From: Haloprofundus salilacus
GTDB taxonomy: Archaea > Halobacteriota > Halobacteria > Halobacteriales > Haloferacaceae
DNA length: 64,000 nt
NCBI RefSeq assembly: GCF_020150815.1
Contig: NZ_CP083723.1
Coordinates: 2,232,001-2,296,000, forward strand
Direction: 5' to 3'
Position numbers and translations under genes: made by a program
The notes under the pieces: generated by a model
Seen by the model: the letters and a program-made list of their open reading frames with translations, nothing else
Databases searched by the model: none
What the model was told of the DNA's origin: nothing
In this document: positions 1-64,000 of the stretch, in pieces
How the letters are laid out: each line of letters starts with the position of its first letter
Numbering within the stretch: the stretch's first letter is position 1

Positions 1-1262
1 TCTTTCTCATCTCCATCGGCGGCGGGTTCACCGCCGCGGGGACGATTCTCGTCGCGCAGTACACCGGCGCCGACAGCGAGGGCTCGGCGGATCTCATCGC
101 CGGGCAGACGATATCGTTCGTGACGCTGCTGGCTATCGCTATCGGGATTCTCGGCTTCTTCCTCACCGACCCGATGCTATCGCTGCTGCCGACGGACGCC
201 CAGACGGGGAGCGACATCGTCCCGCTGGCGGGCGACTACATGCGCCTGTTCTTCCTCGGATCGCCGTTCCTCTTCGGCTTCTTCATCTTCTCGTCGCTGA
301 TGCGCGGCTACGGCAACACGCGGGTCCCGATGCTGGTAATGGTCGTCAGCGTCGCCATCAATGTCGTCCTCGACCCGCTTCTCATCTTCGGCGTCGGGCC
401 GTTCCCACGCCTCGAAATCGAGGGCGCGGCCATCGCGACGATCCTCGCCAGAGCCGTCGCCGCGGCCATCGGGATGTACGTCCTCTTCGGCACCGACGTC
501 GGCCCAGACGTGCGTTTCGAGCATCTCCCGCTCCAGTTCGACCGCGTCCGCGACATCGTCTCGCTCGGCGTGCCGACAGCGCTCGAACAGTCGACGAGCG
601 CGCTCGCGATGATTCTGATGACCGCGATGGTCGCGACGTTCCCCCCGGCAGTCGTCGCCGCGTACGGTCTCGGCAACCGCCTCACGTCGCTCATCTTCCT
701 CCCGGCGATGGGGATGGGCCAGGCCATCGACGCCGTCGTCGGCCAGAACCTCGGTGCGGGCAAACCGGAGCGGGCGGCGCGTGCGGCGAAACTCGCGACG
801 AAACTCGTCGCCGTCGTGTTGCTCCCGTTCGCCGTCGTCGCCGCAGTCACGCCCGAACCCATCGTCGCCGTCTTCCTCGGCGCCGGCGGTCCGCGGGCGG
901 CGGAGACCATCGTCCACGCGAGCGACTACCTCCGCATCGCGTCGGTGATGTTCGTCTTCATGGGCGTGCTGCAGGTGATGCTCGGGACGTTCCGCGGCGC
1001 GGGCAACACGAAGACGGCGCTCGTCATGTCGGCGATCACGCTGTGGGTCGTCCGCCTGCCGGCGACGTACGTGCTCGTCTTCGTCGAAGGCTGGGCGGAG
1101 ACGGGTATCTGGGTCGCCGTCGCCCTCGGCGACATCGGCGGGGCTATCGTCGCCGTCGCGTGGTTCACCCGCGGCACGTGGAAGAGCGCCGTCGTCGACA
1201 CCGACGAAGGAGAGTCGTCGAAGAGCGAGTGCGCCGCCGACCGGACGCCGATCGACGACTGA
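1..1262 (+). CDS. MATE family efflux transporter (5'-truncated by window edge)
   Basis: The reading frame is open from base 3 to the TGA at 1260-1262, giving 419 visible residues. The family is usually near 480, so about 60 N-terminal residues lie left of the window. The visible part holds many hydrophobic segments and MATE-type signatures: a GGGFTAAGTILVAQY stretch at the left edge, RGYGNTRVPM in the first half and the internally repeated FRGAGNTKTAL near residue 330. These proteins are inner-membrane antiporters that expel cationic drugs or metabolites in exchange for H+ or Na+; the substrate cannot be told here. The tail is hydrophilic and acidic. A GTG at 120 is an internal codon and should not be taken as the start. 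Confidence 0.9.
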   Translation, partial: FLISIGGGFTAAGTILVAQYTGADSEGSADLIAGQTISFVTLLAIAIGILGFFLTDPMLSLLPTDAQTGSDIVPLAGDYMRLFFLGSPFLFGFFIFSSLMRGYGNTRVPMLVMVVSVAINVVLDPLLIFGVGPFPRLEIEGAAIATILARAVAAAIGMYVLFGTDVGPDVRFEHLPLQFDRVRDIVSLGVPTALEQSTSALAMILMTAMVATFPPAVVAAYGLGNRLTSLIFLPAMGMGQAIDAVVGQNLGAGKPERAARAAKLATKLVAVVLLPFAVVAAVTPEPIVAVFLGAGGPRAAETIVHASDYLRIASVMFVFMGVLQVMLGTFRGAGNTKTALVMSAITLWVVRLPATYVLVFVEGWAETGIWVAVALGDIGGAIVAVAWFTRGTWKSAVVDTDEGESSKSECAADRTPIDD

Positions 1263-1318
1263 CGGACGGCGTTACGGAACGAGTTCGGCGGAGGGTAGTC
1301 GCAGTTGGAAACGACACG

Positions 1319-1648
1319 TCACCGCGAAAAGGTCGCTTCTATGACCGATTCGATCGCCTCGATGTCGTCGGCCAGCGAGATACGTCGGCCGTCCGCGCCG
1401 TACCGGATCACCTCGAACTCCTCTAACTTCGGCAGGTGAACGTGTCTGAGCGCGAGTTCGACCTGGTCTAGATGTTCGTCGGTGACGTCGCTCGGCGAAT
1501 CGACCTCTCGAAGCGCGGTTTCGTACGCCAACACCGGAATCGTCATCGGTGAGCCTGCTTCGCGCAGCGTCAACAGAGCGTGTACTCGGCGTTGGCTGCT
1601 GAGCAGTTTACTCGTCGTTACGATTTCCGTATGAGATTTCTGCGTCAT
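1319..1648 (-). CDS. DUF7344-type winged-helix protein
   Basis: A 109-residue acidic protein with an ATG start at 1648. It has the layout of small haloarchaeal winged-helix proteins: a helix around SSQRRVHALLTL, a central region, then the signature ALRHVHLPKLEEFEVIRY followed by an acidic tail. The motif LRHVHLPKL is shared with the protein at 14537-14929, so the window has two members. Such proteins are presumed transcription regulators; the target is unknown. Its upstream side is AT-rich (1649-1700), consistent with a promoter. It is transcribed toward the MATE gene and ends 56 bp from it. Confidence 0.8.
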   Translation of the reverse strand: MTQKSHTEIVTTSKLLSSQRRVHALLTLREAGSPMTIPVLAYETALREVDSPSDVTDEHLDQVELALRHVHLPKLEEFEVIRYGADGRRISLADDIEAIESVIEATFSR

Positions 1649-2223
1649 TTATTTCCTTTTATTTACCTTTATTTGAAACACCGTGGGACACAACATAATA
1701 TTTTCCCGTCAGGAATTGCATCCGTAGAAACAACGTCAGACGGGAAAAGACCGGACGTTCACTCAGTCCCACACAAATGCGTTCAGAATCCCGACTAGGG
1801 GTTCGTAACGTGGGGGAATAGGCAACAGTATTGCGGTTGTTCCCGTCACTCATATCCTCACATATGAATAAGCAATCATTTCCAGAAGGTTTAGTATCAC
1901 GTTACAGTGTCTCACAGTAAGGAGTCAACAGATTTTGGCATTCGCGCTCGCTCACCGTCGTCGGTCATACGCACGCGGACTCAACAGAATGGATGAGATT
2001 GGCACGCATCGGACGGTGGTGGGGACCACGTTTCAATGCGTGCCGGTTGCGATTATGGGACCGACCGATATGTGCTTTGTGTGATTAACTGAGTGAATCT
2101 CTAGCGATAACTTGCACGCGAATCACCCAAAAAGCGGCCCGCGTAATACAAACGCCTTTGCGGCTGGCTGAAAAAAGGAAGAACGACCGTCTTCGAATCC
2201 ACTCGGAGACGATGGTGGGGACC
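1649..2223. other. 575-bp intergenic region between two divergent regulator genes
   Basis: No convincing gene is seen. Short open frames here lack the GC3 bias of the neighbours. The left part (1649-1720) is AT-rich and probably holds the promoter of the DUF7344 gene. The right part holds two copies of a near-identical palindrome described separately. In-frame codons before 2224 extend the TrmB-like reading frame back to 2158 but have poor coding character. Confidence 0.5.
2016..2029. promoter_or_regulatory. Palindrome, copy 1 (GTGGT-GGGG-ACCAC)
   Basis: A perfect 5-bp inverted repeat flanks a GGGG centre. The core TGGTGGGGACCA recurs at 2213-2224, about 200 bp downstream and immediately before the TrmB-like gene. 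Two copies of a rare 12-mer around one regulator suggest an operator, possibly autoregulatory. This is inference from sequence only. Confidence 0.4.
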
Positions 2224-2225
2224 AT
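2212..2225. promoter_or_regulatory. Palindrome, copy 2 (ATGGT-GGGG-ACCAT), overlapping the regulator start
   Basis: Same core and centre as the copy at 2016-2029. The palindrome contains both candidate ATG codons of the TrmB-like gene (2212 and 2224). A protein bound here would block the start region directly. If 2212 were the true start, the palindrome would instead encode the first residues MVGTM. Confidence 0.4.
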
Positions 2226-3042
2226 GAGTTCAGAAAATACACAGCAGCAAGCGGTCGGATTGCTCCAACAGCTTGGTTTGAAAGAATATGAGGCGAAATG
2301 TTTCGTGGCGCTCTCTCGACTTCCGAAAGGGACGGCCAAGCAGATAAGCGACATCGCGGACACGCCCCGGACGAGGGTGTACGACGCGATTCGAGTGCTG
2401 GAGGCGAAAGGGTTGGTAGAGATTCAACACACCAGCCCGCAGCAGTTTCGGGCCGTCTCGCTCGGAGAGGCGACCGAGACGCTGCGCCAACAGTACGAGA
2501 ACCGCGTCGACCAGCTCTCGACGATGTTGGAGAACATCGAGCCGGTCGAACTGGACGAGGACGACTCGACCTCCCACGAGGTCTGGGGACTGTCCGGGAC
2601 GAACACTATCGCAGCCCGAACGAACAACCTTATCGAAAACGCGACCAGCGAGGTCGTGCTGATCGTCGGGTCCGAGGAGATGCTGACCGACGCGCTCGTC
2701 GAGAGTCTGAATGATGCGACGGACCGAGGAGTTCCGGTGCTCGTCGGAACCGTCTCCGAGGACATCCGGGAACGGCTACAGGAGCGGGTGGCCGAGATCA
2801 ACGTATTCGTCTCCGAACTCAAATGGCTCCACGAGTCCGAAGCCACCGATACCAACGACGACGTCAGCATCGAGCGCATCCTCCTCGTGGACCGAAACAC
2901 GATTCTGATGAGCTCCCTCGACCCGAACAAGGTCGAGGAACACGCCGTCTTCGGACGCGGGTTCGACAACGGACTCGTGGTTCTCACGCGCCGGCTGATG
3001 GCCTCGGGGCTCCTGCCCTCGCGGGACCCCGGCCAGAACTGA
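2224..3042 (+). CDS. TrmB family transcriptional regulator
   Basis: A 272-residue protein. Residues about 10-75 form the TrmB-type winged helix: LLQQLGLKEYEAKCFVAL, TAKQISDIADTPRTRVYDAI, LEAKGLVEIQ. A heptad-like linker (LRQQYENRVDQLSTMLENI) follows. The C-terminal part resembles the phospholipase-D-like sensor half of TrmB proteins (SEVVLIVGSEEML, ERILLVDRNTILMSSL). Family members sense sugars or other metabolites and repress or activate transport and central metabolism genes; the ligand is unknown here. I chose ATG 2224 because the upstream in-frame codons look non-coding. ATG 2212 is the alternative. Two matching palindromes lie upstream. Confidence 0.88.
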   Translation: MSSENTQQQAVGLLQQLGLKEYEAKCFVALSRLPKGTAKQISDIADTPRTRVYDAIRVLEAKGLVEIQHTSPQQFRAVSLGEATETLRQQYENRVDQLSTMLENIEPVELDEDDSTSHEVWGLSGTNTIAARTNNLIENATSEVVLIVGSEEMLTDALVESLNDATDRGVPVLVGTVSEDIRERLQERVAEINVFVSELKWLHESEATDTNDDVSIERILLVDRNTILMSSLDPNKVEEHAVFGRGFDNGLVVLTRRLMASGLLPSRDPGQN

Positions 3043-3071
3043 GGCCGTGCACCGACGAGCGTCACGCGATG

Positions 3072-3545
3072 TTACGCGCTCGCCTCGTCCGTCGTGGTCG
3101 ACCCGCCGGAAATCACGCCGAGTTGTTCCATCATCCCGAGCGCGTGCGGACTGTTGAACTCCTCGACGCACCGGTCGCCGTCGTACCGGGAGATGACGAT
3201 GCCGGGCGTCTCCACCGACTTTCCGGTCGGCGGAATTTCCATACCTCGGACGCGAAGCGTCCCCTCGTGCGTACCCGTGACGCGGTATCGGCAGGTGACG
3301 CAGTCGTCACTGACGACGAGTTCGTCGATGTGGATAGTGATGTCCGGCATCGCCTCGCGATACGTCTCGATGAGCGCTCGGTACTCGTCGACGCCGCGGA
3401 ACGACCGTTCGAGTTGGTAGTGCGTCGCGACGAACTCGTCGGCGAGCATCTCGTCCAGCACGTCGTACTCTCCCTCGCTCCACGCCTCATCGGCCACGCG
3501 TCGGAACTGCGTCTCCATCTGTGTCATCGGTTCGGTGGTTGCCAT
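3072..3545 (-). CDS. SnoaL-like ester cyclase / polyketide cyclase family protein
   Basis: A 157-residue protein with ATG at 3545. Features of the SnoaL cone fold are visible: an N-terminal helix (RVADEAWSEGEYDVLDEMLADEFVAT), the segment GVDEYRALIETYREAMPDITIHIDELVVSDD, and the strand pair RYRVTGTHEG and GKSVETPGIVISRYDGDRCVEEF. SnoaL-like proteins cyclise polyketides or act as small hydratases and isomerases; in haloarchaea the substrate is generally unknown. The reading frame extends far upstream, but that part is antisense to the AEC carrier gene. Confidence 0.8.
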   Translation of the reverse strand: MATTEPMTQMETQFRRVADEAWSEGEYDVLDEMLADEFVATHYQLERSFRGVDEYRALIETYREAMPDITIHIDELVVSDDCVTCRYRVTGTHEGTLRVRGMEIPPTGKSVETPGIVISRYDGDRCVEEFNSPHALGMMEQLGVISGGSTTTDEASA

Positions 3546-3631
3546 ATTTGTCACCAATATTCGTGTACGACTTCTGAGGCGATAGAGATTCGCTGCGCGG
3601 GGCGCGAATGTACGAAGGACCGCCGCGTCCG

Positions 3632-4600
3632 TCAGATGACTACCCCCGATTCTAACACCGCAATCAGCAGCGTCAGCATGGGGATGCTGACGAGCGTCGT
3701 CGCGAAGACGACGGCGCTGACGTACTCCGCCGCCGAGAGACCGCCGATTGTCGCACCTTCGGAGAACTCGATGACGAGGATGAGCGGCGTGATGGCGGCG
3801 GGCATTGCACATTCGAGGACGAACACGCGGGCGACGGTGGGGTCGGTGAAGCCGAGCGCGAACGCGACGCCGAGACCGACGACGGGGGCGACGACCATCT
3901 TGAGCGCGCTGGCGACGCCGACGCGCGAGAGCGCGGAGCCGTAGTCGGTGTTGGCCAGCTGGATACCGAGGATGAGCAGCATCACCGGAATCGAGGAGTC
4001 GCCGACGAGCTGCAGCGTTTCCATCGCCGCGCCGTCGGCAGGCGGGACGACGCCGAGCCACCGCGCGGCGATGGCGGCGACGACGGCGTAGACGAGCGGG
4101 ATGCGGAGCGCACGTTTGAACCCGTCGAGACCCGCCGACCCGCCGCTTCGGGAGGCGATGTAGACGCCGATGGTGTAGATGAGCACGCCCTGCACCGCGA
4201 GGTAGAGCACCGCCGTACTGCGTCCAGTCGCGCCGAACGCGAACTCCGAGAGCGGGACGCCGTAGTTGCCGGAGTTGGGGAACGCGCTGACGAGGACGAG
4301 CGCGCTCAGAATCGGTTCGGGTTCGCCGAGCAGTCGACCGATTCCCTCGGAGACGAGAATCATCGCGACGGTGTAGGCGGCGACGCCCAGCGCGACCCGG
4401 ACGAGCGTCCCGCCGCCGAGCGTCGTCGTCGCGAGACTGTGGAAGACGAGCGCCGGCGCGAGCACGTAGAGGGTGATCGTGTTCAACGGCCCGGGGTCGA
4501 CCTCTTGGGTCCGCCCGAGTAGAAAGCCGATGCCCGCCAGCGCGAGAATCGGCAGTATCGCGGTGGCGAAGATAGAGACCAGTGACACGCTCGAAGCCAC
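3632..4600 (-). CDS. AEC (auxin efflux carrier) family transporter
   Basis: A 322-residue polytopic membrane protein with about ten hydrophobic helices. Typical AEC features are an N-terminal LPILALAGIGFLLGR helix, the NSGNYGVPL motif around residue 110 and a second half with SIPVMLLILGIQLA. The family moves malonate, malate, auxin-like or other organic anions; the substrate is not predictable. The start is GTG at 4600. A second GTG at 4588 (SLVSIF) would remove four residues. It lies downstream of the phosphoribosyltransferase on the same strand with a 60-bp gap. Confidence 0.88.
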   Translation of the reverse strand: MASSVSLVSIFATAILPILALAGIGFLLGRTQEVDPGPLNTITLYVLAPALVFHSLATTTLGGGTLVRVALGVAAYTVAMILVSEGIGRLLGEPEPILSALVLVSAFPNSGNYGVPLSEFAFGATGRSTAVLYLAVQGVLIYTIGVYIASRSGGSAGLDGFKRALRIPLVYAVVAAIAARWLGVVPPADGAAMETLQLVGDSSIPVMLLILGIQLANTDYGSALSRVGVASALKMVVAPVVGLGVAFALGFTDPTVARVFVLECAMPAAITPLILVIEFSEGATIGGLSAAEYVSAVVFATTLVSIPMLTLLIAVLESGVVI

Positions 4601-4660
4601 CCGCGCGGCGATACCAAGCGTTTCGGATGCGGCGACTTGCGTGGGGTCAGGACGCTCCCG

Positions 4661-5374
4661 CTACGCGCCGACGCCTTCGTTGTCGATGAGTCGCCACGCG
4701 CCCGACCCGGTGGTCTCGACGAACTCCCGGCGCTCCATCTCGGCCATCACTTCATGGAGGCGGTCCGGTTGGGCGATCTCCATGCAGATGGGGTCGACCT
4801 CGTGGAACTCGTCGAGGTAGTGGCGAACGTCTTCGAGTTCGAACGTCTCCTCGTCGGCTTTCACCATCACGCCCGAGATGAGGTCGACCATGTCCTCGAT
4901 GAAGTTCCACGGGTAGACGATCCACGCCCACTCTCCGAGGCGCTCGCCGACGTAGTCGGGTTCGAACTCGCTCGTCTGCAGCAGTTGTAGCGTCGCGGTT
5001 CGGACTTCGTCGGCGTTGCGTTCTCGGACGTACTCGTCGGCGCGCTTGATGGAGCCGCCGGTGTCGGCGATGTCGTCGATGATGAGCACGTTCTTGCCCT
5101 CGACACTGCCCTCCGGCATCGGGTAGCGGACCTCGGGTTCGCCCGACTTCTGGGCGGTGCCGACGTAGTGTTCCATCTTCAGGCTCGTCAGGTCGTCCAA
5201 CCCGAGGAAGTCGCAGAGACACCGACCCGCGAACCAGCCGCCACGGGCGAGCGCGACGACCACGTCCGGTTCGAACGCCGACTCCTTGACGTCGTCGCTC
5301 ACGTCCCGGCAGAGACCGTAGATGTACTCCCAGTTGGTGATAGTGCACTTGAACTCGTCGGGGAGGTCGCTCAT
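4661..5374 (-). CDS. Phosphoribosyltransferase with C-terminal winged-helix-like tail
   Basis: A 237-residue protein from ATG 5374; a GTG at 5395 would add seven residues. The type I PRTase core carries the PRPP loop VLIIDDIADTGGS near residue 100, preceded by VVVALARGGWFAGR (the PPi loop) and followed by the flexible hood. The last 60 residues (VRHYLDEFHEVD to WRLIDNEG) look like a small helical, winged-helix-like domain. It probably salvages a purine base with PRPP in the cytoplasm (hypoxanthine/guanine-type family in haloarchaea). Base specificity cannot be read from the sequence. Confidence 0.85.
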   Translation of the reverse strand: MSDLPDEFKCTITNWEYIYGLCRDVSDDVKESAFEPDVVVALARGGWFAGRCLCDFLGLDDLTSLKMEHYVGTAQKSGEPEVRYPMPEGSVEGKNVLIIDDIADTGGSIKRADEYVRERNADEVRTATLQLLQTSEFEPDYVGERLGEWAWIVYPWNFIEDMVDLISGVMVKADEETFELEDVRHYLDEFHEVDPICMEIAQPDRLHEVMAEMERREFVETTGSGAWRLIDNEGVGA

Positions 5375-5440
5375 TTCCGACTGTGTCTCTGCCACGGCCG
5401 CACATAAGGGTTTACAGGCAGTTTCGTCGGTGTCTCCGTC

Positions 5441-6133
5441 TCAGTCGACCGTCCCCGCACCGAGACGGGCGAATCCGAGCGCGTGCGTCGAGTACGACGC
5501 ATCCGCACACCGTTCGCGAAGTGCCCGCTGTGCGGCGACGACTCGCCGGTCGAGCACGTCCGTCGCCGCGCTGAGGTCGGCAGGGCGCTTCGACGGCATC
5601 CCCGCGAAGACGAGGCCGTGAAACAGCGCGTTCAGCGGGCGGCACGCGGGGCGCGTACTCCGTGCTAAATCTAGTAGCGCGAGGCGGCCGCCCGGCCCGA
5701 CGAGCTCGGACCACTCGTTGACGACGGCCGCGGGGTCGGCGAGCATCCCGGAGACGAACGAGGCGACGATTGCGTCCGAATCTCTGATTGGTGGGGTAGC
5801 CGCGTCCGCACGAACGACGTGGACGTTCTCCCATCCCTCGCGGGCGACCCTGTCGCGGGCGACGGCGAGCATCCCCGGCGAGAAGTCGACGCCGACGACG
5901 GTACCCGAAGAGCCGACTCGTTCGCGGAGGAACGCGAAGTTCGCGCCCGTCCCGCAGCCCATCTCGACGACGGTGTCGCCCGGCCGCGGGTCGAGCGCCG
6001 CGGCGGTGCGCTCGCGGAGCGTCGCGACGCCCGGTCCGTACGTCGCCAGCGCGTCGTACAGTCGCGCCCAGCGGGTATAGAACTCCTGAGCGTTCGCGGC
6101 GCCCGATTTACTGTTCGTTCCGTGGTCGCTCAT
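5441..6133 (-). CDS. Class I SAM-dependent methyltransferase
   Basis: A 230-residue protein. Motif I VVEMGCGTGANFAFL lies near residue 58, followed by the acidic loop VVGVDFSPGMLAVAR and a motif II region DAIVASFVSGM. This is the UbiE/Methyltransf_11-type Rossmann fold. The substrate is not known. The ATG at 6133 overlaps the TGA of the upstream ThiN gene by one base (TGATG), so the two are almost certainly co-translated. The frame extends further upstream, but that part is antisense-like shadow of the ThiN gene. Confidence 0.88.
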   Translation of the reverse strand: MSDHGTNSKSGAANAQEFYTRWARLYDALATYGPGVATLRERTAAALDPRPGDTVVEMGCGTGANFAFLRERVGSSGTVVGVDFSPGMLAVARDRVAREGWENVHVVRADAATPPIRDSDAIVASFVSGMLADPAAVVNEWSELVGPGGRLALLDLARSTRPACRPLNALFHGLVFAGMPSKRPADLSAATDVLDRRVVAAQRALRERCADASYSTHALGFARLGAGTVD

Positions 6134-7032
6134 CACAGTAACTCGCGGACGACGTCGGCGACGGCGGGCGCGTCCGGGCCGAGCACGTACGTGATGGGTT
6201 CGATGCCGTAGCTCCCCGACTGGTAGAGCACGAACGTCTCGTCGAGGTCCAGTCCGTCGAGCGCGGCGGCGACGGCGTCGGTCGGCGCGTCGGGGTCGAA
6301 CTCGACGGTCTGGTAGCCAGCTTCTTCGAGCGACGCGACGATGTCGGGGTCGTAGCGGACGTTGACCGCGGCGCGGACCGGCGCGCCCACCTTCCGGGCC
6401 GAGAGGAGGACGGACGCGACGTGGCCGCTCGCGCCGAACTCGGGGTCGCCTGCGACGGTGGCGCGACCCTTCACGTCGAAGATGCGACCGGGGACGGCGG
6501 CGACGTCCTCTATCTCCTCGGCGTCGGGCAGGCACTCGGCGAGGTTCGAGCCGACGTGCGGGATGAGTCCGGCGAAGCCGCTGGCGTTCGTCAGCGTCCG
6601 CAGGCCGCGTCGAACCGACGAGAGCACGCGCTCGGTGGCTCTGAGTGCGCTATCGGGGTCGTGAACGTCGAAGCCGCCCTCGAACTCAGCGAGTTCGGGC
6701 ATCGCCTCCTCGTGGAGCTCCGCCAGCAGGTCGCCGTCTTCGAGGTGGCGGATGAGCACCTCGGCTTCGACGAGCGCCTGTAACTGGCTCATCTCGCCCG
6801 TCGCCAGTCCCTCGGCGACGCGCCCGACGAGTTCGCGGATGCGTTCGTCGGCCTCGACGACCTCGTTGCGGGCGACCCGACCGTGGGCGTACTTCGAGAC
6901 GGCACTCTGGCTGACGCCGAGCGCCTCGGCGACCTCCTGCTGGGTGAACTCCCGGTCGCGGAGTTCCGCCGCGAGCATCGATCGAAACGTCGGGAGGAAC
7001 TCCTCGACGACAACTTCCTCGACGAACTTCAT
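6133..7032 (-). CDS. HTH-ThiN protein: thiamine-phosphate synthase family / ThiR-like regulator
   Basis: A 299-residue two-domain protein. Residues about 15-65 are a Cro/XRE helix-turn-helix ([28 protein letters not shown]). Residues about 125-299 are a ThiN domain ([44 protein letters not shown]). HTH-ThiN fusions are known in Archaea as ThiR, thiamine-responsive repressors of thiamine genes, while ThiD-ThiN fusions are enzymes. An Arg (PGRIFD) and a His (SGHVAS) are present in the ligand-site region, so residual catalysis cannot be excluded. Its start overlaps the dcd stop by four bases (ATGA). Confidence 0.88.
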
Positions 7033-7610
7033 CCGTGGAACTCGGGGTCGTCGCCCAACCGCGACGCCTGCGGACCGCGCTGGTTCTGGTACTTCGACCC
7101 GCGCTCGACGCCGTACGGTCGCTTCGCTCGCGTCTTCAGTTCGGTGAAGATGAGTTGGGAGACGCGCATCCCCGGCGTGAGCGCGACCGGTGCGGTGCCG
7201 AGGTTCGACAGTTCGAGCGTAATCTGGCCCTCGTAGCCGGGGTCGACGATTCCCGCTGTGGCGTGGATGACGATGGCGAGGCGGCCGAGCGACGACCTGC
7301 CTTCGACGGTGGCGATGAGATCCGGCGGAATCTCGACTCGCTCTTTGGTGGTTCCGAGCACGAAGTCGCCGGGGTGGAGAATGAACTCGTCGCCCTCGTC
7401 GACGTGGGTCTCGGTGACGTACTGGCCGATTTCTTCCGCTTTGTTGGGGTGGATACAGGAGATGTTCGTCCGCTGGAACTCCAGGAACTCCTCGCCGAGT
7501 CGGAGGTCGATGCTCGCCGGTTGTACCTGCATGTCGAGGTCGTCGAGCGGGTCGACGACGAGGTCACCGGCCTCCAACCGTTCGAGAAGGTCTACGTCCG
7601 AGAGTATCAT
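7029..7610 (-). CDS. dcd: dCTP deaminase
   Basis: A 193-residue protein, the normal length for archaeal Dcd, with ATG at 7610. It converts dCTP to dUTP for dTTP synthesis. The family signature is clear: [14 protein letters not shown] near residue 30, [20 protein letters not shown], then [28 protein letters not shown], which contains the catalytic Glu/Arg/Ser region and the substrate loop. The C-terminal tail [12 protein letters not shown] is the usual lid. It is the first gene of a tight operon (dcd, HTH-ThiN, methyltransferase) joined by overlapping stop/start codons. Confidence 0.96.
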
Positions 7611-7693
7611 ACTGGGGTGGCCGCGTGCCAACACGTAAAACCTCCCGGTCGACTCGGAGCGATTCGACCGGTCCGGTTCGACCGGGTCGCCGG

Positions 7694-8401
7694 TCAGCCC
7701 ACGAGTCCCAGTACGAACGTGACGAACGCGACGAACCCCGCGACGAGAAGCGCCACGTCGGAGTCGAGTCCGCGCGCGTGTTCGAGACCGGCGCGCCAGA
7801 CGAACAGTTGCCATCCGGTGACGATCAGACCGAGCGCCGTCGCGACGGGCCAGTCGAGAAACGACTGCAACCCCTGCAACTGCTGAACGAGCGTCTGGGG
7901 ATTTTGCGAGAACGACGTCTCGCGGATGACGCGCATCGCTCCGACGACGCCGACGACCGACTGGACGAGCATCGGCACGCCGCCCCACGCCGCGACCGCC
8001 AGCGTGTCGCCGAACGTCCCTCTGTCGCCGCCGCGGGAGAGGAGGTGCAAGAGCACGCCGACGGCGACCCACCCGAGAAGCGAGAGCAGAAACACGAGGG
8101 GGAGGAGACCGGCGAACCGGTCCCAGAGTTCGTCGCCGAGGTTCATCTCTCGCGTCGCCGGTTCGTCGCAACCGGGCCAGTCGTCGCCGTTCTGTTCGCA
8201 GACCCAATCGGGAGGCCGGTTCTCGTTCTCGACGGTTACCGTTGTGTCCAGCGCCTCGCTGAACTGCCATCCGACGAAGCCGATGGCGGCAGTCGTCAAC
8301 AGTGCGACGACGAGCGCGACCGCCAGCGCGCGGCCGAACCCGAGTCCGGGCGTGCGCTCTCGGAAGTACTCGTCCGGGTGGAGGAGAGGCGTGCGGGGCA
8401 T
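7694..8401 (-). CDS. Yip1-domain membrane protein
   Basis: A 235-residue protein with ATG at 8401. A short cytoplasmic N-terminus ([11 protein letters not shown]) precedes a first transmembrane helix (residues about 25-45), an external loop holding two cysteines (WVCEQN, WPGCDEP) and four more helices. The opening motif and helix pattern match haloarchaeal Yip1 proteins, which are of unknown function in prokaryotes. A TATA-like TTTATTC lies about 26-33 bp upstream (8428-8434 on the + strand as gaataaa). It diverges from the AI-2E transporter gene. Confidence 0.8.
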
Positions 8402-8571
8402 CGGTCACGGCGACTCGGCGCTGTAGAATAAATCTTGTCGGATACGTCTACACTCCACGCGAGAAACAGGACTACCGTCGCGAGCGCAACGAGCGCGGCG
8501 ACTACAACGACCACGGCAGCGACCTTGCTACGTAATGCAGAAGCAACTCGGGGCCGGCGAAGGGACACACG

Positions 8572-9795
8572 GTGATGGATTTGTTCGGCCGCGATGTGCC
8601 ACTCGAGCGAAACCGAGTCGGATGGTGGCTGTTCGTCCTCGCTCTCGCCGGCGTCGTCGGGTACGTGCTCTACTCGTTCGTCGGCATGGTCGTCCTCGGC
8701 GTCGCCGCGTACTACGGGACGCGACCGCTCCACCGGCGGCTAGAGCGGGTGGTCGGGTCGAGTTGGGTCGCCGCCGCGACGACGCTACTGGGTATCTTCC
8801 TCCCCGTGCTGCTGCTCGTCGGTTACGCCGGGTTTCAGTTCGTTCACTCGATCGACCTGTTCGTCGGCGCGGGCGGCGCGCAGCGCTATCGGCAGATTCT
8901 CGGCCAGTGGCTCGGCTTCGGACCGCTCCCGGACGTACAGGTGCAACAACTCGCCCGACAGTTGCGAAACCCGACCGAGGCGCTCCGGCAGTACCGCGAC
9001 GTGTTGCGGACGGCGTTTCGCCTCGGCGCGAACGCGTTAGCGGCGCTCACCAAGGGGTTGTTGCTCGTTGGGCTGTCGCTGACGCTGGCGTACTACCTCC
9101 TCCGGTTCGACGACCGACTGGCGGCTATCTTCGAGTCGGTTCTCGGCGGTGAGGGGTCGACGGCGCACGCGTACGCGACCGCCGTGGACCGCGACCTCCA
9201 GAGCGTCTACTTCGGGAACCTCGCCTTCGTCGTCGTTATGTCGGTCGTCGCCGCCGTCGTCTACTACGGGGCGAGCCTCCTCGCGCCGCCGTCGCTGTCG
9301 ATTCCGATGCCGCTCGTGCTCGCAGTGCTGACCGGTGCTGCGAGCATCGTCCCCGTCGTAGTCGGGAAGATAGTGTACGTTCCGCTGGTGCTGTATCTCG
9401 CCGTACAGGCAGTTCGGACGAACGCCGTCTCGCTGTGGTTCCCGGCGGTGCTTCTAGTCGCCTGCGTGCTCGTCCTCGATCTCCTGCCACAGGCGTTCCT
9501 CCAGCCGTACCTCTCCGGGCAGCGACTCGGCATGGGGCTGTTGCTGTTCGCCTACCTGCTTGGGCCGATGCTGTTCGGCTGGTACGGCTTCTTCCTCCTC
9601 CCGCTCGTGACCGTCCTCGTCGTCCAGGTCGTCCGCCTCGTGTTGGCCGAACTCGTCCGCGGCGAGCCGCTGACGCCGTGGGTGTCGGCCCCGGTGTCGA
9701 TGGGTTCGGACCCCGCCGTCGCGCGCGAGGGCGGGTCGCGCTCGGGGGGCGACCGGAGCGAAAGCGAGCCGGACGAGAGCGAGCAAACCGAGTAA
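8572..9795 (+). CDS. AI-2E family transporter
   Basis: A 407-residue membrane protein with about eight hydrophobic helices and an Asp/Ser-rich, charged C-terminal tail (about 45 residues). AI-2E hallmarks are the two N-terminal helices followed by GTRPLHRRLER, the AYYLLRFDDR region and the late YLSGQRLGMGLLLFAYLLGPMLFGWYGFFLLP segment. Members export AI-2, Na+/H+ or other solutes; no substrate can be assigned. A GTG at 8572 and an ATG at 8575 are adjacent possible starts. A paralogue sits at 26458-27465. Confidence 0.88.
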   Translation: MMDLFGRDVPLERNRVGWWLFVLALAGVVGYVLYSFVGMVVLGVAAYYGTRPLHRRLERVVGSSWVAAATTLLGIFLPVLLLVGYAGFQFVHSIDLFVGAGGAQRYRQILGQWLGFGPLPDVQVQQLARQLRNPTEALRQYRDVLRTAFRLGANALAALTKGLLLVGLSLTLAYYLLRFDDRLAAIFESVLGGEGSTAHAYATAVDRDLQSVYFGNLAFVVVMSVVAAVVYYGASLLAPPSLSIPMPLVLAVLTGAASIVPVVVGKIVYVPLVLYLAVQAVRTNAVSLWFPAVLLVACVLVLDLLPQAFLQPYLSGQRLGMGLLLFAYLLGPMLFGWYGFFLLPLVTVLVVQVVRLVLAELVRGEPLTPWVSAPVSMGSDPAVAREGGSRSGGDRSESEPDESEQTE

Positions 9796-9862
9796 CGGGC
9801 GGCCGAGACGCCGATTCGGCTGAGTGAACAGAGATTTACCGCGGCGACGGAGAGAGGTGGGT

Positions 9863-10201
9863 ATGAAGCAGGTCATCGTCGCCCGGACCGACATCGGGAT
9901 GGGCCGCGGAAAACTCGCCGCGCAGGTCGCCCACGCGTCGCTGTCGGCGTACGAGGACGCCGACTCGCGAACCCGAAAGAAGTGGAAAGGCGAGGGCCAG
10001 AAGAAAGTCGTCGTGAAAGCCCGCGGCGAGAAGGAACTGTTCCGCCTCGCCGACCTCGCCGAGCGCGAGGGACTGCCGAACGCCATCGTCCGCGACGCCG
10101 GGCACACCCAGCTAGAGCCGGGGACGGTGACGGCGCTGGCGGTCGGTCCCGGGCAGGACAACCTCGTCGACAAGGTGACGGGCGACCTCTCGCTGTACTA
10201 G
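9863..10201 (+). CDS. pth2: Peptidyl-tRNA hydrolase, Pth2 type
   Basis: A 112-residue protein, the normal archaeal size. It frees tRNA from prematurely released peptidyl-tRNA. Conserved Pth2 features are [26 protein letters not shown] at the N-terminus (catalytic region with Lys and His), the [12 protein letters not shown] strand-turn, the [19 protein letters not shown] loop and the C-terminal VTGDLSLY. I chose ATG 9863 because it begins exactly at the family N-terminus; the frame runs back to 9824 without coding character. It converges with the gene at 10203. Confidence 0.96.
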
Positions 10202-10202
10202 C

Positions 10203-10616
10203 CTACAGCATTTCCTCTGCGGTGTCGACGCCGACGACCACGCCGACAGCGTTTTCCACCAGTTCAGCGCTCTCGACTAACGAGTCGTACAGCAGTCGCG
10301 CCTGCTCGTCGTGAGCGTGGCGGGCGGCCGAACGGAGGTCGTTCTCGAAGTCGAACGAGTCGGCGAACGACTCCCAAGCCGCCTCGTCGACGAGGTAGGC
10401 GCGCCGTCCGTCGGCGGTGACGTAGTCGTACTCGCTTTCGAACTCGGAGTGCTTGCCGAGCAGTTCGGCATCGAGGACGGCGAGCGCGTCGGTCAGGTCG
10501 CTCGTTTCGACGCCCTCCGCGCCGGCGACACGGTCGACGACGGCCGAGTCGAACGGCAGTTCCCGCGTCTGGTCGGTCTCCGAGCCGGCGTCGGAGGCAG
10601 TCGAGGAGTCGGTCAT
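10203..10616 (-). CDS. Uncharacterised acidic haloarchaeal protein
   Basis: A 137-residue, very acidic protein that I do not recognise. The N-terminus is low complexity (Ser/Thr/Asp). The rest looks helical: DSAVVDRVAGAEGV, DLTDALAVLDAELL, then a strand pair around YDYVTADGRRAYLVDE and a C-terminal helix HAHDEQARLLYDSLVESAELV. No signal peptide or membrane segment is present. ATG 10616 is preferred over TTG 10622. It is one base away from the pth2 stop, facing it, and its 5' end is 110 bp from truD. Confidence 0.65.
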   Translation of the reverse strand: MTDSSTASDAGSETDQTRELPFDSAVVDRVAGAEGVETSDLTDALAVLDAELLGKHSEFESEYDYVTADGRRAYLVDEAAWESFADSFDFENDLRSAARHAHDEQARLLYDSLVESAELVENAVGVVVGVDTAEEML

Positions 10617-10700
10617 GAGCAAACGGACGGTCGCTAGCGGTTTGCCCGTTGCGGCCGACGAACTACAGCGCTTTTACCCGCGCCGCCGGAACCGCGTGTC

Positions 10701-10727
10701 ATGACCGAAGTGAGGGGAAAACGCTGA
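10701..10727 (+). other. Eight-codon mini-ORF abutting truD
   Basis: ATG ACC GAA GTG AGG GGA AAA CGC TGA encodes MTEVRGKR and its TGA shares a base with the truD ATG (TGATG). The same one-base overlap links real gene pairs elsewhere in the window. It may be a leader peptide that couples translation, or chance. Confidence 0.25.
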
Positions 10728-12088
10728 TGCGCGAGGCCCACCCCATCGAGCGCGAGGTCGGCATGGAGTACTACGTGAGCGACGCCGACGGCATCGGCGG
10801 CGAACTCCGGGTCGACCCCGAGGATTTCCGGGTCCGCGAACTGGAGGCGTTCGATGCCGCACCCGTCGATTCCGACCCTGGTGCGTACGCGAACCTCGTC
10901 GTCCGCGCGACGCTGCGCGGGTGGGACACCAACGACTTCGCGGCGCGTCTCTCGGACGCGCTGGGCGTCAGTCGCGAGCGCATCTCATGGGCCGGGACGA
11001 AGGACAAACACGCCGTCACAACCCAGCTGTTCACGGTTCGCGGCGGCGACCCCGCCGACCTGCCGGACGTGCGCGACGCCGACGTGGAGGTCGTCGGCCG
11101 CGCAGGCCGCGACATCTCCTTCGGCGACCTCGCGGGCAACGCGTTCGGCATCCGCGTCCGCGACGTCGAGCGTCCGGAGCGCGCCGAGGAGATCACCGAG
11201 CAGTTGCGCGAGTTCGGCGGTATCGAGAGCGACGACGCCGAGGACGCGCCGGTCGTCGGCGTTCCGAACTACTTCGGCCAGCAGCGCTTCGGCAGTCGCC
11301 GCCCCGTCACACACGTCGTCGGCCTCCACGTCGTCCGCGGTGAGTGGCGCGAGGCCGTCCTCTCGTACGTCGGCAACCCCCACGAGAACGAACCCGAGGA
11401 GACGCGGGAGGCCCGCGCCGTCGTTGACGCCGAGGCCGAGCGCGCCGACCCCGACTGGCACCGCGCGCTTGACTGGATGCCCGGCTACCTCCGCTACGAG
11501 CGCTCGATGCTCCACCGACTCGACGAGGACGGCGCGGAGTCCGAAGAAGACTGGCGACACGCACTCGAAGCTGTCCCGTCGAACCTCCAGCGCCTGTTCG
11601 TCAACGCCGCGCAGTCGTACGTCTTCAATCGCATCCTCTCCGAACGTCTCCGTCGCGGGCTGCCGTTCGACAGACCCGTCGAGGGCGACGTGGCCTGCTT
11701 CGTCGACCGCGACGCGCCCGAGGACCTGTTCCGCCCCGACACCGACCGCCTGCAGGCGGTGACGGGTCGCCGTGTCGACATCGTGGGCAAACACTGCGAA
11801 CGCGGTCGAGCGTTCGTCACCGCGCCGCTCGTTGGGACAGAGACTGAGTTAGGCGACGGCGAACCCGGCGGGATAGAGCGCGAGATTCTGTCGGAGTTGA
11901 ACCTCGAACCGGGCGACTTCGACCTCCCCGGAAACTTCGAGTCGACGGGGACCCGTCGCGCAATTCTGGTTCGGACGCGGATGGAGGTCGAGGAGAGTCC
12001 GCTGGAGTTCGAGTTCTCGCTCCCGTCGGGATCGTACGCGACGGCGGTGATGCGCGAGTATCTGAAGTCTGAACCGCTGGACCTGTAG
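10727..12088 (+). CDS. truD: tRNA pseudouridine(13) synthase TruD
   Basis: A 453-residue protein that isomerises U13 of tRNA. Visible TruD features are the N-terminal [15 protein letters not shown] strand, the motif [16 protein letters not shown]-like stretch at residues about 85-100 containing the catalytic Asp ([14 protein letters not shown]), [19 protein letters not shown] and [20 protein letters not shown]. The archaeal insertion (TRUD domain) occupies the middle third. ATG 10727 matches the family start [13 protein letters not shown]; the longer in-frame extension to 10649 does not look coding. The gene is probably transcribed alone. Confidence 0.95.
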
Positions 12089-12167
12089 TCAACGGCGTCG
12101 CGCGAACCGACGCCGCGGGATCCGATCGACAGCGAACTGGCTTCTTCTCCGCCCTCGTCTCGTCGCT

Positions 12168-12866
12168 ATGGCCACCTCCGAAGAACTCCTCGAACGCCTC
12201 GACACCGGTCTCTGGACCTACCGCGAACCGCTGCGCTTCTTCGGCGTCGAAATCGGCCGGGTGATGGTCGTCGTCCGCCTCTCGGGCGGTGGATTGCTGA
12301 TCCACTCTCCGGCAGAACTGACGCCTGACCTCCGGCGAGCGTTGGCCGAACTCGGCGACGTGCGCTTCGTCGTCCCTGCGAGCAAACTCCACGGGCACCT
12401 GTACATGGAACAGTACCGCGAGGCGTACCCACGCGCCGAGTTGTTGGCCGCGCCGGGACTCGACCACCGGCGGACGGACCTCGATTTCGACGGCTTGCTC
12501 GGCGGGGCGCCCGACCCACGGTGGAGCGCCGACCTCGACCAGACGGCGTTTCTCGGCCACCGGTGGCTCTCGGAGATCGAATTCTACCACCGCCCGAGTC
12601 GAACGCTGATTATCGGTGATATCTGCTATCACGTCACCGCCGAAGCGCCGTTCGCGACGCGAGCGGTCGCCCGTCTCGCCGGGATGTACGACCGCCTGTC
12701 GGTGCCGCCGGACTTCCGGATAACGGTCGTGAACGAGGCGGCAGCGCGCCAATCGGTTCGGCGGATGCTCGGATGGGAGTTCGACCGGGTCGTCGTCGGA
12801 CACGGGTCGGTGCTGGAGTCCGGCGGACGTGAAGCAGTACGCGAGGCGTTCGACTGGCTTCTCTGA
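12168..12866 (+). CDS. DUF4336 domain protein, metallo-beta-lactamase-like
   Basis: A 232-residue protein. It opens with LDTGLWTYREPLRFFGVEIGRVMVVVRL and continues with GGGLLIHSPAELTPDLRRALAELGDVRFVVPASKLHGHLYMEQYREAYP, the hallmark of DUF4336. The fold is related to metallo-beta-lactamases, but the canonical HxHxDH motif is absent; the histidines LHGHLY and the late GHGSVL are kept. The function is unknown. A single gene, 47 bp before the DUF2103 gene, on the same strand. Confidence 0.82.
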   Translation: MATSEELLERLDTGLWTYREPLRFFGVEIGRVMVVVRLSGGGLLIHSPAELTPDLRRALAELGDVRFVVPASKLHGHLYMEQYREAYPRAELLAAPGLDHRRTDLDFDGLLGGAPDPRWSADLDQTAFLGHRWLSEIEFYHRPSRTLIIGDICYHVTAEAPFATRAVARLAGMYDRLSVPPDFRITVVNEAAARQSVRRMLGWEFDRVVVGHGSVLESGGREAVREAFDWLL

Positions 12867-12913
12867 CGCCTCGAAACGAACGAAGTTATAGGTCGTCGCC
12901 GAGCAGATGCGAT

Positions 12914-13642
12914 ATGCACTGCGGCCGGTGCGGCACGCCGTTGGAGAAACCCGGAGACTACTGTCTGACCTGCCGCACCGGAACCTGCGACGCCGTCGTC
13001 CTCGACTGTTCCCGCGACCGGGCGACGCTCACGTTTCTCGACGAGGAAACCGTTATCGGCGAGACGACGGTGACGACGGTCCCCGAGACGGGCGAGGAGT
13101 CGGGCGTCGTCGAACTCCGGAACTTCGCCGGGCGACTCGCCGACGAGATCCGCCGCAAACGGCCCGAAACCGTATACGCGGCGGGCGAGCGCGACGTCAT
13201 CCGCGAGACGCGCGCCCAACTCCACTACGAGTTCTACCGCGTCCGCGACGACGACCCCGTGCAAGCCGTGTTGGAGAGCCGCGGCGAGCGAACGCTCGAA
13301 GTGGTCGAGGCGTCGCCGGGCGAGAAACTCGGAGGGTCGCACACGACGGTCATCGGCGGACGCAAGGGGCGGAGAGCCATCGGCGTCGTCGCCGGCCACC
13401 CGCACGTCAAGAAGATCGTGCCTGGCCCCATCGACGCCGGGGGGAAGGGGTCGCGGACGAGTCTGCGGGCGAAAGTGACCCGTTCCGACGACAACGGCAA
13501 CGTCCGCCTGTTGCTGCGCGACGGGTCGAGCGTTCAGGAGAACCGCGTGGTGACGACGGCGATGGACCGCGAGACGGGCGAACGCGTCCGCGACGATTTG
13601 AACGAGGCGCTCGTCGACGCGGAGCTCCGACCGATGGACTGA
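12914..13642 (+). CDS. DUF2103 family predicted metal-binding protein
   Basis: A 242-residue protein starting with a zinc ribbon: MHCGRCGTPLEKPGDYCLTC (Cys pairs at about 3/6 and 17/20). The C-terminal half holds the DUF2103 core, EKLGGSHTTVIGGRKGRRAIGVVAGHPHVKKIVPG, rich in conserved Gly, His and Lys. Function is unknown; the conserved HPHVKKI segment and the zinc ribbon suggest nucleic-acid or RNA-related work, which is inference only. A short spacer separates it from the DUF4336 gene. Confidence 0.85.
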   Translation: MHCGRCGTPLEKPGDYCLTCRTGTCDAVVLDCSRDRATLTFLDEETVIGETTVTTVPETGEESGVVELRNFAGRLADEIRRKRPETVYAAGERDVIRETRAQLHYEFYRVRDDDPVQAVLESRGERTLEVVEASPGEKLGGSHTTVIGGRKGRRAIGVVAGHPHVKKIVPGPIDAGGKGSRTSLRAKVTRSDDNGNVRLLLRDGSSVQENRVVTTAMDRETGERVRDDLNEALVDAELRPMD

Positions 13643-13701
13643 ATCGAAACGGTTCGACAGGCGGGGGAGATATCGGCGGGAATGAGATGGAGGGGAGTGT
13701 A

Positions 13702-14412
13702 TCAGTCGGCGGTCCCGTCCGACTTCTCTCGGTCCAGCCGCTGCCGGTCCGCCGGCGAGCGCCACCCTATCTCCTGCTCCGACAGCGTGCGCCGCAACAG
13801 CGTCTGCAGTCCGCGCCGGAGGCGCTCCGACGCCGCCTGTCCGGAGATACCTAACTCGTCGCCGATCTCCGCCAGCGAGCACCGGCGTGGAACCTCGAAG
13901 TACCCCGCGTCGACGGCCCGAGTCAAGACGTCGTACTGAGCGTCGGTGAGTCCGTACTGCGTTCCGCCGGCGTTCGACTCGTGGTAGAGGCGGTGGAGTC
14001 GAAACGAGAGACCGGTGTCGACGCAGCGCTGGCGGTACGCCGAAACCGACGCGCGGTCGGGAAACTGCATCCGGAGCAACCACCCGTCGGCGTCGGCTTC
14101 CGCGGCGAGCATCACCGCGTCGAGCTCCGTACGGATGTAGTACGTCGAGGCGTCGCTCCCCTCGGGGCTGAGCGTGAGGCGGTACTGTCGCCAGTCGTCG
14201 CTTTCGTCGAGCACCGTCGCGTCCGCGACGGTCGGGTCGTCGTCGAGCGCCGCGTCGAACCTGTCGAGATCGTCGCCGGTGGCTCGAATCTGGAGCAGGA
14301 CCGTTCCGGACTGCCGCGTGTACTGTTGGTCCAGTTCGACCGTCACCGTCGGCGCGTTCGCCAACGCCGTCTCGAGAATCGACGTCGAAAGGGTGAGTTC
14401 GGCGATGAGCAT
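13702..14412 (-). CDS. Bacterio-opsin-activator-type HTH regulator (HTH_10)
   Basis: A 236-residue protein. The N-terminal two thirds form the Bat-associated sensor region (beta-rich). Residues about 160-215 are the HTH_10 domain: [52 protein letters not shown], the standard signature of Bat-like regulators that are numerous in haloarchaea. ATG at 14412. The target is unknown. It neighbours a second regulator (14537) on the same strand, separated by 124 bp. Confidence 0.9.
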   Translation of the reverse strand: MLIAELTLSTSILETALANAPTVTVELDQQYTRQSGTVLLQIRATGDDLDRFDAALDDDPTVADATVLDESDDWRQYRLTLSPEGSDASTYYIRTELDAVMLAAEADADGWLLRMQFPDRASVSAYRQRCVDTGLSFRLHRLYHESNAGGTQYGLTDAQYDVLTRAVDAGYFEVPRRCSLAEIGDELGISGQAASERLRRGLQTLLRRTLSEQEIGWRSPADRQRLDREKSDGTAD

Positions 14413-14536
14413 CTGTCGTCGGTCCCGTTCGGTCGACGAATTCTCTGCGACTCGCTAAAAAGTATCGTCCGGCGGAGAGAGATGCGCCAGACGGTCATCC
14501 GGGCTGCTCGACTCGAACGCGAGGGGTGGCCGACCG

Positions 14537-14929
14537 TTACGTCAGCTCTTCGACGGCCGCGAGGTCGACCCAGTCGTGGAGTATCGGGCTGTCGGTCTGT
14601 TCTACGGTGTCGCGGTCCTCGTCGTACGAGAGCGCGCCGATGTCGTCCAGTTTCGGCAGGTGGACGTGTCGGAGCGACACCAACAGGCTCCGGAAGTGAT
14701 CGGGTTCGACGTTCTCCTGACACTCGACCTCCCACGCGGTCATCGTGTCGGCGATGTCGTACACGTCGATTTCCCGCCCGTTCACCTGGTGGAGATAGTA
14801 CAGCACGTCGCGTCGGCGTCGGTTCGACAGCGCGTCGAACGCTTCGTCTAAGCGCGCGCGGTCGACGGTCGTAGACGGTGCGTGTGCCGGATGGTCGCTC
14901 TGGCGTCCGAACGTGCGGTCATTTGACAT
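14537..14929 (-). CDS. DUF7344-type winged-helix protein
   Basis: A 130-residue protein with ATG at 14929. The core is LDEAFDALSNRRRRDVLYYLHQVNGREIDVYDIADTM, a winged helix, then SLRHVHLPKLDDIGALSYDEDRDTV. It is related to the protein at 1319-1648 by the RHVHLPKL motif and layout. A probable DNA-binding regulator. It diverges from the ribosomal eL43 gene; an AT-rich TATATA at about 15015-15022 could serve either direction. Confidence 0.82.
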   Translation of the reverse strand: MSNDRTFGRQSDHPAHAPSTTVDRARLDEAFDALSNRRRRDVLYYLHQVNGREIDVYDIADTMTAWEVECQENVEPDHFRSLLVSLRHVHLPKLDDIGALSYDEDRDTVEQTDSPILHDWVDLAAVEELT

Positions 14930-15082
14930 GGTTGAGGTGAGCACCCGGGGAAGCCCCAGCGCGGGTAGAAACCGACTCCACATACTCCAAACTGTGGCGC
15001 TTTCACAGCCATGGTTTTATATAGAGGGTCGCGAGTTATCACTCCGTGGTATCTCGGTCGAATGGAGCGTAGACTCGCAGGC

Positions 15083-15088
15083 TTTATC
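15083..15088 (+). promoter_or_regulatory. TATA box of the eL43-rpoP-pcc1 operon
   Basis: TTTATC is centred about 30 bp upstream of the eL43 ATG at 15116. With the usual haloarchaeal spacing, transcription would start within a few bases of the ATG, giving a leaderless or nearly leaderless mRNA. A further TATATA at 15018-15023 is the alternative. Confidence 0.45.
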
Positions 15089-15115
15089 TGTCCGCTCGGG
15101 ATAGTTGGCAGCACT

Positions 15116-15382
15116 ATGGCCGACAACAAGGCACGACAGACCGGTAGCTCGGGCCGCTTCGGCGCGCGCTACGGTCGCGTCGCTCGCAAGCGGGTCTCCG
15201 ACATCGAATCAGAGATGCGAAACGCCAGCGTCGACGGAGACTCCGTCAAGCGCCTCGGCACGGGCATCTGGCTCAACGAGGAGACGGGCGAGAAGTTCAC
15301 CGGCGGCGCGTACCGCCCAGAGACGCCCGGCGGACGCTCGGTCCGACGCTCCATCCGCGCGGCGCTCGACGAAGACGAGTAA
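15116..15382 (+). CDS. rpl37ae: 50S ribosomal protein eL43 (L37Ae), zinc ribbon degenerate
   Basis: An 88-residue protein with the family N-terminus ([22 protein letters not shown]) and C-terminus ([21 protein letters not shown]). It sits on the large ribosomal subunit. In most archaea the middle holds four zinc-binding cysteines in two CxxC pairs. Here the region reads [33 protein letters not shown] and the whole protein has no cysteine. Loss of zinc ribbons in ribosomal proteins is known in general. It begins an operon with rpoP (12-bp gap) and pcc1 (10-bp gap). Confidence 0.93.
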
Positions 15383-15394
15383 TCCCACCCAACT

Positions 15395-15529
15395 ATGAGT
15401 TACAAATGCTCCCGCTGTAAGCGCGACGTCGAACTCGACGAGTACGGGGGCGTCCGCTGTCCGTACTGCGGTCACCGCGTGCTACTGAAAGAACGCGCCC
15501 GCGTCGTGAAAGAGATCGACGTGCAGTGA
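15395..15529 (+). CDS. rpoP: DNA-directed RNA polymerase subunit P
   Basis: A 44-residue zinc-ribbon protein, [17 protein letters not shown] at the N-terminus, then [22 protein letters not shown]. The four cysteines (CSRC and CPYC) are intact. It is the archaeal equivalent of Rpb12/Rpc10 and stabilises the RNA polymerase assembly platform. It lies between eL43 and pcc1, the standard archaeal order, with the ATG 12 bp after the eL43 stop. Confidence 0.96.
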
Positions 15530-15539
15530 CCGACGGGTA

Positions 15540-15779
15540 GTGTCGCATCTGAGCGCTCTCCGCTTTTCATACTCCGACGAGCGACGCGCCCGCGTCGTCG
15601 AGCGGAGCGTCCGCGTCGAAGTCGGCGAAATCGACGACGAGCGGTCGCGGGCGAACGTTGCGAGAGACGGAGACACCGTGGAGGTTCGAGTCGAAGCCTC
15701 GGACCTCGTCGCGCTTCGCGCGGGCATCAACTCGTGGACGCGAATGGTCGCCGTCGCCGAGCGCGTGTCGTCGCTGTAA
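15540..15779 (+). CDS. pcc1: KEOPS complex subunit Pcc1
   Basis: A 79-residue protein from GTG 15540. The pattern of a short strand (LSALRFSYSD), a basic helix (ARVVERSVRVEVGEI), an edge strand (TVEVRVEASDLVALRAGINSWTRMVAVAERV) matches Pcc1, the dimerisation subunit of the KEOPS complex that makes t6A37 in tRNA. The conserved NSW motif in the last helix is present. The gene order rpl37ae, rpoP, pcc1, pfdB is standard in euryarchaea. Confidence 0.9.
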   Translation: MSHLSALRFSYSDERRARVVERSVRVEVGEIDDERSRANVARDGDTVEVRVEASDLVALRAGINSWTRMVAVAERVSSL

Positions 15780-15870
15780 CGAATCCGCCGCTCGGAGATA
15801 TCCTGTTTTCGCCCCGCTCTGTCACCAAATCACTGGAACCGTTATTCACGGTGGTGGCGTACCGTGTGGC

Positions 15871-16251
15871 ATGGGAGCAATCAGCAGCGTTCAGACAATC
15901 CGGTCGCTCGTCGAACAGCTCCGAGAGAAAGCGACCGTCGATGCGGTGTACGGCGACCCCATCGTCGCGGAGGGGCGAACGACGGTCCCAGTGGCGCACC
16001 TCAGATACGGCTTCGGCGGCGGATTCGGAAGCGGCGAAATCGACAACGACACGGAGAGCGAACGTGCGGGCGAAGGCGGTGGATTCGGTGGGGGTGCGAC
16101 GGTGACACCCCTGGGCGTCGTCGAAATCACGGCCGAGGACGTACGGTTCGTCCCGACCACTGGACGACAGCGATTCGTCCGAGGGTTCGTCACCGGTGCT
16201 GTAGCGGGGTTGGTACTCGGACGACGACTTCGGAAGCGGACCGCCGGTTAG
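15871..16251 (+). CDS. GerW/YtfJ family protein
   Basis: A 126-residue protein with ATG at 15871. The core contains LREKATVDAVYGDPIVAEGRTTVPVAHLRYGFGGGFGSG, a Gly-rich and acidic spacer, then GGGFGGGATVTPLGVVEITAEDVRFVP. This is the Spore_YtfJ (GerW) fold, also widespread in archaea without spores. A hydrophobic C-terminal helix ends with RRLRKR, so it may be membrane-attached. Function is unknown. It interrupts the otherwise informational cluster between pcc1 and pfdB. Confidence 0.85.
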   Translation: MGAISSVQTIRSLVEQLREKATVDAVYGDPIVAEGRTTVPVAHLRYGFGGGFGSGEIDNDTESERAGEGGGFGGGATVTPLGVVEITAEDVRFVPTTGRQRFVRGFVTGAVAGLVLGRRLRKRTAG

Positions 16252-16299
16252 GGAGACTAAATACGGGGCTTTTTCAGTCCGGCGCGCATCGGACCGACT

Positions 16300-16695
16300 A
16301 TGCAAGGAAGTCTGCCACCGGAAGCGCAGGAGAAACTCGAAGAACTACAGGACCTGCAGGAGACTGCACAGCGCGTCGGCGCGCAGAAACAGCAGTCCGA
16401 GAGCACGCTCTCGGAGTCGAAGACGGCGCTCGAAGCGCTCGACGACATCAACGAGGACGCGACGATGTACCGCGAAGTCGGCGAACTGCTCGTCGAGACC
16501 GAGTACGACGAGGCCCGCGAGCAACTCGAAGACCGCGTCGAGAGCCTCGAGATCCGCGTCGAACAGCTCTCGAAGCAGGAAGAGCGCGTGCAGGACGAGT
16601 TCGAGAGTCTGCAGTCAGAACTCCAGCAGATGCTGCAGGGCGGCGGCGCGGGCGGTCCCGGCGGGATGGGCGGTCCCGGCGCAGGCGGCGCGTAG
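16300..16695 (+). CDS. pfdB: Prefoldin subunit beta
   Basis: A 131-residue protein. Two long coiled-coil helices (residues about 8-45 and 75-115) flank the conserved beta-hairpin turn [24 protein letters not shown], the prefoldin beta signature. The C-terminus is a Gly-rich tail, common in haloarchaea. Prefoldin captures unfolded proteins and passes them to the thermosome. A TATA-like TAAATA lies just upstream at about 16258-16263. Its TAG abuts the ATG of the DUF3194 gene with no gap. Confidence 0.95.
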
Positions 16696-16965
16696 ATGAA
16701 CGCCGACGCCGAACCGAGCGACGACGAAGTCGTCGAGACCGCCGCAGACGCCGCCGAAGGCGTCATCTTCGCGCACTACAAGCAGTCCGAGGTGCGCGAC
16801 ATGGACGTGACGGTCACATTCGAGGACGGCGTGTTGGACGTCGACGTGTACCTGAACGCGCCCGACGACGACGCGGACCCGGAAGCCGTCGCCGACGAGG
16901 CGGCGCTGGCCGCGCGCGACGCCGTCGACGACCTGTTTGCCGCGACCGAGTCGTCCGGCGAGTAA
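16696..16965 (+). CDS. DUF3194 family protein
   Basis: An 89-residue acidic protein with the DUF3194 layout: EVVETAADAAEGVIFAHYKQSEVRDMDVTVTFEDGVLDVDVYLNAP, then a C-terminal helix. DUF3194 proteins are found next to prefoldin beta in archaea, and the fold has been likened to Pcc1, so a link with KEOPS or chaperone assembly is possible. The start codon directly follows the pfdB stop, implying co-translation. Confidence 0.88.
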   Translation: MNADAEPSDDEVVETAADAAEGVIFAHYKQSEVRDMDVTVTFEDGVLDVDVYLNAPDDDADPEAVADEAALAARDAVDDLFAATESSGE

Positions 16966-17038
16966 CCGACTCTCGTTTCTTTCCGTGTACCTCTTCGAAG
17001 GCGAACAGCTAAGCGGATACAGTGGTAATAGTTAGCAT

Positions 17039-17248
17039 ATGGCCACCGGTGGTCGACGGAGCGGAACGACGGCGTTAGACAGACTGCGGTCACACTACGA
17101 ACGGATCGACCTGCGATGCCCCCAGTGCGGGTACGAGGACGACGACGGACGGTGGACCGCGCGGACGACCGGTTCGCAGGTGCTCTACCGGCACGTCTGT
17201 CCGAGTTGCGGCGAGATTCGGACGCGGACGCTTCGACTCGGCCAGTGA
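17039..17248 (+). CDS. HVO_0649-type zinc finger protein
   Basis: A 69-residue protein with two CPxCG knuckles: LRCPQCGYEDDD and HVCPSCGEIRTRTLRL. The layout (basic helix, zinc ribbon, RTRTLRL ending) matches the small haloarchaeal zinc-finger family named after HVO_0649. Its function is not known to me; small two-knuckle proteins of this kind often regulate biofilm, motility or stress. A single gene with ATG 17039. Confidence 0.82.
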   Translation: MATGGRRSGTTALDRLRSHYERIDLRCPQCGYEDDDGRWTARTTGSQVLYRHVCPSCGEIRTRTLRLGQ

Positions 17249-17578
17249 GCGCGGGCCGACGGGTAGCACCGTCGCTGGCAGTCGTCGAGCGTCTGCCACA
17301 TCTCTCCTTCTTCTGACTGGTAAGCAGTCACAGCGCTCGGAAGATCGCCGAACGAAGTACCGGGCCGTACAGGCTGGAATCGCCGAATCCATACACCAGC
17401 ACACCGGTTAAACGTCTCCATGCGGAAAGTGCCGTACCGATGGAATGTACGAGTCGGCCGCAGACGAAAGCGCGGTTAGTACCCGAGACCGAAAATAATC
17501 GGACGCGCGAAACCGATACCGTCGACGGTCACCGTTGGTATTCGATTCAGAACACTGCCACAAGAGGAGGTAGCGACG
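17249..17578. other. 330-bp intergenic region upstream of the ATP-grasp gene
   Basis: No gene is supported. Short frames have no coding bias. The only clear element is a Shine-Dalgarno site at the right end. The sequence GAAAATAATC at about 17490-17499 could be part of a promoter. Confidence 0.5.
17566..17571 (+). promoter_or_regulatory. Strong Shine-Dalgarno site of the ATP-grasp gene
   Basis: GGAGGT ends eight bases before the ATG at 17579. Most genes in this window have no such site, in keeping with leaderless or SD-independent haloarchaeal translation, so this mRNA probably has a real leader. Confidence 0.6.
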
Positions 17579-18742
17579 ATGACGACTGTGTTCGTCACGG
17601 ACGCAGGGAGTCGTAGCTCGCTCGCCGTCGTTCGGTCGCTCGGTCGCCGTGGCGTCCGCGTCGTCTGCGGCGAGTCGACCCGGTTCGCGACCAGCTTTGC
17701 CTCGAAACATGTCGACGAACGCGTCGTTTATCCGGACCCGCAGAACCGTCCGGCTGCTTTCGTCGGGACGCTCGTCGACTACCTGCGCGACAACGATGTC
17801 GACGTGTTGCTGCCGGTGGGTTACGAATCGACGCGACTGGTGAGCCAGTCGCGAGAGCAGCTGGCCGAGCACGCGATCGTCCCGGTCCCCGGAGCGGAGA
17901 AGTTCGACCGACTCGTGCGCAAGGATTCCGTGATGAGACAGGCCGAACGGCTGGGCGTTGCGCACCCGCGAACGATATACCCCGAGAACGTCAACGAGGC
18001 CTGCGAGTCGGTGCAGGAACTCGCTTTTCCGGTCGTCATCAAACCCCGCGCGGAGGCCGGGTCAAAGGGGTTGCAGTACGTCGAGCGTCCGGAGGCGTTT
18101 ACAAGCGCCTACCGCGACGCCTTCCGGAAGTACGACGTGCCCATCGTCCAGGAGCAGATTCCGCGCGACGGAAACGGGGTGGGCGCGGCGTTTCTCCGCT
18201 GGGACGGCGAGATAAAGGCGCGGTTCGCCTACCGACGACTTCGGGAGTTTCCACCGAGCGGCGGTCCGTCGACACTCCGCGAGAGTATCCACGACGAGCG
18301 ACTGTTCGAGGCGGGCGAGGCGCTGCTCGACGACGTCAACTGGCGGGGCGTCGCGATGGTGGAGTTCAAGAACGACCCGCGAACGGACACGCCGAAACTG
18401 CTGGAGGTGAACCCCCGATTCTGGGGGTCGCTGCATCTGCCGTACAGATGCGGCGTCGAGTTCCCGTGGCTGCTCGTACAGTGTGCGCTCGGCGAGAACC
18501 TCGACCCCGTGACAACGTATCCCGACGGCGTCAAGTGTCGGTTTCTGCTTCCGGGCGACGTGTTGAATCTGCTCAGTCGGCGCGACGGGGCCGCGGTTCG
18601 GGAGTTCTTCCCCGTGTGGAACGACGGTGCCCACTACGACATCATCGACCGGTCGGACCCGTTGCCGACCGCCGGACGTCTCGCGGCGATGGCTCGGTAC
18701 TCCGTCGACTACGACACGTGGCGCTACGCCATCGTCCGGTGA
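17579..18742 (+). CDS. ATP-grasp domain carboxylate-amine ligase-like protein
   Basis: A 387-residue protein. Residues about 1-110 form the Rossmann-like pre-ATP domain (VFVTDAGSRSSLAVVRSLGRRGV). The ATP-grasp domain follows: AFPVVIKPRAEAGSKGLQ (lysine and Gly loop), PIVQEQIPRDGNGVGAAFL, and the metal site TPKLLEVNPRFWGSLHLP near residue 285. Such ligases join a carboxylate to an amine using ATP. They often act on surface polymers, but the substrate is unknown. The ligase at 56439 shares its LEINPRIWGS motif and overall layout. Confidence 0.88.
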   Translation: MTTVFVTDAGSRSSLAVVRSLGRRGVRVVCGESTRFATSFASKHVDERVVYPDPQNRPAAFVGTLVDYLRDNDVDVLLPVGYESTRLVSQSREQLAEHAIVPVPGAEKFDRLVRKDSVMRQAERLGVAHPRTIYPENVNEACESVQELAFPVVIKPRAEAGSKGLQYVERPEAFTSAYRDAFRKYDVPIVQEQIPRDGNGVGAAFLRWDGEIKARFAYRRLREFPPSGGPSTLRESIHDERLFEAGEALLDDVNWRGVAMVEFKNDPRTDTPKLLEVNPRFWGSLHLPYRCGVEFPWLLVQCALGENLDPVTTYPDGVKCRFLLPGDVLNLLSRRDGAAVREFFPVWNDGAHYDIIDRSDPLPTAGRLAAMARYSVDYDTWRYAIVR

Positions 18743-18781
18743 GCGCCCGCGGCGGCGACCGTCGCGACGCCGACCGCAGTC

Positions 18782-20791
18782 TCAGGCGAGGAAGAAGATG
18801 AGGACGCTCACGAGTATCGTCGCGCAGGCGATGGCCGCGGCGAACGCCCCGCCCATCGAGACGGCAACGTTGGCGTGGCTGGCGAGCGTCTCCGTGCGGT
18901 CGTTGCCGAAGACGGTCACTTCGGCGTGTTCCACGGCCATTCCCGACTCGACGGGTTCGCAGTCGGCGACGGCCTCCGAGACGAGGCGGCGAATCAACGA
19001 CCGGAGTTCGTCGTGGTCGATGGCCGCGCCGACCTGGTTGTCCGCCTTCACCGTGTTGACGATGTGCGTGTCGGTGGTCATCACCTCGGCGTTGTCGACG
19101 AACGCGCCGCCGTCGGCGACTCGCTCGGCGCCCGCGTCGCATGCGTGGCCGCCGTCGCTGCGGGTCGCGCCGACGACGGGCGGTTCCTCGACCACCGCCG
19201 ACTCCACCGCCTCGCAGAGGTCCGAGACGATTTCGTCGCGCAGACCCGGTTCCATGTTGTTGCCGTCGACGAGGACGTACGCCGTCTTCTGGTCGTCGAC
19301 TTCCGAGACGGCGACGCGGATGCCGAGCGGTCCGATACCGTCTCGGGGCGTCCAGTCGGTTCGGTCCGACGCGATGCCGAGTTGGAGCAGTCCGCCCTCG
19401 GTGTCGGCGAGCGCTCGTCCGACCGCTCCGGCCCCCCGAATCATGTCGAACGATCGGCGACTGCCGGGCGTCACGTGGCCGAGGTCCGGTCCATCCAGTC
19501 CGTTGTTGCTGTTGTGGGCGTCGACGAGCAGCACGTCGTCGAGTCCGGCGGTGCGCGCCTCCGTTGCCGCCGAGAGGCCGACCGAGTACTCCACGTCGTC
19601 GGCGAAGTTCGGCGCGAACGTCGAGACGACGAGGGCGTCATCGCCGAAGCGCTGCCCGATCAGTTTCGCCTCGCCGGAGTCTACGCGGACGCTCTTCGAA
19701 GCTTCGGCGCTGTAGTTGATTCGCTCGTGAGCGTTCTCGGCGGCTTCGAGGATGGTGTCGACCTCCCGCTCGGTAACGAGGTTGAAGTCGTGGCCGGCCG
19801 TCGCGTGCGGCGGGAACGCGAGTCCCTCCGCGCGGCGGGCGACACGCTCGGGGAAGTTGCCGCCGCCAATCTCGCCCATCGGTCCCGGGTGAATCATCGG
19901 AAGGACGAACTGAGCTTTCTCGTCGCCGTCGGCGTCGCGAAACGCGAGGACGGTGACGGGGACGATGGCCTCCTGACCGAGTTGCTCGAAGAAATCCTCC
20001 AGTTCGCGGGAGCCCTCGGCGATGTGACCGATGAACCCTCGGATGAAATCGAGTACCGAGACGCCGAGGCTGTTGCGCCACGGCCGGTCGATGACTTCGA
20101 GGAACGCGTAGACGCTCATCGCGTAGATGACGCACATGACGCCGAGGAGGACGAAGTGGTCCGGGTCGAGCGCCGACACCACGTCTGGCGCTTGGGCCGA
20201 ACGCGAAAAGTACGGCATGAGGTACGCGTCGAGGATCGGACCGCCGACTTCGAGATAGCTTAGCGTCCCGCTGTAGATGAAGAGCAGGAAGGCGGAGGCG
20301 AGCGTCTGAATGCTCGCCGGAATCGACGCGACGAGAATCGACGAGCGCGACACCGCCATGATGACGAGCAGTCGGAGCGCGAAGATGGACGCGAGCGCGA
20401 CCACGAGCACGTCGTAGACGAACCGCTGGTCGAGTGAAGCGAACACGGCGACGATGGCACCGACGGTGAGGAGTCCGACGAGGACTATCTCGCAGGCGAG
20501 TGCCAGAAGCGACGACCGGTTCGGCGTCAGTCGACCGCCGAGAAACCGGTCGACGCCGGTGGTCGCGACGCTGGCGACGACGGTCGGAATCCCGACGAAG
20601 AAGATCCCCTCCCAGGCGTCTTTGCCGACGAAGAATAAGCCCCGCCACGTCCCGTCCCTGACGCCGGAGTCGAACGCCCCGACGCCGGCGATGGCGGCGA
20701 TGAGCAGAGCGAACCCGAGGCTCGCGTACCACGACGGGGCACGGAAGATGAACCGCGACAACCCGGCGAGGTTGCTCTGCGTCGCTGTCAT
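18782..20791 (-). CDS. DUF2070 family membrane protein
   Basis: A 669-residue protein. About seven N-terminal transmembrane helices occupy residues 15-260, and one helix closes the C-terminus. The middle cytoplasmic or external domain carries the DUF2070 signature: FVLPMIHPGPMGEIGGGNFP near residue 300, ATAGHDFNLVTEREV and DVLLVDAHNSN. These His/Asp/Asn-rich motifs look catalytic, but no reaction has been assigned to my knowledge. Near residue 560 a Cys/Gly-rich loop (SDGGHACDAGAERV) adds length. The TATA box CCTAAAACC on the + strand at 20816-20824 lies about 28 bp upstream of the ATG. Confidence 0.88.
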   Translation of the reverse strand: MTATQSNLAGLSRFIFRAPSWYASLGFALLIAAIAGVGAFDSGVRDGTWRGLFFVGKDAWEGIFFVGIPTVVASVATTGVDRFLGGRLTPNRSSLLALACEIVLVGLLTVGAIVAVFASLDQRFVYDVLVVALASIFALRLLVIMAVSRSSILVASIPASIQTLASAFLLFIYSGTLSYLEVGGPILDAYLMPYFSRSAQAPDVVSALDPDHFVLLGVMCVIYAMSVYAFLEVIDRPWRNSLGVSVLDFIRGFIGHIAEGSRELEDFFEQLGQEAIVPVTVLAFRDADGDEKAQFVLPMIHPGPMGEIGGGNFPERVARRAEGLAFPPHATAGHDFNLVTEREVDTILEAAENAHERINYSAEASKSVRVDSGEAKLIGQRFGDDALVVSTFAPNFADDVEYSVGLSAATEARTAGLDDVLLVDAHNSNNGLDGPDLGHVTPGSRRSFDMIRGAGAVGRALADTEGGLLQLGIASDRTDWTPRDGIGPLGIRVAVSEVDDQKTAYVLVDGNNMEPGLRDEIVSDLCEAVESAVVEEPPVVGATRSDGGHACDAGAERVADGGAFVDNAEVMTTDTHIVNTVKADNQVGAAIDHDELRSLIRRLVSEAVADCEPVESGMAVEHAEVTVFGNDRTETLASHANVAVSMGGAFAAAIACATILVSVLIFFLA

Positions 20792-20929
20792 GCCGACGAG
20801 ATTGTGCGCCTGCCTCCTAAAACCTCGCTACTTGTTTCTCCGCGCAGACTGTCCGCGTCGCTGTCAGTCCGGCAGCGAATTACGTCCCGAACGGCCCATC
20901 GTCCCGGCCGTTCCCGTCGTTCCGGCCGT

Positions 20930-21481
20930 TCAGTTCTCGCAGCGGGCGATGAAGTTCTCGAACACTTCCTGCCCGCGTTCGGTGTGGGTGACTTCCGGGT
21001 GCCACTGGACGCCGTAGAGGTCGCGGTCGGCGTCGCTCATCGCCTCGATGCCGCAGACGTCGCTCGTCGCGGTGTGAATGAACCCCTCGGGGAGCTCCTT
21101 CACCTCGTCGGCGTGGCTCGCCCACACCCGAGTTTCGGGCGCGAGCGACCCCACGAGCGGGTCGTCGTCGTCGAGCACCTCGACGGTTACGTCGGCGTAC
21201 CCGCCGTAGTCACCGGAGTCGACGCGGCCGCCGAGTTCGCTCGCCATCACCTGCATTCCGAGACAGATGCCGAGAACGGGGATATCGAGGTCGAGATACT
21301 CCGCCGAGCGCCCGACGCGGTCGGCGTCCGGACCGCCCGAGAGGACGACACCGTCGGCGTCGACCTCCTCCGGCGGGGTGTCGTTGTCGACGATCTCCGT
21401 GTCGACGCCCGCGTCGCGCAACGCGCGACCCTCCAGATGTGTGAACTGCCCGTGGTTGTCGATGACGACGACTCTGGTCAT
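20930..21481 (-). CDS. guaAA: GMP synthase subunit A (glutamine amidotransferase)
   Basis: A 183-residue class I glutamine amidotransferase, the archaeal stand-alone GuaA amidotransferase. The catalytic cysteine is in VLGICLGMQVMASELGG (near residue 75), and the His/Glu pair in YGVQWHPEVTHTERGQ (near residue 160). The N-terminal VVVIDNHGQFTHLEGRALRD is diagnostic. It supplies ammonia to the separate synthetase subunit for GMP formation. A TATA box lies 26 bp upstream of the ATG, indicating a leaderless transcript. Confidence 0.95.
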   Translation of the reverse strand: MTRVVVIDNHGQFTHLEGRALRDAGVDTEIVDNDTPPEEVDADGVVLSGGPDADRVGRSAEYLDLDIPVLGICLGMQVMASELGGRVDSGDYGGYADVTVEVLDDDDPLVGSLAPETRVWASHADEVKELPEGFIHTATSDVCGIEAMSDADRDLYGVQWHPEVTHTERGQEVFENFIARCEN

Positions 21482-21502
21482 GGCGGGGGTTGGACCGACA
21501 AG

Positions 21503-21510
21503 CCTAAAAA
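21503..21510 (-). promoter_or_regulatory. TATA box of guaAA
   Basis: On the minus strand the sequence is TTTTTAGG, centred 26 bp upstream of the guaAA ATG at 21481. This is the standard spacing for a leaderless haloarchaeal promoter. Confidence 0.55.
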
Positions 21511-21597
21511 CGAATCGGAGTCGGGTCGAAGTGGGCACGTTCGTGCATCGACGAATCCGAGAGCCGCTCGGTTACGGTGAACGCGGTGGACGGCCAA

Positions 21598-22038
21598 TCA
21601 CGGGGATGAACCGCCGATCGCAGTTGGATCGAACCGTCGGTTTCTCCCGTCCCACTCCAACTGGTCGTTCGCTTCGCGCGTGTCGAGATACACCTCGACG
21701 CCGTTGCCGTCGGGGTCGTCGAAGTAGAGTGCCTTGCTGATGCCGTGGTCGACCGGTGCGACCGAGACGCCTCGCTCGTCGAGCGCTTCGTACGTCCCTC
21801 GCAACTTCGCAGGCGTCTCGACCTCCCACGCACTGTGGTAGAGACCGACGCCCGGACCGGGATCGGGGGCGTCGTCGCCCAGCGCTTGTAGCGCCAAATC
21901 GTGATGGTGTGACCCGAACGAGAGGAACGCGTAGTTCGCGTGGCGTTCGGTCACGTCGAGACCCAAGACCGAGGAATAGAAGTCGATAGCGCGGTCGAGT
22001 TCTCTGACCTTCAGGTGGATGTGGCCGAGGTGCGGCAT
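21598..22038 (-). CDS. VOC family (glyoxalase/extradiol dioxygenase-like) protein
   Basis: A 146-residue protein with the VOC beta-alpha-beta repeats: HLGHIHLKVRELDRAIDFYSSVLGLDVTER at the N-terminus and ALYFDDPDGNGVEVYLDTRE near the C-terminus. Metal-ligand candidates are His in HIHLKV, His in GLYHSAWEV and Glu in GVEVY. The family includes glyoxalases, ring-cleaving dioxygenases and resistance proteins; the substrate is not predictable. It precedes the guaAA gene on the same strand but with its own gap of 116 bp. Confidence 0.88.
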   Translation of the reverse strand: MPHLGHIHLKVRELDRAIDFYSSVLGLDVTERHANYAFLSFGSHHHDLALQALGDDAPDPGPGVGLYHSAWEVETPAKLRGTYEALDERGVSVAPVDHGISKALYFDDPDGNGVEVYLDTREANDQLEWDGRNRRFDPTAIGGSSP

Positions 22039-22060
22039 GACTCGTGTAGAACGCGGACTG

Positions 22061-22624
22061 TCAAGAACGTTCGTCAGTCGTGCGGTCGAACCGCTCGCTC
22101 GCCGACCGAAAGCCGAACTCGGCCTGTTCCTCGCTCCGGCGCTGCTCGCGCGCCGCCAGCGCCTCCGTGTCGGGATTCGCGTCGTCGTCGACGCGCGCGA
22201 ACGAAGTGTGAACTTTGGCGTGGCACCACCGACAGAGCGACACCGTAATCTCGTGGCTCAAGTCGCCTTCGTCGTCGCCGTCAACATCGTTGCTACCGCC
22301 GCCGCCGTACGAGAGGTGGTGTTCCTCCAACAGGGGACGCGCGTCCGACTCGTGAGCCATCCGAATCTCCGCCAACCCGCAGCGGACGCACTCGCGGCCG
22401 TCGATGGTCGAGCGGTAGTGCGGGCAGTCGCGCCACTCGCAGTCCGCCTCGCCGACGAGACAGCAGTAGTCGTCGGCCCGGCGCTCGCGAGCGAACTCGG
22501 GATCGTTGCCCGCGTGCGAAAGCGCGTAGCGACAGCGGCCGTCGCCGGTCAAGTGGTCGCATCGCCCGGCGAACTCGTAGGGGTCGTCCACCCCGACCGG
22601 CGTCCCCTTCGGCGTCTTCTCCAT
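22061..22624 (-). CDS. Cys/His-rich HNH-like haloarchaeal protein
   Basis: A 187-residue protein from ATG 22624 (MEKTPKGTPVGVDDPYEFAGRCDHL). Cysteine pairs occur in CDHLTGDGRCRYAL, CCLVGEADCEWRDCPHY and RECVRCG. Then EEHHLSYGG and SLCRWCHAKVH resemble the His/Cys core of HNH nucleases. It seems to be a conserved haloarchaeal family; I know of no established function. The frame can extend to 22705, but the extra 27 residues are low complexity. It is 22 bp upstream of the VOC gene and probably co-transcribed. Confidence 0.75.
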   Translation of the reverse strand: MEKTPKGTPVGVDDPYEFAGRCDHLTGDGRCRYALSHAGNDPEFARERRADDYCCLVGEADCEWRDCPHYRSTIDGRECVRCGLAEIRMAHESDARPLLEEHHLSYGGGGSNDVDGDDEGDLSHEITVSLCRWCHAKVHTSFARVDDDANPDTEALAAREQRRSEEQAEFGFRSASERFDRTTDERS

Positions 22625-22861
22625 ATCGCTGCGTATCGTCCCGCTGTTACTTGTACTCTCGACGTTCGATGTCGGTCCAACAGTATCGGCTAGATTCGAA
22701 GACACTCACTGAAACCGCCTTATTCGAGTTCGAAATCCTATATAAAATAACTGCAGACATACTGGGGATGAAACGGTAGTTTGAAACCCCCGGATGTTGG
22801 AAGATGGATTACAACCAGAGTACTTGCTGGTCGGAGACGCCAGTACGGGCGCGAAATACTC

Positions 22862-23215
22862 ATGAAAGACCACTCACCATCTCACACCGGGCACTCCTAC
22901 GACACGGACCGCTACCGACAACGACACGAAGCCATCGTCGACCCCGGCGAGACCGATCTCTCGTTCGCCGTCATCGACGCTATCGCCGCCGTCGAAGGAG
23001 TCGATCCGCTCGACCTCGACCCCTTCATGCACGAATCTATCAACCCCGACGCGCTGAACAGTCTCTTCGCCGGAACCGAGGAGACGGGTCTCGGCGGTTC
23101 GGTCGCGTTCGAGGCGCTCAGCTACACCGTCGTCGTCGAGAGTCACGGTCGAATCACCGTCTACGAACAGAAAGACGGCGGCGGGCGGCGGGCGCTCGCG
23201 GCCGGGATGCGGTAG
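22862..23215 (+). CDS. HalOD1 output domain protein
   Basis: A 117-residue protein with the halobacterial output domain: DLSFAVIDAIAAVEGVDPLDLDPFMHESINPDALNSLF, then VAFEALSYTVVVESHGRITVYE. HalOD1 is found fused to sensor kinases and as stand-alone small proteins in haloarchaea; it is thought to be a signalling output or binding module. ATG 22862 is preceded by a low-GC stretch (22730-22790, with TATATAAAATAA) that is a likely promoter. Confidence 0.88.
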   Translation: MKDHSPSHTGHSYDTDRYRQRHEAIVDPGETDLSFAVIDAIAAVEGVDPLDLDPFMHESINPDALNSLFAGTEETGLGGSVAFEALSYTVVVESHGRITVYEQKDGGGRRALAAGMR

Positions 23216-23268
23216 TCGACCGTCGGAGAATCTGACATACTTTTGTGGTTCCGTCGTGACGCCGAGTC

Positions 23269-23607
23269 GTGCAACTCGTTCACGAGGGTCGGCGACCTAT
23301 CGCGACTAGCGTCGAGTTCGCAGATACGTTTCTCGCACAGGCCCGCGGACTGATGTTTCGACGGTCGGTCCCCGACGACTACGCACTCGTCTTCCGGTTC
23401 AACGAGGCGGAGCGACGGAGCCTCCACATGCTGTTCGTGCCGTTTCCGATCGACGCGCTCTGGCTGGTCGACGGAGAGGTGACGAAGCGCGCTCGACTCT
23501 CGGGGTGGACCGGTCTCGGGTGGGGAACCGCCGACACCATCGTCGAACTCCCCGCCGGGGCCGCTGACGGCGTCGACATCGGCGACGCGGTGGAACTTGT
23601 CGAGTGA
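23269..23607 (+). CDS. DUF192 family protein
   Basis: A 112-residue protein from GTG 23269. It holds the DUF192 core: ADTFLAQARGLMFRRSVPDDYALVFRF, RRSLHMLFVPFPIDALWL, and a final ELPAGAADGVDIGDAVEL. Members are small beta-rich proteins of unknown function, often exported; no signal peptide is seen here. Neighbouring genes are unrelated. Confidence 0.85.
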   Translation: MQLVHEGRRPIATSVEFADTFLAQARGLMFRRSVPDDYALVFRFNEAERRSLHMLFVPFPIDALWLVDGEVTKRARLSGWTGLGWGTADTIVELPAGAADGVDIGDAVELVE

Positions 23608-23724
23608 GCGAACTACCGGCGACTGAACCGGCATCGATCGAACCGACCGCGGCGGTGGATCCGACTGGCAAGTTCTGTCATACCCCACAAGTTGATATGG
23701 CGACGGTCCAAGGAGGCATCTACA

Positions 23725-25360
23725 ATGTCGGACCATTCCAGTCCTGGCACGGAGGATAGGGTAAGTCGCCGCGAGGCGACTGGCCGAGAAATTCCGCGCC
23801 AAAGATAACTTCTCGACCGACGACGCGAACGCGACTGCCAACCCGTTCGCAGCGTCGCTCGACGGACGCGACGTACTGCTTTTGGATACGACGCTCAGAG
23901 ACGGCGAGCAAGCGCCGGGTGTCTCGCTCTCGACGGCCGAGAAGGTCGAAATCGCACGTGCGCTCGACCGAGCGGCGGTGCCGTTCGTCGAAGCCGGGAG
24001 CGCCTGCACCGGCGCGGGCGAGCGCGACGCGATCGGTCGCGTCGCCGACCTCGGTCTCGACGCGACGGTAACGAGTTTCGCCCGCGGCGTCCGCGCCGAC
24101 GTGGACCTCGCACTCGACTGCGGCGTCGACGGCGTCAACCTCGTCGTCCCCGCCAGCGACCGCCACGTCGAGCGGAAGGTCGGCACCGACCGCGATGCCG
24201 TCGTCGAGACGACGGTGGAACTCGTCGAGTACGCCCGCGACCACGGTCTGTGGGTCGAGGTGCTCGGCGAGGACGGCTCCCGAGCCGACGTCGACTTCCT
24301 CGACCGCCTCGCGGCGGCGGCACACGACGCCGGAGCGGACCGCTTCTGCTACTGCGACACCGTCGGCCACGGGAGTCCCGAGCACACCGAGCGCGTCGTC
24401 TCGCGACTTGCCGGGCACGGCCCGACGAGCACGCACGTCCACGATGACCTGGGCTTGGCGATGACGAACGTCCACGCCAGCCTCCGGGCGGGTGCGGACC
24501 TCGTCCACGCGACGGTCAACGGTGTCGGCGAGCGCGCGGGCAACGTCGCGCTCGAAGAGGTGGCCGTCGCGCTCTCGCACTGTTACGGCGTCGAGTGCGC
24601 GAACCTCGAAGAACTCTACACGTTAGCACAGACCGTCGCCCGTGCGACGGAGACGCCGCTGCCGCCGAACAAGGCCGTCGTCGGCGAGAACGCCTTCGCC
24701 CACGAGAGCGGCATCCACACCGACGGCACGCTGAAGGACGAGGCGATGTACGAACCGTACCCGCCCGAACTGGTCGGCCGCGAGCGACGCCTCGTGCTCG
24801 GCAAACACGCCGGGCGCGCAGGCGTCCGCGCGGCGCTCGACGAACACGGCGTCGAGGTGTCCGACGACGAACTCGCGAGAGTCGTCGAGCGCGTCAAGGG
24901 CCTCGCCGAGCGGGGCAAGCGCGTCACCGACGCCGACCTCCTCACCATCGCCGAGGACGTGCAGGGTCGCTCCCGCGAGCGACGCGTGAGACTGGTCGAC
25001 CTGCAGGCGACCAGCGGCGGCGGCGTGCCGACCGCGAGCGTCCGCCTCGCCGTCGACAACGAGGAACGCGTCGCCGCCGGAACCGGCAACGGCCCCGTCG
25101 ACGCCGCCGTTGAGGCGGTTCGGACGGCGCTCGGTCCCGACGCCGCCTTCCAGTTGGAGTCGTACCACGTCGACGCCATCTCCGGCGGCACCGACGCCGT
25201 CGTCACCGTCGAAGTCGAACTCTCCCGCGGCGACCGGTCGGTGAGCGTCGCGGCGTCGGACGCCGACATCACCCGCGCGAGCGTCGTCGCGATGGTCGAC
25301 GCGCTAGACCGACTACGCGCCCCGAAAGCGGTCGCTGATGCGTCCCTCGCCGACGACTGA
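23725..25360 (+). CDS. cimA: (R)-citramalate / 2-isopropylmalate synthase family, apparent N-terminal frameshift
   Basis: The clean frame encodes an HMGL-type synthase: DTTLRDGEQAPGVSLS, FVEAGSACTGAGER, STHVHDDLGLA, NGVGERAGNVALEEV, and a LeuA-type allosteric C-terminal domain (last 130 residues). It condenses acetyl-CoA with pyruvate (isoleucine route) or 2-oxoisovalerate (leucine route). The only start codon in this frame is TTG 23882, which would clip the first beta strand (VLLLDTTLRD). The frame stays open and GC3-rich back to about 23765 but has no start codon there. An ATG at 23725 lies in another frame, so a single-base shift near 23761-23765 is likely. The safe coding region is 23765-25360. 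Confidence 0.8.
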
Positions 25361-25514
25361 CCGGCGACCGCCGACTGTCGACTGGAGATGACGGATCGGC
25401 GACCGACCACCGACCGCGGTCGTCGTCCCCGGTCACAACTCGAAGGACCGCGTAACGAAGTCAGTCGTTTTACTTATCAGGAAACTTATAACGAACGGTG
25501 AAAATAGTGGGCGC

Positions 25515-26033
25515 ATGAAACGTCGCCGCTTCTGCGCTCTCCTCGGAACGGTCGGTGTCGGCGGAACCGCCGGCTGTACGCGACTTCCGACGTCCGGCAG
25601 AGACGCCCAGTTTCCGCCCGCCGCCCGCGACGCCGAGTCCGACATGGCGCTCGACAGCAGCCCGGCCGAACGCGTCGACGTCGGCTCCCGGTTCGGGGTG
25701 CTCCGCCCGGAGACCAACGGACCGCACGACCTGCGGGTGTGGAACGACGGCCCGGCCCGCAAGATAACCGTCTCGGTCCACCGCAACACGTTCCCGGCCC
25801 ACGAGGCGTTCGAACAGGCGTTCGACCTCGCCGCCGACGCGTACGTTTCGCTGACGCTCCACCGTCCGGCGGCGTACGCTATCGTCGTCGCTGCCGCCGA
25901 AGCGTCGGCGACGGTGGGCGTCGACCGGTCGAACTTCGACTGTAACGACTCGGCGACGACCGTCGCGGTGCGGAGCGACGGGACGTTCGAGGCCTCGACG
26001 CAGACGACGACGATGGGTTGCGGTCCGTTTTAG
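25515..26033 (+). CDS. Exported lipoprotein of unknown function
   Basis: A 172-residue protein with an N-terminal signal of Tat type, MKRRRFCALLGTVGVGGTAGC, ending in a lipobox with Cys at residue 21. It is therefore expected on the outer face of the membrane, lipid-anchored. The mature part is acidic and beta-rich (HDLRVWNDGPARKITVSVHRN, ADAYVSLTLHRPAAYAIVV), resembling a small Ig-like or binding domain. Two more cysteines (NFDC and MGCG) may pair. A TATA-like TTATAA lies about 25 bp upstream (25485-25490). Confidence 0.75.
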   Translation: MKRRRFCALLGTVGVGGTAGCTRLPTSGRDAQFPPAARDAESDMALDSSPAERVDVGSRFGVLRPETNGPHDLRVWNDGPARKITVSVHRNTFPAHEAFEQAFDLAADAYVSLTLHRPAAYAIVVAAAEASATVGVDRSNFDCNDSATTVAVRSDGTFEASTQTTTMGCGPF

Positions 26034-26146
26034 CGGACGAGGGGAGAACGAACTGCAGCGGGCGGAGGCGCGAAGCGATTGGAAGTGGGGTGAAGACGGA
26101 AGTAGATGAATCGAAGTAACTCGAACTCCAACACCGACCCGTCACC

Positions 26147-26461
26147 GTGAGCGAGTTCCTCGTCGAAGTGAAACCGTCGGCCCGACGGACGAACGGCGCG
26201 GTCGGTGCAGCCGTCGTCCGCCGCGGGTCCCGCCGCCGCTTCGGGACGCGCGCGGACGCCGAATCGTGGGCTGCGTCGCTCTCCGACCGCGGCGAGCGCC
26301 GCGTCTGGATTCGGGTCGCCGACCCTCGCGACGACTCCGACACCGACGGCTACCTCGTCGGGCGACGCGGGACGATACCGCTCGACGGAGCGTACGACAA
26401 GCGACGCTGGCGACTTCGCGGCGGGAGCGGCGGCGAGCAGTCCGGGTTCGACCGGTTCTAA
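26147..26461 (+). CDS. Small basic protein of unknown function
   Basis: A 104-residue protein from GTG 26147. It is unusually basic for a haloarchaeon (many Arg). The pattern EFLVEVKPSARR, RRFGTRADAESWAASLSDRG and RRVWIRVADPRDDSDTDGYLVGRR suggests a small alpha/beta domain. I do not recognise a family. Its stop codon overlaps the stop of the convergent AI-2E gene by four bases. Confidence 0.6.
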   Translation: MSEFLVEVKPSARRTNGAVGAAVVRRGSRRRFGTRADAESWAASLSDRGERRVWIRVADPRDDSDTDGYLVGRRGTIPLDGAYDKRRWRLRGGSGGEQSGFDRF

Positions 26462-27465
26462 TCGCTCCCGACCGGAAACGGGTTGGTATCGGCGTACTCG
26501 CGGACGTACACGTCGACCAGCGCCTTCAGCACGCCGAGGACGATCGGACCGAAGAAGATTCCCATGAAGCCGAGCGCCGCGATGCCGCCGAAGATACCGA
26601 TGACGAACAGTCCGGGGTTGAGGTGCGCCTCCCGCCCGCCGATGACAGGGCGGAGATAGTTGTCCGAGAGACTGACGACGACGGCGCCGTAGACGAACAG
26701 GAACGCCGCTGAGACGTACTGACCGGTGAACGCCAGATACACCGACGCCGGGAGCCAGACGATGGACGCACCGACGAGCGGCAACAGCGACAGCAGAATC
26801 GTCAAGACGGTCCAGAACACGGGGCTCGGGAAACCGACGACGACGAATCCGATTCCGGTGAGGAGACCCTGGACGAGGGCGACGAGAACGTTGCCGACCA
26901 GCACAGCCCACATGAGTCGGTCGATGCGGGCGTGGAGTTCATCCTGTATCGGCGGCGGCAGCGGGACCGCCTCTCGAATCCACGCGATGAGAGCCGTCCC
27001 GTCGGTCAGCAGGTAGTAGAGCAAAAACAGGAGGACAGTGACACCGATGACCGCGCTCGAGAGTCCGCCGAAGACGTCGACGACGCTGCCGACGAGCGTC
27101 GACCCGCTCCCCTGCGCAGAGCCGAACAGCGCCTCGACGGAGACGTTCATCCGGGTGAACTCCTCGAACGGCGTCGACCCCGTCAGCAGGTCGCGAACGG
27201 CGTCGACGACCGAGCGCGCCTCCTGGAGGACGACTTGCACGACGAGGGCGATGGGGAGGAGGACGGCCAACGTCGAGACGACGATGAGGGCAGCGGCGGC
27301 GGCGCGGGCTCCGACTCGGGGTTCGAGTCGGCGGTGAAGCGGCTTCAGCACGTAGGCGAGAAGCACCGCGGCGAGGACGTACTGGAGAAACGGGAACAAC
27401 ATCAGTACGGAGAGTACGCCGACTGCTCCTATTGCGAACAGGAGAAACGCGCGGTCGCGATCCAT
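26458..27465 (-). CDS. AI-2E family transporter
   Basis: A 335-residue membrane protein with about eight helices: an N-terminal double helix, AYVLKPLHRRLEPRVG, the FLLYYLLTDG segment, and the C-terminal DNYLRPVIGGREAHLNPGLFVIGIFGG-IAALGFMGIFFGP signature. ATG at 27465. Paralogue of 8572-9795, which has a longer tail. The substrate is unknown. Confidence 0.9.
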   Translation of the reverse strand: MDRDRAFLLFAIGAVGVLSVLMLFPFLQYVLAAVLLAYVLKPLHRRLEPRVGARAAAAALIVVSTLAVLLPIALVVQVVLQEARSVVDAVRDLLTGSTPFEEFTRMNVSVEALFGSAQGSGSTLVGSVVDVFGGLSSAVIGVTVLLFLLYYLLTDGTALIAWIREAVPLPPPIQDELHARIDRLMWAVLVGNVLVALVQGLLTGIGFVVVGFPSPVFWTVLTILLSLLPLVGASIVWLPASVYLAFTGQYVSAAFLFVYGAVVVSLSDNYLRPVIGGREAHLNPGLFVIGIFGGIAALGFMGIFFGPIVLGVLKALVDVYVREYADTNPFPVGSD

Positions 27466-27582
27466 ACTCGTACAACGAGTGACAAGTGGATAAATCGGCT
27501 GGGCTGAACGTCTCGGTTCGGCGAGTCAGGCGGGCAGTCGGCGCGGACGGCGGCGACGCGTCGCGTTCGAAAACCGGTGACG

Positions 27583-28062
27583 CTACTCGGCGAGTTCGTC
27601 CGTCCATGCATCCTCCGGCGACGACTCGCTCTCCTCGCCGCTTCGCAACAGCCGGCGCAGTTTCCGTTCGAACTCCTCGTCGGTCACTTTGCCGTCGGCG
27701 TACCGCATCTGTAACACGCTTACCGGGTCCGGGTCGCGAGAGCGGTCGACTGGCGCTCCGTCGGGGCGGCGGTCGAGAGCGGGTTTGCGGCCGACAGTCT
27801 CGCACGCCAGCGAGTACGTCGCCGCGAGTCCGACGACGCCGAACAGTAGAAACCCCCACGCCGAGACGATTCCGTCCGGGATGGCGAGGAGAAACGCCAA
27901 CGAGTCGAGCGTCCGTTCGAGAAATCCTTCGCGGAGCAGTCCGCCGAGCAGGTACGAGACACCCGAGAGAACTAACTCGACACTCAGCGTGAGCGCGAGG
28001 AGAGCGACGATAACCTGCGACGTCGACTGCGGGAGCCTTCGCCTGCCGACTGACCTTCGCAT
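27583..28062 (-). CDS. SHOCT domain membrane protein
   Basis: A 159-residue protein with two N-terminal hydrophobic segments (residues about 17-40 and 55-85). A soluble linker leads to a SHOCT motif, LQMRYADGKVTDEEFERKLRRLL, near residue 120. SHOCT modules are short helical oligomerisation or nucleic-acid-binding domains. The protein at 33907-34368 has the same design, so the window carries two. ATG at 28062. Confidence 0.8.
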   Translation of the reverse strand: MRRSVGRRRLPQSTSQVIVALLALTLSVELVLSGVSYLLGGLLREGFLERTLDSLAFLLAIPDGIVSAWGFLLFGVVGLAATYSLACETVGRKPALDRRPDGAPVDRSRDPDPVSVLQMRYADGKVTDEEFERKLRRLLRSGEESESSPEDAWTDELAE

Positions 28063-28183
28063 ACGCTCCGTTTCAAGGGAAGATGGTATGTATGTTTTCG
28101 TACCCGTCCGAAATGAAGGGGTGTTTCGGGCGACGAGAGATACGGAACTCTCTCGCGCCGCTCTGAGTTTGGTTTCTGAAAAG

Positions 28184-28268
28184 CGCCGAGGGAGAGATTT
28201 GAACTCTCGAGTCCGAATGGACAGTAGATTTCGAATCTACCGCCTTGGCCAGGCTAGGCTACCTCGGC
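28184..28268 (-). tRNA. tRNA-Ser (anticodon CGA)
   Basis: An 85-nt class II tRNA. The acceptor stem is GCCGAGG paired with CCTCGGC, followed by discriminator G; CCA is not encoded. The anticodon arm is GTAGA-TTCGAAA-TCTAC, giving anticodon CGA, which reads UCG codons. A long variable arm (TGTCCATTCGGACTC region) and T arm GAGAGTTCAAATCTCTC complete a serine tRNA. A T-run (CTTTTC) follows the 3' end, consistent with termination. A TATA-like TTAAAC lies 27-32 bp upstream (28295-28300). Confidence 0.95.
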
Positions 28269-28294
28269 TTACGTCTCCACTATCGCCCGCCCTC

Positions 28295-28300
28295 GTTTAA
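28295..28300 (-). promoter_or_regulatory. TATA-like box of tRNA-Ser
   Basis: On the minus strand the sequence TTAAAC sits 27-32 bp upstream of the mature tRNA 5' end, within an otherwise GC-rich spacer. The position fits a transcription start close to the tRNA 5' end. Confidence 0.4.
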
Positions 28301-28394
28301 TCGGTTTCGATTTCTCCGAGACGACTCACCGCTGTCGGTGACACTCTGGATTGGCCAATGGGTCTAAGTTCACCGAGAACGCCTGTCCGAATAC

Positions 28395-29357
28395 ATGGAT
28401 ATCTCCGAAGCAAGCGCCGCCTGTGACCAGGTCCTCGACACGGTGAAGGGCGCGGTCATCGCAGACGACGAGTTCTTCGAGCGCATCATGCTCGGCGTCC
28501 TCGCCCGCGGTCACGTCCTCCTCGAAGACGTTCCCGGCACCGGAAAGACGCTCACCGCCCGCAGCATCGCGCAGGCGCTCGGACTCAGTTTCTCCCGCGT
28601 GCAGTTCACGCCCGACCTACTGCCCTCCGACGTTACCGGCACGAACATCTTCAACGAACAGGACCGCAGTTTCGAGTTCTCCGAAGGCCCCATCTTCGCG
28701 AACATCGTCCTCGCCGACGAGATCAACCGCGCGCCGCCGAAGACGCAGGCCGCCCTCCTCGAAGCGATGGAAGAGGGACAGGTGACCGTCGACGGCGAGA
28801 CCCACCAGTTGCCGAAACCGTTCTTCGTCATCGCGACGCAGAACCCCGTCGAACAGGAGGGGACGTTCCCGCTGCCGGAGGCGCAGGTCGACCGCTTCTC
28901 GGTGAAGACGGCCATCGGCTACCCCAAACTCGACGGCGAAGTTGAACTGCTGCGCCGCCGCGCCGGACGCGACACGCGCAGTCCGTCCGTCGAGACAGTG
29001 CTCTCGCAGGACGAGGTGCTGGCGATGCGCGCGACGCCCGAGCGTGTCCGCGTCCACGACGACCTGCTGCAGTACATGGCCGAACTGACGCAAGCGACGC
29101 GCAGCGACCGCCGCGTCGCCGTCGGCGTCTCCCCGCGCGGAACCCAGCGGATGTTCGAAGCCGCCCGCGCGCGCGCCGTCTACGCGGGCCGCGAGTTCGT
29201 CACGCCCGACGACGTGAAACGCGTCAGCCACCCCGTACTCGCCCACCGCCTCGTGCTCACGCCGGACGCGAAAGTCTCCGACGTGGACAAAGGCGACGTG
29301 GTCGACGACGTGCTCAACTCCGTGGACGTACCGACCGTCGACTTCGAGAGGCGGTAG
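28395..29357 (+). CDS. MoxR family AAA+ ATPase
   Basis: A 320-residue AAA+ protein. Walker A LLEDVPGTGKTLTARS (near residue 42), Walker B IVLADEINRAPPKTQAALLEAMEEGQVTVDG, sensor 1 FFVIATQNPVEQEGTFPLPEAQVDRF and the MoxR-type lid. MoxR ATPases act as chaperones for metal insertion or complex assembly, typically with DUF58 (VWA-like) partners. Here the partners (DUF58 and others) are convergent on the opposite strand, 33 bp away from its stop. The start is ATG 28395. Confidence 0.93.
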   Translation: MDISEASAACDQVLDTVKGAVIADDEFFERIMLGVLARGHVLLEDVPGTGKTLTARSIAQALGLSFSRVQFTPDLLPSDVTGTNIFNEQDRSFEFSEGPIFANIVLADEINRAPPKTQAALLEAMEEGQVTVDGETHQLPKPFFVIATQNPVEQEGTFPLPEAQVDRFSVKTAIGYPKLDGEVELLRRRAGRDTRSPSVETVLSQDEVLAMRATPERVRVHDDLLQYMAELTQATRSDRRVAVGVSPRGTQRMFEAARARAVYAGREFVTPDDVKRVSHPVLAHRLVLTPDAKVSDVDKGDVVDDVLNSVDVPTVDFERR

Positions 29358-29390
29358 CGCCCACCGTCGGTCCGATTCGGTTCTTCGTTC

Positions 29391-29888
29391 TCACTCGCGG
29401 AGCGCCGCCACGAGCGCGACGACGCCCAACAGCAGGAACACGAGCGCGGTCACCGGCTGCCCGCCGCCGGCGGCTCGGTACGCGCCGTAGCCGAAGACGG
29501 TGGCGACGGTACCGACCACGAGCGTCGACGCCGCGTGGACGAGTTCGGCGCGGGTCGTGTCCGTCTCTCGACCCAGTTGCTCGCCGATTCCGATTCCGTT
29601 CTCGCCGACGTCCCACGCGAACACCGCCGCCAGCAGGCCGACGAGCAGCAGTTCGGGACCCGACCCCGCGATGCCGCCGAAGACGACGGCGGCGAACAGC
29701 GCGAGGCCGCCGGCGGTCACCACCCGCCGCGCGCCGACCAGCAGTCCTCCGGCGAGGACGACGACACCGGCGGCGGCGGCTGTCAGCGCCGTGGTCGAAC
29801 TCAGCGCCGCCGCCACGAGACAGACACTGGCGCCGACAATCGACAGCGAGACGCTCAGAAGCGCCGGCTTCCGCGTGATTTCGCTCAC
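29391..29888 (-). CDS. Small polytopic membrane protein (DUF7519-like) of the MoxR/DUF58 cluster
   Basis: A 165-residue protein that is almost entirely hydrophobic, with about five transmembrane helices. I chose GTG 29888 (SEITRKPALLSV) because it overlaps the DUF58 stop by four bases (GTGA); a GTG at 29897 is the alternative. It is the last gene of a four-gene operon DUF4129, DUF7269, DUF58 and this one, all joined by GTGA overlaps. Its role is unknown; it likely stays in the membrane with the DUF58 protein. Confidence 0.8.
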   Translation of the reverse strand: MSEITRKPALLSVSLSIVGASVCLVAAALSSTTALTAAAAGVVVLAGGLLVGARRVVTAGGLALFAAVVFGGIAGSGPELLLVGLLAAVFAWDVGENGIGIGEQLGRETDTTRAELVHAASTLVVGTVATVFGYGAYRAAGGGQPVTALVFLLLGVVALVAALRE

Positions 29889-31159
29889 GACGACCACCGT
29901 TCCCGCGCGCGGGCGAGTTCGGTCGCCAGCGACTCGTCTCCCCAGTCGATGACGCGGATGCCGGCGCGCCGGAGCCGACTCATCCGGTTCCGGCGCTCGA
30001 CGCGCGCGAGGCGGCGACCCGGCGTCTGGTCGGCCGTCGGGTCGGGGCTGACGACGGTGACGAGGTGGCCGTAGGCGTCGAGTCGCCGCGCTGCGGTGAC
30101 GACGTAGTCGTCGACGAGCGGCGAGAACAGAATCACCTGCGCGTCCGACGGGAGGCGACGCTGGAGCCGACGGAGGCGAATCGAGGGGAAGAATGCACTG
30201 TCCTCGGACGGCGTCGGCGCGAGCGACGGGTGCGTCGCCAGCAGTCGACGCCCGCGCGCTCGATGGTCTTCGCCCGTCCCTGGCGGCAACCAGAGTTCCT
30301 CGGCGGCGAACGTCGCTAACCCCACGCGGTCACCCCCGTCGAGCAGCGCGACGAACGTCTCGCCGGCAGCCTCCGCCGACCGCTCGACGGCGTTCGGCGC
30401 GTCCTCCTCCGGCGCGAGATACGCCTGCTCGCGGGCGTCGACGAGCAGTACGACGGTCGCCGCGCGCTCCTCGCGGAACTCCGTCGTCGCGAGTTCGCCG
30501 GTCCGCGCGAGTCGATTCCAGTCGACGCGCTTGAGCGGGTCACCGCGGCGGTACTCGCGCGTCGAGGTGAACTCCAGTCCCGCGCCCGCCACGTCCGTCG
30601 TGACGCGTCCGGCGTACTGCGTCGTCAGGCCGCGAAGCGGGAGGTTTTCGGTCGCCGATAGCGTCGGCTCGCAGCGAAGCACCGTCTTCGCGTTCGTCTC
30701 CGTCGAACGCTCGTTGCTCCCGCTCGCGTTGCGGACGATGAGCCGCATCGGCTCCCACTCGTGTTCGCCGCGCACCGCGCGAACGGCGTAGGAGAAGCGT
30801 GCCCGCTTCCCCGGCCTGAGCGCGGTTCCGAGTCGGGCGGTTCCCTCGGTCACCTCCAGGGCGGGCGGGACGCCGTCGACGACGCGGAGGTCCAACAGCG
30901 CCGACTCGCCGGTGTTGCGGACGGTGACGCTGACGCGGACCTCGTCGTCGGGGTCGGGCGTCGCGTCGTCGAGTTCGCGCTCCACCGCCACCGACGGCTC
31001 GGGGACGTCACCGCCGTAGGCGTAGGCGGCGTAGGCGATGCCCACCACGCCGGCGAGCAACAGCGCCGGCTGTCGGGGTGAGACGAGAATCGCCAGGCTA
31101 CCGGCCAGGAGCGCGAACGCTTCGACGCCCGTCCAGCGGTTCGTCTCGAAGGCGCTCAC
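29885..31159 (-). CDS. DUF58 domain protein
   Basis: A 424-residue protein. Two N-terminal hydrophobic segments (GVEAFALLAGSLAILV and ALLLAGVVGIAYAAYAYG) are followed by a beta-sandwich part (VRVSVTVRNTGESALLDLRV). Then comes the DUF58 signature TSTREYRRGDPLKRVDWNRLARTGELATTEF and a VWA-like section with VVLLVDAREQAYL. DUF58 proteins are partners of MoxR ATPases. The reading frame is open far upstream, but the GTGA overlap with the previous gene fixes the GTG at 31159. Confidence 0.92.
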   Translation of the reverse strand: MSAFETNRWTGVEAFALLAGSLAILVSPRQPALLLAGVVGIAYAAYAYGGDVPEPSVAVERELDDATPDPDDEVRVSVTVRNTGESALLDLRVVDGVPPALEVTEGTARLGTALRPGKRARFSYAVRAVRGEHEWEPMRLIVRNASGSNERSTETNAKTVLRCEPTLSATENLPLRGLTTQYAGRVTTDVAGAGLEFTSTREYRRGDPLKRVDWNRLARTGELATTEFREERAATVVLLVDAREQAYLAPEEDAPNAVERSAEAAGETFVALLDGGDRVGLATFAAEELWLPPGTGEDHRARGRRLLATHPSLAPTPSEDSAFFPSIRLRRLQRRLPSDAQVILFSPLVDDYVVTAARRLDAYGHLVTVVSPDPTADQTPGRRLARVERRNRMSRLRRAGIRVIDWGDESLATELARARERWSS

Positions 31160-31707
31160 CGTCTCCCCTCCTGAATCGCCACGAGCTCGTCGACGACGCG
31201 GCGGGCGCTCCGCGCGAACGGCGACTCGGTGCGGAACATCGCCCGGAGTCGGGAGGCGAGCGACGGACGGGGCGGCGACTCCTGCAGCGCGGCGGCCGCG
31301 ACCGGGTCGTCGGTCCACGTCCCGGCGTCGAGCCGCGCCTCCGCCTCCTCGAGCGTCAGTCCACCGTAACCCGTCAGCGTCTCCAGCGCCGCCTCGCGGA
31401 GGCGTTCTCGGACTCGCTCTTGTTTCTGTGCGCGTCCCAGCGAGCGCCCGCTCGCGGAGTCGATGTCGATGTCGTCGCCCGGCGTCGGCACGTGGTATCG
31501 GAGCTCCGGGTCGTCGGTCTTCGTCGCGTGAAACGGCGTCTTGCGGCGCTTCAGACCGTACCGGACGCCCTGGACGAGCGCGAGCGCGCCGACGAGCGTC
31601 ACGACGAGGTAGTCGAGGTCGAACAGTCCGGCGAGACCCCGGTCGGCGACGACGGCGAACCCGAACACCGTCGCGAGAAGACCGACGAACGCGGTGACGG
31701 TCCTCAC
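31156..31707 (-). CDS. Membrane-anchored helical protein (DUF7269-like)
   Basis: A 183-residue protein from GTG 31707. Two N-terminal transmembrane helices (residues 3-22 and 32-50) are followed by a soluble part: DPELRYHVPTPGDDIDID, a helical RAQKQERVRERLREAALETL, then GLTLEEAEARLDAGTWTDDPVAAAAL. The layout matches haloarchaeal proteins always found between DUF4129 and DUF58. The helical half likely binds partner proteins. It overlaps both neighbours by four bases (GTGA). Confidence 0.82.
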   Translation of the reverse strand: MRTVTAFVGLLATVFGFAVVADRGLAGLFDLDYLVVTLVGALALVQGVRYGLKRRKTPFHATKTDDPELRYHVPTPGDDIDIDSASGRSLGRAQKQERVRERLREAALETLTGYGGLTLEEAEARLDAGTWTDDPVAAAALQESPPRPSLASRLRAMFRTESPFARSARRVVDELVAIQEGRR

Positions 31708-32675
31708 CGTCGCTCACCACCGTCGGTGCCTTCGCTACCTTCGCCGTAGGCCGACTCGATACGCCGAAGCGCGGCCACCGCACGCTGCTCGCGCTCGGCG
31801 GTCACCTCACCGTCGCCGTACCGAACGTGTTCGAAGATGTCGGTGAGTTCGCGCACGTCCTCGCGGGCCATCCCGGCGTCCTTGGCGGCGGCGGCGAACT
31901 CCGACGGCGTGCTCGTCCGTGGGTTGTCGACGTCGAGCAGGCCGGTCATCTCGACCCACGCTCGGTACACCTCGTTGTCGGTGTCGGCGTTAGCTTCGAT
32001 TCTGTCGGCGGCGCGCCCGGCGGCCTCCCCGAGGGCGGCCACGTCGGGTATCGGGTCGGCGTCGTCTTCGACGGTGTCGCCGCCGAGGGCGTCGTCGTCG
32101 CCAGTGGAGACGAAAAGCAGGAGCAGCGCCCCCACGAGGACGACACCGAGAACCGCGAGCAGCACTATCGTCGGCGTCGTGACGGTCTGCCCGGTGCCAG
32201 TGAGTCCCGACGATCCGGCCGACCCCGGGAAAATCGAACTGTTGTTCGTCATCTCTCCGCCGCCGAGACCGAACGACGACTCTGCTGTGACACAGGACGT
32301 GAGCAACACGTAGAATATCAAGACGAGACTCCCGAAGGAGACCGTGAACGCGAGGCCGAGGAGGTACGACCCCGTCCGGTACCGGGCGACAGCGTTCATG
32401 ATGAGGAACGCACCGACGATGGCGGGGGCGACCCACCACTGCGTCAGCCACGGAACGCAGAAACTCAGCAAGGGGGCCGCCGACCCATCCTCGCCGCCCA
32501 GCGGGGCGGTTTCGCCCTCCTGTCCGCCTCCGACGGCACCGCTGTCAGACGGGCCGAGGCCGAGACTGCCGCCGTCCTCGGTGACGACGGCGGAGTCGAG
32601 CGTCGCGGCGGCGAGGGCGAGCGCGCAGACGGCGAGGGCGGCAAGACCAATCCGGAGGGCTGTCTCTCTCTGCAC
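31704..32675 (-). CDS. DUF4129 domain membrane protein
   Basis: A 323-residue protein from GTG 32675. The N-terminal half has four transmembrane helices with short loops, one carrying the pair of cysteines SFCVPWL and LTSCVT. The C-terminal DUF4129 domain reads EVYRAWVEMTGLLDVDNPRTSTPSEFAAAAKDAGM, then LTDIFEHVRYGDGEVTAE, typical of transglutaminase-associated DUF4129. It is the first gene in the four-gene operon; the MoxR ATPase is convergent with it. The complex is of unknown function, though similar sets are linked to surface or spore/peptidase assembly. Confidence 0.88.
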   Translation of the reverse strand: MQRETALRIGLAALAVCALALAAATLDSAVVTEDGGSLGLGPSDSGAVGGGQEGETAPLGGEDGSAAPLLSFCVPWLTQWWVAPAIVGAFLIMNAVARYRTGSYLLGLAFTVSFGSLVLIFYVLLTSCVTAESSFGLGGGEMTNNSSIFPGSAGSSGLTGTGQTVTTPTIVLLAVLGVVLVGALLLLFVSTGDDDALGGDTVEDDADPIPDVAALGEAAGRAADRIEANADTDNEVYRAWVEMTGLLDVDNPRTSTPSEFAAAAKDAGMAREDVRELTDIFEHVRYGDGEVTAEREQRAVAALRRIESAYGEGSEGTDGGERR

Positions 32676-32763
32676 GTCACGTGATAGCGTGGCAACGCCG
32701 TATAGTGGTTTCGACGCCGACTAATCAACTATATATCACTAAAATCGGGGCGACGAGACGGAC

Positions 32764-33768
32764 TCAGTCGGACGTGGTGGGTTCCAGCGCGCGCTCGTCG
32801 AGCAGGGGGAACGAGTCGAAGTAACCGTCGTCGACGCTCTCGGTGACTGCACCGTCGCGCGCGCCGTCGGTGACGGCGTAGCGGTACGCCTCCGTCCGGG
32901 CGTCGTCGTCGCCCAGCGGAACCATCGAGACGGTGGTCCCCTCGGGCGTCACCCGGACGAGGAGGTAGCCCTGCGGGAACGAACAGGCGGCGGGCGTCGT
33001 CACCTGCGTCACGCCGTCGGAGGAGTTCACCGAACCGCCGTCGTTCTCGCGGCCCGCGGAGACGCCGGCGACACGGGCGATCGTCGGCCAGTGGATGTGC
33101 CCCGAGAACACCAATTCGACGCCGGCGGCGTCGAGCGCCTCGGTCACGGCGTCGGCGTTTCGAAGTTGGTAGTGGTCCGTCCGAGGGAACCGCTCGACGA
33201 GGTCGCCGACGTGCGTCGTCGGGTGATGGAAGACGGCGACGGTCGGCGTCTCGGGGTCGACGGCGTCAGCCAGCCAGTCGAGCTGGGCCTCGGAGATGCG
33301 CCCCGCGTGGCCGCCGCGGAGCGTCCCGTCGATGTCAGAGGCGCTGTTGAGGGCGACGATGTCGATGCTGCCCAGACGGGTTCGATACGGGAGTTCCTCG
33401 GGGCAGTGCGCGGCGACGAACGCCGACAGCGGCGGCGTCTCGTGAGCATCGAACGCCTTCGGCACGTCGTGGTTACCCGGAACGGCGAGATACGGGGCGT
33501 CGAGACCGGAGAGGATCTCGGCGACGCGGTCGAACTCCGCAGGCGTGCCGTCCTTCGTCAGGTCGCCCGCGAAGACGAGGCCGTCGACGCCTCGGCGGTT
33601 CACGTCGTCGACGGCCGCTTCTAGGTGGGACTCGGTCCGGTGGAACACTTTCCACGTCCCCTCGGCGTCGGCGGTGACGTGGGCGTCGGAGACGACGGCG
33701 AACGTCGTTTCGGGGGCGGTCGGTCGATCGAGGTGGGCAAGTTCGATTTCGCGGGTGGGACCTGGCAT
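32764..33768 (-). CDS. Calcineurin-type metallophosphoesterase
   Basis: A 334-residue protein. All metal-ligand blocks are visible in order: VVSDAHVTADAEGT (D-x-H), GLVFAGDLTKDGT, LAVPGNHDVPKAF, AVFHHPTTHVGD and LVFSGHIHWPTIA. It is of the class-III cyclic-nucleotide phosphodiesterase-like type. The substrate is unknown (nucleotides or phosphoesters). It has ATG at 33768. The next upstream gene is SHOCT protein 33907 and both use the same strand. Confidence 0.9.
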   Translation of the reverse strand: MPGPTREIELAHLDRPTAPETTFAVVSDAHVTADAEGTWKVFHRTESHLEAAVDDVNRRGVDGLVFAGDLTKDGTPAEFDRVAEILSGLDAPYLAVPGNHDVPKAFDAHETPPLSAFVAAHCPEELPYRTRLGSIDIVALNSASDIDGTLRGGHAGRISEAQLDWLADAVDPETPTVAVFHHPTTHVGDLVERFPRTDHYQLRNADAVTEALDAAGVELVFSGHIHWPTIARVAGVSAGRENDGGSVNSSDGVTQVTTPAACSFPQGYLLVRVTPEGTTVSMVPLGDDDARTEAYRYAVTDGARDGAVTESVDDGYFDSFPLLDERALEPTTSD

Positions 33769-33906
33769 CGGTGTTCGGCGGGGCTAGTTCGTCGGGCCGG
33801 GTAAACATATCGGCCACGTTATAACTTTGACAATATAGCGCACACGTGCTTTACGGAGGTCGGCGAGCGGAGAACGAGCGACATCGTCGACGCCGGCCGA
33901 CGCAAC

Positions 33907-34368
33907 CTATCGGTTATCCGTCCGCTCCGTCTCGCGTTCGACTTCGGGTGCGGACTCGCGGCGGTGGAGTTCGGCGCGCGCGTCGTTCGCCGTTTCGGTG
34001 CTCAAGAGGCGCTCCAACCGCCGTTCGAACTCCTCCTCGTCGAGTTCGCCGCTGGCGTACCGATCGCGGAGCGTGGCCAGCGCACGGTCGGTCTCGCTCG
34101 TCCCGGCCGTCGACGGACGCGCCGTCGCCGATCGGTCGGCGGTGTCGTGACGGCGTTCGTACCAGCGAACCAGTCCGATGGCCGCCGGAAGGAGACCGGC
34201 GAACCCGACCGGAAACGCGACCCAGAACCACCGGTAGTCCATCACGAGGAGACCGAAGGCGACGAGGAAGACGAGCGCGATGACGACGCCCGCGACGATC
34301 TGCTCTAACGGCGAGTCGCCGTCTCCGTCGTCTCCCTCGTTCGGACGGTTCCAGTCTCGGTCGCTCAT
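33907..34368 (-). CDS. SHOCT domain membrane protein
   Basis: A 153-residue protein with an acidic N-terminus, two hydrophobic segments (residues 23-43 and 48-67) and a C-terminal SHOCT motif, LRDRYASGELDEEEFERRLERLL. The C-terminal 30 residues are polar. It parallels the protein at 27583-28062 in design. ATG at 34368. Confidence 0.82.
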   Translation of the reverse strand: MSDRDWNRPNEGDDGDGDSPLEQIVAGVVIALVFLVAFGLLVMDYRWFWVAFPVGFAGLLPAAIGLVRWYERRHDTADRSATARPSTAGTSETDRALATLRDRYASGELDEEEFERRLERLLSTETANDARAELHRRESAPEVERETERTDNR

Positions 34369-34446
34369 TGGGTGAAGACAGTTGCGCGGGCGGCATAACA
34401 GTTCGCCGTCGTTCGATGCGCCGAGAGCGAGAAATCCGACAACGGA

Positions 34447-34635
34447 CTACTGGTTCTCCGCCGGAGCGGCCACGAGGAACGTCCGTACCCCTCTGCGTTC
34501 GAGGTACAGTTCGAGGCCGGGTTCGCACTGCTCGTCGACGTACGCTGTAATCTCCGCGGCCGGGAGGTCGGTGACGTCGATGCACTTCCACTTCCGCGAC
34601 TGCGTCGTTCGTCGGCGTTCTATCGTCGCGCTCAT
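34447..34635 (-). CDS. Small conserved-looking protein of unknown function
   Basis: A 62-residue protein from ATG 34635. It has one cysteine-rich stretch (KWKCIDVTDLPAAEITAYVDEQCEPGLELYLERRGVRTFLV), which looks like a compact alpha/beta fold. No known motif. Codon usage is GC3-rich, which supports coding. I do not recognise it. Confidence 0.55.
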   Translation of the reverse strand: MSATIERRRTTQSRKWKCIDVTDLPAAEITAYVDEQCEPGLELYLERRGVRTFLVAAPAENQ

Positions 34636-34817
34636 GCCAGTACGTTCGTCTGAATTGACTTGTAAGCGAGCCTAGTGGAGTGAAAGTGAAAGTAAGGGAC
34701 TGAGTCGCTGTGATTTCCGTGCGCCGACTCCGGCGACTCCGGAACGACGAACTCTCACACTGTCAGTAAACGATTCCGTCTCGTTCGACCGACTACACTG
34801 GAGAGGCGGATTGCAGT

Positions 34818-35846
34818 TCAAAAATCGCCGAGCGAAAGTTGATTGCGCTTCAGCGACCGGGCGTCGTAGTCGAGTTCCGCGGCGAGGTAGTCGGCGAACT
34901 CGTCGGCGAAGCCGTGGTTCGTGTACACCTGCTCGGGGCCTGCCTGTTCGACGACCCGGACGAGTTCATCGAAATCGCAGTGGTCAGAGAGGACGAACGT
35001 CTCGTCGTAGTCGCCGCGGAACCGGAAACTCCGGTCGACTGCCCATCCCGAGGCGCCGACTTTCAGCGCACCCGTCTCCTCGACGATATCGTCGACGAAC
35101 GCGAGTCGACTCGTCTGCGTCGGCAGTACGAGCACGTCGCCAGCGCCGAGTTCGACCTCGCGCGAGAACCGCGAGGCGTCGAACGAAACGTCGAGATGGT
35201 CTTCGATGACGGCGTTGATTCGCTCAACGGCTTTCGTGACGAACAGTCGCGACCGGTCGGAGCGCTGGGCGAGCAACTGGAGCTTCTGGGCACGACCCAG
35301 CGAGTAGCCGAACAGGATGGCGGGCGTCTCGTAGGTATCGTCGAGCCAATCGACCAGTTCGCGCTCGATTTCGTCCTGCGGCGCGAAGACGTACTCGGGT
35401 TTCCCGTACGTCGACTCGATTATTAACACGTCCGCGTTCGGTGGTCTGAATCCGTCGAGATAGAAACGGTCGCGCGTCGAGATGTCGCCCGTGTAGCAGT
35501 AGGTTCGCTCGGCGTCGTCGACGACGGCGGCCGTCGATCCGGCGACGTGTCCCGCGCTCACGAGTTCGACTGCCGGGTGCGACGTTGGGTTCAGCGGTTC
35601 CGTGTCGTCGCGGCGGACGTTCGCCAGCGCGGCAGTCAGTTCCGAGCAGACCATGTCGCCGGGAGCCGAGCGGTAGAGGTGGTCGCCGTGGGCGTGGCTT
35701 AGCACGTTGATTTCGCCGTTGACGTACTCACTGTCGGCCGCCACCGTCTCGCCGGTCGCAAGGTCGATTCGGATACCGTCGGTGTATCTGACGCTGCCGG
35801 TCACTGAGTTGGGAGACGGTTTCACGGACAAAGTCGGTTCTGCCAA
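34818..35846 (-). CDS. MBL-fold nuclease (mRNA 3'-end processing factor-like)
   Basis: A 342-residue frame. The metal-binding motif LSHAHGDHLYRS lies near residue 50, followed by VELVSAGHVAGSTA, CYTGDISTRDRFYLDGF and IIESTYGKPEY. This is the beta-CASP-like MBL fold of archaeal RNA/DNA exonucleases annotated as mRNA 3'-end processing factors. The C-terminus (LSDHCDFDELVRVVEQAGPEQVYTNHG) is also typical. The TTG at 35846 abuts the tnpB remnant, so the original start may have been lost; homologues appear to begin near VRYTDGIRID (residue 19), and a Val (GTG) codon around there is possible. Confidence 0.85.
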   Translation of the reverse strand: MAEPTLSVKPSPNSVTGSVRYTDGIRIDLATGETVAADSEYVNGEINVLSHAHGDHLYRSAPGDMVCSELTAALANVRRDDTEPLNPTSHPAVELVSAGHVAGSTAAVVDDAERTYCYTGDISTRDRFYLDGFRPPNADVLIIESTYGKPEYVFAPQDEIERELVDWLDDTYETPAILFGYSLGRAQKLQLLAQRSDRSRLFVTKAVERINAVIEDHLDVSFDASRFSREVELGAGDVLVLPTQTSRLAFVDDIVEETGALKVGASGWAVDRSFRFRGDYDETFVLSDHCDFDELVRVVEQAGPEQVYTNHGFADEFADYLAAELDYDARSLKRNQLSLGDF

Positions 35847-36390
35847 TTCGCCTCCCGCGACGGCAATTTCGCCGCCTTACAAAGATTCGAGGAAAGGTAG
35901 ACGACTGTCTCCACAAGATTTCTCGAACAATCGTTGACGACGCCGTAGCCCGAAATGCGGTTATCGCTGTGGGCGACCTCGGCGGTATCCGTGAAGGTAA
36001 CGCAAGGGACGGACCTCAACGACAAACTTCACAAGATGCCGTTCGCCAAACTCCTCTCGTACATCGAGTACAAGGCCCACCGCGAAGGTATCGAGGTAGT
36101 GTTGGTGGACGAAGCGTACACGTCTCAGACGTGCAATCGGTGTGCCGAGGAGGGCGTGCGGAACACGCAGGGGCGGTTCTGTTGTCCGCACTGTGGCTTG
36201 GACGACAACGCGGACAAGAACGGCGCGACGAACATCGGAAACCGAGTGTTGGGTAAGTTCTCGAAACCGTTATCCGACACGGGGGCTGTACTGACTCGGC
36301 CCGAAACTCATGTCGTCGTTGAACCTGAGAACTCCCAAGATTCCGTGGGCCTAACCCTCAGTGAGGGAACCCCACGACTTTAGTCGTGGG
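35847..36390 (+). pseudogene. Remnant of IS1341-type TnpB (5'-truncated, frameshifted)
   Basis: Two frames together encode the C-terminal part of an IS200/IS605-family TnpB. Frame A (to about 35990) reads LHKISRTIVDDAVARNAVIAVGDLGGIREGN. Frame B (from about 36009) continues NDKLHKMPFAKLLSYIEYKAHREGIEV, then DEAYTSQTCNRC, FCCPHCGLDDNADKNGATNIGNR. One single-base shift separates them. The two CxxC zinc-finger pairs and the last Asp region remain; the N-terminal half is missing, and the usual catalytic Glu motif (EDL) reads GDL. It ends by the palindromic right-end hairpin. It lies between the MBL gene and ligase. Not a functional nuclease. Confidence 0.85.
36371..36390. repeat. IS1341-type right-end hairpin
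   Basis: CCCACGACTTTAGTCGTGGG is an 8-bp perfect inverted repeat around TTTA, ending the tnpB remnant. Such hairpins mark the right end of IS200/IS605-group elements and form the 3' part of the associated reRNA/omega RNA. A similar, shorter hairpin occurs at 63681-63694. Confidence 0.65.
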
Positions 36391-36395
36391 AGAAG

Positions 36396-38144
36396 TCAGT
36401 GCTCGTCGTACAGTCGCTCGACTTTCGAGAGGGAGTCGACTTCGTCGAGCGAGAGGTCGTCTCTGAACGCCGAGAAACGAGGGAACCGGAGTGCGTACCC
36501 CGACTCCGACTCGGGCGATCGCTGTATCTCCTCGTACTGGACTTCGACGACGACTTCCGGTCGGACGCGGACCTCGCGACCCGTCCGCTCGATGACTAAC
36601 GGGTCGAGTCGTCTCGTCACCTCCGCGAGTTGCTCGTCGGTGAGGCCCGAGAACATCCAGCCCACGTCGCGGAACTCGCCGGTGGCGGCGTCGCGGCAGG
36701 CGAGGTGGAGTCGGCCGAGGAACTCGCTCTTTCGCCCCTCGCTCCATTTCGCGCCGACGACGACGAGGTCCAGCGGTTCCATCACCGGTTTCACTTTCAT
36801 CATGTAGCCGACCCGCGAACCGGGTTGGTACGCCGCGTCAAGGTTCTTCACCATGATTCCCTCGTGACCGCTCGCGAGGGCCTCCTCGTAGAACACCCTG
36901 GCTTGCCGTTCGTCTTCGACTGCGATTGTGGTCGCCGGTTCGAGAACGTTCGATTCGCCGACGAAGCAATCGCCGAGTCGCTCGACGCGTTTGCGAAGCG
37001 ATTCGTCGAGCAACGACTCGCCGTCGACGTAGAGCGCGTCGAACAGGTGCGTCACGACCGGGACGGACTCGACCAACTCCTCGACGCGGTTCTCGCGCTT
37101 GATGCGCCGAGAGAGTTCCTGAAACGGCATCGGACGGCCCGTCTCGGGGCCGTAACCGACCGTCTCGCCTTCGAGGATGCAGTCGTCCGCGGAGACGCGT
37201 TCTCGGACCGCCGCGACGACTTCGGGGAACTGCTCGGTCACGTCTTCGAGACGGCGCGTGAAGACGCGTACCTCGTCGCCGCGCTTGTGAATCTGCGTTC
37301 GGAGGCCGTCGTACTTGTACTCGCAGCGAACTGTCGGCCTGCGGTTCGAGAGTCCGGCGTCCGTGGCCTCCGCCTCGTCATCGACGTCGTCGCCTCCGTC
37401 ATCGTCGCCGCGCACCTCGACCAGTGCGTTCTCGACGCTCTCGGCTTTCTGTGCGAGCATCACCTTCACCGGGCGGAACAGTTCCACGTCGAGCGCCCGA
37501 AGCCCCTCGATTCCCTCGTCGCGTGCCGTCTCGGCGACGACGCGGAAATCGTTCGTCAACTGGTGCGCGCGTTCGACCGCCGAGACGGCCGAGTCGCTCC
37601 CGTCGAGAAACGCCGCTGCGATGGCGTCGCGGACGGTTCCCTCGCCGATACCGAGACGCATCGCCCCGACGACGGTTCGGACGACGTATCGGGCCTCGTC
37701 GGGGTCGGCGCTCGTCAGCAGTTTCGCTACATCGTCGACGCGTCGCGACTGGCTTCCCTCGCCGGTGTACTCGGCCACGTCCGTGAGCGTCTCGTGGACG
37801 AGTTCGACCGTGAGCGTCTCCGAAAACAGCGTCCGTTGGGCCCGGTTTTCGACCGCCAGCGCGGCTGCATCGCCCAGATCGCCGCGCTCGCGCCACCACG
37901 TCTCGACCTGGTCGTCGTCGACGCCGGTCGCCTTCCATATCGCCTCGCGGGTGAGACTGGAGGAGACGCCGAGTTCGCGGCTATCCCACGCCGAAAACAC
38001 GTTTCCGCGGACCAGCGTGGCGACGAGCGGCAACTGCGTCTCGCTCGCGGCGGCGAAGCAGTCGGCCAGAACGGCCGTCTTCTCGGTGGTGGAGGCGGTC
38101 GCTTCGAGGCGCCGGTACACGTCGACGAGGGCGGCGTACTCCAT
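36396..38144 (-). CDS. lig: ATP-dependent DNA ligase
   Basis: A 582-residue archaeal/eukaryotic type ligase that seals nicks with ATP. The adenylated lysine is K277 in motif I (CEYKYDGLRTQIHK). Further motifs: TRRLEDVTEQFPEV, DCILEGETVGYG, HLFDALYVDGE, GHEGIMVKNLDAAYQPGSR and MKVKPVMEPLDLVVVGAKW. The N-terminal 230 residues are the DNA-binding domain (VVGAMRLGIGEGTVRDAIA). An acidic insertion (GDDDGGDDVDDEAEATD) precedes motif I. The IS remnant ends 6 bp from its stop codon. ATG at 38144. Confidence 0.96.
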   Translation of the reverse strand: MEYAALVDVYRRLEATASTTEKTAVLADCFAAASETQLPLVATLVRGNVFSAWDSRELGVSSSLTREAIWKATGVDDDQVETWWRERGDLGDAAALAVENRAQRTLFSETLTVELVHETLTDVAEYTGEGSQSRRVDDVAKLLTSADPDEARYVVRTVVGAMRLGIGEGTVRDAIAAAFLDGSDSAVSAVERAHQLTNDFRVVAETARDEGIEGLRALDVELFRPVKVMLAQKAESVENALVEVRGDDDGGDDVDDEAEATDAGLSNRRPTVRCEYKYDGLRTQIHKRGDEVRVFTRRLEDVTEQFPEVVAAVRERVSADDCILEGETVGYGPETGRPMPFQELSRRIKRENRVEELVESVPVVTHLFDALYVDGESLLDESLRKRVERLGDCFVGESNVLEPATTIAVEDERQARVFYEEALASGHEGIMVKNLDAAYQPGSRVGYMMKVKPVMEPLDLVVVGAKWSEGRKSEFLGRLHLACRDAATGEFRDVGWMFSGLTDEQLAEVTRRLDPLVIERTGREVRVRPEVVVEVQYEEIQRSPESESGYALRFPRFSAFRDDLSLDEVDSLSKVERLYDEH

Positions 38145-38260
38145 CGGTTCGACGTAGGTTCCGAGGGCGAATAAGACCTCTCTGGAGGAGGACTACGCCG
38201 AGAAGAACCCGCCAGTGACTGTTGGTGCGTGCCTGCGCGCGCAGAGCGAAGCGCGACGCG

Positions 38261-38419
38261 TCACTCCAACGACTCGGCGGCGTACTCGGCGACGTCGCTG
38301 GAGCCACAGCACTGACAGCGCTCGTCGTCCGAGTCGAGTGTGGTCCCGCAGCGACGGCATTCATAGAGTGTCGCGTCGCACGTTCCGCGTCGGACGGCTG
38401 CTTTGACAGATTCGAACAT
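38261..38419 (-). CDS. Small zinc-ribbon protein (52 residues)
   Basis: ATG 38419 to TGA 38261. The protein begins MFESVKAAVRRGTCDATLYECRRCG and ends CQCCGSSDVAEYAAESLE. It has an N-terminal basic helix, a CRRCG knuckle, an acidic linker and a CQCCG knuckle, the plan of haloarchaeal single zinc-ribbon micro-proteins. Codon usage is coding-like (C/G in most third positions). Function is unknown. Confidence 0.75.
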   Translation of the reverse strand: MFESVKAAVRRGTCDATLYECRRCGTTLDSDDERCQCCGSSDVAEYAAESLE

Positions 38420-38622
38420 AGATTGTGGGTGGACCGCTTCCGGAACTCTTCAGGAAGTCAGTATCCGCAGGACACATTAGAATGTTTTCCATCCGCAGCG
38501 GAAGTGAACGATCGGCTTCAGTCGTGCGATTTTGTGCGATTGTTGTTCGATAAAAAGAGGGAACGGACGAACCGGTCCACGCGCCGACACGGACGCGTCT
38601 CGGGACGGACCCACCGGCGAGG

Positions 38623-39048
38623 TCAGTCCGCCCACGTCCACCGCGAATCGAGAACGTACCGGTAGACGCCGCTGATGACGATGGCGACGCCGTTGGCGAG
38701 GAGGTACGGCATTTCGCGCCACGACACCAGCGCGTAGAGGATGGCGAGCTGTATCGGGATGGCGCTGCCGCGGACGAGGTTCGTCTTCGCCAAGCCGACG
38801 AGAAAGGCGTTGACACCGGTGTTCTCGAACGCCTGAAAGGTCCAGGTGTTGTTCAACACGTACTGGAAGACGATGGTTATCTCGATGGCGACCGTCGCCG
38901 CGAGCAGGTAGTTCGCGCCGGCCTGCTCGACGAACAGCCACAGCAACACCATCTGGACGCCCGCGGCGATGGCGCCGACGATGACGAACCGACGCAGTCG
39001 GACGGCCAGCGGGCCGTCGACGAGGTTCCGAAGCAGCGCTCGTACCAT
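38623..39048 (-). CDS. GtrA family membrane protein
   Basis: A 141-residue protein with four hydrophobic helices. The GtrA signature: RRFVIVGAIAAGVQMVLLWLFVEQ, FQYVLNNTWTFQAF and YRYVLDSRWTWAD. GtrA-like proteins are proposed to flip lipid-linked sugars or to assist surface glycosylation. Its ATG begins two bases after the stop of the sulfatase-like gene, so the two are an operon: the sulfatase-like protein may act on the same surface glycolipid. Confidence 0.9.
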   Translation of the reverse strand: MVRALLRNLVDGPLAVRLRRFVIVGAIAAGVQMVLLWLFVEQAGANYLLAATVAIEITIVFQYVLNNTWTFQAFENTGVNAFLVGLAKTNLVRGSAIPIQLAILYALVSWREMPYLLANGVAIVISGVYRYVLDSRWTWAD

Positions 39049-39050
39049 CG

Positions 39051-40490
39051 TTATCGATATCCGAGCGCTGACAGACGGGTCTCGACGGCGTCGTTGACGG
39101 CGCTCTCCTCCGAGGGGTCGGCTCCCTCGGTCGTCGCGGTTACCATCTCGGCGTGCTCGCGGACCGGTTCGCGGAGTCGGGCGACGACGGCTTCGTCCTC
39201 GGCGGTCGGGTCGACTGCGCGGTCGGTCTGTTGGTCAGGGTCGCTCGGGCGGTGGTACAGTTCGTGCTCGCCGGTCTCAGTGTTCTCGATGTAGGTCCAC
39301 TCGCGGGTCCGCGCGCTGACGAGCAGGTCGCCGTCGTCGAGGCTGCGCGGAATCGGCTGCTGGGTCACGTCGTCGCCGCGGACGGCGACCGACACGACCG
39401 GTTCGTCGGCGGGGTTGGCACCGTCGACGACGCTCGACAGGAGGCTTTCGCCGGTCCACTCGTCGGGGGCGTCGACGCCGAAGAGATCGCAAACCGTCGG
39501 GGGAACGTCGTCGAGACTGACCTGTCCGTCGATGCGCCGGGCGTCGGCTCCAGGCGCGTCGACGACGAGCGGGACGTGGATGAGTTCGTCGTAGAGCTTC
39601 GGGTAGTGGGCGAGGTGACCGTGTTCCTGAAACTCCTCGCCGTGGTCGCCGGCGACGACGACCGCCGTCTCGTCGCGGTGTCCCGCCGCGTCGAGCGCGT
39701 CGAGCACGCGCCCGATACTCGCGTCGACCTGTCTGACCGCGCCCTGATACAGCGTCCGGAGGTCCGAAAGCGTCCGGTCGCCGACCTCCCACCCGAGACC
39801 GGTTCGTGTGTGCGCCAAGAGCATCCGGTGGGTGCCGAACATCGCCGAGGAGACCTCGCGGATGTAGCGCGGCGCGGGGACGTACGGGGTGTGGGCATCC
39901 ATGTAGTGAATCCACAGGAAGAACGGTTCGTCGGCGTCGGCGACGAACGAAGTCGCCGCCCGCTCAGCGTCGAGCATGCGCGAAGCGTCCAGAAACGGGA
40001 GGTCGTCCTCGTCCCGTCTCAGTCGCGCCGCCAGTCGGCGAAACGGCGACGCGGCGAGTTGGAGCCACCCCTCGACCGTCGGGTGGGCAGCGAGATACTG
40101 GCCGTAGAGGCTCGACCCGATGTCGGCGACGAACGGTTCGAACTCGTCGAAGCCCTCGTCGTAGCCCCAGTGCTCGGTGAGAAAGCCGTTGGCAGCGTTG
40201 AAGCCACCGGTGGCGACGTCGGCCGACGAGAGCGTATCGGCGAGCGTCGGCGACTCGGTCACGCCGATGTGACCCGTATCCGCGAACGTCGGTCGGGAGG
40301 CGAGTAGTCCGGGAAAGGAGAAGGGTGTCCAGTTGCCGGTCGCGAACGCGTGCTCGAATACCGTCCCCTCGTCGGCCAGTTCCTGCAGTACGGGCGTGTG
40401 CCGCTCGCCATCGTACGGACTGACCGCATCCGCGCGAAGCGAGTCGACCGTCACGAGTACCACGTTGGAGATGTCGGCGTCTGTCGTCAT
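39051..40490 (-). CDS. Sulfatase-like (alkaline phosphatase superfamily) hydrolase
   Basis: A 479-residue protein. Metal site: NVVLVTVDSLRADAVSPY at the N-terminus, ATGNWTPFSFPGLLASRP around residue 50 and VVVAGDHGEEFQEHGHLAHYPKLYDELIHVPLVV in the later half. In true sulfatases the nucleophile sits in CxPSR; here the corresponding NWTPFSFPG offers Thr, so this may be a phosphotransferase or phosphatase-like enzyme. The C-terminus ends LSALGYR, as in many haloarchaeal members. No signal peptide is seen. ATG at 40490. Confidence 0.85.
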   Translation of the reverse strand: MTTDADISNVVLVTVDSLRADAVSPYDGERHTPVLQELADEGTVFEHAFATGNWTPFSFPGLLASRPTFADTGHIGVTESPTLADTLSSADVATGGFNAANGFLTEHWGYDEGFDEFEPFVADIGSSLYGQYLAAHPTVEGWLQLAASPFRRLAARLRRDEDDLPFLDASRMLDAERAATSFVADADEPFFLWIHYMDAHTPYVPAPRYIREVSSAMFGTHRMLLAHTRTGLGWEVGDRTLSDLRTLYQGAVRQVDASIGRVLDALDAAGHRDETAVVVAGDHGEEFQEHGHLAHYPKLYDELIHVPLVVDAPGADARRIDGQVSLDDVPPTVCDLFGVDAPDEWTGESLLSSVVDGANPADEPVVSVAVRGDDVTQQPIPRSLDDGDLLVSARTREWTYIENTETGEHELYHRPSDPDQQTDRAVDPTAEDEAVVARLREPVREHAEMVTATTEGADPSEESAVNDAVETRLSALGYR

Positions 40491-40694
40491 GGGTTTCGAG
40501 CCGTATTGCCGCAGACTGACGCCCGTCTGACCCCCACCCGACCGCCGTTTCCACCGACGCTATCGACGAGGCGGTCCAGTCAGTGTCGAAGGCGTGGACG
40601 CCAGTAACGTCCCTCCTACGCAGGTCACCCCCGTCACAGTTTCGGTTTCGACGAATGGTGTGAAACGGGCACGCTCGGGCGCGAAAACGGCGAT

Positions 40695-41411
40695 CTAATC
40701 GGTTCGGAGTCGCTCGCTATCGGGCAGACGCGCGCTCGGCGACGCGACGACGTCCAGTCCCGGACTGTAGTAGCGAATCGGCTCACCCTCCGGGCGAGCG
40801 AAGCCGTTCGCGCGAAAGAGCGTCTCGGTTTCGACCGTCGCGTCGGCCGGATACAGCGTCCACGAGTCGTGGTCGACGTCGGTGTACCGAACCGTGCCGT
40901 CGGGCGCTTCAGTGTAGAACCGGTAGCGCTCGACGAGGAACTCGGCTAACGGGTCGTCGGCCGACGAGAACGGTTCGCCGGTCGGTCGGTACGTCGCGCG
41001 GTAGTGGGCGGGTCTGTCGCCGGGATGGAGTCGCCGACTCCGGAATCGGACGCAGTCGTCGTCCAGTTCGAGTGAGATCCGGGCGTAGTAGTACGGGAGG
41101 TGGTGGAACGCGCGCGCGCCGAGAACACTCAGAACCCCCTGCGCGTCGAGGCTGAAGAAGTACACCGCGGGTTCGCCGTCGCGGGTGACGTACGTCCGAA
41201 GGTTCAGTTCGGGAAGCGGCAGACCCGCCCATCGAGGCAGCCCCTTCGGCCGGACGTTCACGTTGGTGAACGGCACCACCGAGAGCCACCCGGAGCCGTC
41301 GTGTTCGTCGACGGCGAGCGACTCGGGAAGATGATCGGCGAGGCGGGCGGGGTCGACGCGCCAGTTTTCGAACAGCAGATGCCGCCACCCCATCGCTAGC
41401 AGGAGTACCAT
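40695..41411 (-). CDS. DUF2071 (YqjF-like) protein
   Basis: A 238-residue protein from ATG 41411 (MVLLLAMGWRHLLFENWRVDPARLADHLPESLAVDEHDG). DUF2071 features: SVVPFTNVNVRPKGLPRW, PELNLRTYVTRDGEPAVYFFSLDA, HHLPYYYARISLELDD. The family is related to acetoacetate decarboxylase-like folds; function is unknown. The frame extends to 41546, but the extra sequence falls in the tandem-repeat region and does not look coding. Confidence 0.88.
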   Translation of the reverse strand: MVLLLAMGWRHLLFENWRVDPARLADHLPESLAVDEHDGSGWLSVVPFTNVNVRPKGLPRWAGLPLPELNLRTYVTRDGEPAVYFFSLDAQGVLSVLGARAFHHLPYYYARISLELDDDCVRFRSRRLHPGDRPAHYRATYRPTGEPFSSADDPLAEFLVERYRFYTEAPDGTVRYTDVDHDSWTLYPADATVETETLFRANGFARPEGEPIRYYSPGLDVVASPSARLPDSERLRTD

Positions 41412-41430
41412 ACTCGTGGGTTGGTCTCGA

Positions 41431-41550
41431 CTGCAGTAAATTTCGCCGGTGTAGACCGGTTTCCGCCGGCGTCGACCGATTTCCGGTACAATCGGCCGGT
41501 TTCCACCGCCGTCAACTGCTTTCCGCCACCTTCGACGACGTTGCACCGTC
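41431..41550. repeat. Degenerate 20-bp tandem repeat array (six units)
   Basis: Six consecutive 20-bp blocks align without gaps: approximate consensus GTCGACCGGTTTCCGCCGCC. The shared core is TTTCC or TTTCG at unit positions 10-14. The period is 20 bp, not a multiple of three, so this is not a protein repeat. It lies in the intergenic region between DUF2071 and the subtilase. A 20-bp period places a core on one face of the helix every two turns. Confidence 0.6.
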
Positions 41551-41598
41551 GCCTCTATCGCTCACGATCGTACCGTCGCCCCTATCGCTCACGACTTC
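41545..41598. repeat. 27-bp tandem repeat (two copies)
   Basis: ACCGTCGCCTCTATCGCTCACGA is followed 27 bp later by ACCGTCGCCCCTATCGCTCACGA, with one mismatch in 23 bases. It immediately follows the 20-bp array. No known function; a replication-slippage origin is likely. Confidence 0.6.
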
Positions 41599-41695
41599 GA
41601 GAGTAGAATTACGTCCGACGGACGTCGGCACGAACCGTCGAAATTCGGGCAACTATCGCCTCGTTTTACTAAGTTCAACAAAAGTAATCCGCAGT

Positions 41696-41706
41696 AAAAT
41701 ATTTAC
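41696..41706 (+). promoter_or_regulatory. AT-rich promoter element before the subtilase gene
   Basis: AAAATATTTAC is the only AT-rich run before the gene and its centre lies about 28 bp from the GTG at 41729. That spacing favours 41729 as the start of a leaderless message. Confidence 0.45.
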
Positions 41707-41728
41707 GTCTCGTGTGGAACTGTCTGTC

Positions 41729-43159
41729 GTGATACAACATAACAGACGGACATTTTTGAAGCTCACCAGCACAGCACTCGGCGGCCTCGCGCTCGGCGCG
41801 GGTACCGCGGCGGGCGCGACGGGGGCGGACGAGCGGTTCCTCGTCGACTTGCGCGAGGTCTCCGCATCCGAGATCCCGGACGACGTCGAAATCATCCACG
41901 ACCTGTCAGCGGTCGACCTGCTGGTCGCCCGCGGTGACGCGGCCGCCGTCGGCGGTGCGGCGGCGACGACGCCGGACGTGACCGTGTATCAGGCCAACGG
42001 GGGCGTCGCGGCCGAGAAAACGGGACCGAAAGCCAGCGGCGACGGCGCGAGCCACAACCACGACGGACCGGCGACGAACACCGAACTCCAGTGGGACAAG
42101 CGGGTCCAGAACGTCAGTGACCTGACCGACAAGCCGGGTGATGGCACGCCCATCCACGACGTGACGAAGGGTGCAGGTACGCGCGTCGCCGTCGTTGACT
42201 CCGGCGTCTACAACGTCCATCCCGACCTCGTGGACGTGGTGAACGAAGAGCTGTCGGCGAACTTCACGACCGACGGCTTGGACTTCCGTCCGAACGGCGC
42301 GGGCAGCCACGGGACGCACGTCGCCGGCATCGTCGCGGCGACGAACAGCAACGACGGTCCCGCCGGCGGCGTCCTCGGCACCGCGCCGGAGACCGAACTG
42401 CTCTCGCTGCGCGTCTTCTCGGGCGTCGAGGGCGCGACCGGCGACACGCTCGCTGCGCTCGTCTACGCTGCCGAGCAGGGCTGCGACGCCGCCAACATCA
42501 GCCTCGGCTACCCGTACCCATACGTCGACCCCGAGGAGTTCCCGGTACTTCTCGCCATCCGAGAGGCCTACAGACGCGTCGCCGAGTACGCCCGCTCGCA
42601 GGAGATGGTCATCGTCAACTCCGCCGGAAACGACGGACTCGACATGGACGCCGAGGGCATCCTGAGCCTGCCGACCGAGGTGGAGGGTATCTTCGGCGTC
42701 TCCGCCACCGGTCCCATCGGCTACGGCTGGGGCGACAAACACGACGACAACGAGGAGAAGTGGCTCACCGGCGATCGACTCGAAGAGGAGACGACGGACC
42801 CCGCCTTCTACACGAACTACGGCAGCGCCGTCGACGTCTCCGCCGCCGGCGGCGACGCCGACCTCGACGCGCTGAACGGCGGCGTCAAGGGCGCAGAGCG
42901 AGACCTTGTCTTCTCGACGGTCAATATCGTCGAGGAGGACGGCTCCGTCGTTTCCGGCTACGGCTGGAAGGCCGGCACGTCGATGGCCGCACCGCAGGTT
43001 TCGGCCGCGGTCGCGCTCGTCCGTTCGCTGCGCCCCGACGCCAGCGCCGAGGAGGTCGAGTCGCTCATCATGGAGACAGCGAGCAGCGCCGAGGGCGGCG
43101 AAACCTACCACGGGGCGGGCCACCTCGACCTGAAGCGGTTGGTGAAAGCGGCGGAGTAA
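41729..43159 (+). CDS. Exported subtilisin-like serine protease (S8)
   Basis: A 476-residue protein. The Tat signal NRRTFLKLTSTALGGLALGAG opens it, so it folds in the cytoplasm and is exported. The catalytic triad is complete: Asp in VAVVDSGVYNVHPD, His in GSHGTHVAGIVAA, Ser in GTSMAAPQVSAAV; the oxyanion Asn is in VNSAGNDGLD. An N-terminal propeptide-like segment (residues about 30-100) precedes the domain. I chose GTG 41729 on promoter spacing; GTG 41714 adds five residues. The end of the gene faces a small coiled-coil gene 26 bp away. Confidence 0.93.
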   Translation: MIQHNRRTFLKLTSTALGGLALGAGTAAGATGADERFLVDLREVSASEIPDDVEIIHDLSAVDLLVARGDAAAVGGAAATTPDVTVYQANGGVAAEKTGPKASGDGASHNHDGPATNTELQWDKRVQNVSDLTDKPGDGTPIHDVTKGAGTRVAVVDSGVYNVHPDLVDVVNEELSANFTTDGLDFRPNGAGSHGTHVAGIVAATNSNDGPAGGVLGTAPETELLSLRVFSGVEGATGDTLAALVYAAEQGCDAANISLGYPYPYVDPEEFPVLLAIREAYRRVAEYARSQEMVIVNSAGNDGLDMDAEGILSLPTEVEGIFGVSATGPIGYGWGDKHDDNEEKWLTGDRLEEETTDPAFYTNYGSAVDVSAAGGDADLDALNGGVKGAERDLVFSTVNIVEEDGSVVSGYGWKAGTSMAAPQVSAAVALVRSLRPDASAEEVESLIMETASSAEGGETYHGAGHLDLKRLVKAAE

Positions 43160-43185
43160 TCGGGAACGGCGTAGATTCGTCGCTC

Positions 43186-43440
43186 TCAGTCGATCCGAAC
43201 GTCCGAAGCTGTTTCGAGCTGCTCGACGCGTCTCTCGAGTTCCTCGACGCGCTGCTGCAGACTCGGCCTCTCCTCGTCTTCGATGACCGTCTTTTCGAGC
43301 CGCCTCACCCGATTGACCAGCCCGCTGGGCGGCCGCTCGGACTGCTCCGAGGGAACGCCGGCAAAGTCCTCCGCCTCTGAGCCCAGCACGTGCCGTTCGA
43401 GCGTCTGCACCCGTCGCTCCAGTCGGTCTACGTCGCTCAT
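43186..43440 (-). CDS. Small coiled-coil protein, family A (copy 1)
   Basis: An 84-residue protein. It starts MSDVDRLERRVQTLERHVLG and ends in a heptad-rich coiled coil (RVEELERRVEQLETASDVRID) with a middle segment VNRVRRLEKTVIEDEERPSLQ. No signal peptide. It is clearly homologous over its whole length to the 88-residue protein at 45273-45539, and both are convergent with an exported protease gene. Function is unknown. Convergent gap to the subtilase is 26 bp. Confidence 0.8.
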   Translation of the reverse strand: MSDVDRLERRVQTLERHVLGSEAEDFAGVPSEQSERPPSGLVNRVRRLEKTVIEDEERPSLQQRVEELERRVEQLETASDVRID

Positions 43441-43646
43441 CGTACCCCGTGTACGGCTTCACGCCACATGTACTCTGAGGTGCGTCGGAACAACGGTGAT
43501 TCTGTCTCCGATCCTCAGCACCCGTCGATCCTACGGGTGATACTGTACGTATAGACGTACTCTACATCGAGACGCACTCTAATCCCTTCGAGAGTGTCAA
43601 AATCGCCTGTAACGGAATCTAAGATGCTTTCTCGGGTACCGATACT

Positions 43647-45203
43647 ATGTTCGACCCGAAATCGAGTCGGCGGCGGTTCGTTCAGACCACAGCGGCCGGC
43701 GTCTGCGGCTCGGCAGTCGTCGGAACCCACACCAGAACGGCAAACTCGCAGCAGCAACCGAGTCCCGTCTCGAACGTCACCGAGGCTCAGGCCGCGACGG
43801 TGCGAATTCAGGCGCAGGGTACGTACACCTACCCCGACGAGAACCTCTCCGCACAGACGGCGGAGTCCGTTGGGGGTGGAACCGGCTTCTTCGTCGACCC
43901 GTCCGGCATCGCAGTCACGAACAACCACGTCGTCACGGGCGCCGGATCTCTCGTCGTCTTCGTGGGAGGAGACGACAGCCGGCAGGAGAGCGCGCGCGTA
44001 CTCGGGGTGTCGGAGTGTAGTGATTTAGCCGTCATCGAAGTGTCGGGCGGTGGATATCCGTACTTCGAGTGGTTCGACGGGCGTGTCTCGCCCGGCCTGC
44101 CTGTAAGTGCTGTCGGCTACCCGGTCGGTCCGGACGGAACGCAGCAGTACCAGTTCTCGGAGGGGAGTATCGCCTCGGAGGCGAGACCGCTCTCGACGAC
44201 CTGGGCGTCGGTCGACGAGATGATTCAACACAGCGCGGTCATCCGACCCGGAAGCTCTGGCGGTCCCCTGCTTCACGGCCGGACTGCGCGAGTTGTCGGC
44301 GTGAACTACGCCGGGTCGACGGAACTCGATACCTACCTCGCTATCAGTTCGGCGTCGGCGCGCGGAATAACTGCACAGCTCCGAACCGGCCGAGATGTCG
44401 AGTCCATCGGCGTGAATGGCCTGGCCGTTCTCAATCAGGAGGGCTCCATCTCGGGGGTGTGGGCCGTCGGCGTCGAACCCGGCGGTCCGGCGAGCGACGC
44501 CGGCGTCCAGGCGGGCGACATACTCACGCAACTGCAAGGTGTGAGTCTCGGTCTCGACGGGACGATGAGCAGTTACTGTCAGGTGCTGCGAAGTCACACG
44601 CCCGGCGACGTCATGTCGGTGCAGGTGCTTCGCTACGAGACCGGCGAACTGCTAGCGGGCGAGCTGAACGGCCGGCCGCTCGAACCCATCGCCGGATCGA
44701 GTCCGGGCGACGACTCCGCGAACCTCACCTCGGGCGATGGCTACAGCGGGTACGAGGACATCGTCGACGCCACGGGCGCTATCGCGGTCACCGTGCCGAC
44801 GGAGTGGGCGGACAGGGACCTCCGACCGCTCGAAGTCGGGCCGAGCATCACAGCGTCGACGGACGTCCAGTCATTCAATCAGACGTTCGACGTGCCCGGC
44901 GTGTTCTTCGTCGCGTCCAGCGGACTCGGAACCGACCCAGCGGGGATTCTCCAGCAGTTAGCCGTTCAAGGCTGTACCTCGGAGCAACCGCAATCGTACG
45001 ACGACGGCTACTACACCGGCCTCTCTCAGATCCAGAGGAGTTGCGGCGGCGGAGAGACGGTGCTCGCGAACATCGGTGCCACCTCGCCGGACGACTCCTA
45101 CGGCGTCGGCGTCCAGGTACAGATCGTCGAAGAACGCGATTTCGAGGCGCTCGACACGATTATATTGTCGTTCCGAGCGATAGACGAGGCGAAAGTACCG
45201 TAG
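43647..45203 (+). CDS. HtrA-like trypsin/PDZ serine protease, exported
   Basis: A 518-residue protein. Tat-type signal SSRRRFVQTTAAGVCGSAVVG. Trypsin-like domain: GGGTGFFVDPSGIAVTNNHVVTGAG (His), CSDLAVIEVS (Asp), IRPGSSGGPLLHG (Ser). A PDZ-like module follows (GVQAGDILTQLQGVSLGLDGTMSSYCQVLRSHTPGDVMSVQVLR). The C-terminal 160 residues are an additional domain of unknown type with cysteines, VQGCTSEQP and IQRSCGGGE. ATG at 43647. It is followed by a convergent coiled-coil gene (45273-45539). Confidence 0.9.
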   Translation: MFDPKSSRRRFVQTTAAGVCGSAVVGTHTRTANSQQQPSPVSNVTEAQAATVRIQAQGTYTYPDENLSAQTAESVGGGTGFFVDPSGIAVTNNHVVTGAGSLVVFVGGDDSRQESARVLGVSECSDLAVIEVSGGGYPYFEWFDGRVSPGLPVSAVGYPVGPDGTQQYQFSEGSIASEARPLSTTWASVDEMIQHSAVIRPGSSGGPLLHGRTARVVGVNYAGSTELDTYLAISSASARGITAQLRTGRDVESIGVNGLAVLNQEGSISGVWAVGVEPGGPASDAGVQAGDILTQLQGVSLGLDGTMSSYCQVLRSHTPGDVMSVQVLRYETGELLAGELNGRPLEPIAGSSPGDDSANLTSGDGYSGYEDIVDATGAIAVTVPTEWADRDLRPLEVGPSITASTDVQSFNQTFDVPGVFFVASSGLGTDPAGILQQLAVQGCTSEQPQSYDDGYYTGLSQIQRSCGGGETVLANIGATSPDDSYGVGVQVQIVEERDFEALDTIILSFRAIDEAKVP

Positions 45204-45272
45204 GTCCCGGTTCGTCACTCGCTCTGCGGGGGTCGTCGAGTGGCGACCGGGGAGTGCTACCGACCGCTGCCG

Positions 45273-45539
45273 TCAGTCGATGCGGCTGTCTCCGCTCCGT
45301 TCGGACTCGGCGGTCAGTTCCTCGATACGCCGTTCGAGTTCCTCGACGCGCTGCTCTAAACTCGACGACTCCTCGTCTTCGACGACCGTCTTTTCGAGTC
45401 GGTCCACCCGATGGACGAGCCCGCTGAGCGGCCACTCCGTTCGCTCCGAAGGAACGCCGCCGAACTCCTCCGCCTCCGCGCCCAGAACGTGGCGTTCGAG
45501 CGTATGTACTCGTCGTTTCAGTCGGTCTACGTCGCTCAT
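45273..45539 (-). CDS. Small coiled-coil protein, family A (copy 2)
   Basis: An 88-residue protein, MSDVDRLKRRVHTLERHVLGAEAEEFGGVP at the N-terminus and RVEELERRIEELTAESERSGDSRID at the C-terminus. It aligns with the protein at 43186-43440 in every segment (VDRL, TLERHVLG, LVHRVDRLEKTV, EDEE, QRVEELERR, SRID). It lies 69 bp after the HtrA-like gene and faces it. The repeated arrangement hints at a functional link with exported proteases or at local duplication. Confidence 0.8.
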   Translation of the reverse strand: MSDVDRLKRRVHTLERHVLGAEAEEFGGVPSERTEWPLSGLVHRVDRLEKTVVEDEESSSLEQRVEELERRIEELTAESERSGDSRID

Positions 45540-45747
45540 CGTCTGAAACCGTACGGCCCTCGGTAGGATGTTTCCTCAGATACGCCAGTCGACCGGCCAC
45601 TTCCTCGATCGACACGTCGTCATCGTCCGGTGAGTTCGCCGCGCGAACCGTTCACGATCGTTCCTCGCCCAACTGTCGATGAGTGAGTCGAGATAATTAC
45701 TCCAATCATATGCGATACGAAGAGTTTAAAACAGAAAACAAGATTAA

Positions 45748-46227
45748 ATTCTCAAAAATGTCGAACGAATCGGACGCAGGGAGCGACTCCGGAGCGTCGA
45801 CGGGGGCGTTCGCCGTCGAGACAGCCGAGGCGAACCGGTCGCGAACGGCGGGAACGTCGAACGCGCGCTCGACAGAGCGGTTCACGCGTCCGCGGCGCGG
45901 TACGACGGCGAATACGCGTGGGACGAACGTGCCGCGGCCGTCGACGCGTTCAACGAGACGTTCGACGGTTACGTCGACGGAATCGAGTCGTCGCGGGTCG
46001 AACGCGGCGTCGTCTACTGGGTGACCGCGAACGCGACGGCGGGGACGCAGTGGGCGGAGACGAACTGTCCGCGCGGACCGAACCGCGAGTTCGGCCCCTG
46101 CGAGTCTGTCGGCGACATCGTCGTTCAGGAGCGAGCGGGAGACGCTGTCGTCGTCGCGGTGAGTCTGGATGTCCGAGTGACGACGGACTGCGGCCGAATC
46201 GAGATGACGCGCGTGGTGACGGTCTGA
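45748..46227 (+). pseudogene. Broken gene: exported-like protein fragment without a start codon
   Basis: A frame with strong GC3 bias runs from after the TAA at 45745 to TGA at 46225-46227. Its protein reads ALDRAVHASAARYDGEYAWDERAAAVDAFNETFDGYVDG, then RGVVYWVTANATAGTQWAETNC and VVVAVSLDVRVTTDCGRIEMTRVVTV. It resembles the secretory or pilin-operon haloarchaeal proteins (DUF7261/7266-like). No ATG/GTG exists in this frame before GTG 46021. A different frame starts at ATG 45758 (MSNESDAGSDSGASTGAF) and covers the first 110 bp, suggesting one frameshift near 45850. The usual N-terminal hydrophobic helix is missing. Confidence 0.5.
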
Positions 46228-46623
46228 GACGGTGACGACCGAAATAGACTGAGGAGGTGAAGGGGGCTGTAGGGCCGCTGAGCGCCCCGATAATGTCTCA
46301 TTTTCGACCAAATTGTCACGCGAAGCGACCGGATAACGGCTTCGACAACGGGGTAGCCACGAACAGCTCGATTCGTCAGTTACACCGGCTAACGGGGGGA
46401 CGATTCGACTACACTGCTGGTCGTTCCGCACAACGGAAGTTACCGTTCGACCATCTTCGAGGCTAATATTGTTCTCTTGAAGATGACACGGAAAACAGAC
46501 CGACTCTCGTGAAAGTTTCAACTAAAAATCAGGTATTTCGGGGAACTGCCGTAAAATGGCTCAATAGCTATGGACACCATAACAAGATAGTTGTCCTCTA
46601 TCCAACACTTGGGGGTTTCACAG
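46228..46623. other. 396-bp intergenic region, start of lower-GC surface-glycan locus
   Basis: No gene supported. Bases from about 46440 to 46600 drop sharply in GC (TAATATTGTTCTCTTGAAG, AACTAAAAATCAGG). It separates the protease region from the glycosyltransferase gene and probably holds the promoter of the latter. Confidence 0.5.
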
Positions 46624-47946
46624 ATGGATGGGAGTTATATCGAAGACAATCACTCAGAGACGGTTACAGTGTCTCCGCGCGGAGCGTACGCGCTCGGAGT
46701 GGTGATGGGAGAGAGCGAGGAGCGGCATCTTCTCCGTATTCTCGCCCATGCGGTACAGCAGGGTTGTCCACTGTTCTCGGTCCGACGTGACGGATCGATA
46801 CTGCACGCTATTGGGTCCGACGACGACCCGATAGAGGTTCATCTGCAGACGGGATCACCCGTTGCCGACGCGGAGACGGCACGAGAGACACTCGTCGAAC
46901 TCGCTCGGACGTACGGACTGCGCGGACTCGTCGTTCAGACGGACCCGACGATGCGAATCGACTTCGACGCAAGTTTCGACGCGCTCGAAGCAGGAGACGA
47001 GTTCGTCGTCGAAGCGCAGGCGGCGGAGGCCGAAACCCTCGAAGCGCCGGTCGTCGTCGGCATCCCGGCCTACAACGAGGAACACGCCGTCGGTTCGATC
47101 GTCGCCGAAGCGAGGGAGTACGCCGACATCGTCGTCGTCGTCGACGACGGAAGCGTCGACGAAACCGCAGAACGAGCCGCCGAGGCCGGTGCCGTCGTCG
47201 TCGAGCATCCGGAGAACCGCGGCTACGGCGCGGCGCTCCGGACGCTGTTCGAGGAGGGCAAGCGGCGGAACGCGTCGAGTCTCGTCGTGCTTGACGCGGA
47301 CGGCCAACACAGTCCGTGCGACATCAAGCGACTGCTCCGACAGCAGGAGGAGTGCGGTGCCGACATCGTCATCGGGAGTCGCTTCACCGGTACCGTCGAG
47401 AGCGACATCCCGCTGTACCGACGGTTCGGTATCTGGGTCATCAACGTCCTCACCAACGTCGGACTCGGAGGGTTTCGTAAAGAAAACCGTATCAGCGACA
47501 CGCAGAGCGGGTTCCGAGCGTACGGCGCGAAGGCGTTGCAGACGCTCGCCGACGACGAGACGCTCGGGTCGAACATGCGAGCGAGCACGGACATCCTGTT
47601 TCACGCCCGCGAGCAGGGCCACCGAATCGACGAGGTGGGCGTTCGCGTCCGATACGACCTCGAAGACACGTACACGGAGAACCCAATCTCACACGGCTAC
47701 TCGGTCGTTCGCGGGGTCCTTCCTCTCATCGAACGGGAGCGACCGCTGACCACCGTCGGCGTCCCCGGGTTCGTCAGCACGTTCGTCGGACTGAGTCTCG
47801 GCTTCTGGTCGGTGTTCGAGTACGGCCAGTCGGGTCAGTTCCCGATAGAGGTCGTCTTCGTCTCACTAGTGTTGCTCCTCGTCGGCTTCGTCGGCGGCGT
47901 CGTCGCCATCGTTCACCAGTCGCTGCGGGAGGCCGAGATTAGATGA
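46624..47946 (+). CDS. GT2 glycosyltransferase with unusual N-terminal domain
   Basis: A 440-residue protein. Residues 1-135 are a separate domain I do not recognise (SEERHLLRILAHAVQQGCPLFSV, ARTYGLRGLVVQTDPTMRIDF). Then the GT2 fold: VVVGIPAYNEEHAVGS (near 145), VVVVDDGSVDET, SSLVVLDADGQHSP (metal DxD) and SDTQSGFRAYGAKAL. Two transmembrane helices close the C-terminus. This is the dolichyl-phosphate mannose synthase-like class; it likely loads a lipid carrier with sugar for surface glycan synthesis. It overlaps the DUF1616 gene by four bases (ATGA). Confidence 0.9.
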   Translation: MDGSYIEDNHSETVTVSPRGAYALGVVMGESEERHLLRILAHAVQQGCPLFSVRRDGSILHAIGSDDDPIEVHLQTGSPVADAETARETLVELARTYGLRGLVVQTDPTMRIDFDASFDALEAGDEFVVEAQAAEAETLEAPVVVGIPAYNEEHAVGSIVAEAREYADIVVVVDDGSVDETAERAAEAGAVVVEHPENRGYGAALRTLFEEGKRRNASSLVVLDADGQHSPCDIKRLLRQQEECGADIVIGSRFTGTVESDIPLYRRFGIWVINVLTNVGLGGFRKENRISDTQSGFRAYGAKALQTLADDETLGSNMRASTDILFHAREQGHRIDEVGVRVRYDLEDTYTENPISHGYSVVRGVLPLIERERPLTTVGVPGFVSTFVGLSLGFWSVFEYGQSGQFPIEVVFVSLVLLLVGFVGGVVAIVHQSLREAEIR

Positions 47947-48542
47947 GCCGCGAAAACGCAGGAGACGCCGAAAAAAGGAGCGACTGGCGGTCGAGGGCGG
48001 GTCGTCTCCGAAGGCGGTTCGCCGTCGCCGTGAGGTCGATTTCGGCGACGAACGTCGTCATCGCCGCGGCGCTCGTGTTCTCGGTCGGGACGGTCGCTTA
48101 CAGCGTCGGCACGGACGCGCAGGGCGACCAGTACACCGAACTGTACGTCCTCAACGACAGCGCGGACGGTCAATCGATGGCCTCGACGTACCCGGACGAA
48201 CTCGTCGTCGGCGAACCGACTCGGCTGCTCGCCGGGGTCGAAAACCACGAAGGAACGACGCAACCGTACACACTCGTCGTCCAGCTCCAGCGGGTCGACG
48301 CCGGGTCCGATTCGGCGTCGGAACCCGTCGTGAGCGAGACACAGCTCGTCGGCCAGTTCGACCGGAGCGTCGATCCGGGCGAGCGGTGGCAGATTTCGCA
48401 CCGCGTCGTTCCGGACCAACGCGTCAGCGGTGAGAGAGTCAGGCTCACGTACCTCCTCTACCGCGGTGACGCGCCGCAACAGCCGACCGTCGAGAACGCA
48501 TACCGGGCGGCTCACATCTGGGTGAGTGTTTCCGATGACTGA
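47943..48542 (+). CDS. DUF1616 domain membrane protein
   Basis: A 199-residue protein. A basic N-terminus leads into one transmembrane helix (ISATNVVIAAALVFSVGTVAYSVG), then an outer beta domain with the DUF1616 pattern YTELYVLN, LVVGEPTRLLAGVENHEGTTQPYTLVVQLQRV, GERVRLTYLLYRG. DUF1616 is found next to glycosyltransferases and lipid-linked sugar enzymes in archaea. Its ATG overlaps the stop of the upstream glycosyltransferase, so they are probably partners. Confidence 0.88.
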   Translation: MSRENAGDAEKRSDWRSRAGRLRRRFAVAVRSISATNVVIAAALVFSVGTVAYSVGTDAQGDQYTELYVLNDSADGQSMASTYPDELVVGEPTRLLAGVENHEGTTQPYTLVVQLQRVDAGSDSASEPVVSETQLVGQFDRSVDPGERWQISHRVVPDQRVSGERVRLTYLLYRGDAPQQPTVENAYRAAHIWVSVSDD

Positions 48543-48727
48543 CGGCCGGCATCTCGACGACCTGCCGCCCCCACGGCGAACCAACCCACCGCGACAACGT
48601 CACCAGCGAGAGGGGTCGAACGCGCCCGAAACCCGGAAAGTCGGTGAAAGGTGTCAATCTCAACGATACGAACGCACGAGATGATAGTACGCTGATAAAA
48701 TTACAGAACTATATTATAGGTTTACTG

Positions 48728-49663
48728 ATGAACATACACGCTCACCCGACGAACATCCTCAGTTTCGATGTCGAGCACTGGCACTCCGCGACGCTCCTCG
48801 ACGGGACCGTCGACAGCCCGGTCGACCGCATCGAGACCTCGACCCAAATCGTCCTCGACGTACTCAGACGGTACGACGTCCGTGCAACCTTCTTCATCGT
48901 CGGCAAAGTCGCCGAACAGTATCCGGAGCTCGTCAGCCGAATCGCCGACGAGGGTCACGAAATCGCCTCGCACGGACACACACACACGCCGCTTTTCGAC
49001 CTATCGCCCGACACCTTCGAGCGCGAACTGACGATGTCGTCGGACGCGATACAAGAAGCCTGCGGGCACCGGCCGGTCGGGTTCCGTGCGCCGAACTTCT
49101 CGGTTACGCGGAAGACCGAGTGGGCGTTCGAAGTACTCGAATCGAGCGACTACCGCTACGATTCGAGCGTCTTCCCGATGCGGACGCCGATGTACGGTGT
49201 CTCCAACGCGCCGCTTCGACCGTATCACGTTCCGGGGAACGACCCGTTTCGATCCTATCACGTTCCGGGGAACGCGCCGTTTCGTCCGCCGCTATCGGCT
49301 ATGCCGGCGACCGACCTAGTGGAGTACCCGCTCGCCGTTACGGACACACCCGCCAGACTTCCCGTCGCCGGGGGTTTCTACGCGCGCCTACTGCCGATTC
49401 GTCTCATCGAATGGGGGATTCGCGGACTCAATCGACGCGGCATCCCGGCGACGATCTACTTCCACCCCTGGGAGTTCAACCCCGCCGTAAGGACGCCGGA
49501 ACCGTCGCTCCCGAAACGGTTCGTCAGCTTCCACGGCATCGAGGGCACGGCCGCAAAACTAGAGCGGTTGCTTCGGACGTTCGAGTTCGGAACGATACGC
49601 GACGAACTCGACGCTTCAGAGGGTAACGACCTGCAGACGACCGCGACCGAAGAGTACGCATGA
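48728..49663 (+). CDS. Polysaccharide deacetylase (DUF3473 / XrtA-associated type)
   Basis: A 311-residue protein from ATG 48728; the frame continues to 48644 through an AT-rich stretch that looks like a promoter (TATATTATAGG). NodB-homology motifs: ILSFDVEHWHS, VRATFFIVGKVAEQYPELV, HEIASHGHTHTPLFDLSP, GFRAPNFSVT, and C-terminal YFHPWEFN. This is the type found near exosortase (XrtA) loci. An 11-residue internal repeat (RPYHVPGND/RSYHVPGNA) sits near residue 180. It removes N- or O-acetyl groups from surface sugars. It overlaps the next gene by four bases. Confidence 0.92.
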   Translation: MNIHAHPTNILSFDVEHWHSATLLDGTVDSPVDRIETSTQIVLDVLRRYDVRATFFIVGKVAEQYPELVSRIADEGHEIASHGHTHTPLFDLSPDTFERELTMSSDAIQEACGHRPVGFRAPNFSVTRKTEWAFEVLESSDYRYDSSVFPMRTPMYGVSNAPLRPYHVPGNDPFRSYHVPGNAPFRPPLSAMPATDLVEYPLAVTDTPARLPVAGGFYARLLPIRLIEWGIRGLNRRGIPATIYFHPWEFNPAVRTPEPSLPKRFVSFHGIEGTAAKLERLLRTFEFGTIRDELDASEGNDLQTTATEEYA

Positions 49664-50739
49664 GCGACTCACGAACGACACGCACGGCGAACGAAGAACC
49701 GACTATCGAACGTTGCGCCGACTCGACGGCGTGGAATCGATTCGTCGAACGCGTCGACGGACCGCCGTTCGCGCTGTGGGCGTGGGGGGACGCCGCCGAG
49801 GCGTACGGCCACGACCGGTGGTATCTCGTCGCCCGCGAGGGCGGTGATATCGTCGCCGCCCTCCCACTCGTCCACATGTCGAGCAGGCTGTTCGGCTCGA
49901 AACTCGTCTCGCCGCCGTACGGCGAGCGCGGGTCGGTGCTGCTCAGCGACGACTCCGACGCCGCAACGGACCGCGCTGTCGACCGTCTGCTCGAACGGAC
50001 ACGGGCGCTCGCGAATGCGCTCGGCGTCGAGTTCGTCAGCCTTCGAGGGAGTCGCGTCAGCGGCCTCTCGGGGTTCGAGCACAGGAGGCGGTTTGTCACG
50101 TTCCAACTCCCGCTGGAGTCTCCGGAGACGATCTGGGACGGAATCAAGGACAGCCGACAGCGTCAGGTTGCACAGGCCGAAGACGCCGAACTCACCTACC
50201 GAGAAGGTAACTCGCTTTCGGACCTCGAAGCGTACTACCGGTTGTCGCTGCGGTCGATGCGCGGGCACGGAACGCCGCCGCACTCGTTCGCGTTTCACCG
50301 GACGCTCTGGGAGGAACTCGGTGAGGACAACGTCCACCTCGGGATGGTCGAACGGAACGGCGAGTTGATAAACGCGATTCTGGACTTCTCGCTCGGGTCG
50401 ACCGTCTATCAGTGGGGCGTCGTCAACGATTACGAGTACCGCGATCTGAACGGAGGGAGCCTCGCACTCTGGAAGTCGCTCGAATGGGCCAGCGAGGCGG
50501 GACACGAGACGTACGAGTTCGGTCGAACCCGCGAAGGGTCGGGCGTCTACCTGTTCAAGAAGAGCTTCGGGGGACAGAAGACGTGGTACGACGACTACCA
50601 CTACTTCCCGACCGGAACTGGCGAACTTCCGCACCCCGACGACGACACGTACGACCGGGCGAAGGAGCTCTGGCAGCGACTGCCGATTCCGGTGACGCAG
50701 TACGTCGGCCCGCGGATTCGGGGGAAGATAAGCCTGTGA
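49660..50739 (+). CDS. FemAB-like GNAT-fold transferase
   Basis: A 359-residue protein. The layout matches FemAB/XrtA-associated proteins: a first GNAT half (WLVAREGGDIVAALPLVHMSSRLFGSKLVSPPYGERGSVLL), a helix-rich middle and the second half with DGIKDSRQRQVAQAEDAELTYREG, FAFHRTLWEELG and GGSLALWKSLEWASEAGHETYEFGRTREGSGVYLFKKSFGG. FemAB-type enzymes transfer aminoacyl groups from tRNA to cell-wall-like substrates. It co-occurs with the DUF3473 deacetylase (ATGA overlap), as at XrtA polysaccharide loci in bacteria. Here it may aminoacylate a surface glycan. Confidence 0.88.
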   Translation: MSDSRTTRTANEEPTIERCADSTAWNRFVERVDGPPFALWAWGDAAEAYGHDRWYLVAREGGDIVAALPLVHMSSRLFGSKLVSPPYGERGSVLLSDDSDAATDRAVDRLLERTRALANALGVEFVSLRGSRVSGLSGFEHRRRFVTFQLPLESPETIWDGIKDSRQRQVAQAEDAELTYREGNSLSDLEAYYRLSLRSMRGHGTPPHSFAFHRTLWEELGEDNVHLGMVERNGELINAILDFSLGSTVYQWGVVNDYEYRDLNGGSLALWKSLEWASEAGHETYEFGRTREGSGVYLFKKSFGGQKTWYDDYHYFPTGTGELPHPDDDTYDRAKELWQRLPIPVTQYVGPRIRGKISL

Positions 50740-50783
50740 GCCGTAGAACCGCAGACGACCGACCGATAGAGAACCACTAACAG

Positions 50784-51677
50784 ATGGATTCACCAGAAGA
50801 GCGAATCTCGACAGCACGGGAAACGACACGAAACCACTCAGCGCCGACAGTACGTCGACAGGAGAGCGACGAACTCCCGGTCTCAGTGTGCATCACGACG
50901 AAGAACAACGCCGACACCATCGGCCGATGTCTCGAGAGTGTCAGCGAATGGACCGACGAGATCGTCGTCGTGGACACCGAGAGTACCGACGGGACGGTTG
51001 AAATATGCGAATCGTACGGTGCCATGGTGTATCAGCACGAGTTCGAGGGATTCGCGCAGATAAAGACCACGGCGATAAACCACGCCGAGAACGACTGGGT
51101 GTTCGTCTTGGACGCCGACGAGGAGATTCCGAATGCACTGCGCGAAGAGATCTTCCGCGAGTTCGGTGCTCCTGGCATCGTCGCGTTCAGAATGCGGAAA
51201 CGCGAGCACATGCTCGGAGCGAGAACGCATCAGTACCACTTCAGACGGCCGTACCTCGCCCGTAAAGATGTCCTCTACTACCAGCAGGACTTCATCTGGG
51301 AGCGTCTCTCGGTCAAAGACGAGTTCGAGGGGCGAACGCGAGACCTCTCGAACAGCATCGAACACTATCGGTTCGAGCGCACTTCGGAGATGGAGCGAAA
51401 GATTCAGCAGTACAGCGCTTTAGAGGCGATTCAAATCGTCGAATCGGATAAACGCGACGGGGCGCTCGCACTGCTCGGCCGAGGGCTCGCGGTCGCGGCG
51501 AGCAGACTTGTCGTCGACAAGGCAGTACTCGACGGTTACCGGGGGGTGTTCATCGCGTTCATGGAGTTTTATCAACTCGCCGTCGCGTATCCGAAAATTC
51601 GAGATATCTACCGGCTCCAAGAGGAACATCCGGAGAACTGGCGCGAGATATGGCTCGAAGAGGAGTGCCAACGATAG
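50784..51677 (+). CDS. GT2 glycosyltransferase (WaaE-like)
   Basis: A 297-residue protein with ATG 50784. GT2 motifs: VSVCITTKNNADTIGRCLESV near residue 35, IVVVDTESTDGTVEICESY, WVFVLDADEEIPNALREEI (DxD) and HTLGA-like acceptor section KREHMLGARTHQYHFRRPYLARKDVLYY. It resembles LPS core biosynthesis (WaaE/KdtX) transferases that add glucose or heptose. No membrane anchor is evident, so it acts at the cytoplasmic face. The next gene begins 31 bp after its stop. Confidence 0.9.
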   Translation: MDSPEERISTARETTRNHSAPTVRRQESDELPVSVCITTKNNADTIGRCLESVSEWTDEIVVVDTESTDGTVEICESYGAMVYQHEFEGFAQIKTTAINHAENDWVFVLDADEEIPNALREEIFREFGAPGIVAFRMRKREHMLGARTHQYHFRRPYLARKDVLYYQQDFIWERLSVKDEFEGRTRDLSNSIEHYRFERTSEMERKIQQYSALEAIQIVESDKRDGALALLGRGLAVAASRLVVDKAVLDGYRGVFIAFMEFYQLAVAYPKIRDIYRLQEEHPENWREIWLEEECQR

Positions 51678-51708
51678 CGATGAGAGCACGCGACCACGGG
51701 GAACGACC

Positions 51709-52521
51709 GTGACCGAACGGCATCGATCACGACGCGAGTTTCTGCGAATCGGTGCGGTCAGCGTCGGCGGAGTGGGGGCGGGGTGTCTCGACCGAACGCG
51801 CACCGACTCTGTCACCGAACCCGGTTCGGTCGAGCAGATGCGCCCTGTCGACATCTCCGAGATGGAACTCGTGTTCGAAGATCGGTTTCGGAAGAACGCG
51901 ATAGACCGCTCGAAGTGGCAAACGAAGTATCCGTGGGATGGAGATGCGCGAACTCACAACCACGACGCCTACGCGGCGGAGGACAACGCATTCGTTTCCG
52001 ACAGGAGGTTGGTGCTCAAAGCAGAGAACCAACCACGGATGGGAAAGCCGTACACCACCGGCGTCGTCTCGGCGAAGAAGGTGTTCAAACCGGGGTATTT
52101 CGAGGGCGTCATGAAACTTCCCCCGGTCGAACCGGGGTTCTGGCCCGCGTTCTGGCTGACCTCCGCTTCGTACTGGCCGCCGGAGATTGACATCTTCGAG
52201 GTGTTCGGTAGGGACCCGAAACTCTACATGACGTACCACTTCATGGGCGACGACGAGGAGCCGGATAGAGTGAGAAAGACGTTCAGCGGTCCCGATTTTA
52301 GCGCCGAATACCACACGTTCGCCGTCGACTGGTCAAGGGAGCGAATCGTGTGGTACGTCGATGGGGTCGAACGGTTCCGCTACGCCGGTGAGTACGTGAG
52401 CGACGAGTACATGTGGCTCATCCTCAACTTCGGCGTTGGCGCGAACTTCTTGGCGCAGCCACGACCAGAGACGTTCCCGGCGACGTACGAAATCGAGCGT
52501 GTGCAGGCGTGGGAGCGGTAG
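51709..52521 (+). CDS. Glycoside hydrolase family 16, lipoprotein
   Basis: A 270-residue protein from GTG 51709. The signal RHRSRREFLRIGAVSVGGVGAGC combines a Tat RR motif with a lipobox (Cys near residue 24), so the mature enzyme is likely lipid-anchored outside the cell. The GH16 catalytic loop PPEIDIFEVFG holds the ExDxxE acid/base and nucleophile (Glu-Ile-Asp-Ile-Phe-Glu). The rest (GYFEGVMKLPPVEPGFWPAFWLTS) is a jelly roll. GH16 enzymes cleave beta-1,3/1,4-glucans, carrageenan, agarose or related glycans; substrate is not predictable. Confidence 0.9.
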   Translation: MTERHRSRREFLRIGAVSVGGVGAGCLDRTRTDSVTEPGSVEQMRPVDISEMELVFEDRFRKNAIDRSKWQTKYPWDGDARTHNHDAYAAEDNAFVSDRRLVLKAENQPRMGKPYTTGVVSAKKVFKPGYFEGVMKLPPVEPGFWPAFWLTSASYWPPEIDIFEVFGRDPKLYMTYHFMGDDEEPDRVRKTFSGPDFSAEYHTFAVDWSRERIVWYVDGVERFRYAGEYVSDEYMWLILNFGVGANFLAQPRPETFPATYEIERVQAWER

Positions 52522-52591
52522 GTGGGAAAGAGAAAGAGAGGGGGAAACGAAAGAGAACCAGTGTCTCCCTCCGACAGTTATCTGAGGTCGG

Positions 52592-54340
52592 TCAGTCGGT
52601 GTAGTCGACCACGTCGCCGTTGACCGTGGTCGTCACGTCGCCGCCGAACGTCGACACGTCGATGATTTCGCCGTCGATAATCCAGTAGGCGTCGGTTCCG
52701 CCCACGACTTTCCCGAATATCGTACTGCCGTCGAGGCTGTCGTCTCCGTTGATCGATGCACCGGAGACGTCAGCCTTCAACACCGAGGCTGTGGTCTCGA
52801 CGATGTATCTCACCATTCCGTCGCTGTCCGCCGCGCGGTCGATGCGGAGGAGATTCACCCGCTGGCCGTTGACGAAGACATCCGCCTGGCCGTCGAGCGA
52901 GAGCGACGTGAGCTCTCCCTCGAAGGCGTACTCGTCGCGGCCGCCGGCGACGCCGCCAGTTGCGGTCGTCCCCGAGATCGAGTCTTCCTCGTCGAGTCCG
53001 TTGGCGCTCTCGATAGCACCAGAGACTGTCAGCGAGTAGGACGCTGACCCGCTGTAGCTACTGCCGTCGATGGCGAGCGTGTTCGGGAGTGAACTCCCAG
53101 AGCTGTCGTCTGAATCCGACGAACCGCCGAGCGTGTCGGGGTCGACGGGCTGATCGTCGATGAATGCTTCGAGCGCGCCGCTGTAGGTGAAGGCGGTGAT
53201 TTCGCCGTCGTACCAGAAACCGGGTAAGGAACTCGTCTTCGAGACGGTCCCGCTGGCGCTGCTTCCGTCGCTCGCGACCTGATAATCGGCCGTGTTTCCG
53301 CTGTCGTCGAGACGAATGTTGCTCGCCTCGAACTCGAAACTCGCCTCGCTGCCGTCGGCCGAGCGCAGCCAGAGGTAGTGTTCGCCTTCGGTCGTTCCGT
53401 CGTCAGTATCATCGTCATCGCCATCACCGGTACCGGAGTCACCGCCGGAGCCGCGCTCCCAGACGCGAACCCAGTCGACGAGCATCTCTTCGTCCCACGA
53501 GACGGACTTGTCGGTCTCACCGATGCGGTCGATGTGGAGACTCAACATCATGTACTGTGGGCCGCCGTTCGACATGGCGGTGAGCGCGTTGTCGTCGGTG
53601 AAGTCCGACACTTGCACGCCGTCGACGTAGTGACGGATGAAGCCGTCGCCCCACCAGCAACCGTAGATGTGGTAGTTCTCGGTGACGTCGTCGCCGGGTT
53701 CGTACCGTTCCTGCGAGTGAGTGTGCGTCGAGGAGTCGCCGGGTTCGGTCGACGTTGACCAGTGGAGCGTGTGCCGCGAGAGGTGGGTGTCGTCCCACCC
53801 GCTTCCGTCCTGCATCACTTCGACGAAGTCGATTTCGGGCGGCCACGCTTCCGTGTCCGGTTTCGACCAGAACGCCGGGAGGAACCCTTCGCGCTTGGGC
53901 ATCTTGATCTTCGCTTCCCAGTAGTGACCGGAACCGTACGCGGCGATGCCGCGGGTGTTCACCGCACCGGTCTGGATGTTGCTCCCGTCGTCGTGACTGG
54001 CAGAGAGACTGAGCTGATTGTTCTGAACGTTGACGTGCGAGGAGGTCACCGTCGCGGGGGAGTTGTTCTCGGTCGTCCCCCATCCGAAGCCGAGGTCCCA
54101 CTTCGAGGAGTCGAGCGACCCCGCGTCGAAGTAATCTTCGAAGACGATAGACCAGTTCTCGGGGTCCTGCGGGCCTCCCTCGTCGACTGCTGCCGCTGCC
54201 GTCGTCGAACCGAGGCCGAACCCGCCGAGCGCCACCGCGCCTGCGCCGGTCATCTTCAGGTAGTCACGCCGGGCCATCCCTGAGTTTACCTCTTTTTTTC
54301 TATGCTTTTCTTCTCTACTTTCTGAGTGTTCACGTGCCAT
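52592..54340 (-). CDS. Secreted GH16 hydrolase with three C-terminal beta repeats
   Basis: A 582-residue protein. Residues 1-21 are a charged extension, then a Tat signal ARRDYLKMTGAGAVALGG. The GH16 domain spans about residues 60-290 with catalytic PPEIDFVEVM. An acidic Gly/Asp/Thr linker follows. The C-terminal part has three repeats of about 80 residues: HYLWLRSADGS to AFIDD, NTLAIDGSSYS to VFVNGQ and NLLRIDRAADS to TTVNGD. Each shows a strand-rich design with xGSIxGxxxGGxDxYxxxGEI-like cores, probably glycan-binding modules. Possible start at ATG 54277. Confidence 0.9.
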   Translation of the reverse strand: MAREHSESREEKHRKKEVNSGMARRDYLKMTGAGAVALGGFGLGSTTAAAAVDEGGPQDPENWSIVFEDYFDAGSLDSSKWDLGFGWGTTENNSPATVTSSHVNVQNNQLSLSASHDDGSNIQTGAVNTRGIAAYGSGHYWEAKIKMPKREGFLPAFWSKPDTEAWPPEIDFVEVMQDGSGWDDTHLSRHTLHWSTSTEPGDSSTHTHSQERYEPGDDVTENYHIYGCWWGDGFIRHYVDGVQVSDFTDDNALTAMSNGGPQYMMLSLHIDRIGETDKSVSWDEEMLVDWVRVWERGSGGDSGTGDGDDDDTDDGTTEGEHYLWLRSADGSEASFEFEASNIRLDDSGNTADYQVASDGSSASGTVSKTSSLPGFWYDGEITAFTYSGALEAFIDDQPVDPDTLGGSSDSDDSSGSSLPNTLAIDGSSYSGSASYSLTVSGAIESANGLDEEDSISGTTATGGVAGGRDEYAFEGELTSLSLDGQADVFVNGQRVNLLRIDRAADSDGMVRYIVETTASVLKADVSGASINGDDSLDGSTIFGKVVGGTDAYWIIDGEIIDVSTFGGDVTTTVNGDVVDYTD

Positions 54341-54810
54341 GCGTCCACTTCGGTGACTATCAGTTTCTCATATAATACTTGCTATTTTGTAAGTGTTGAT
54401 TTCACTGTAGTTCTTTTGTACAAATTGTACGTCTAGCTCCGTAAACAGAAATAACTAGCAGAAATGGAGTCTAAAATTGAATAACCCAAATTCAAAATAG
54501 AAATACACCTGTTCTGATGTGTCTTCTACCGTATATGCGTTCAGAAAACGATCTTCACGACGAAATACTTAATATATCGTTCCCCTAGACAATTGCCGTA
54601 TCTGTGCCATAGCGGGCATAATAGGGCCAAATAGATTCGGAGAAATCGGCCCCAGTCCGAGGGGGAGAACTCGGAGGAATACACGCACACTATTCCGATT
54701 ATTGATATTAAATTAGCCACGACACCGACGTTCGGGGTAAGCGCTGACAGGAAAGGAAATACCAGAAAAGTAGAAAAACACATATCACAATTCAGACTAT
54801 TTATAGTGGT
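54341..54810. other. 470-bp AT-rich intergenic region
   Basis: No gene is supported. GC content is much lower than in coding DNA around it. It serves as promoter for GH16 (left) and the membrane hydrolase (right). A 13-bp palindrome lies at 54418-54430. There are several T-rich and A-rich runs and a TTTATAG element at 54799-54805 just before the next gene. Confidence 0.5.
54418..54430. promoter_or_regulatory. 13-bp palindrome GTACAAATTGTAC
   Basis: Perfect 6-bp inverted repeats (GTACAA and TTGTAC) around a central A. It lies 78 bp upstream of the GH16 ATG on the minus strand, in an operator-like position. No binding protein is known to me. Confidence 0.35.
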
Positions 54811-55368
54811 ATGTGGCCTTGGGGACACCTCGCTTTCGGCTATCTGTTATACACTACCTGGATACACCTAGTCCACCGCCGCTCGCCGACCGGTCTCGAA
54901 GCGCTCGCACTCGCGTTCGGCACACAGTTTCCGGACCTCGTCGACAAGCCGCTGGCGTGGACGTTCGGGGTTCTACCGAGCGGGCGGTCGCTCACTCACT
55001 CGCTCCTCGTTGCTGTCATCGTCATCGCCGGTGTCTTCGTGCTCCTCCGACGACGTGGCGTGGACGAGTACGCGGTAGCGTTCGGTATCGGGTACTTCTC
55101 TCATCTCGTCGGAGATTCGCTCAAACATCTACTCAGCGGTGAGTTCGAGATGCTCGCGTTTCTGCTCTATCCGATCACCTACACCGACTACGGCGTCGAA
55201 CAGGGATTTCTCTATCACCTCTCGGAACTTCGGTTGACGCAGTTTCTCGGCCCCGAGACGCTCGTCATCCTTCTCGTCGTCGCTATCTGGGTTCGGGACG
55301 GAACACCGGGTCCCGGAGCGCTCGTGCAGCTACTTGGGTGGACGTACCGTCGTCTCACCCGAACCTGA
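54811..55368 (+). CDS. Membrane-bound metal-dependent hydrolase (DUF457/YdjM-like)
   Basis: A 185-residue membrane protein with ATG 54811. Features of the YdjM/LexA-regulated inner-membrane hydrolases: N-terminal MWPWGHLAFGYLLYT, GTQFPDLVDKPLAWTFGVLPSGRSLTHSLL (metal-binding Asp, His), and GIGYFSHLVGDSLKHLLSG (second metal-ligand group). About four to five transmembrane helices. The family is assumed to hydrolyse a membrane-linked substrate, but none is established. Confidence 0.88.
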   Translation: MWPWGHLAFGYLLYTTWIHLVHRRSPTGLEALALAFGTQFPDLVDKPLAWTFGVLPSGRSLTHSLLVAVIVIAGVFVLLRRRGVDEYAVAFGIGYFSHLVGDSLKHLLSGEFEMLAFLLYPITYTDYGVEQGFLYHLSELRLTQFLGPETLVILLVVAIWVRDGTPGPGALVQLLGWTYRRLTRT

Positions 55369-55431
55369 GAAGACGTAACTCGGAGCGAGGAGGATACGAG
55401 CCGCGAACTCACGTTACCGGTATCGGCCGTA

Positions 55432-56241
55432 TTAGTCTCCTGTCGGAGTTCGGGCTGCGACGATGGTCGGCTCTTTGTCGGTTCTCGACACTGCCAGCGT
55501 CTCGGTCGTAAATCCAAATGATTCGAGCAGCGTCTGCAGCACGTCTCTGTTATGGTGCGCCTCCGCGTAGACAAGCCGGCAACGCTCCGACGAGAGTGAT
55601 TCTCGAAGCCCCTTGAGTACGTTGACGCCAGACCCTTGAACGTCCATTTTCACGACGGTCGGCGCAGGAATCTCGTTCTCCCGAACGAGTCTGTCGCCTG
55701 CGACCGTCTCGACGGGAAACGAAGTGAGTGGCTCGCCACTCGGATACACGGTGTCGAGAGAGCCGTGCTGCGCACCGGGAGACTCCGTGTCGTAGACGTA
55801 GAACTCCGTCTCTCGGCTCTCCGCGGCGAGTGGTCGAGTTTCGACTTCGGCGACGATATCGTTCGCCGCGAGGTTTACGCGCAATCGTTCGACGTTCGGC
55901 GGATAGGGCTCGAACGGGACGACTGTCCCGGTTCGTAGCTGATTGCCGACGAGACAGCTATAGATACCGATGGTCGCTCCGATGTCGTAGAACACGTCGT
56001 CTTCACGGATGTTTTTCAGGACGCGTTCTAACACCGCCTCTTCGTCCCAGATGCGGTTCTGAAGGCTGTTCCACTCGACGAACGTGGATGGTCGGAAGAC
56101 GGCCGAGGCGCCTCGGGTTCGGAGGGTGTACGTCGGGTCGGTGCGGAGGTACAGACCGACTGCCGACGTGTACGCTCGGCTTCCGTATTCGTATGCGGGC
56201 GTCCCCCAGAGGAGATCGCCGAGGGTGCCGATGAGCGCCAT
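55432..56241 (-). CDS. FkbM family methyltransferase
   Basis: A 269-residue protein with ATG 56241. SAM-binding motif DDVFYDIGATIGIYSCLVG (near 82), followed by VVPFEPYPPNVERLRVNLAANDI and APTVVKMDVQGSGVNVLKGL. FkbM enzymes O-methylate sugars or other small molecules. In a glycan locus it likely caps or decorates sugars. Two transcription units diverge from this region: the methyltransferase and the ATP-grasp ligase. Confidence 0.9.
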   Translation of the reverse strand: MALIGTLGDLLWGTPAYEYGSRAYTSAVGLYLRTDPTYTLRTRGASAVFRPSTFVEWNSLQNRIWDEEAVLERVLKNIREDDVFYDIGATIGIYSCLVGNQLRTGTVVPFEPYPPNVERLRVNLAANDIVAEVETRPLAAESRETEFYVYDTESPGAQHGSLDTVYPSGEPLTSFPVETVAGDRLVRENEIPAPTVVKMDVQGSGVNVLKGLRESLSSERCRLVYAEAHHNRDVLQTLLESFGFTTETLAVSRTDKEPTIVAARTPTGD

Positions 56242-56438
56242 ACGCTCGAACTACCTCGGACAGACCCATAACTTGTTTGACAATAAAACGAAGGCAAATG
56301 GATACGAGAAATTCATTTTTGATGTCCGGAGAGAGATTCTGAGAACGTATCTTGAGGCATTAGGGTTCAGAGAGAGAAGACAGTACGATCTCTGGCACAA
56401 TACCTTGATATCTTGTCAGGTTGTGGTGTCCGTAGCTC
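56242..56438. other. 197-bp AT-rich promoter region between divergent genes
   Basis: No gene. Rich in A/T with no coding bias. It separates the FkbM gene (minus strand) from the ATP-grasp gene (plus strand). The TTGATATCTTG at 56406-56416 is a possible promoter element for the latter. Confidence 0.4.
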
Positions 56439-57779
56439 ATGACGTCTTCGAGATTCAGGAACGAAGAGGGGAGAGACAGTCGATCGATAGTCATCCCCGC
56501 TAACCAGTCAGTGCACGCTGTGGGCTGCGTTCGCTCGCTCGGCCCCCGTGGCGTCCGTACGATCGTCGTCTCCGACGACAGGACGGTTCCGGCAGCATAC
56601 TCACGATACTGTGACGAAGCAATCGCCGTCCCGTCCCCGCACGATGACCTCCTGGCATACGCTCGGGCCCTGCTGACACTAGCAAAGCGGCCGGACGTGG
56701 CGACGATCGTGCCAACTCGCGAAGAGGACACGTACGTTCTCTCGAAGTATCGCTCGGAGTTCGAACCGCACGTCACTGGCCTGTGGCCGCCGTACGAGTC
56801 ACTGGCGATAGCCCAAGACGGCTACCGCTTGGCGAAGGCCGCCGAAGAGGTCGACATACCGGTTCCGAAGACGGAATTGCTGGACGATGTCGACGACTGG
56901 AATCGAGAACTCATCGTCAAGCAGCGGTACGCGATACTGACCTCCGACTACACCGACTCGCTCGCCGAACACGAGTGCGAAGGTGGCGGACAGGAGCCCA
57001 TCTATCTCGAAACGAGCGTCGAACCGGACAAGGTGGCGATCACCGAGGCGTTTCTCGGCGAGACGCCGATCGTTCAGGAGTGTACGTGGGGAACCGAGTA
57101 CTCTTACAGAGCGTTGTTCGACCACGGCGAACCGGTTGCGACGAGTCTCCGAAAACAGATTCGAGGCAAGACGTACGCCGGAGGTGCGAGCGTCTACCGG
57201 GAGATGACACACGACGAAACGGTCGAAGGGCACGGGAGACGGTTGCTCGAACATCTCGACTGGCACGGTCTTGCCACGGTACAGTTCATGAAAGACCGAG
57301 AGACAGGCGAGTTCAAACTCCTCGAGATCAACCCCCGTATCTGGGGGTCAATCCTCCTCGACGTTCGAGCGGGAGCGGACTACCCGTACAACTACTGGCT
57401 GCTCGCAACCGGACAGAGAGACCGTATCGACCCGACGTACGAGGTCGGCGTCGCGAGCCACCTGCTGTTCGGGGAACTCAAATATCTTTCGAGCGTCCTA
57501 CGAGACGATTTCCCGAACGTCGAACGCCCGACGTTTGCGGAGGCGCTCCGAGAGGTGGGCAGTTCGTTGTACCACCAGCCGAATTTCGATTATCTGAATC
57601 TCAGAGACCCGCGACCGTTCGCGCACGGCGTACTCAACACGCTCAGCATCGAGGAGACCGTGAGACGGCTACGGGGGGCCGACGCCGACGAGGAGCTCCC
57701 GGAGACGCAGTCACTCACTGACGACAGCCTCCCGGTGGAGACGACGGACCAACGGATGACGTCGAACAGGAGCAACTAA
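56439..57779 (+). CDS. ATP-grasp domain ligase
   Basis: A 446-residue protein with ATG 56439. The pre-ATP Rossmann half starts RSIVIPANQSVHAVGCVRSLGPRGVRTIVVSDD; the ATP-grasp half includes ELIVKQRYAILTS, ETPIVQECTWGTEYSYRALFDHG and the metal motif FKLLEINPRIWGSILLDVR near residue 300. The C-terminal 60 residues are charged and less conserved-looking. It is similar in layout to the ligase at 17579. It may ligate an amine or amino acid to a carboxyl group on a sugar or lipid. The flippase gene starts 3 bp after its stop. Confidence 0.88.
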   Translation: MTSSRFRNEEGRDSRSIVIPANQSVHAVGCVRSLGPRGVRTIVVSDDRTVPAAYSRYCDEAIAVPSPHDDLLAYARALLTLAKRPDVATIVPTREEDTYVLSKYRSEFEPHVTGLWPPYESLAIAQDGYRLAKAAEEVDIPVPKTELLDDVDDWNRELIVKQRYAILTSDYTDSLAEHECEGGGQEPIYLETSVEPDKVAITEAFLGETPIVQECTWGTEYSYRALFDHGEPVATSLRKQIRGKTYAGGASVYREMTHDETVEGHGRRLLEHLDWHGLATVQFMKDRETGEFKLLEINPRIWGSILLDVRAGADYPYNYWLLATGQRDRIDPTYEVGVASHLLFGELKYLSSVLRDDFPNVERPTFAEALREVGSSLYHQPNFDYLNLRDPRPFAHGVLNTLSIEETVRRLRGADADEELPETQSLTDDSLPVETTDQRMTSNRSN

Positions 57780-57782
57780 TCC

Positions 57783-59213
57783 GTGGACCTCGGTCGTTCG
57801 AGTTTCAGTCTCTTCCTCTCGAAGACGGGGATGGGAATCCTCATGTTCGGAGGGATCCTCTACTTCGCTCGGACGCTCGACGCCACACAGATGGGGATCT
57901 TCTTCCTGTTTTTCGCGGTTCAGGGACTGTTGTCCATCCCTGCGGACCTCGGTCTCAGGAGCGCACTCGAAAAACGATTGAGCGAGGGCGGAGACCTTGA
58001 CGAGATACTCGGGTCTGCACTTGCGTTGAAACTCGGGTTACTTGCGGTCGTCGGAACGGTGATTTTTCTCGCGCAGGGGCCAATCAACCGCTACTTCGGC
58101 GCAAATTTGGCGATGTTTCTCATCATCACAGTGATCCTTCGGGAACTCTCGCTGTTCTACATCCACGCCGTTCGCGGTGAACTGCGCGTCGGCGAGACTG
58201 CACCGATCGAGTTCACGCGACGACTCACGTGGGTGGGAATCGGTGCGTACCTCGTCAGCACTGGATACGGTGTCGAAGGTATCGTCATGGCGCTCATCTG
58301 TAGCTCGCTTGTCTCGCTCATGTGGGCGTACACTAAGTGCAACGTCGGTATCGGGCGACCAAGCCGTGGACACATTGAATCATTGTTCGCGTTCTCGAAA
58401 TACGACACGGTGAACTCTATCGGTGGACACGTCTACCAGTGGATGGACACGGCGATCATCGGATTCTTCCTCGCGTCGTCTTTCGTCAGCGCGTACGAGA
58501 TCGCGTGGCAGGTGACGCTCCTCGTGTTGATGTTGAGCAACTCCATCTCGCTGACGCTCTTTCCGCAGATCAGCCAGTGGAACGCGAGCGCCTCGACGAA
58601 CCAGATCGAGTCGACCATCTCGACGGCCATCGGGTTCGCCACCTTCATTTCGATTCCCGCAATCGTCGGATCGGCCATCTATGCGACCGAGATACTCCGA
58701 TACACGTTCGGCCCCGAATACACCATCGCGGCGACGGTACTCGTCGTCCTCATGGTGGAGAAACTGTTCCAGTCGTTCAACGACATTATCGGTATCTCGG
58801 TCCGTGCAATCGATCGGCCGGACCTCGCCGCCCGAGCGACGGTTGTCTCCATCGGTATCAATCTCGTACTCAGCCCGGTGCTTCTGCTGAGCATCGGATT
58901 GGTCGGTGCCGCACTCGCGACGCTGCTCTCGTGGTTGGTCAACACGCTGCTTCACCTGCGTTACCTGAAGCAACACGTTACGGTCCAGATCCCGTTCAGA
59001 CTCGTCGGATGGTACGCGCTCTCGTCCGTACTGATGGGCATCACGCTGGCGGCCGTGAAATCTGCAGTTCCGGTCGACGGGATACTGATTCTCCTCGTAC
59101 AGATTGCGCTTGGTGCCGCGCTGTACGTCGGGTTCTCGACGGTCATCCCGGAGGTCAGAAACCGGATAATTATCCCGAGCGTCCGGATGTTCGATCTCCC
59201 GGTCGGACGATGA
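57783..59213 (+). CDS. Oligosaccharide flippase (Wzx-like, MOP superfamily)
   Basis: A 476-residue protein from GTG 57783 with about 12-14 transmembrane helices. MOP/Wzx features: SFSLFLSKTGMGILMFGGILYFARTL, SALEKRLSEGG and GNYGVEGIVMAL-like helices; the C-terminal polysaccharide-synthesis helices IPFRLVGWYALSSVLMGI and AALYVGFSTVIPEV are evident. It would flip a lipid-linked oligosaccharide across the membrane. It is 3 bp from the ATP-grasp gene, so the two are co-transcribed. Confidence 0.92.
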   Translation: MDLGRSSFSLFLSKTGMGILMFGGILYFARTLDATQMGIFFLFFAVQGLLSIPADLGLRSALEKRLSEGGDLDEILGSALALKLGLLAVVGTVIFLAQGPINRYFGANLAMFLIITVILRELSLFYIHAVRGELRVGETAPIEFTRRLTWVGIGAYLVSTGYGVEGIVMALICSSLVSLMWAYTKCNVGIGRPSRGHIESLFAFSKYDTVNSIGGHVYQWMDTAIIGFFLASSFVSAYEIAWQVTLLVLMLSNSISLTLFPQISQWNASASTNQIESTISTAIGFATFISIPAIVGSAIYATEILRYTFGPEYTIAATVLVVLMVEKLFQSFNDIIGISVRAIDRPDLAARATVVSIGINLVLSPVLLLSIGLVGAALATLLSWLVNTLLHLRYLKQHVTVQIPFRLVGWYALSSVLMGITLAAVKSAVPVDGILILLVQIALGAALYVGFSTVIPEVRNRIIIPSVRMFDLPVGR

Positions 59214-59415
59214 GTCCACGTTCGCCCCTTTGAGACCGCCTCTCGGTCGAACGAACGCCGAACTACATCTCCAAAAAGATAGTCAAATTGACAGGGAGTA
59301 ACATCTCAACTGAACAAGATATATCTCACTCTCTCTGGTAGGCACAATCGCGTAATTTACCGTACCCGTCTGTCAGGCGAAGTATCCTGAGCTGAGGGTA
59401 GAACAGATACGATTC

Positions 59416-61644
59416 ATGACGCTAAATGTCACGCAAACTGAGAGGATGGTCGGATGGGGACCGACCGTAGTTGGTACAGTCGTCGTTGCAGTTCTCGCCG
59501 TGTTCTGGGTGGCACTGCAGTGGCCAACAAGCGGTTTCGTCGTCGCGAGCGTGCGAATCGTCACGGGCCTCGCGCTCCTCCTGATCGTCCCGGGGGCGTT
59601 GACCGCTCACCTCTGTCAGAGACGAGCGAGTACGTCCGGAACGTTCGCGCTCGTCTCTGTCGCGGTGAGTCTCGCAGTTCTAGGGGTTCTGACGCCCGCG
59701 GCGGCCGTCGTCCTTCCGCTTTTGGGCATCGACGCACCGTTGTCTCCGTTCCCGCTCGCCGTCCTCCTCACGCTCGTAATCGGTGTACTCACGGGGTTAG
59801 TGTACCACACAGACACGGTGTTTTCGATGAGGCGTATCGACCTCCAAGCGCCCGTACCGGTGCTGTTTACCATCTTCGCACTCCCCGGACTCGCGGCCGT
59901 CTCCGCGACGGCGATGAATCGGTTCGATACCAACGTCGGGATGTTCGTCTTCGTCGGCGTCGTTTCGCTCCTGGTCATCGCCACAGCACTGCGAGTAATT
60001 CCGTCCAACATCTATCCGGTACTGGTGTTCGCAATCGCCTTCTCGACGCTCTTGCACCGCAATCTACTCACGAACCACGTCGTCGGTGCAGACATTCAAG
60101 GAGTGTACTTCGCCGCTGAACTCGTCGGCAGGACCCACCAGTGGTCGCCCGAGATGGGTGGCGTTTCGCTGGCTCTTCCGGTCGTCACGACCGTTCCGTC
60201 GACGATTTCTCTGCTCACGGGACTAGAGCTCACGACAACGTTCAAAGTCGTCTACGCGTTCTTGTTCGCCCTCGTCCCAGTGGGCGTGTTCTATCTGTCG
60301 AGAGAGATATTCGACGAGGATATCGGATTCTTCGGTGCGATGTTTTTCGTGTTCTATCACGGTTCGTTCTACTTCACGCCTGGAAAACAACTGATCTCGG
60401 AGTTGTTCGTCGTCACCCTGCTGTGGCTGTTCGTCCACCACGGGTTCGACACGCTCTCACGAAAAGCGGTGGCGGCATTGCTCGCTACCGGCCTCATCTT
60501 CTCCCACTACGGCATGAGCTACGTCTTGGGACTCTCACTGCTCGTCGCGTGGGTCGCTCTCACCGTGTTGCGGGGTGTCCAACCGCGAGCGACTCACCGC
60601 CTCTCGGTGACGTATCCGCTCTTTCTGCTCGGAGGAGCGACGGCGTGGTACAGCTACGCTTCCGACGAACTCACGGCCACGTTAGCGTCTATTCCGGCGT
60701 CTCTGGCGTCGCAAGTATCACTAGTGCTCACGTCGGGGACGGTCTCGCAGTCGGGAACCAGTTACGTCTCCCAGCAATCGGCGCTCCTCGAGAGTCTGCA
60801 GCTCTATTTGTACATCCTGTTCACCGTTCTGTTGACGATCGGTATCGGGTGGTGCGTAATTATCCACCTCCGAACTGCGCTCCGGGGGAACAAACCGCAG
60901 TACATCGAGTATACGGCGATTGCGGTGCCCGTTTTCGTCTTCCTCGCGTCCTCGTACTTCTTGACGATCAATCTCTGGGCAGATCGGGCGTATCAACTGG
61001 CGCTCGTCGTCCTCGCACCGTTCACGGCGTTCGGATTCTTCGTCGTATTTCGCACGGTCTTCCGACTCGCGAAACGGTGGTCTCTCCGCCCCGCGAACAG
61101 TTCTGTACGAGGAACGCAGTGGGTGATATTGGCGGTACTCCTCGTCTCGCTGCTCGCGTTCAACGCTGGTGCGGTCTTCTCACTCGCCGGCGAGTCACAC
61201 ACCTCGACGTTCAATCCGAACGCCCACGACCTGGCGTTTAGCCAGCAGGAACGAGCCGGAGTTCAGTGGATAGAGAGTAACGGCCCTGTAGACGGCGGAA
61301 CCGAGTACCTGCCCACTCCGGACGGCGCGCCGGGCCAAACGCCCATCTACACGGACTCCGTGACGAACCAACTGTTTCGGTCGGAACTCCCCTCAAACTA
61401 CTATAACACTGATACCGTACTTCTGAAGAGCGATCAGCAACCGACTCTCGATCCGAACCAGATCGACGACGGCTACGTCTTCATTCGAGAACGGAGTGTT
61501 GATGCGGAAAGCCCCCCAAACGAGGTGCAGGTTTCGGAACTCACTCCGAGAGAGCGGCGTCTCCTCACGAGCTCGGATAACGTCGTCTACAGCAACGGTG
61601 CAGTAACTGTCGTCCGATCGGAACGCCGCGACACCTCGTCGTAA
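59416..61644 (+). CDS. Large polytopic membrane protein (DUF2206-like)
   Basis: A 742-residue protein with at least 13-15 hydrophobic helices over residues 1-600 and a C-terminal extracellular domain (SFNPNAHDLAFSQQERAGVQWIESNGPVDGGTEY, TDTVLLKSDQQPTL). The sequence is consistent with haloarchaeal DUF2206-type proteins and the GT-C-like polytopic transferases, which might use lipid-linked donors. I cannot assign the activity. Loop H-x-x-D features such as NLLTNHVVGADIQGVY may be functional. ATG at 59416. Confidence 0.75.
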   Translation: MTLNVTQTERMVGWGPTVVGTVVVAVLAVFWVALQWPTSGFVVASVRIVTGLALLLIVPGALTAHLCQRRASTSGTFALVSVAVSLAVLGVLTPAAAVVLPLLGIDAPLSPFPLAVLLTLVIGVLTGLVYHTDTVFSMRRIDLQAPVPVLFTIFALPGLAAVSATAMNRFDTNVGMFVFVGVVSLLVIATALRVIPSNIYPVLVFAIAFSTLLHRNLLTNHVVGADIQGVYFAAELVGRTHQWSPEMGGVSLALPVVTTVPSTISLLTGLELTTTFKVVYAFLFALVPVGVFYLSREIFDEDIGFFGAMFFVFYHGSFYFTPGKQLISELFVVTLLWLFVHHGFDTLSRKAVAALLATGLIFSHYGMSYVLGLSLLVAWVALTVLRGVQPRATHRLSVTYPLFLLGGATAWYSYASDELTATLASIPASLASQVSLVLTSGTVSQSGTSYVSQQSALLESLQLYLYILFTVLLTIGIGWCVIIHLRTALRGNKPQYIEYTAIAVPVFVFLASSYFLTINLWADRAYQLALVVLAPFTAFGFFVVFRTVFRLAKRWSLRPANSSVRGTQWVILAVLLVSLLAFNAGAVFSLAGESHTSTFNPNAHDLAFSQQERAGVQWIESNGPVDGGTEYLPTPDGAPGQTPIYTDSVTNQLFRSELPSNYYNTDTVLLKSDQQPTLDPNQIDDGYVFIRERSVDAESPPNEVQVSELTPRERRLLTSSDNVVYSNGAVTVVRSERRDTSS

Positions 61645-61764
61645 CCCGAGAGGTCCGCTCCGGAGGCGCGTAAGTCGGACATCGACAGTCTCCAGAGTCC
61701 GAGAAATCGTCAGTCAGCGAACACTCATGGTTCTCGGTGCTGTTCTCTTCGACGGTGTCAGAAT

Positions 61765-62757
61765 GTGTTCGGCAGAGATAAGAAGCCGCTCGTCTCCTAC
61801 GTTATCGTCACGTACAATCGGGCAGACGACCTCGAGAGCGCAGTCGAGTCGGTGCTCGCCCAAAAGTATCGGCCGCTCGAACTCGTCGTCGTCAGCAACT
61901 CGACCGACGTCGTCCCCGAACAGGAGCTGTTCGGCGACGGGGGGCGATTCGACGAACAGAACATCCACTATCACCACATTCCGGAGCGGATGGGCGTCCC
62001 GGGAGCGAGAAACGCGGGGTTCGACTATGCGGACGGCGACATCGTGATCACGCTCGACGACGACGCGATTATCGCCGACGCCGCCGCGACAGATGTCGCC
62101 GTCTCGTTGTTCGACGAGCACGACGACGTGGGTGCAATCGCGTTCCAGTGCCGCAACTACCACACACGGGCGGTGAAGTCGAACGAGACTCCGAATCCTC
62201 CCCGCTTCGACCTCACGCCGTTGAGCCAGTACCGCGCGACGAACTTCGTCGGCGTCGGCAACGCCATCCGACGCTCGGTGCTGGAGACTGTCGGTGGGTA
62301 TCCCGAGGACTTCGTGTACGGGTTCGAGGAGATGGATCTCTCGCTTCGTATCCACGACACCGGGTACGACATCCTCTACACGCCATCCGTCGTCGTCTAC
62401 CACAAGAAATCGCCCGCAGCGAGGATATCGGATACGGAAACCCAAGAGCGGATGGTCGAGAACCGAATGAAGGTCGCGATTCGAAATCTCCCCGGACGGT
62501 ACGTCGTCTGTTCGTTCCTCATCTGGTCGGTGTACGCCGTCTGGTTGACGGGACAGATTTCGTCGCTGTGGAACATCTACCGCCGACTGTACGAACGACG
62601 TACCGACTTACGAGACCATCGCCGCGTCGTCAGTTCCCAGACTATCGCTCGAATCAAATCACGGAACACGATGCTCTTTGCGTGGTGGTACGGGCCGCAT
62701 CCGATGCGGATCTTCGGACCCAACGGCGAACTCGAACGTCTCACGTGGGAGCGATAG
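61765..62757 (+). CDS. GT2 glycosyltransferase
   Basis: A 330-residue protein from GTG 61765. GT2 motifs: LVSYVIVTYNRADDLESAVESVLAQ at residue 10, VVVSNSTDVV, VPGARNAGFDYADGDIVITLDDDAI (DDD metal site) and GVGNAIRRSVLETVGGYPEDFVYGFEEMDLSLRI. One C-terminal hydrophobic helix (SFLIWSVYAVWLTGQI) suggests membrane association. It probably adds a sugar in the assembly of the same glycan. Confidence 0.92.
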   Translation: MFGRDKKPLVSYVIVTYNRADDLESAVESVLAQKYRPLELVVVSNSTDVVPEQELFGDGGRFDEQNIHYHHIPERMGVPGARNAGFDYADGDIVITLDDDAIIADAAATDVAVSLFDEHDDVGAIAFQCRNYHTRAVKSNETPNPPRFDLTPLSQYRATNFVGVGNAIRRSVLETVGGYPEDFVYGFEEMDLSLRIHDTGYDILYTPSVVVYHKKSPAARISDTETQERMVENRMKVAIRNLPGRYVVCSFLIWSVYAVWLTGQISSLWNIYRRLYERRTDLRDHRRVVSSQTIARIKSRNTMLFAWWYGPHPMRIFGPNGELERLTWER

Positions 62758-62820
62758 GGAACTGTGCCGAGAGGAAACAGAGTCGAACCCCTCCCGGAGC
62801 ATTCACTCACCGAGTTCGTC

Positions 62821-63501
62821 TCAGTCGAGCCGCTTGATATCGGCTTGAATCCGTTCGGCGGGAACGCCGCCGACCAGCGTCTTCGAGGCGACATCGTCCG
62901 TGACGACGCTGCCGCTGGCGACGACTGCTCCATCACCGACCGTCACACCCTTCTTCACCTCTACGTTGCTTCCGATCCACACTCCGTCGCCGATATTGAT
63001 CGGTGACCGATGAGGGACTTTCTCCCCGTCGATCGCGTAGGGGTGCATGTCGCTATCGCATAGCTCGACGTTCCAGGCGATCATGCAATCGTCACCGATC
63101 GTGATGGAGTCCTTACAGAGAATCTTCCCGTGAGAGTTGAGATAGGAGTCTCCGATTTCGAGGTCCCCTTCGACGTGCGTGACCGAACACGGTCCGATAC
63201 GAGCGCTCCCTCCGGAGACGGTGAGCGTCGCGTTCTCTCCGAGATGGAACTTCGATTTCATGAGGTCGGGGTGCGACGCGCTGGACTCGCCGAGAAAACC
63301 CAACACCAGCCGGCCGTCCAAATCGAGTTCGGCGCCAGGAGAAAGGTCCACGATTACGTTCGGGTGAACGAGTATCGAATCGAGTCGGTCGGTCCAGCGA
63401 AGAGAGTACCACAGCGATTTCAGAAGGCCGTGAGTGCCGAGTTTGTCGGCGACCATCGGTGCCCGAGGATGAATGACAGAAAGGAAATCGATTGTGCTCA
63501 T
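62821..63501 (-). CDS. Hexapeptide-repeat acyltransferase
   Basis: A 226-residue protein with ATG 63501. The left-handed beta helix is visible as repeated hexapeptides: ITIGDDCMIAWNVELCDSDMHPYAID, INIGDGVWIGSNVEVKKGVTVGDGAVVASGSVVTDDV, closed by VGGVPAERIQADIKRLD. The conserved catalytic His is likely in DSDMHPY. Members of this group O-acetylate sugars (maltose/colanic acid type). It would decorate the surface glycan made by the neighbouring genes. Confidence 0.92.
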   Translation of the reverse strand: MSTIDFLSVIHPRAPMVADKLGTHGLLKSLWYSLRWTDRLDSILVHPNVIVDLSPGAELDLDGRLVLGFLGESSASHPDLMKSKFHLGENATLTVSGGSARIGPCSVTHVEGDLEIGDSYLNSHGKILCKDSITIGDDCMIAWNVELCDSDMHPYAIDGEKVPHRSPINIGDGVWIGSNVEVKKGVTVGDGAVVASGSVVTDDVASKTLVGGVPAERIQADIKRLD

Positions 63502-63798
63502 TTTAGGAAGACCTCCTCGGTGTCCACTTACTTTGTCCCATATGTCTCAAAATATCCTCCAATAATAAATAACCGCGCCCATATCGAGGATATTGTTTAA
63601 CTATCGTGGTGGTCACGATCTAATCAAACGAGCGTCTCCGTTTTCGCCGAGCAATTCACAGAGATGCAAGGAGGAAGTCGCCGGCTTTAGCCGTGGAAGG
63701 AATCTGACTGACTGTGAATTCTGTTCTCCAGCGTCGGTGGGATACTCGTGGAGGGCTGTCCAGCGATTCGGTCAACTGCGGAGGGTGGACTCTCTCGG
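63502..63798. other. 297-bp intergenic region with a possible insertion-element end
   Basis: No gene is supported. The left part is AT-rich and holds the promoter of the acyltransferase. At 63681-63694 lies a hairpin like that of IS1341-type right ends (described separately). Confidence 0.45.
63681..63694. repeat. Possible solo IS1341-type right-end hairpin
   Basis: CCGGCTTTAGCCGT contains CGGC-TTTA-GCCG, a 4-bp stem around TTTA, followed by GGAAGGAATCTGAC. The TTTAGxCGTGG pattern matches the right-end hairpin at 36371-36390. No tnpB sequence is seen beside it, so it would be a solo end or relic. Confidence 0.4.
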
Positions 63799-64000
63799 CT
63801 ACGAAAGATAGCCGAGATCGCGCAGCTGTGACCGCTGTTCCTCCGAGAGGTCCCGACTCTCGGCGTCCCCACTGCGCTCCTCGAACGTATCGGGTAACCA
63901 AGTTTTTGCTTCTTCAGCGGAGAATTCGGGCGTTCCGAACACCATCTCGTCCGTGAGCGACTGGGTGACCATGGTGGCTGCATTCGCCATCGAGAAGTTG
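63799..64000 (-). CDS. C-terminal part of a protein cut by the right edge, possibly sulfatase-like
   Basis: An open frame on the minus strand runs from the right edge to a stop at 63799-63801; 66 residues are visible. The tail reads EERSGDAESRDLSEEQRSQLRDLGYLS. A terminal LxxLGYL motif is common at the C-terminus of sulfatase and alkaline-phosphatase superfamily proteins; the protein at 39051-40490 ends LSALGYR. This is a weak clue. It could also be a short complete gene starting at an internal ATG (63990 or 63972). Confidence 0.35.
   Translation of the reverse strand, partial: NFSMANAATMVTQSLTDEMVFGTPEFSAEEAKTWLPDTFEERSGDAESRDLSEEQRSQLRDLGYLS

Follow-up and report, generated by a model that had tools for sequence, protein, structure and literature searches.

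Unnamed haloarchaeal modules on a secreted GH16 protein as candidate anchors to the cell's own exopolysaccharide

Introduction

What do three small C-terminal modules contribute to a secreted GH16 protein encoded within an exopolysaccharide (EPS) locus of a haloarchaeon? The question arises from a 64,000-nucleotide stretch of the Haloprofundus salilacus genome (contig NZ_CP083723.1, positions 2,232,001 to 2,296,000), referred to here as the window. Our preferred reading, to which we assign a probability of roughly one half, is that the modules are unnamed haloarchaeal accessory domains acting in the manner of carbohydrate-binding modules (CBMs), and that through them an exported GH16 endo-glycanase stays attached to the EPS of its own cell, where it would trim or remodel the newly exported polymer. 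Glycan binding, EPS as the ligand and trimming are what we infer, while the locus, the architecture, the family, the subtype conservation and the fold confidence were obtained in silico.

A secreted GH16 protein with three related modules

A sequence-only reading of the window had described a secreted GH16 protein in which an acidic linker is followed by three modules, related to one another and some 80 residues long, and on this architecture the sequence, Pfam and a single HMM agree (Table 1). The stretch that it had singled out, 52592-53420 on the minus strand, corresponds to approximately residues 308-582 of the 582-residue ORF, and all of the end patterns that it quoted were found, in the order AFIDD, VFVNGQ and TTVNGD. 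M2 and M3 adjoin without a linker, and in the two stretches used RVNLLR serves both as the end of M2 and as the beginning of M3. Membership in GH16 is clear, with PF00722 scoring 60.7 bits against a cut-off of 22. Residues E169, D171 and E174 of the EIDFVE motif, which we take to be the active-site (catalytic) motif of GH16, are unchanged across eight aligned proteins, and the E-x-D-x-x-E pattern is present in 12/12 module-type and 13/13 second GH16 proteins. No lipobox was found in the N-terminal sequence of the 582-residue protein.

Table 1. Features of the EPS locus and of the module-bearing GH16 protein, in window coordinates
Feature	Position	Strand	Basis or remark
EPS locus, left part: GT2, DUF1616-like, polysaccharide deacetylase, GNAT/FemAB-type, GT2	46591-51677	+	Four proteins scanned; DUF1616-like name taken from annotated relative
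Second GH16 protein, lipobox-like GAGC, no module found	51574-52521	+	Start codon uncertain
582-aa secreted GH16 protein P0001 with three C-terminal modules	52592-54340	-	ORF and Pfam
N-terminal region, Tat-type signal MARRDYLKMTGAGAVALGGFGLGSTTAAAA (RRDYLKM)	54185-54340	-	Sequence; signal end estimated
GH16 catalytic domain, aa 93-290	53471-54064	-	Pfam PF00722, E 1.6e-16
EIDFVE motif (E169, D171, E174)	53819-53836	-	Alignment of 8 proteins
Acidic Gly/Ser/Asp linker	53390-53449	-	Sequence
Module M1, aa 318-406, ends AFIDD; aromatic/W/R subtype	53123-53389	-	
Module M2, aa 416-503, ends VFVNGQ; modelled stretch	52844-53089	-	
Module M3, about aa 494-582, ends TTVNGD	52595-52861	-	
EPS locus, right part: metal-dependent-hydrolase-like, FkbM methyltransferase (-), ATP-grasp	54811-62757 (whole right part)	.	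Hydrolase-like name taken from annotated relative
EPS locus, right part, continued: Wzx-type flippase, DUF2206, GT2	within 54811-62757	.	

The GH16 gene lies in a recurrent EPS locus

Seven GH16-with-module relatives (L040-L046), from Haloprofundus, Haloferax and Halobaculum (genera partly inferred), all have their genes in an EPS locus of the type seen around the window protein, and four further loci (L105-L108) bring this to 11 of the 11 related loci read. Across these 11 loci, GT2 occurs in 11, FemAB in 10, and Wzx and polysaccharide deacetylase in nine each; a second GH16 gene is likewise present in 11/11. The annotation of a Halobaculum marinum plasmid record shows the same EPS-locus picture. 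The best solved match of the GH16 domain is the endo-1,3-beta-glucanase 4crq (E 2.5e-13), and the best solved GH16 matches overall are endo-1,3-beta-glucanases and laminarinases, as would suit an enzyme that degrades foreign beta-glucans for food, its modules binding the foreign substrate. Such a role is very improbable, however, given the EPS-type genes in every one of the 11 related loci and the EPS character of all ten neighbouring proteins scanned within the window, none of which belongs to uptake or catabolism.

GH16 proteins are present in 43 of 391 genomes of the class, and among 31 GH16 loci examined with 1.5 kb on each side, the module was found in 11 (10 genomes) and in none of the other 20. 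Within the 11 EPS loci, the GH16 enzyme carries modules in 10. The exception, L108 (9840-11720, plus strand, genome G408), is a natural swap in which a different C-terminal region replaces the modules. Other arrangements were also seen. In the window, the two GH16 genes adjoin, the plus-strand one encoding a likely lipoprotein without modules and the minus-strand one a protein with modules and no lipobox, and the second GH16 protein of L043 itself bears one M1-like module. A Haloprofundus relative (L045, 9256-12183, minus strand) has approximately 300 residues with calcineurin-type phosphoesterase-like motifs between GH16 and the modules, although Pfam reports GH16 only for this protein. A GH16-module gene is also present in Haloferax mucosum, an EPS producer according to the title of a work referenced in PMC9943897.

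An unnamed and widespread haloarchaeal module family

The three modules are related to one another, as local BLOSUM62 scores of 63, 54 and 78 for the M1-M2, M1-M3 and M2-M3 pairs were reached by 0 of 1000 shuffles each (z 5.5, 4.4 and 7.6), and a single converged HMM grown from M2 detects M1, M2 and M3 with i-E values of 1e-18, 4e-26 and 9e-17. In the loci read, the family comprises 200 distinct modules in 63 proteins, at 1 to 6 per protein, with L060-L062 not counted a second time, since they duplicate L044, L041 and L040.

The sequence-only reading had recognised no named carbohydrate-binding family in these modules, and a profile match to a known domain, which would have overturned it, did not appear. 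No Pfam or NCBIfam model exceeded its cut-off for M1-M3, and 29 modules compared with both libraries gave no convincing match. CBM families were absent from the 29 modules in Pfam except for one AMPK1_CBM match at E 0.16, while the same library detected CBM_6 in another carrier at E 2.8e-13. The Ig-like filler families TIG and Big_7 stayed below cut-off, with single members at E 0.0098 and 0.071 and none for M2, and DUF1202 matched one of the 29 modules (E 0.00035), the whole carrier (L057) scoring 16.7 bits, short of the cut-off of 27. A PDB profile search with the module returned nothing under E 0.45, and the module is not named in the open-licence PMC literature searched. An explanation by a known domain was thus ruled out for Pfam, NCBIfam and PDB sequences, and in the libraries searched the modules are an unnamed haloarchaeal family.

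A profile search for the module in other haloarchaea, which the earlier reading had proposed, shows it to be widespread. With M2 alone as the query, 86 of the family's 148 genomes gave a match, and a profile of the 29-row alignment found it in at least 208 of 292 genomes and at least 65 of 77 genera of the class. Sampling the phylum gave 36 matching genomes out of 294, all 36 from the window's own order; two plasmid scans gave 10 and 30 matching records, again all haloarchaeal, as were all matches listed. Bacteria were covered through plasmids, genome-contig scans and phages. As genome-contig queries, a single stretch found no relative and an alignment (A3) found four loci.

We also considered a viral origin of the module, and rejected it: viral contigs, scanned three times with alignments A3, A5 and A6, held no relative, a one-module query of phage records gave no match, and no fold in BFVD came below E 0.25.

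Flippase genes are enriched near module carriers

A Tat-type motif is present in 41 of 47 carriers, and the Pfam domains found in these 47 proteins are beta-helix (11), GH16 (3), pectate-lyase-like (2), GH26 (1), CBM6 (1) and VWA (1). Some carriers, among them a subtilase and the VWA protein, are not glycan enzymes. The subtilase (L063, 8774-11035, plus strand; Peptidase_S8 E 3.4e-52) has three modules and, after them, a dockerin-like stretch, for which Dockerin_1 falls just under its cut-off at E 1.4e-4.

To place the non-GH16 carriers in context, regions of 16.3-19.5 kb around them, picked from high-scoring matches of different genera, were set against matched control regions half a contig away, one of which itself holds a module; the profiles used to detect Wzx and other families were built from matches in all of these regions. 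A Wzx homolog was found in 16 of 36 carrier regions as compared to 0 of 36 controls (Fisher p 3.6e-6), and was not detected in the other 20 carrier regions. Wzx or GT2 was found in 19 carrier and 2 control regions, while FemAB (5 versus 0) and GT2 alone (8 versus 2) were not significant at 0.05, and deacetylase, ATP-grasp, hexapeptide and DUF1616 showed no significant excess between the two sets of 36. Among near neighbours of carriers, the Pfam flippase Polysacc_synt accounted for 11 of 132 proteins (of 140, leaving out four carriers and four proteins from L139), and it was not among the 25 of 187 families listed for 142 control proteins (of 143, leaving out one 14-residue stub). The association with flippases may follow the beta-helix partner rather than the module. 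On plasmid pHME505 of Haloferax mediterranei ATCC 33500, a carrier adjoins a flippase-type gene annotated "lipopolysaccharide biosynthesis protein", and a beta-helix carrier on pHsi540 of Haloarcula sinaiiensis lies near a gene with the same annotation. A carrier of Haloferax mediterranei is E6P09_RS16790 (WP_004060911.1).

M2 is predicted to form an ordinary beta domain

An AlphaFold2 model of M2, made with 16 aligned modules, has nine strands with a mean pLDDT of 95.0 and a pTM of 0.84, and that of the three-module region has a pLDDT of 86.2 and a pTM of 0.60. Like a CBM, the module is contiguous, is predicted to fold independently and stands beside GH16 in one ORF. The top neighbours of the M2 model, which we take to be CBM2 entries, were 6qfs in Foldseek (E 0.027, TM 0.32) and 2cwr in VIA (Z 5.7 over 66 residues at 3.1 A), both weak, with Z under 8 and values below the level that separates relatives from a common arrangement. 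Fold neighbours include family-2 chitin- and xylan-binding CBM domains, all of them weak. For the three-module model, the best rows were a chitin-binding domain and integrin domains with Z of 5.0 and below, in a comparison that tested mainly M2 and M3 and barely the fold of M1.

The module resembles CBM family 2, whose members are beta-sandwiches that bind chitin, xylan and cellulose, in being a small beta-domain appended to a glycan-active enzyme. CBM2 entries were its top weak structural neighbours in both comparisons, but it has no Pfam sequence match to them and a Z under 8. CBM2 uses surface tryptophans, and M2 lacks them. A DUF4425 domain (3u6g) and the CLIPPER adhesin domain (9ifr) tied with CBM2 at Z 5.2 and 5.1, although neither showed a sequence relation to the module in the PDB profile search. 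The predicted M2 fold therefore fits a CBM-like beta-domain without proving kinship. The suggestion of the sequence-only reading that the modules may define a haloarchaeal glycan-binding fold fared less well, as the predicted beta domain looks ordinary and its CBM2-like neighbours are weak; with Z values of 5 to 6 common and ties that include unrelated families, we make no claim to a new fold.

M1, M2 and M3 are not equivalent

The M2 of the window protein is 51-55% identical to the M2 of Haloprofundus marisrubri and of two Haloferax species (L060-L062), as compared to 20% and 30% to M1 and M3 of its own protein, and because of this difference the three-module cassette probably diversified before Haloprofundus and Haloferax split. 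In 12 M1 modules, which come from nine related proteins and are not independent, every copy has W at HMM position 4, R at position 6, and either Y or F at positions 2 and 69. Position 52 of M1 holds W or Y in 10 copies and R in the other two. An aromatic residue (W/Y/F) therefore occupies positions 2, 4, 52 and 69 in 12/12, 12/12, 10/12 and 12/12 M1 modules, as compared to 2/130, 0/152, 23/165 and 51/160 modules outside GH16 proteins. His at position 1, also invariant in M1, is common elsewhere (69 of 97 modules outside GH16 proteins). The conserved positions of M1 alternate with hydrophobic positions of buried type and so probably face outward; from this strand alternation, rather than from coordinates, the aromatics and R of M1 are probably exposed.

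M3 has W52 in 9/9 modules, beside a one-residue insertion that makes the direction of this Trp uncertain, while M2 has W52 in 0/9. At positions 2, 4 and 52 the aromatics of M1 are missing from M2 and from all four modules that the GH16 proteins L105 and L106 carry, and the M1 aromatic set is absent from most family members.

This absence is one argument for the main and serious rival of our preferred reading, namely that the modules are Ig-like fillers that form a salt-stable stalk or stabilise the enzyme and bind no ligand themselves. Carriers as diverse as protease and VWA proteins, and a copy number that varies from 1 to 6, are also in keeping with a structural spacer. Nonetheless, M1, M2 and M3 have kept separate identities between Haloprofundus and Haloferax, M1 retains specific aromatic, W and R positions that a plain spacer would not need, and the link to polysaccharide loci is strong, and on balance we consider a purely structural role unlikely.

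A further alternative is that the modules bind the S-layer or another surface protein and so tether proteins that have no lipid anchor. The module-type GH16 proteins do lack a lipobox (0/12, including the module-less L108), as compared to 7 of 13 second GH16 proteins that have one, and modules occur on proteins of unrelated function. Polysaccharide export genes are often neighbours, however, and the M1 aromatics suit a glycan equally well or better, if not exclusively, which makes an envelope anchor of this type improbable.

A model for retention on the cell's own polysaccharide

That the modules may hold the enzyme on its own exopolysaccharide was also the suggestion of the sequence-only reading, which our analysis supports in part, namely for the unnamed family, its spread among haloarchaea and the setting in an EPS locus. 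In the retention reading that we prefer, the polymer would be built inside the cell and flipped by Wzx, and the Tat-exported GH16 enzyme would meet the new polymer outside. M1, and perhaps M3, would bind it, and the GH16 domain would then cut or remodel the newly exported chains. Judged from the conserved residues, M1 with its aromatics, W and R is the likeliest ligand site and M3 with its conserved W a possible second one, while M2 may be mainly a spacer.

Two known systems are the nearest working parallels. The first is ExoK/ExsH, a pair of bacterial glycanases. According to PMC4916376, these enzymes shorten succinoglycan, and no low-molecular-weight succinoglycan was detected without them. 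Two glycanases per EPS system recall the two adjoining GH16 genes here; the haloarchaeal GH16 protein also matches the NCBIfam ExoK model weakly (E 6e-07), but its 29.2 bits lie far below the cut-off of 350. The second is the AlgE mannuronan C5-epimerases, which also carry several C-terminal modules after a catalytic domain in an EPS pathway of the producing cell; in many module carriers here that domain is a beta-helix. AlgE R-modules are calcium-binding RTX beta-rolls, whereas the haloarchaeal module is predicted as another fold. According to PMC12269086, R-modules act as carbohydrate-binding modules beside the catalytic A-modules.

Extending this likeness, a broader reading that we put forward only tentatively is that the modules form a class-wide, taxon-restricted haloarchaeal CBM superfamily. 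It would fix a whole range of EPS-modifying secreted proteins, from GH16 glycanases and beta-helix lyases or epimerases to some proteases, onto the matrix that their own cell has made. Such a superfamily would parallel, in archaea, the way alginate epimerases combine A-modules with R-modules, but would have arisen from another fold. Because the module occurs in the majority of the haloarchaeal genomes sampled and is linked to loci for polysaccharide export, it can serve as a marker with which to search for the EPS-modifying secretome of haloarchaea, and the question of how carrier proteins stay on the cell becomes testable with single domains.

Further observations on module carriers

Approximately 28 kb past the end of the window, the same genome (C1:2323643-2326212, corresponding to L138 9644-12213) encodes two adjacent proteins with Tat-type signals, each with two modules near the N-terminus and differing in the C-terminal part. 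A Halocatena marina plasmid protein annotated H-type lectin domain-containing (L184, 4851-6950) has a module-like match, and its lectin domain would bind glycans itself. Module proteins are also carried by Haloprofundus plasmids of approximately 50 kb (NZ_CP083670.1, NZ_CP083665.1 and NZ_MN918444.1, together with L109), with module ORFs of 886 and 809 residues on the first two, and since such small plasmids bear them, carriers may move on plasmids. Near carriers (L109-L144), DUF7344 occurs in 10 of 132 proteins as compared to 4 of 142 controls, and TFIIB-type factors occur in 6 of 132 and are not among the 25 families listed for the controls; these frequencies make a dedicated regulator near the carriers possible.
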